Source: Bacteroidales bacterium
GTDB lineage: Bacteria; Bacteroidota; Bacteroidia; Bacteroidales; UBA932
DNA: 5,524 nucleotides
Direction of reading: 5' to 3'
Assembly (NCBI GenBank): GCA_004555145.1
Contig: SFJB01000106.1
Coordinates: forward strand, 1-5,524
Position 1 is the stretch's first letter. Each line of letters opens with the position of its first letter. The position numbers and the translations under genes were made by a program. Under the pieces are notes generated by a model. The model made no database searches. It was not told the origin of the DNA and saw only the letters and a program-made list of their open reading frames with translations. Positions 1 to 5,524 of the stretch are shown in pieces.

Positions 1-2
1 CA

Positions 3-941
3 CTCGGCAACTTCAGCGCATCCACGGGCAAGGCGAAGAGCAAGAAGACCTTCAACCTCTCCGCCATTGTCGCCGCCGCCCTGTGCGACCACCCCGTGCT
101 ATGCTACACTGCCTCATTCCCGGAAAACAAGGGCAACATCCTCTATGTCGATACGGAACAGAGCACTTACCACTGCCAGAAGGTGATGAAGCGCATCCTT
201 CGCCTGGCAGGTCTGCCCGAAGACAAGGACTGCAGCCGTCTGCAGTTCCTTGCCCTCAGGAAGAACACGCCGGAGGAACGCCTCGCCATCATCGATGTAG
301 CCATCAGGAGCACGGAACACCTCGGCCTTGTCATCATCGACGGTGTGCGCGACCTCATCCACGACATCAACTCCCCTGCGGAGTCGTCCCGCGTCATCTC
401 CAAGTTGATGCAGTGGACGGACGAGTACCAGCTGCACCTGCACACCATCCTCCATCAGAACAAGTCGGACGACAACGCCCGTGGGCATGTGGGTACGGAG
501 CTGAACAACAAGGCAGAGACGGTCATGCAGGTGGAGAAGGACAAGGCGGACAGCAGCGTCAGCGTGGTCGAGGCTGTCCACATACGCAGCATGGACTTCG
601 AGCCGTTCGCTTTCCGCATCAACGACGATGCGATGCCGGAACTCGTGGCCGGCTACACACCCTCTGCCGCCAGCGTGGGCAGACCGAAGAAAGAGCCTTT
701 CGACCCTTACAGGGAAATCCCCGCCCAGATCCATATCAATGTGCTGGAACGGGTATTCGCCGCCAGTCCCAGCTACGACTATAACGGGTTCTGCCATGCA
801 CTGCAAGACGCTTATCTGGAGGAGGGTGTGAAAATCAACTACAACAAGGCGGTGAGTGTGGTCACCTTCCTGCGCAACAAGCGAATGGTGCTGCAGGACG
901 ACAAGAGGAAGTATATCGCCAATCCTGAGGCTCACTATTGA
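3..941 (+). CDS. RepA-like P-loop ATPase, 5' end outside the window
   Basis: This is the C-terminal 312 residues of a RecA/RepA-like ATPase; the open frame runs in from before position 1, so the start is not visible. Seen in the sequence: a P-loop GKAKSKKTF (visible residues 9-17), a strand ending in VDTE (49-52), a Walker B strand LGLVIIDG (107-114, acidic residue D113), and HQNKSDDNARGH (151-162) followed by GTELNNKAETV. Residues from about 238 onward look like a small helical, possibly winged-helix, DNA-binding tail. Proteins of this type in Bacteroidales mobile elements are annotated as AAA-family or RepA-like ATPases and are thought to act as replicative helicases or loaders in the cytoplasm. 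The second glycine of the classical P-loop is replaced by lysine (GxxxxKKT), which I recall as a family variant (usually RKT), not a defect. A stem-loop follows the stop at once. A KaiC/RadA-like ATPase of other function is the alternative. Confidence 0.85.
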   Translation, partial: LGNFSASTGKAKSKKTFNLSAIVAAALCDHPVLCYTASFPENKGNILYVDTEQSTYHCQKVMKRILRLAGLPEDKDCSRLQFLALRKNTPEERLAIIDVAIRSTEHLGLVIIDGVRDLIHDINSPAESSRVISKLMQWTDEYQLHLHTILHQNKSDDNARGHVGTELNNKAETVMQVEKDKADSSVSVVEAVHIRSMDFEPFAFRINDDAMPELVAGYTPSAASVGRPKKEPFDPYREIPAQIHINVLERVFAASPSYDYNGFCHALQDAYLEEGVKINYNKAVSVVTFLRNKRMVLQDDKRKYIANPEAHY

Positions 942-943
942 AC

Positions 944-966
944 GCCTTTGAGACAAGGTCAAAGGC
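944..966 (+). terminator. stem-loop just after the ATPase stop codon (possible terminator)
   Basis: GCCTTTGA at 944-951 is the exact reverse complement of TCAAAGGC at 959-966, giving an 8-bp perfect stem with a 7-base loop. It begins three bases after the TGA stop (939-941) of the ATPase gene. The downstream sequence TGACTTGACTTTATT is only moderately T-rich, so this may be a weak intrinsic terminator, an attenuator or an mRNA 3' end stabiliser before the next gene. Confidence 0.45.
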
Positions 967-1035
967 TGACTTGACTTTATTCCAGGGGCATACATAAAAG
1001 TATTTTATAAAGTGAAACATAAAAAAGAAGTAAAC

Positions 1036-1617
1036 ATGAAGAGACTGGTTTTCTCAGAAGACATCTTCCACACATTGGCGCAAATGGAAGACAAGGAAGC
1101 GGGACAGATGGCAAAGGCTATCGCCTGCTATGCGCACGACGGTACACTGCCGAAATGGAGCAACTCCATACTGATGGCTCTGTTCTCCCTGTTCAGAAAG
1201 CAAATCGACATGCAGACCGACTCGGAAGAGAAAAGGCGCATCGTGAACAAGGAAAACGCAAAGGGGAGGAACAGACAGAAGCAAAGGGCGGCGAAGACGA
1301 TGCAGCCGACAGACCAAGCACCCATGGAAAGCGATTCCGCTGCCATTCCCTATGAAGGCAGCGAACCGCAGCCAGTCGCTACGGAAAGCACGCCCTTTGA
1401 GCGAATGGCGGCAATCTATCCCAAGATTGACTCACTCGACTCCTGCCTGAGGGAATCGCAGGTGCTGTGGGAGTCGCTTGACGAAAGGGCGAGAAAGGAA
1501 GCCATTGGCTATGTCTGCAAGTTAAGGAACAATCCCGATGGAGCGGAAGAACTCGGCTATCTGCGCCAATATCTTACCGCCAGACCATGGGAGAAGCAAT
1601 CCGGCACACATGACTGA
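1036..1617 (+). CDS. DUF6291-like protein, probable replication accessory factor
   Basis: This 193-aa cytoplasmic protein has no signal peptide or membrane segment. Residues 1-60 (MKRLVFSEDIFHTLAQMEDK, then a GTLPKWSNSILMALFSLFRKQID segment) resemble the DUF6291 domain found in Bacteroidota phages and mobile elements. Residues 61-120 are a charged, low-complexity linker rich in K, R, Q, E and P. Residues 121-186 form a second helical domain with W-x-x-L and YLRQYLTARPWE motifs, reminiscent of the C-terminal part of phage replisome organisers; that likeness is my inference. The frame opens at a GTG at 1012, but I chose the ATG at 1036 because family members start MKRLVF and an A-rich AAAAAGAAGTAAAC precedes it. 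It lies 94 bp after the RepA-like ATPase on the same strand, so a helper role in element replication is plausible. The AT-rich spacer could hold its own promoter, but I see no clear TAnnTTTG box. Confidence 0.8.
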   Translation: MKRLVFSEDIFHTLAQMEDKEAGQMAKAIACYAHDGTLPKWSNSILMALFSLFRKQIDMQTDSEEKRRIVNKENAKGRNRQKQRAAKTMQPTDQAPMESDSAAIPYEGSEPQPVATESTPFERMAAIYPKIDSLDSCLRESQVLWESLDERARKEAIGYVCKLRNNPDGAEELGYLRQYLTARPWEKQSGTHD

Positions 1618-1715
1618 CATATCCGGCAGGGCTGTCTTTGACCGGAATAGTGCTTTTGCCACTTGCGGATGCCTCCATTTTTAGCAGTTAGCCATCAATA
1701 ATCGGTAAAACAATC

Positions 1716-1765
1716 ATGGCAAGAGACAGGACGCGCAGCGTACACCGCATTCCTGCTCTTGCCAT
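1716..1765. repeat. long imperfect inverted repeat
   Basis: ATGGCAAGAG at 1716-1725 is the exact reverse complement of CTCTTGCCAT at 1756-1765. After a one-base bulge (A1726) the stem continues with CAGGA (1727-1731) against TCCTG (1751-1755), then after a small internal loop GCG (1733-1735) against CGC (1746-1748). About 18 base pairs can therefore form around a 10-base loop. Neither side has a T tract, which argues against a simple intrinsic terminator. Confidence 0.65.
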
Positions 1766-1789
1766 TTGCTTGCCAGCGTTGGGCTTGCC
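1718..1789. repeat. CTTGCC box repeats
   Basis: The hexamer CTTGCC occurs at 1758-1763, 1769-1774 and 1784-1789 on the plus strand, and once inverted (GGCAAG) at 1718-1723. The spacings of the direct copies are 11 and 15 bases. The first direct copy and the inverted copy are the arms of the long hairpin. Short clustered repeats of this kind are often binding sites for relaxosome, replication or repressor proteins; which one applies here is not visible. Confidence 0.5.
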
Positions 1790-1809
1790 CATTGTACAAA
1801 TATCGCATA

Positions 1810-1854
1810 GGAGGGGTAGCCTAATACCCCTCCCGCTCTCGGAGCGTCGGGAGG
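1810..1854. repeat. perfect hairpin with an overlapping alternative hairpin
   Basis: GGAGGGGTA (1810-1818) pairs perfectly with TACCCCTCC (1825-1833) around the 6-base loop GCCTAA. The right arm can instead take part in a second stem, CCTCCC (1829-1834) with GGGAGG (1849-1854), which encloses GCTC (1835-1838) with GAGC (1842-1845). The two foldings exclude each other. No T tract follows on either strand. Confidence 0.6.
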
Positions 1855-1907
1855 CTGACCACACAATACAGCAAGCTGTGGACAGAACGATATACACACC
1901 ACACACC

Positions 1908-2342
1908 TCATTTCACCGTCTCCACAAACCTTATCTCCTTCACGCCCCATCCGTTGAGCCGTGGACTGCTGACAAGCACCGTCCCTGCCAGTCTCCAACC
2001 GGACAGCGGGATGTGATGATAGTGAAGACTGCCGCCGTAATGGGGTGGCAGATAGCATGTCTGACATTCATCACCTTTGTACATCCTGACTATCACCTTT
2101 TGCCCAAGGCACATGGCATGGAAGATGGAGTCGGCTTCCTGTACCGACTCCACTCTTACCACACGCACGTCAGGCTGGCGGACAGAGAGGGGCTGACCTA
2201 TCAGCCTGCCGTCCTTGAAGAGAATTTCCCTTATCGCCTCCCTTGGCTCCTGTGCTTTTGGAAGTGGCGCGGAATGCCTGCACCCTGCCATTACCATGGT
2301 CAGAATCCCAACAAGCAGGAATGCCTCACCTATACTTCTCAT
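1908..2342 (-). CDS. small lipoprotein of unknown function
   Basis: The product is a predicted lipoprotein of 144 residues if translation starts at the ATG at 2342 (MRSIGEAF), or 152 residues from the in-frame ATG at 2366. I prefer 2342 because it gives a compact signal peptide: a short n-region with one arginine, a hydrophobic core FLLVGILTMVMAG, and a lipobox MAGC with the lipidated cysteine at residue 21. The residue after this cysteine is arginine, and there is no acidic run of the kind linked to surface export in Bacteroidota, so a periplasm-facing anchor is more likely. The mature part (about 124 residues) is mixed alpha/beta with a CxxC motif (CQTC) in its middle; I do not recognise its family. 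The gene overlaps the 3' end of the muramidase gene by 17 bases (41 from the longer start), so the two are translated from one mRNA and may cooperate at the cell wall. A spanin-like or immunity-like role is possible but unproven. Confidence 0.7.
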   Translation of the reverse strand: MRSIGEAFLLVGILTMVMAGCRHSAPLPKAQEPREAIREILFKDGRLIGQPLSVRQPDVRVVRVESVQEADSIFHAMCLGQKVIVRMYKGDECQTCYLPPHYGGSLHYHHIPLSGWRLAGTVLVSSPRLNGWGVKEIRFVETVK

Positions 2343-3117
2343 AAGCTGCGGCAAGTCTCTTGTCATACTGGTTCTGCGCGTATGACGGTCCGTTGTAATG
2401 GCGTGCGAACTCTTTCCAGTCGAGTGCCCTGAGATACTTGTCCCATTTGTTGCCTTCGATGAACCTCACAAAGAGTTCAAGCTGTTTGCCCTCGCTTTCC
2501 TCCATGGCGGCGACAAACTCTCCCACGCTCCTGCATCCGCACACCGCATGATTGAAGCCCATTATCTGGGCCAGTCCCCAGCTTGCCGACGAGTCTGCCG
2601 CCTCGCGGTGGATGGCTCTCGCCCGCTCCAGACGGTCATATTCCTTCATGCCTCCCTTGTAGTGCTCCTTCGTCCATTTCTGATAGAGTATGTCCTCGTT
2701 GCCCTTCTGCCACCTTGCCGGGTCTATGCCATGCTGCGACAGCTGCTTCCAGAAGACATGTCCCTCAAACAATATTGTGGGCTTGCCCTGGGCGAGGAAT
2801 CCGCCCTTGTTGCCCGTCTCCACTTCAAGCACAGCCCTTATGGCTGCCGTTTCCACCCCGAGCATCTCTGCCGCATGGGCATAGTCGGCGGCTGTCAGTC
2901 TCCACGGGGCTTCACCGCCGCCTGTCAGCAGTTCCCATGTGCGCTGTCCCACGATGCCGTCGGCTGCGATGCCGCCTTTCTCCTGTTCCCTGCACACTGC
3001 ATCTTCGGTCGCCTTGCCGAAGATGCCGTCAGCCTCTATCTCGTAGCCACGCTCCATGAGCAGCGACTGCAACTGTTCCACATCCTTGCCGGATGATCCT
3101 TTCTTCAATGTCTGCAT
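2326..3117 (-). CDS. N-acetylmuramidase with N-terminal peptidoglycan-binding domain
   Basis: This 263-aa enzyme probably cleaves the glycan strand of peptidoglycan. Residues 3-64 form a PG_binding_1 domain: LKKGSSGKDVEQLQSLL, then DGIFGKATEDAV and DGIVGQRTWELL. Residues 72-262 match the DUF3380/N-acetylmuramidase family (PF11860): LEVETG (97-102), ILFEGHVFWKQL (115-126), SWGLAQIMGFNH (179-190) and HYNGPSYAQNQYDKRLAAAY (240-259). By comparison with phage endolysins of this family, the glutamate of the VET motif (E100) is the likely catalytic acid. Length fits a two-domain endolysin. There is no signal peptide or membrane segment, so the enzyme needs another route to the wall, such as lysis, a holin or a secretion device; none is seen nearby. 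The start at 3117 lies two bases after the stop of the upstream gene, and the lipoprotein gene overlaps its 3' end. It could be a prophage endolysin, a bacteriocin-like effector or part of an injection apparatus. Confidence 0.9.
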   Translation of the reverse strand: MQTLKKGSSGKDVEQLQSLLMERGYEIEADGIFGKATEDAVCREQEKGGIAADGIVGQRTWELLTGGGEAPWRLTAADYAHAAEMLGVETAAIRAVLEVETGNKGGFLAQGKPTILFEGHVFWKQLSQHGIDPARWQKGNEDILYQKWTKEHYKGGMKEYDRLERARAIHREAADSSASWGLAQIMGFNHAVCGCRSVGEFVAAMEESEGKQLELFVRFIEGNKWDKYLRALDWKEFARHYNGPSYAQNQYDKRLAAAYEKYR

Positions 3118-3119
3118 AG

Positions 3120-3626
3120 TTATTCTTTCTTTGTTGATGATTGTATGGTTCCTGCCTGCCCTTCCACAAACAGCACCCTGATGATTTCCCTGCTGCCGTC
3201 TCTGACGCGAATCACCCCGTCAGCCTTAATGCGTCTGCTGTTGTCTGTCAGTTCAGCGATGCAGCCGTCTGCAAGCGGCAGGGTAAAGGTTATGATGCCT
3301 GCCCTTACCCTGTTTTGCATTCTTTCGTGGCTGACATGGGGAAGGCTTAGCAGGAAGTGGTAGGCATAGATGAAGTCTGTCTGAAATATCCTCCACTCTT
3401 CCTTCCCGGGATTCCGTCTCGTCTTCTTGCCGTCATCTTTTTCCGCCGTCTCTATCTGTCGGAGGATATCGTTGACGATAGTTACTGAGTCGGGCAGAGC
3501 CTCTGGGGACTTTTGTTCTTCTTCCGGCTTCGGTTCGGGTGTCCCACTCTCTGTTTCTCTGTCGCTCCTTTTCGGCAAAAGCCATCTGCGCAGCGTCTGG
3601 AGGATTGACCTCAGTGTTGCCCTCAT
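3120..3626 (-). CDS. 168-aa protein of unknown function
   Basis: I do not recognise this protein. Residues 1-20 form a strongly basic amphipathic helix (RATLRSILQTLRRWLLPKR) that could touch a membrane or nucleic acid but is too polar for a signal peptide. Residues 21-45 are an acidic, proline-rich linker (PEPKPEEEQKSPEALP). From about residue 46 there is a folded region with helices to about 106 (containing FQTDFIYAYHFLLSLP) and then several beta strands (GIITFTLPLADGCIAEL, GVIRVRDG, EIIRVLFVEG). The tail is short and charged. It starts one base after the stop of the zinc-ribbon gene and ends two bases before the muramidase start, with no ribosome binding site of its own that I can see, so translation is probably coupled. 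Position in the operon suggests a role with the muramidase, for example as an adaptor or regulator; this is inference only. Confidence 0.75.
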   Translation of the reverse strand: MRATLRSILQTLRRWLLPKRSDRETESGTPEPKPEEEQKSPEALPDSVTIVNDILRQIETAEKDDGKKTRRNPGKEEWRIFQTDFIYAYHFLLSLPHVSHERMQNRVRAGIITFTLPLADGCIAELTDNSRRIKADGVIRVRDGSREIIRVLFVEGQAGTIQSSTKKE

Positions 3627-3627
3627 G

Positions 3628-3867
3628 TCAGTATCTGCCGTTGAACTTGCTCGTCTTCTCCACTCTCCGCTGGGCTGCCTCCACCTTGGCGAGTGCCTGC
3701 ATGGCTTTCATGCTCTTCGCCCTGTCGATGGAAAGGCGCAGTCCGCAGTGCGGGCAGCAGAGGCTGCTCGACACCAGCAGTTCCGTCACCGTGGTGGGGA
3801 TGAACTGTCCACATTGGGGGCAAGGCATTCCGGGTGTCTGTCCCTGTCTCTGGTTATTGCCCATCAT
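3628..3867 (-). CDS. small zinc-ribbon protein
   Basis: The product is 79 residues, or 78 from the second ATG (3864). Two knuckles, CPQC (residues 16-19) and CPHC (38-41), each followed by glycine, are spaced as in a zinc ribbon binding one zinc ion with four cysteines. The C-terminal half (about 45-72) is a charged helix rich in alanine, lysine and glutamine, possibly a coiled coil. There is no signal peptide, so it should stay in the cytoplasm. Its first 14 bases overlap the end of the DUF2589 gene. A strong Shine-Dalgarno sequence sits inside that upstream gene; spacing from GGAGG is three bases to the first ATG and six to the second, so the second may be the real start. Such small ribbons commonly mediate protein-protein contact or nucleic-acid binding; here the partner is probably another operon product. 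I cannot name the family. Confidence 0.8.
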   Translation of the reverse strand: MMGNNQRQGQTPGMPCPQCGQFIPTTVTELLVSSSLCCPHCGLRLSIDRAKSMKAMQALAKVEAAQRRVEKTSKFNGRY

Positions 3868-4474
3868 TCACCTCCTTTCCCTCCGTTTCGTCAACCGATT
3901 CGCTCTGCACGTTGCTCGTGGTGAGGTGCAGCAGGTTAGAGAGACCTCCTGGCATGTCGGCCTGCTGCATCCTTACCTTCACTTTCATGTTGGCGGTGAG
4001 CGACTTGCGAACGCCTTCCGTCGTCTTGCCTTCGCGGCTGGCTTGCGCCATCGACACGCGGAGCTTTACTCCTTCCGTACTTTCTTCCTCTTCAGGCGAC
4101 GAGCCGTTCTTTAGCGAGAAGGCGGCATCCTTGTCTGCGCTCAGAGCGTCAACAATCTGTATGTCGAAATCAAAGTCAGCCTCTTTCACCTGGAGCAGGG
4201 GAAGGGGAACGAGGGTGAGCAGCGGTATGCTGATGCGCTGTGTATGCGGACCGCCCACGTCCTGTGTCTGGTAGGTGAAGTCGAGCGTGCGCATCTTGCC
4301 TGCCTTTCCGGTCTTGCGGTCGTATGACTCGAAGGTCAGGTCGAGCAGGTAATTCAGGTATCGCCGTGAGGATATGGAGTCAGCGTCGATGGTGGCTACC
4401 AGCGGGCCCGATATCAGGTCTTTTAGCTCCATTACCTGGCTGCTGACGTGTTTCTTGTCTTTGTCTGTCTGCAT
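3854..4474 (-). CDS. DUF2589 domain protein
   Basis: This 206-aa protein matches my memory of the DUF2589 family (PF11655), whose function is unknown to me. Seen: ELKDLISGPLVATIDADSIS (residues 16-35), followed by RRYLNYLLDLTFE (38-49); IPLLTLVPLPLLQVKEADFD (83-102), running into strand FDIQIV (103-108); and, after an acidic low-complexity loop (about 123-137), a terminal block ANMKVKVRMQQADMPGGLSN (161-180), ending LLHLTTSNV. The conserved blocks alternate a helical N-terminus with long amphipathic beta strands. There is no signal peptide or membrane helix, so it is probably cytoplasmic or part of an assembled particle. It starts 42 bp after the 259-aa gene and overlaps the zinc-ribbon gene by 14 bases. 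The region around MQTDKDKK has no obvious ribosome binding site. DUF2589 assignment is fairly sure; any role in envelope attack or particle assembly is inference from the muramidase downstream. Confidence 0.8.
   Translation of the reverse strand: MQTDKDKKHVSSQVMELKDLISGPLVATIDADSISSRRYLNYLLDLTFESYDRKTGKAGKMRTLDFTYQTQDVGGPHTQRISIPLLTLVPLPLLQVKEADFDFDIQIVDALSADKDAAFSLKNGSSPEEEESTEGVKLRVSMAQASREGKTTEGVRKSLTANMKVKVRMQQADMPGGLSNLLHLTTSNVQSESVDETEGKEVNDGQ
3868..3878 (-). promoter_or_regulatory. strong ribosome binding site for the zinc-ribbon gene
   Basis: Read on the minus strand the bases are AAAGGAGGTGA, a near-perfect complement of the 16S rRNA 3' end. They lie within the last codons of the DUF2589 gene. 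Strong Shine-Dalgarno sequences are uncommon in Bacteroidota, and the spacing favours the second of two adjacent ATG codons (3864). Confidence 0.6.
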
Positions 4475-4516
4475 AGTATGTTGTCATTATAGGTGGATAC
4501 TGCAATGAATGGTGTG

Positions 4517-5296
4517 CTACATGTCATCCGTGAACAGGCGGATGTTGTCGGGAGAGATACGGAACTTGATGCTGTGGACGCACTCGTCGGGCAGGGCTGA
4601 CAGCTCCTGCGAGTTCACTGTGACATCCACCGACGGCATCAGACGCTTGCGCTTGATGTTCACGTCCTTCAGTATCTTGGGCATCATGTCCCTCACTGAT
4701 GATTCAAGTTCCGTCTGCGCCTTCTCCCTCACAGCCCCGCCTCCCGTCATGTCGAGCAGCGACAGGAGTTCCTCGTGGCGGAGTATCTCCTCTTCACAGG
4801 TGGCGAGAGTGCAGTGTGTCAGTACCTGCTCGTTCACGGTGCCGTCCTCGTTGATGAGTCGGGTGAAGGCCTGCTGCATTGACTTCAGAATCTTACGGCC
4901 AAGGTAAGCACAGAATTTGTTTTGTGTCGCCATGTCGCCAACCAGCCTGCGCATGCCTTCGGTTTCCTCTGAAGTGTCTGTGGCAAAGGCCGACTGCAGC
5001 ACGGGCAGCACGCTGCCCAAAGCGGTTCGGGCAAGCTTGCGGCTCACTTCCACCGACAACTGCCTGAGCATGGGATAGTTTATCTCATACTGTTCTGTTT
5101 TTGCCGAGTCGTCGGTCACTCCATAGCGAAGCTCCATCTCCACCTCGCCGATGTTGGCTGAGGGCAGGGAGAAGCGCTCCAGACGGCCGTTCTTCTTGTA
5201 GATTTCCTCCAGGGAGACGGCATACATGTTCGCCTCGTGCTGCGCCACTATCATGTCGCGGAGGATGGAACTGATAATCGTACTTAACTGAGCCAT
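4517..5296 (-). CDS. 259-aa protein, possibly a distant DUF2589 relative
   Basis: I do not recognise a named family. The N-terminal helix region STIISSILRDMIVAQHEANM (residues 5-24), then YAVSLEEIYKKNGRL, is followed by RFSLPSANIGEVEMELRYGV (41-60). This order (helix, proline, then a strand with alternating acidic and hydrophobic residues) resembles the DUF2589 protein encoded next, so the two may share a fold. Residues 68-215 are mostly helical, with many charged residues and no membrane segment. The last 45 residues return to beta structure (PSVDVTVNSQEL, HSIKFRISPDNIRLF). No signal peptide is present. The start at ATG 5296 is supported by AGAGGA (5302-5307) five bases upstream on the minus strand. 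It lies 23 bp after the stop of the preceding gene and 42 bp before the DUF2589 gene, so it is part of the same operon. It may form a hetero-complex with the DUF2589 protein. Confidence 0.75.
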   Translation of the reverse strand: MAQLSTIISSILRDMIVAQHEANMYAVSLEEIYKKNGRLERFSLPSANIGEVEMELRYGVTDDSAKTEQYEINYPMLRQLSVEVSRKLARTALGSVLPVLQSAFATDTSEETEGMRRLVGDMATQNKFCAYLGRKILKSMQQAFTRLINEDGTVNEQVLTHCTLATCEEEILRHEELLSLLDMTGGGAVREKAQTELESSVRDMMPKILKDVNIKRKRLMPSVDVTVNSQELSALPDECVHSIKFRISPDNIRLFTDDM

Positions 5297-5319
5297 AAGA
5301 TTCCTCTGTCTTTAGTGTG

Positions 5320-5523
5320 TTACTTCTCAGCCGTCTTTGCCGATGGGGCTTCGGCTGACACGTTCACGGTCAGCGTCTTGCCGCCTGCCTTCAATGTGTA
5401 CTTGTTGGCACTGGTGAAGTCAATGATCACGCTGTTGTCACTCACGGTTGACGATGCACCGCCATCTACACTGATGGCCTTTGGCTCAAAGATGCCCTTG
5501 CTGTTCTTGTAGGTGGCTATGAG
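5320..5523 (-). CDS. C-terminal end of an unidentified operon gene
   Basis: An open frame enters from beyond the right edge and ends at the TAA complementary to 5320-5322, giving 67 visible residues. The sequence is rich in S, T, V, A and K with likely beta strands (GIFEPKAISVDG, SVIIDFTSANKYTL, GKTLTVNVSAEA) and ends in a charged tail SAKTAEK. It has no cysteine and no hydrophobic helix. The composition suggests a beta-sandwich or another strand-rich particle-type protein, but too little is visible to name it. Codon quality and the short 23-bp gap to the next gene support it as a real, co-transcribed gene. Confidence 0.6.
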   Translation of the reverse strand, partial: LIATYKNSKGIFEPKAISVDGGASSTVSDNSVIIDFTSANKYTLKAGGKTLTVNVSAEAPSAKTAEK

Positions 5524-5524
5524 C

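What the first reader, a model, noticed from the sequence alone, without database searches (positions are those of the whole stretch)
1908..5523. Compact operon linking DUF2589-type proteins, a zinc ribbon, a leaderless muramidase and a lipoprotein
Seen: seven minus-strand genes with junctions of 23 bp, 42 bp, a 14-base overlap, 1 bp, 2 bp and a 17-base or longer overlap. Known: PF11860 enzymes cut peptidoglycan; DUF2589 has no established function that I know of. Inferred: the genes form one machine acting on the cell envelope, such as a lysis, injection or competition system carried on a mobile element. No holin, phage structural gene or secretion ATPase is visible to place it in a known class.
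Basis: partly seen in the sequence, partly recalled or inferred. Interest (0 to 1): 0.75.

Follow-up and report, generated by a model that had tools for sequence, protein, structure and literature searches.

The report
Conserved DUF2589 cassette with phage-type muramidase
Gut Bacteroidales carry a compact, conserved gene cassette, not found described in the papers searched, in which proteins of unknown function travel with a phage-type enzyme that cuts the bacterial cell wall; some related loci in other bacteria carry unrelated wall-cutting enzymes, which points to a dedicated but unproven way of acting on the cell envelope.

Summary
In detail: seven minus-strand genes with the listed junctions. 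A LytTR regulator and one more gene stand ahead of the long DUF2589 gene outside the window. It is a conserved unit: in 23 distinct loci the short DUF2589 gene follows p259 in 23, the long one stands ahead in 21, the zinc ribbon follows in 22, a PF11860 muramidase in 19. In 201 family genomes, 8 of 13 PF11860 genes lie in such cassettes. The window's integrase-side genes mostly do not travel with it. Some DUF2589 loci elsewhere carry other wall enzymes: CHAP, Phage_lysozyme, M15, PF11860. TssC was not found in 9 of 10 cassette genomes, nor a Pfam contractile sheath in any; no plain holin is visible; the only PADLOC match is a weak zinc-ribbon one. Best reading, modest confidence: a LytTR-switched module whose DUF2589/p259 proteins, with a possible membrane-docking partner, bring a leaderless muramidase to the wall, probably the cell's own. 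Conservation is shown; route, target and purpose are inferred. DUF2589 occurs in one paper of the searchable library, in passing.

The parts
5320..5523 (-). C-terminal end of the long DUF2589 gene (DUFL, 282 aa when read whole in G000:C29:64276-65124)
   Evidence: whole gene PF11655 97.4 bits
4517..5296 (-). p259, conserved second core protein; model with N-terminal helix, long strands and an inserted helical part; no Pfam family
   Evidence: relatives beside DUF2589 in distant Bacteroidota
3854..4474 (-). short DUF2589 protein (DUFs, 206 aa)
   Evidence: PF11655 67.6 bits; related to DUFL by profiles
3628..3867 (-). 79-aa zinc-ribbon-like protein (two CxxC pairs; Pfam match below cut-off)
   Evidence: present in 22 of 23 cassettes
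3120..3626 (-). p168, variable-slot protein with a basic N-terminus, possible membrane docking
2326..3117 (-). leaderless N-acetylmuramidase (PG_binding_1 + PF11860), phage-endolysin type
1908..2366 (-). small lipoprotein (152 aa; start may be 2342), overlaps the muramidase gene
   Evidence: relatives in L062 and L116
3..941 (+). flanking AAA_25 gene of an integrase-bearing element (cut by the window edge); not part of the cassette
1027..1617 (+). flanking DUF6291 gene beside it; not part of the cassette

Best explanation
A regulated envelope-attack (lysis-like) cassette. The LytTR protein switches on the operon. DUFL, p259 and DUFs, small proteins that start with a helix followed by long strands, assemble with the zinc ribbon in the cytoplasm or at the inner membrane. 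The variable-slot protein (p168 with its basic N-terminus, or a lipoprotein) docks the assembly to the membrane. Together they give a leaderless phage-type muramidase access to the peptidoglycan, so that the wall is cut when the system fires. I think the target is the producing cell, i.e. programmed lysis or suicide, because in most loci I recognised no immunity candidate and in none a secretion machine. Shown: gene set, order, intact leaderless enzyme, repeated pairing of DUF2589 with wall enzymes, regulator gene. Suggestive: repeats ahead of the operon. Inferred: assembly, membrane crossing, self-targeting, purpose.
For: Same gene order in 23 loci, muramidase in 19 of 23. PF11860: 13 genes in 201 family genomes, 8 beside DUF2589; 9 genomes hold both against 13 with DUF2589 and 11 with PF11860 (P 3e-11). 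In 39 DUF2589 genomes PG_binding_1 lies within 5 kb in 10 of 42 (expected 0.16), CHAP in 2 of 20 and M15_4 in 2 of 16. Phage_lysozyme in a Burkholderia stagnalis locus and PF11860 in a deltaproteobacterial plasmid locus. The three enzymes scanned beside other DUF2589 genes (M15 in L126, CHAP in L082, Phage_lysozyme in L118) match PHROG endolysin or tail-lysozyme families, as does the window's own. E100 and its surroundings are invariant in the 16 longer muramidase copies compared. Direct repeats ahead of the first gene: z 5.2 at lag 20 over 16 loci, and perfect at lag 21 in the window's genome. In 11 of 15 p168-type rows the N-terminus is the most amphipathic part of the protein; charge 0 to +7.
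Against: No protein has a plain holin-like membrane segment; the strong hydrophobic stretches are the lipoprotein signal (1.86) and the DUF2589 motif (1.80). 4 of 23 cassettes lack the muramidase (one of them on a contig that ends soon after), and others are cut or eroded. In the phylum sample only the window genome's copy of 26 PF11860 matches lies beside DUF2589, and by eye many distant DUF2589 loci have no wall enzyme in the flanks read. M15 lies beside DUF2589 in 2 of 4 genomes of that genus. In the window's own p168 the N-terminus is not the most amphipathic part (0.57 against 0.59). Other repeat lags are raised too (24: z 3.8; 16: z 2.9), the shuffles are simple ones and the loci are related. 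The DUF2589 model is unusable; p259 has no convincing fold match.
Confidence: 0.4

Rival explanations
1. Antibacterial weapon: the muramidase is an effector delivered to neighbours, the DUF2589 proteins are its carrier, and the lipoprotein is the periplasmic immunity protein.
For: Leaderless wall enzyme overlapping a lipoprotein gene, an arrangement recalled from T6SS lysozyme effectors; an exported or lipoprotein-type neighbour in 7 of 23 cassettes by eye; a weak Scabin-like (recalled as ADP-ribosyltransferase) match, below cut-off, just ahead of DUFL in Segatella copri.
Against: No such neighbour recognised in the other 16, though a few of their contigs end at the muramidase (L105, L109); TssC in 1 of 10 and Pfam sheath in 0 of 10 cassette genomes; no secretion ATPase recognised in the locus.
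Confidence: 0.22
2. Anti-phage or stress sensor with a suicide effector: the DUF2589 proteins sense infection and release a lytic enzyme (abortive infection).
For: Different effector-type genes beside DUF2589: wall enzymes, an S8 protease (L073), and a patatin that matches PADLOC effector models; patchy presence, 13 of 201 family genomes.
Against: No PADLOC match for the window's cassette proteins except a weak zinc-ribbon one (17.5 bits); patatin and S8 pairings come from few related genomes; no support for a Trypco2 link.
Confidence: 0.15
3. Wall remodelling helper: the enzyme opens peptidoglycan locally for a surface structure or DNA transfer.
For: Some copies beside element-type genes (integrase here; topoisomerase in L062; DUF5712 in L115).
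Against: The enzyme is leaderless while wall helpers of transfer systems are usually exported (recalled); no transfer genes recognised by eye around most copies, few of whose neighbours were scanned.
Confidence: 0.13
4. Leftover of a prophage lysis module, with DUF2589 a passenger.
For: One IMG/VR contig has DUF2589, patatin and M15 beside tail sheath, tail protein and tape-measure genes (L126); another holds an interrupted cassette (L127); the enzymes are phage-like.
Against: Gene order conserved across Bacteroidales genera without recognised tail genes; one unverified 4-kb record among 50,697 phage records. The IMG/VR scans with p259 and DUFs confirmed nothing, but they also missed L127, which carries both, so they are weak evidence.
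Confidence: 0.05

Closest known systems
Phage holin-endolysin lysis cassette
   Same: Leaderless phage-type peptidoglycan hydrolase in a tight operon; the muramidase matches a PHROG family described as endolysin over its whole length.
   Different: No holin, spanin or phage structural gene recognised; LytTR regulator; no counterpart known to me of the DUF2589/p259/zinc-ribbon core.
T6SS lysozyme effector-immunity pairs (recalled)
   Same: Leaderless wall enzyme next to a lipoprotein.
   Different: Exported or lipoprotein-type neighbour in 7 of 23 loci only; TssC not found in 9 of 10 cassette genomes.
Type 10 (holin/endolysin-dependent) secretion (recalled)
   Same: Bacterial, not phage, use of a lysis-type enzyme under its own regulator.
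   Different: No holin and no secreted cargo gene recognised.
Conflict systems with interchangeable effectors (PMC7159879, passages seen)
   Same: Small adaptor-type proteins with swappable effectors; a lysozyme-type effector domain is among those described there.
   Different: No NTPase, EAD or Trypco domain among the Pfam matches of the cassette.

Membership tests
PF11655 DUF2589 | Score over Pfam's curated cut-off | tested here: met
   DUFs 67.6 bits, DUFL 97.4 bits, cut-off 23
PF11860 N-acetylmuramidase | Full-length domain with conserved core residues | tested here: met
   234.7 bits, profile 1-174 of 175; E100 and neighbours invariant in the 16 longer of 19 copies
PF11860 N-acetylmuramidase | Enzyme activity on peptidoglycan | not testable with these tools
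   needs a zymogram or lysis assay
Phage holin-endolysin lysis cassette | Endolysin-type wall hydrolase | tested here: met
   phrog_1224, described as endolysin, 2.8e-98
Phage holin-endolysin lysis cassette | Small membrane-spanning holin in the cassette | tested here: not met
   hydropathy of nine cassette proteins: only the lipoprotein signal (1.86) and the DUFL motif (1.80) stand out
Phage holin-endolysin lysis cassette | Located in phage genomes | tested here: inconclusive
   no confirmed relative, which however missed L127; one IMG/VR locus each (L126, distant relative beside tail genes; L127, interrupted cassette); one unverified phage record
T6SS effector-immunity pair | T6SS present in the genome | tested here: not met
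   TssC (PF17541) in 1 of 10 cassette genomes, not in the window's own
Extracellular contractile injection system or tailocin cargo | Contractile sheath in the genome | tested here: not met
   PF04984 in 0 of 10 cassette genomes; a diverged sheath could be missed
Known anti-phage defence system | Match to a PADLOC family | tested here: not met
   none for nine cassette proteins except a 17.5-bit zinc-ribbon match
LytTR-controlled operon | LytTR gene in the locus | tested here: met
   PF04397 39.8 bits, cut-off 22.6; LytTR in 16 of 23 loci by count
LytTR-controlled operon | Paired direct repeats about 21 bp apart ahead of the operon (rule recalled) | tested here: inconclusive
   z 5.2 at lag 20 over 16 loci, perfect at lag 21 in the window's genome, but other lags also raised and loci related
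Trypco2 adaptor | Sequence match | tested here: inconclusive
   one of 23 DUF2589 proteins at E 0.2; not among the 25 of 36 families shown for 30 p259/S-type proteins; profile comparison not significant, with only 3 Trypco2 sequences
Aerolysin/ETX_MTX2-type beta-pore protein | Sequence or fold match | tested here: inconclusive
   alternating beta pattern in 24 DUF2589 proteins scored (z 2.1-5.6 against shuffles only); single PDB profile hit 7ml9 at E 0.5 (its kinship to this class is recalled); no such Pfam family among the matches; no usable model

The most novel reading that the evidence does not exclude
DUF2589 marks a class of modular envelope-attack systems, found in several phyla and not described in the papers searched. 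Two or three DUF2589/p259-type proteins, whose Ser/Thr-rich alternating strands resemble the membrane-entering hairpin of beta-pore proteins, take the place of a holin: they open or deform the inner membrane for whichever leaderless phage-type wall enzyme (PF11860, Phage_lysozyme, CHAP, M15) the locus has taken up, under a LytTR, LuxR or response-regulator switch.
Probability: 0.2. Interest if true: 0.85.

Novelty: new variant of a known kind. Interest (0 to 1): 0.6.

Why it matters
A conserved cassette in gut genera such as Segatella, Prevotella and Bacteroides pairs proteins of unknown function with a wall-cutting enzyme. If it lyses the producer it would be a bacterial lysis programme without a recognised holin, relevant to release of cell contents or to phage defence; if it kills neighbours, a new competition system. 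Either way it gives PF11655, which has one passing mention in the papers searched, a concrete testable role.

Tried and rejected

Homology between p259 and DUF2589: not significant with close relatives; weak with diverse ones (probability 11%). I treat the shared helix-plus-strand plan as suggestive only. DUFL-type and DUFs-type proteins are clearly related (99.7%).

Trypco2: I recalled a likeness to p259; the tests gave no support. Beta-pore idea: pattern only. In one search, 24 of the 60 DUFL-type sequences were scored; the rest were duplicates or failed the script's motif and length filters, and no other beta-rich proteins were run as a control.

Mobile element: no tRNA within L002 or L003 and no repeat that could mark element ends in L002:3000-15044 (one 18-base pair, inside the left flank). 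M15 and patatin beside DUF2589 (L074, L079, L126) come from one genus or likely kin and are weak evidence: in two other genomes of that genus M15 lies elsewhere. The statistics use rounded genome sizes and treat related loci as independent. In one search, doubles of the same genome (L099, L104, L107, L111, L114) and L115 (cassette cut at the contig end) were dropped, but near relatives remain (L102/L103, L067/L108/L109, L100/L101).

Negative IMG/VR scans rest on short peptide patterns and missed L127, so they prove little.

Literature: PF11655 in 0 papers; the searches were seen as listings only and no title there pointed to this cassette.
Full report
WHAT IS THERE. The rest of the operon lies outside the window: the long DUF2589 gene read whole (282 aa), p241 six bases ahead of it, and a LytTR regulator. 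To the left, on the other strand, stand HTH, tyrosine integrase, AAA_25 and DUF6291 genes.

A CONSERVED UNIT. PF11655 occurs in 13 of 201 genomes of the family and 28 of 395 of the phylum. The neighbourhoods fetched named loci found with p259 (Segatella copri, Bacteroides caecigallinarum, Prevotella, Dysgonomonas, Alistipes and others) gave 23 distinct cassettes. The short DUF2589 gene follows p259 in 23 of 23; the long one stands ahead in 21 (one contig starts at p259, one locus is eroded); the zinc ribbon follows in 22; the muramidase in 19, two of them fragments and one cut by the contig end. It is missing in L061, L064, L112 and L113, of which L112's contig ends about 1.3 kb after the last cassette gene. 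Counted, a LytTR gene lies in the locus in 16 of 23, ahead of the long DUF2589 gene in 14. Between zinc ribbon and muramidase there is usually one more gene, which varies: a p168 relative or a protein of similar build, or a lipoprotein. The p168-type proteins have basic N-termini (net charge 0 to +7); in 11 of 15 rows (two of them doubles) the N-terminus is also the most amphipathic part, but not in the window's own copy. Of the window's integrase-side genes, one search found only an AAA_25 relative about 5 kb from the cassette in L064 and an integrase relative beside the distant DUF2589 locus L085.

LINK TO WALL ENZYMES. In the 201 family genomes there are 13 PF11860 genes in 11 genomes; 8 of the 13 lie in DUF2589 cassettes. 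In 395 phylum genomes, by contrast, 26 PF11860 matches in 24 genomes include only the window genome's own copy beside DUF2589. There, some loci have other partners: a CHAP enzyme (L082, and by sequence L083), proteins with PG_binding_1 (L077, L092), M15 with patatin (L074, and by sequence L079), an S8 protease (L073, and by sequence L075, L087). Across 39 DUF2589 genomes, PG_binding_1, CHAP and M15_4 matches lie within 5 kb of DUF2589 in 10 of 42, 2 of 20 and 2 of 16, with 0.16, 0.07 and 0.06 expected; outside the family it is 2 of 30, 2 of 16 and 2 of 11. By eye, many distant DUF2589 loci show no such gene in the flanks read; few of their neighbours were scanned. Outside the phylum, Burkholderia stagnalis has DUF2589, a second protein of similar pattern and a Phage_lysozyme (recalled as GH24) gene in a row, with a LuxR-type gene facing away; a deltaproteobacterial plasmid has DUF2589 and a leaderless PF11860 enzyme about 2 kb apart on one strand. 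The two Vibrio plasmid loci each have two DUF2589-type genes; the Vibrio tubiashii neighbour annotated as peptidoglycan-binding had no Pfam match.

THE CORE PROTEINS. DUFL and DUFs are related (hhalign 99.7%); p259 to DUF2589 only weakly (11%). p259 belongs to a family that also follows DUF2589 in distant Bacteroidota. DUF2589 has an N-terminal helix-like motif (IGGPL-A-I-AQ), a hydrophobic motif (VP-LT--PIP-IRI-E--IDF) and a Ser/Thr-rich alternating stretch. No significant PDB relative was found, and no fold could be modelled for it.

REGULATION. The region ahead of the first gene after LytTR (or ahead of the long DUF2589 gene) shows direct repeats at a 20-bp lag, z 5.2 over 16 loci; lags 24 (3.8), 16 (2.9), 21 (2.5) and 14 (2.4) are raised too, and related loci inflate all of these. 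In the window's genome an 11-bp repeat is perfect at 21 bp. An exact TAnnTTTG box, the recalled Bacteroides -7 element, occurs in 9 of 14 regions printed. LytTR proteins are recalled to bind paired repeats of about this spacing. Other DUF2589 loci have a LytTR response regulator (L084), an OmpR-type one (L091) or a LuxR-type gene (L118) nearby.

WHAT IT IS NOT. TssC is in 1 of 10 cassette genomes and PF04984 sheath in none. The cassette proteins have one weak PADLOC match, the zinc ribbon. Profile scans of IMG/VR with p259 and DUFs confirmed no relative, but they missed L127, which holds both; two DUF2589 queries found one contig each: L127, a cassette whose short DUF2589 gene breaks off just ahead of an integrase and an antirepressor gene, and L126, where DUF2589, patatin and M15 stand beside tail genes. 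The one phage-collection hit is an unverified 4-kb faecal clone that holds the six genes from long DUF2589 to muramidase.

READING. The repeated pairing with unrelated phage-type wall enzymes suggests that DUF2589 systems, or a large part of them, act on the envelope and that the core, not the enzyme, defines them. Because no secretion machine was recognised and most loci show no immunity candidate, I favour self-directed lysis or suicide (0.4) over delivery to neighbours (0.22), a defence sensor (0.15) or wall remodelling (0.13). None of these functions has been shown.

LITERATURE. DUF2589 appears in one paper of the searchable library; the passage seen reports DUF2589-related genes AF0414-AF0417 of Archaeoglobus fulgidus as up-regulated on lactate (PMC3949148). 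PF11655 appears in none. Most papers of subscription journals are not in that library. In PMC7159879 (passages) a lysozyme-type effector domain is described in other conflict systems; PMC10907252 was seen only in its Trypco passages.

Noticed in passing
window 2542-2653: The window differs from the genome it is assigned to at 24 of 5524 bases; 12 of them fall in 112 bases of the muramidase gene and change one residue in all, which suggests local recombination between strains.
   Followed up: partly
L127:2956-4956: A cassette in IMG/VR whose short DUF2589 gene breaks off just ahead of an integrase and an antirepressor gene: an element seems to have inserted at the 3' part of the gene.
   Followed up: partly
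L126:1-8591: DUF2589, patatin and M15 endolysin beside tail sheath, tail protein and tape-measure genes on an IMG/VR contig; the rest of the contig was not read.
   Followed up: partly
L098:8544-9122: Segatella copri gene 2 bp ahead of DUFL with a weak Scabin-like match, below Pfam's cut-off; the slot ahead of DUFL differs between loci.
   Followed up: partly
L060:12820-14049, L062:15928-17067, L069:4167-5405, L116:7074-8252: Proteins of 379-412 aa with AraC-type HTH matches (over Pfam's cut-off only in L069) and N-terminal stretches that look hydrophobic by eye stand near several cassettes; may be a second regulator.
   Followed up: no
L120 (MT839761.1): A record filed as an unverified bacteriophage clone holds six cassette genes and nothing else recognised: probably mislabelled bacterial DNA.
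   Followed up: yes
L117:6915-7178, L121:6911-7186, L122:6821-7096: A conserved 87-91 aa protein with a shared C-terminal GF-RKP motif follows the DUF2589 gene in deltaproteobacterial and Vibrio loci; no family was searched for it.
   Followed up: no
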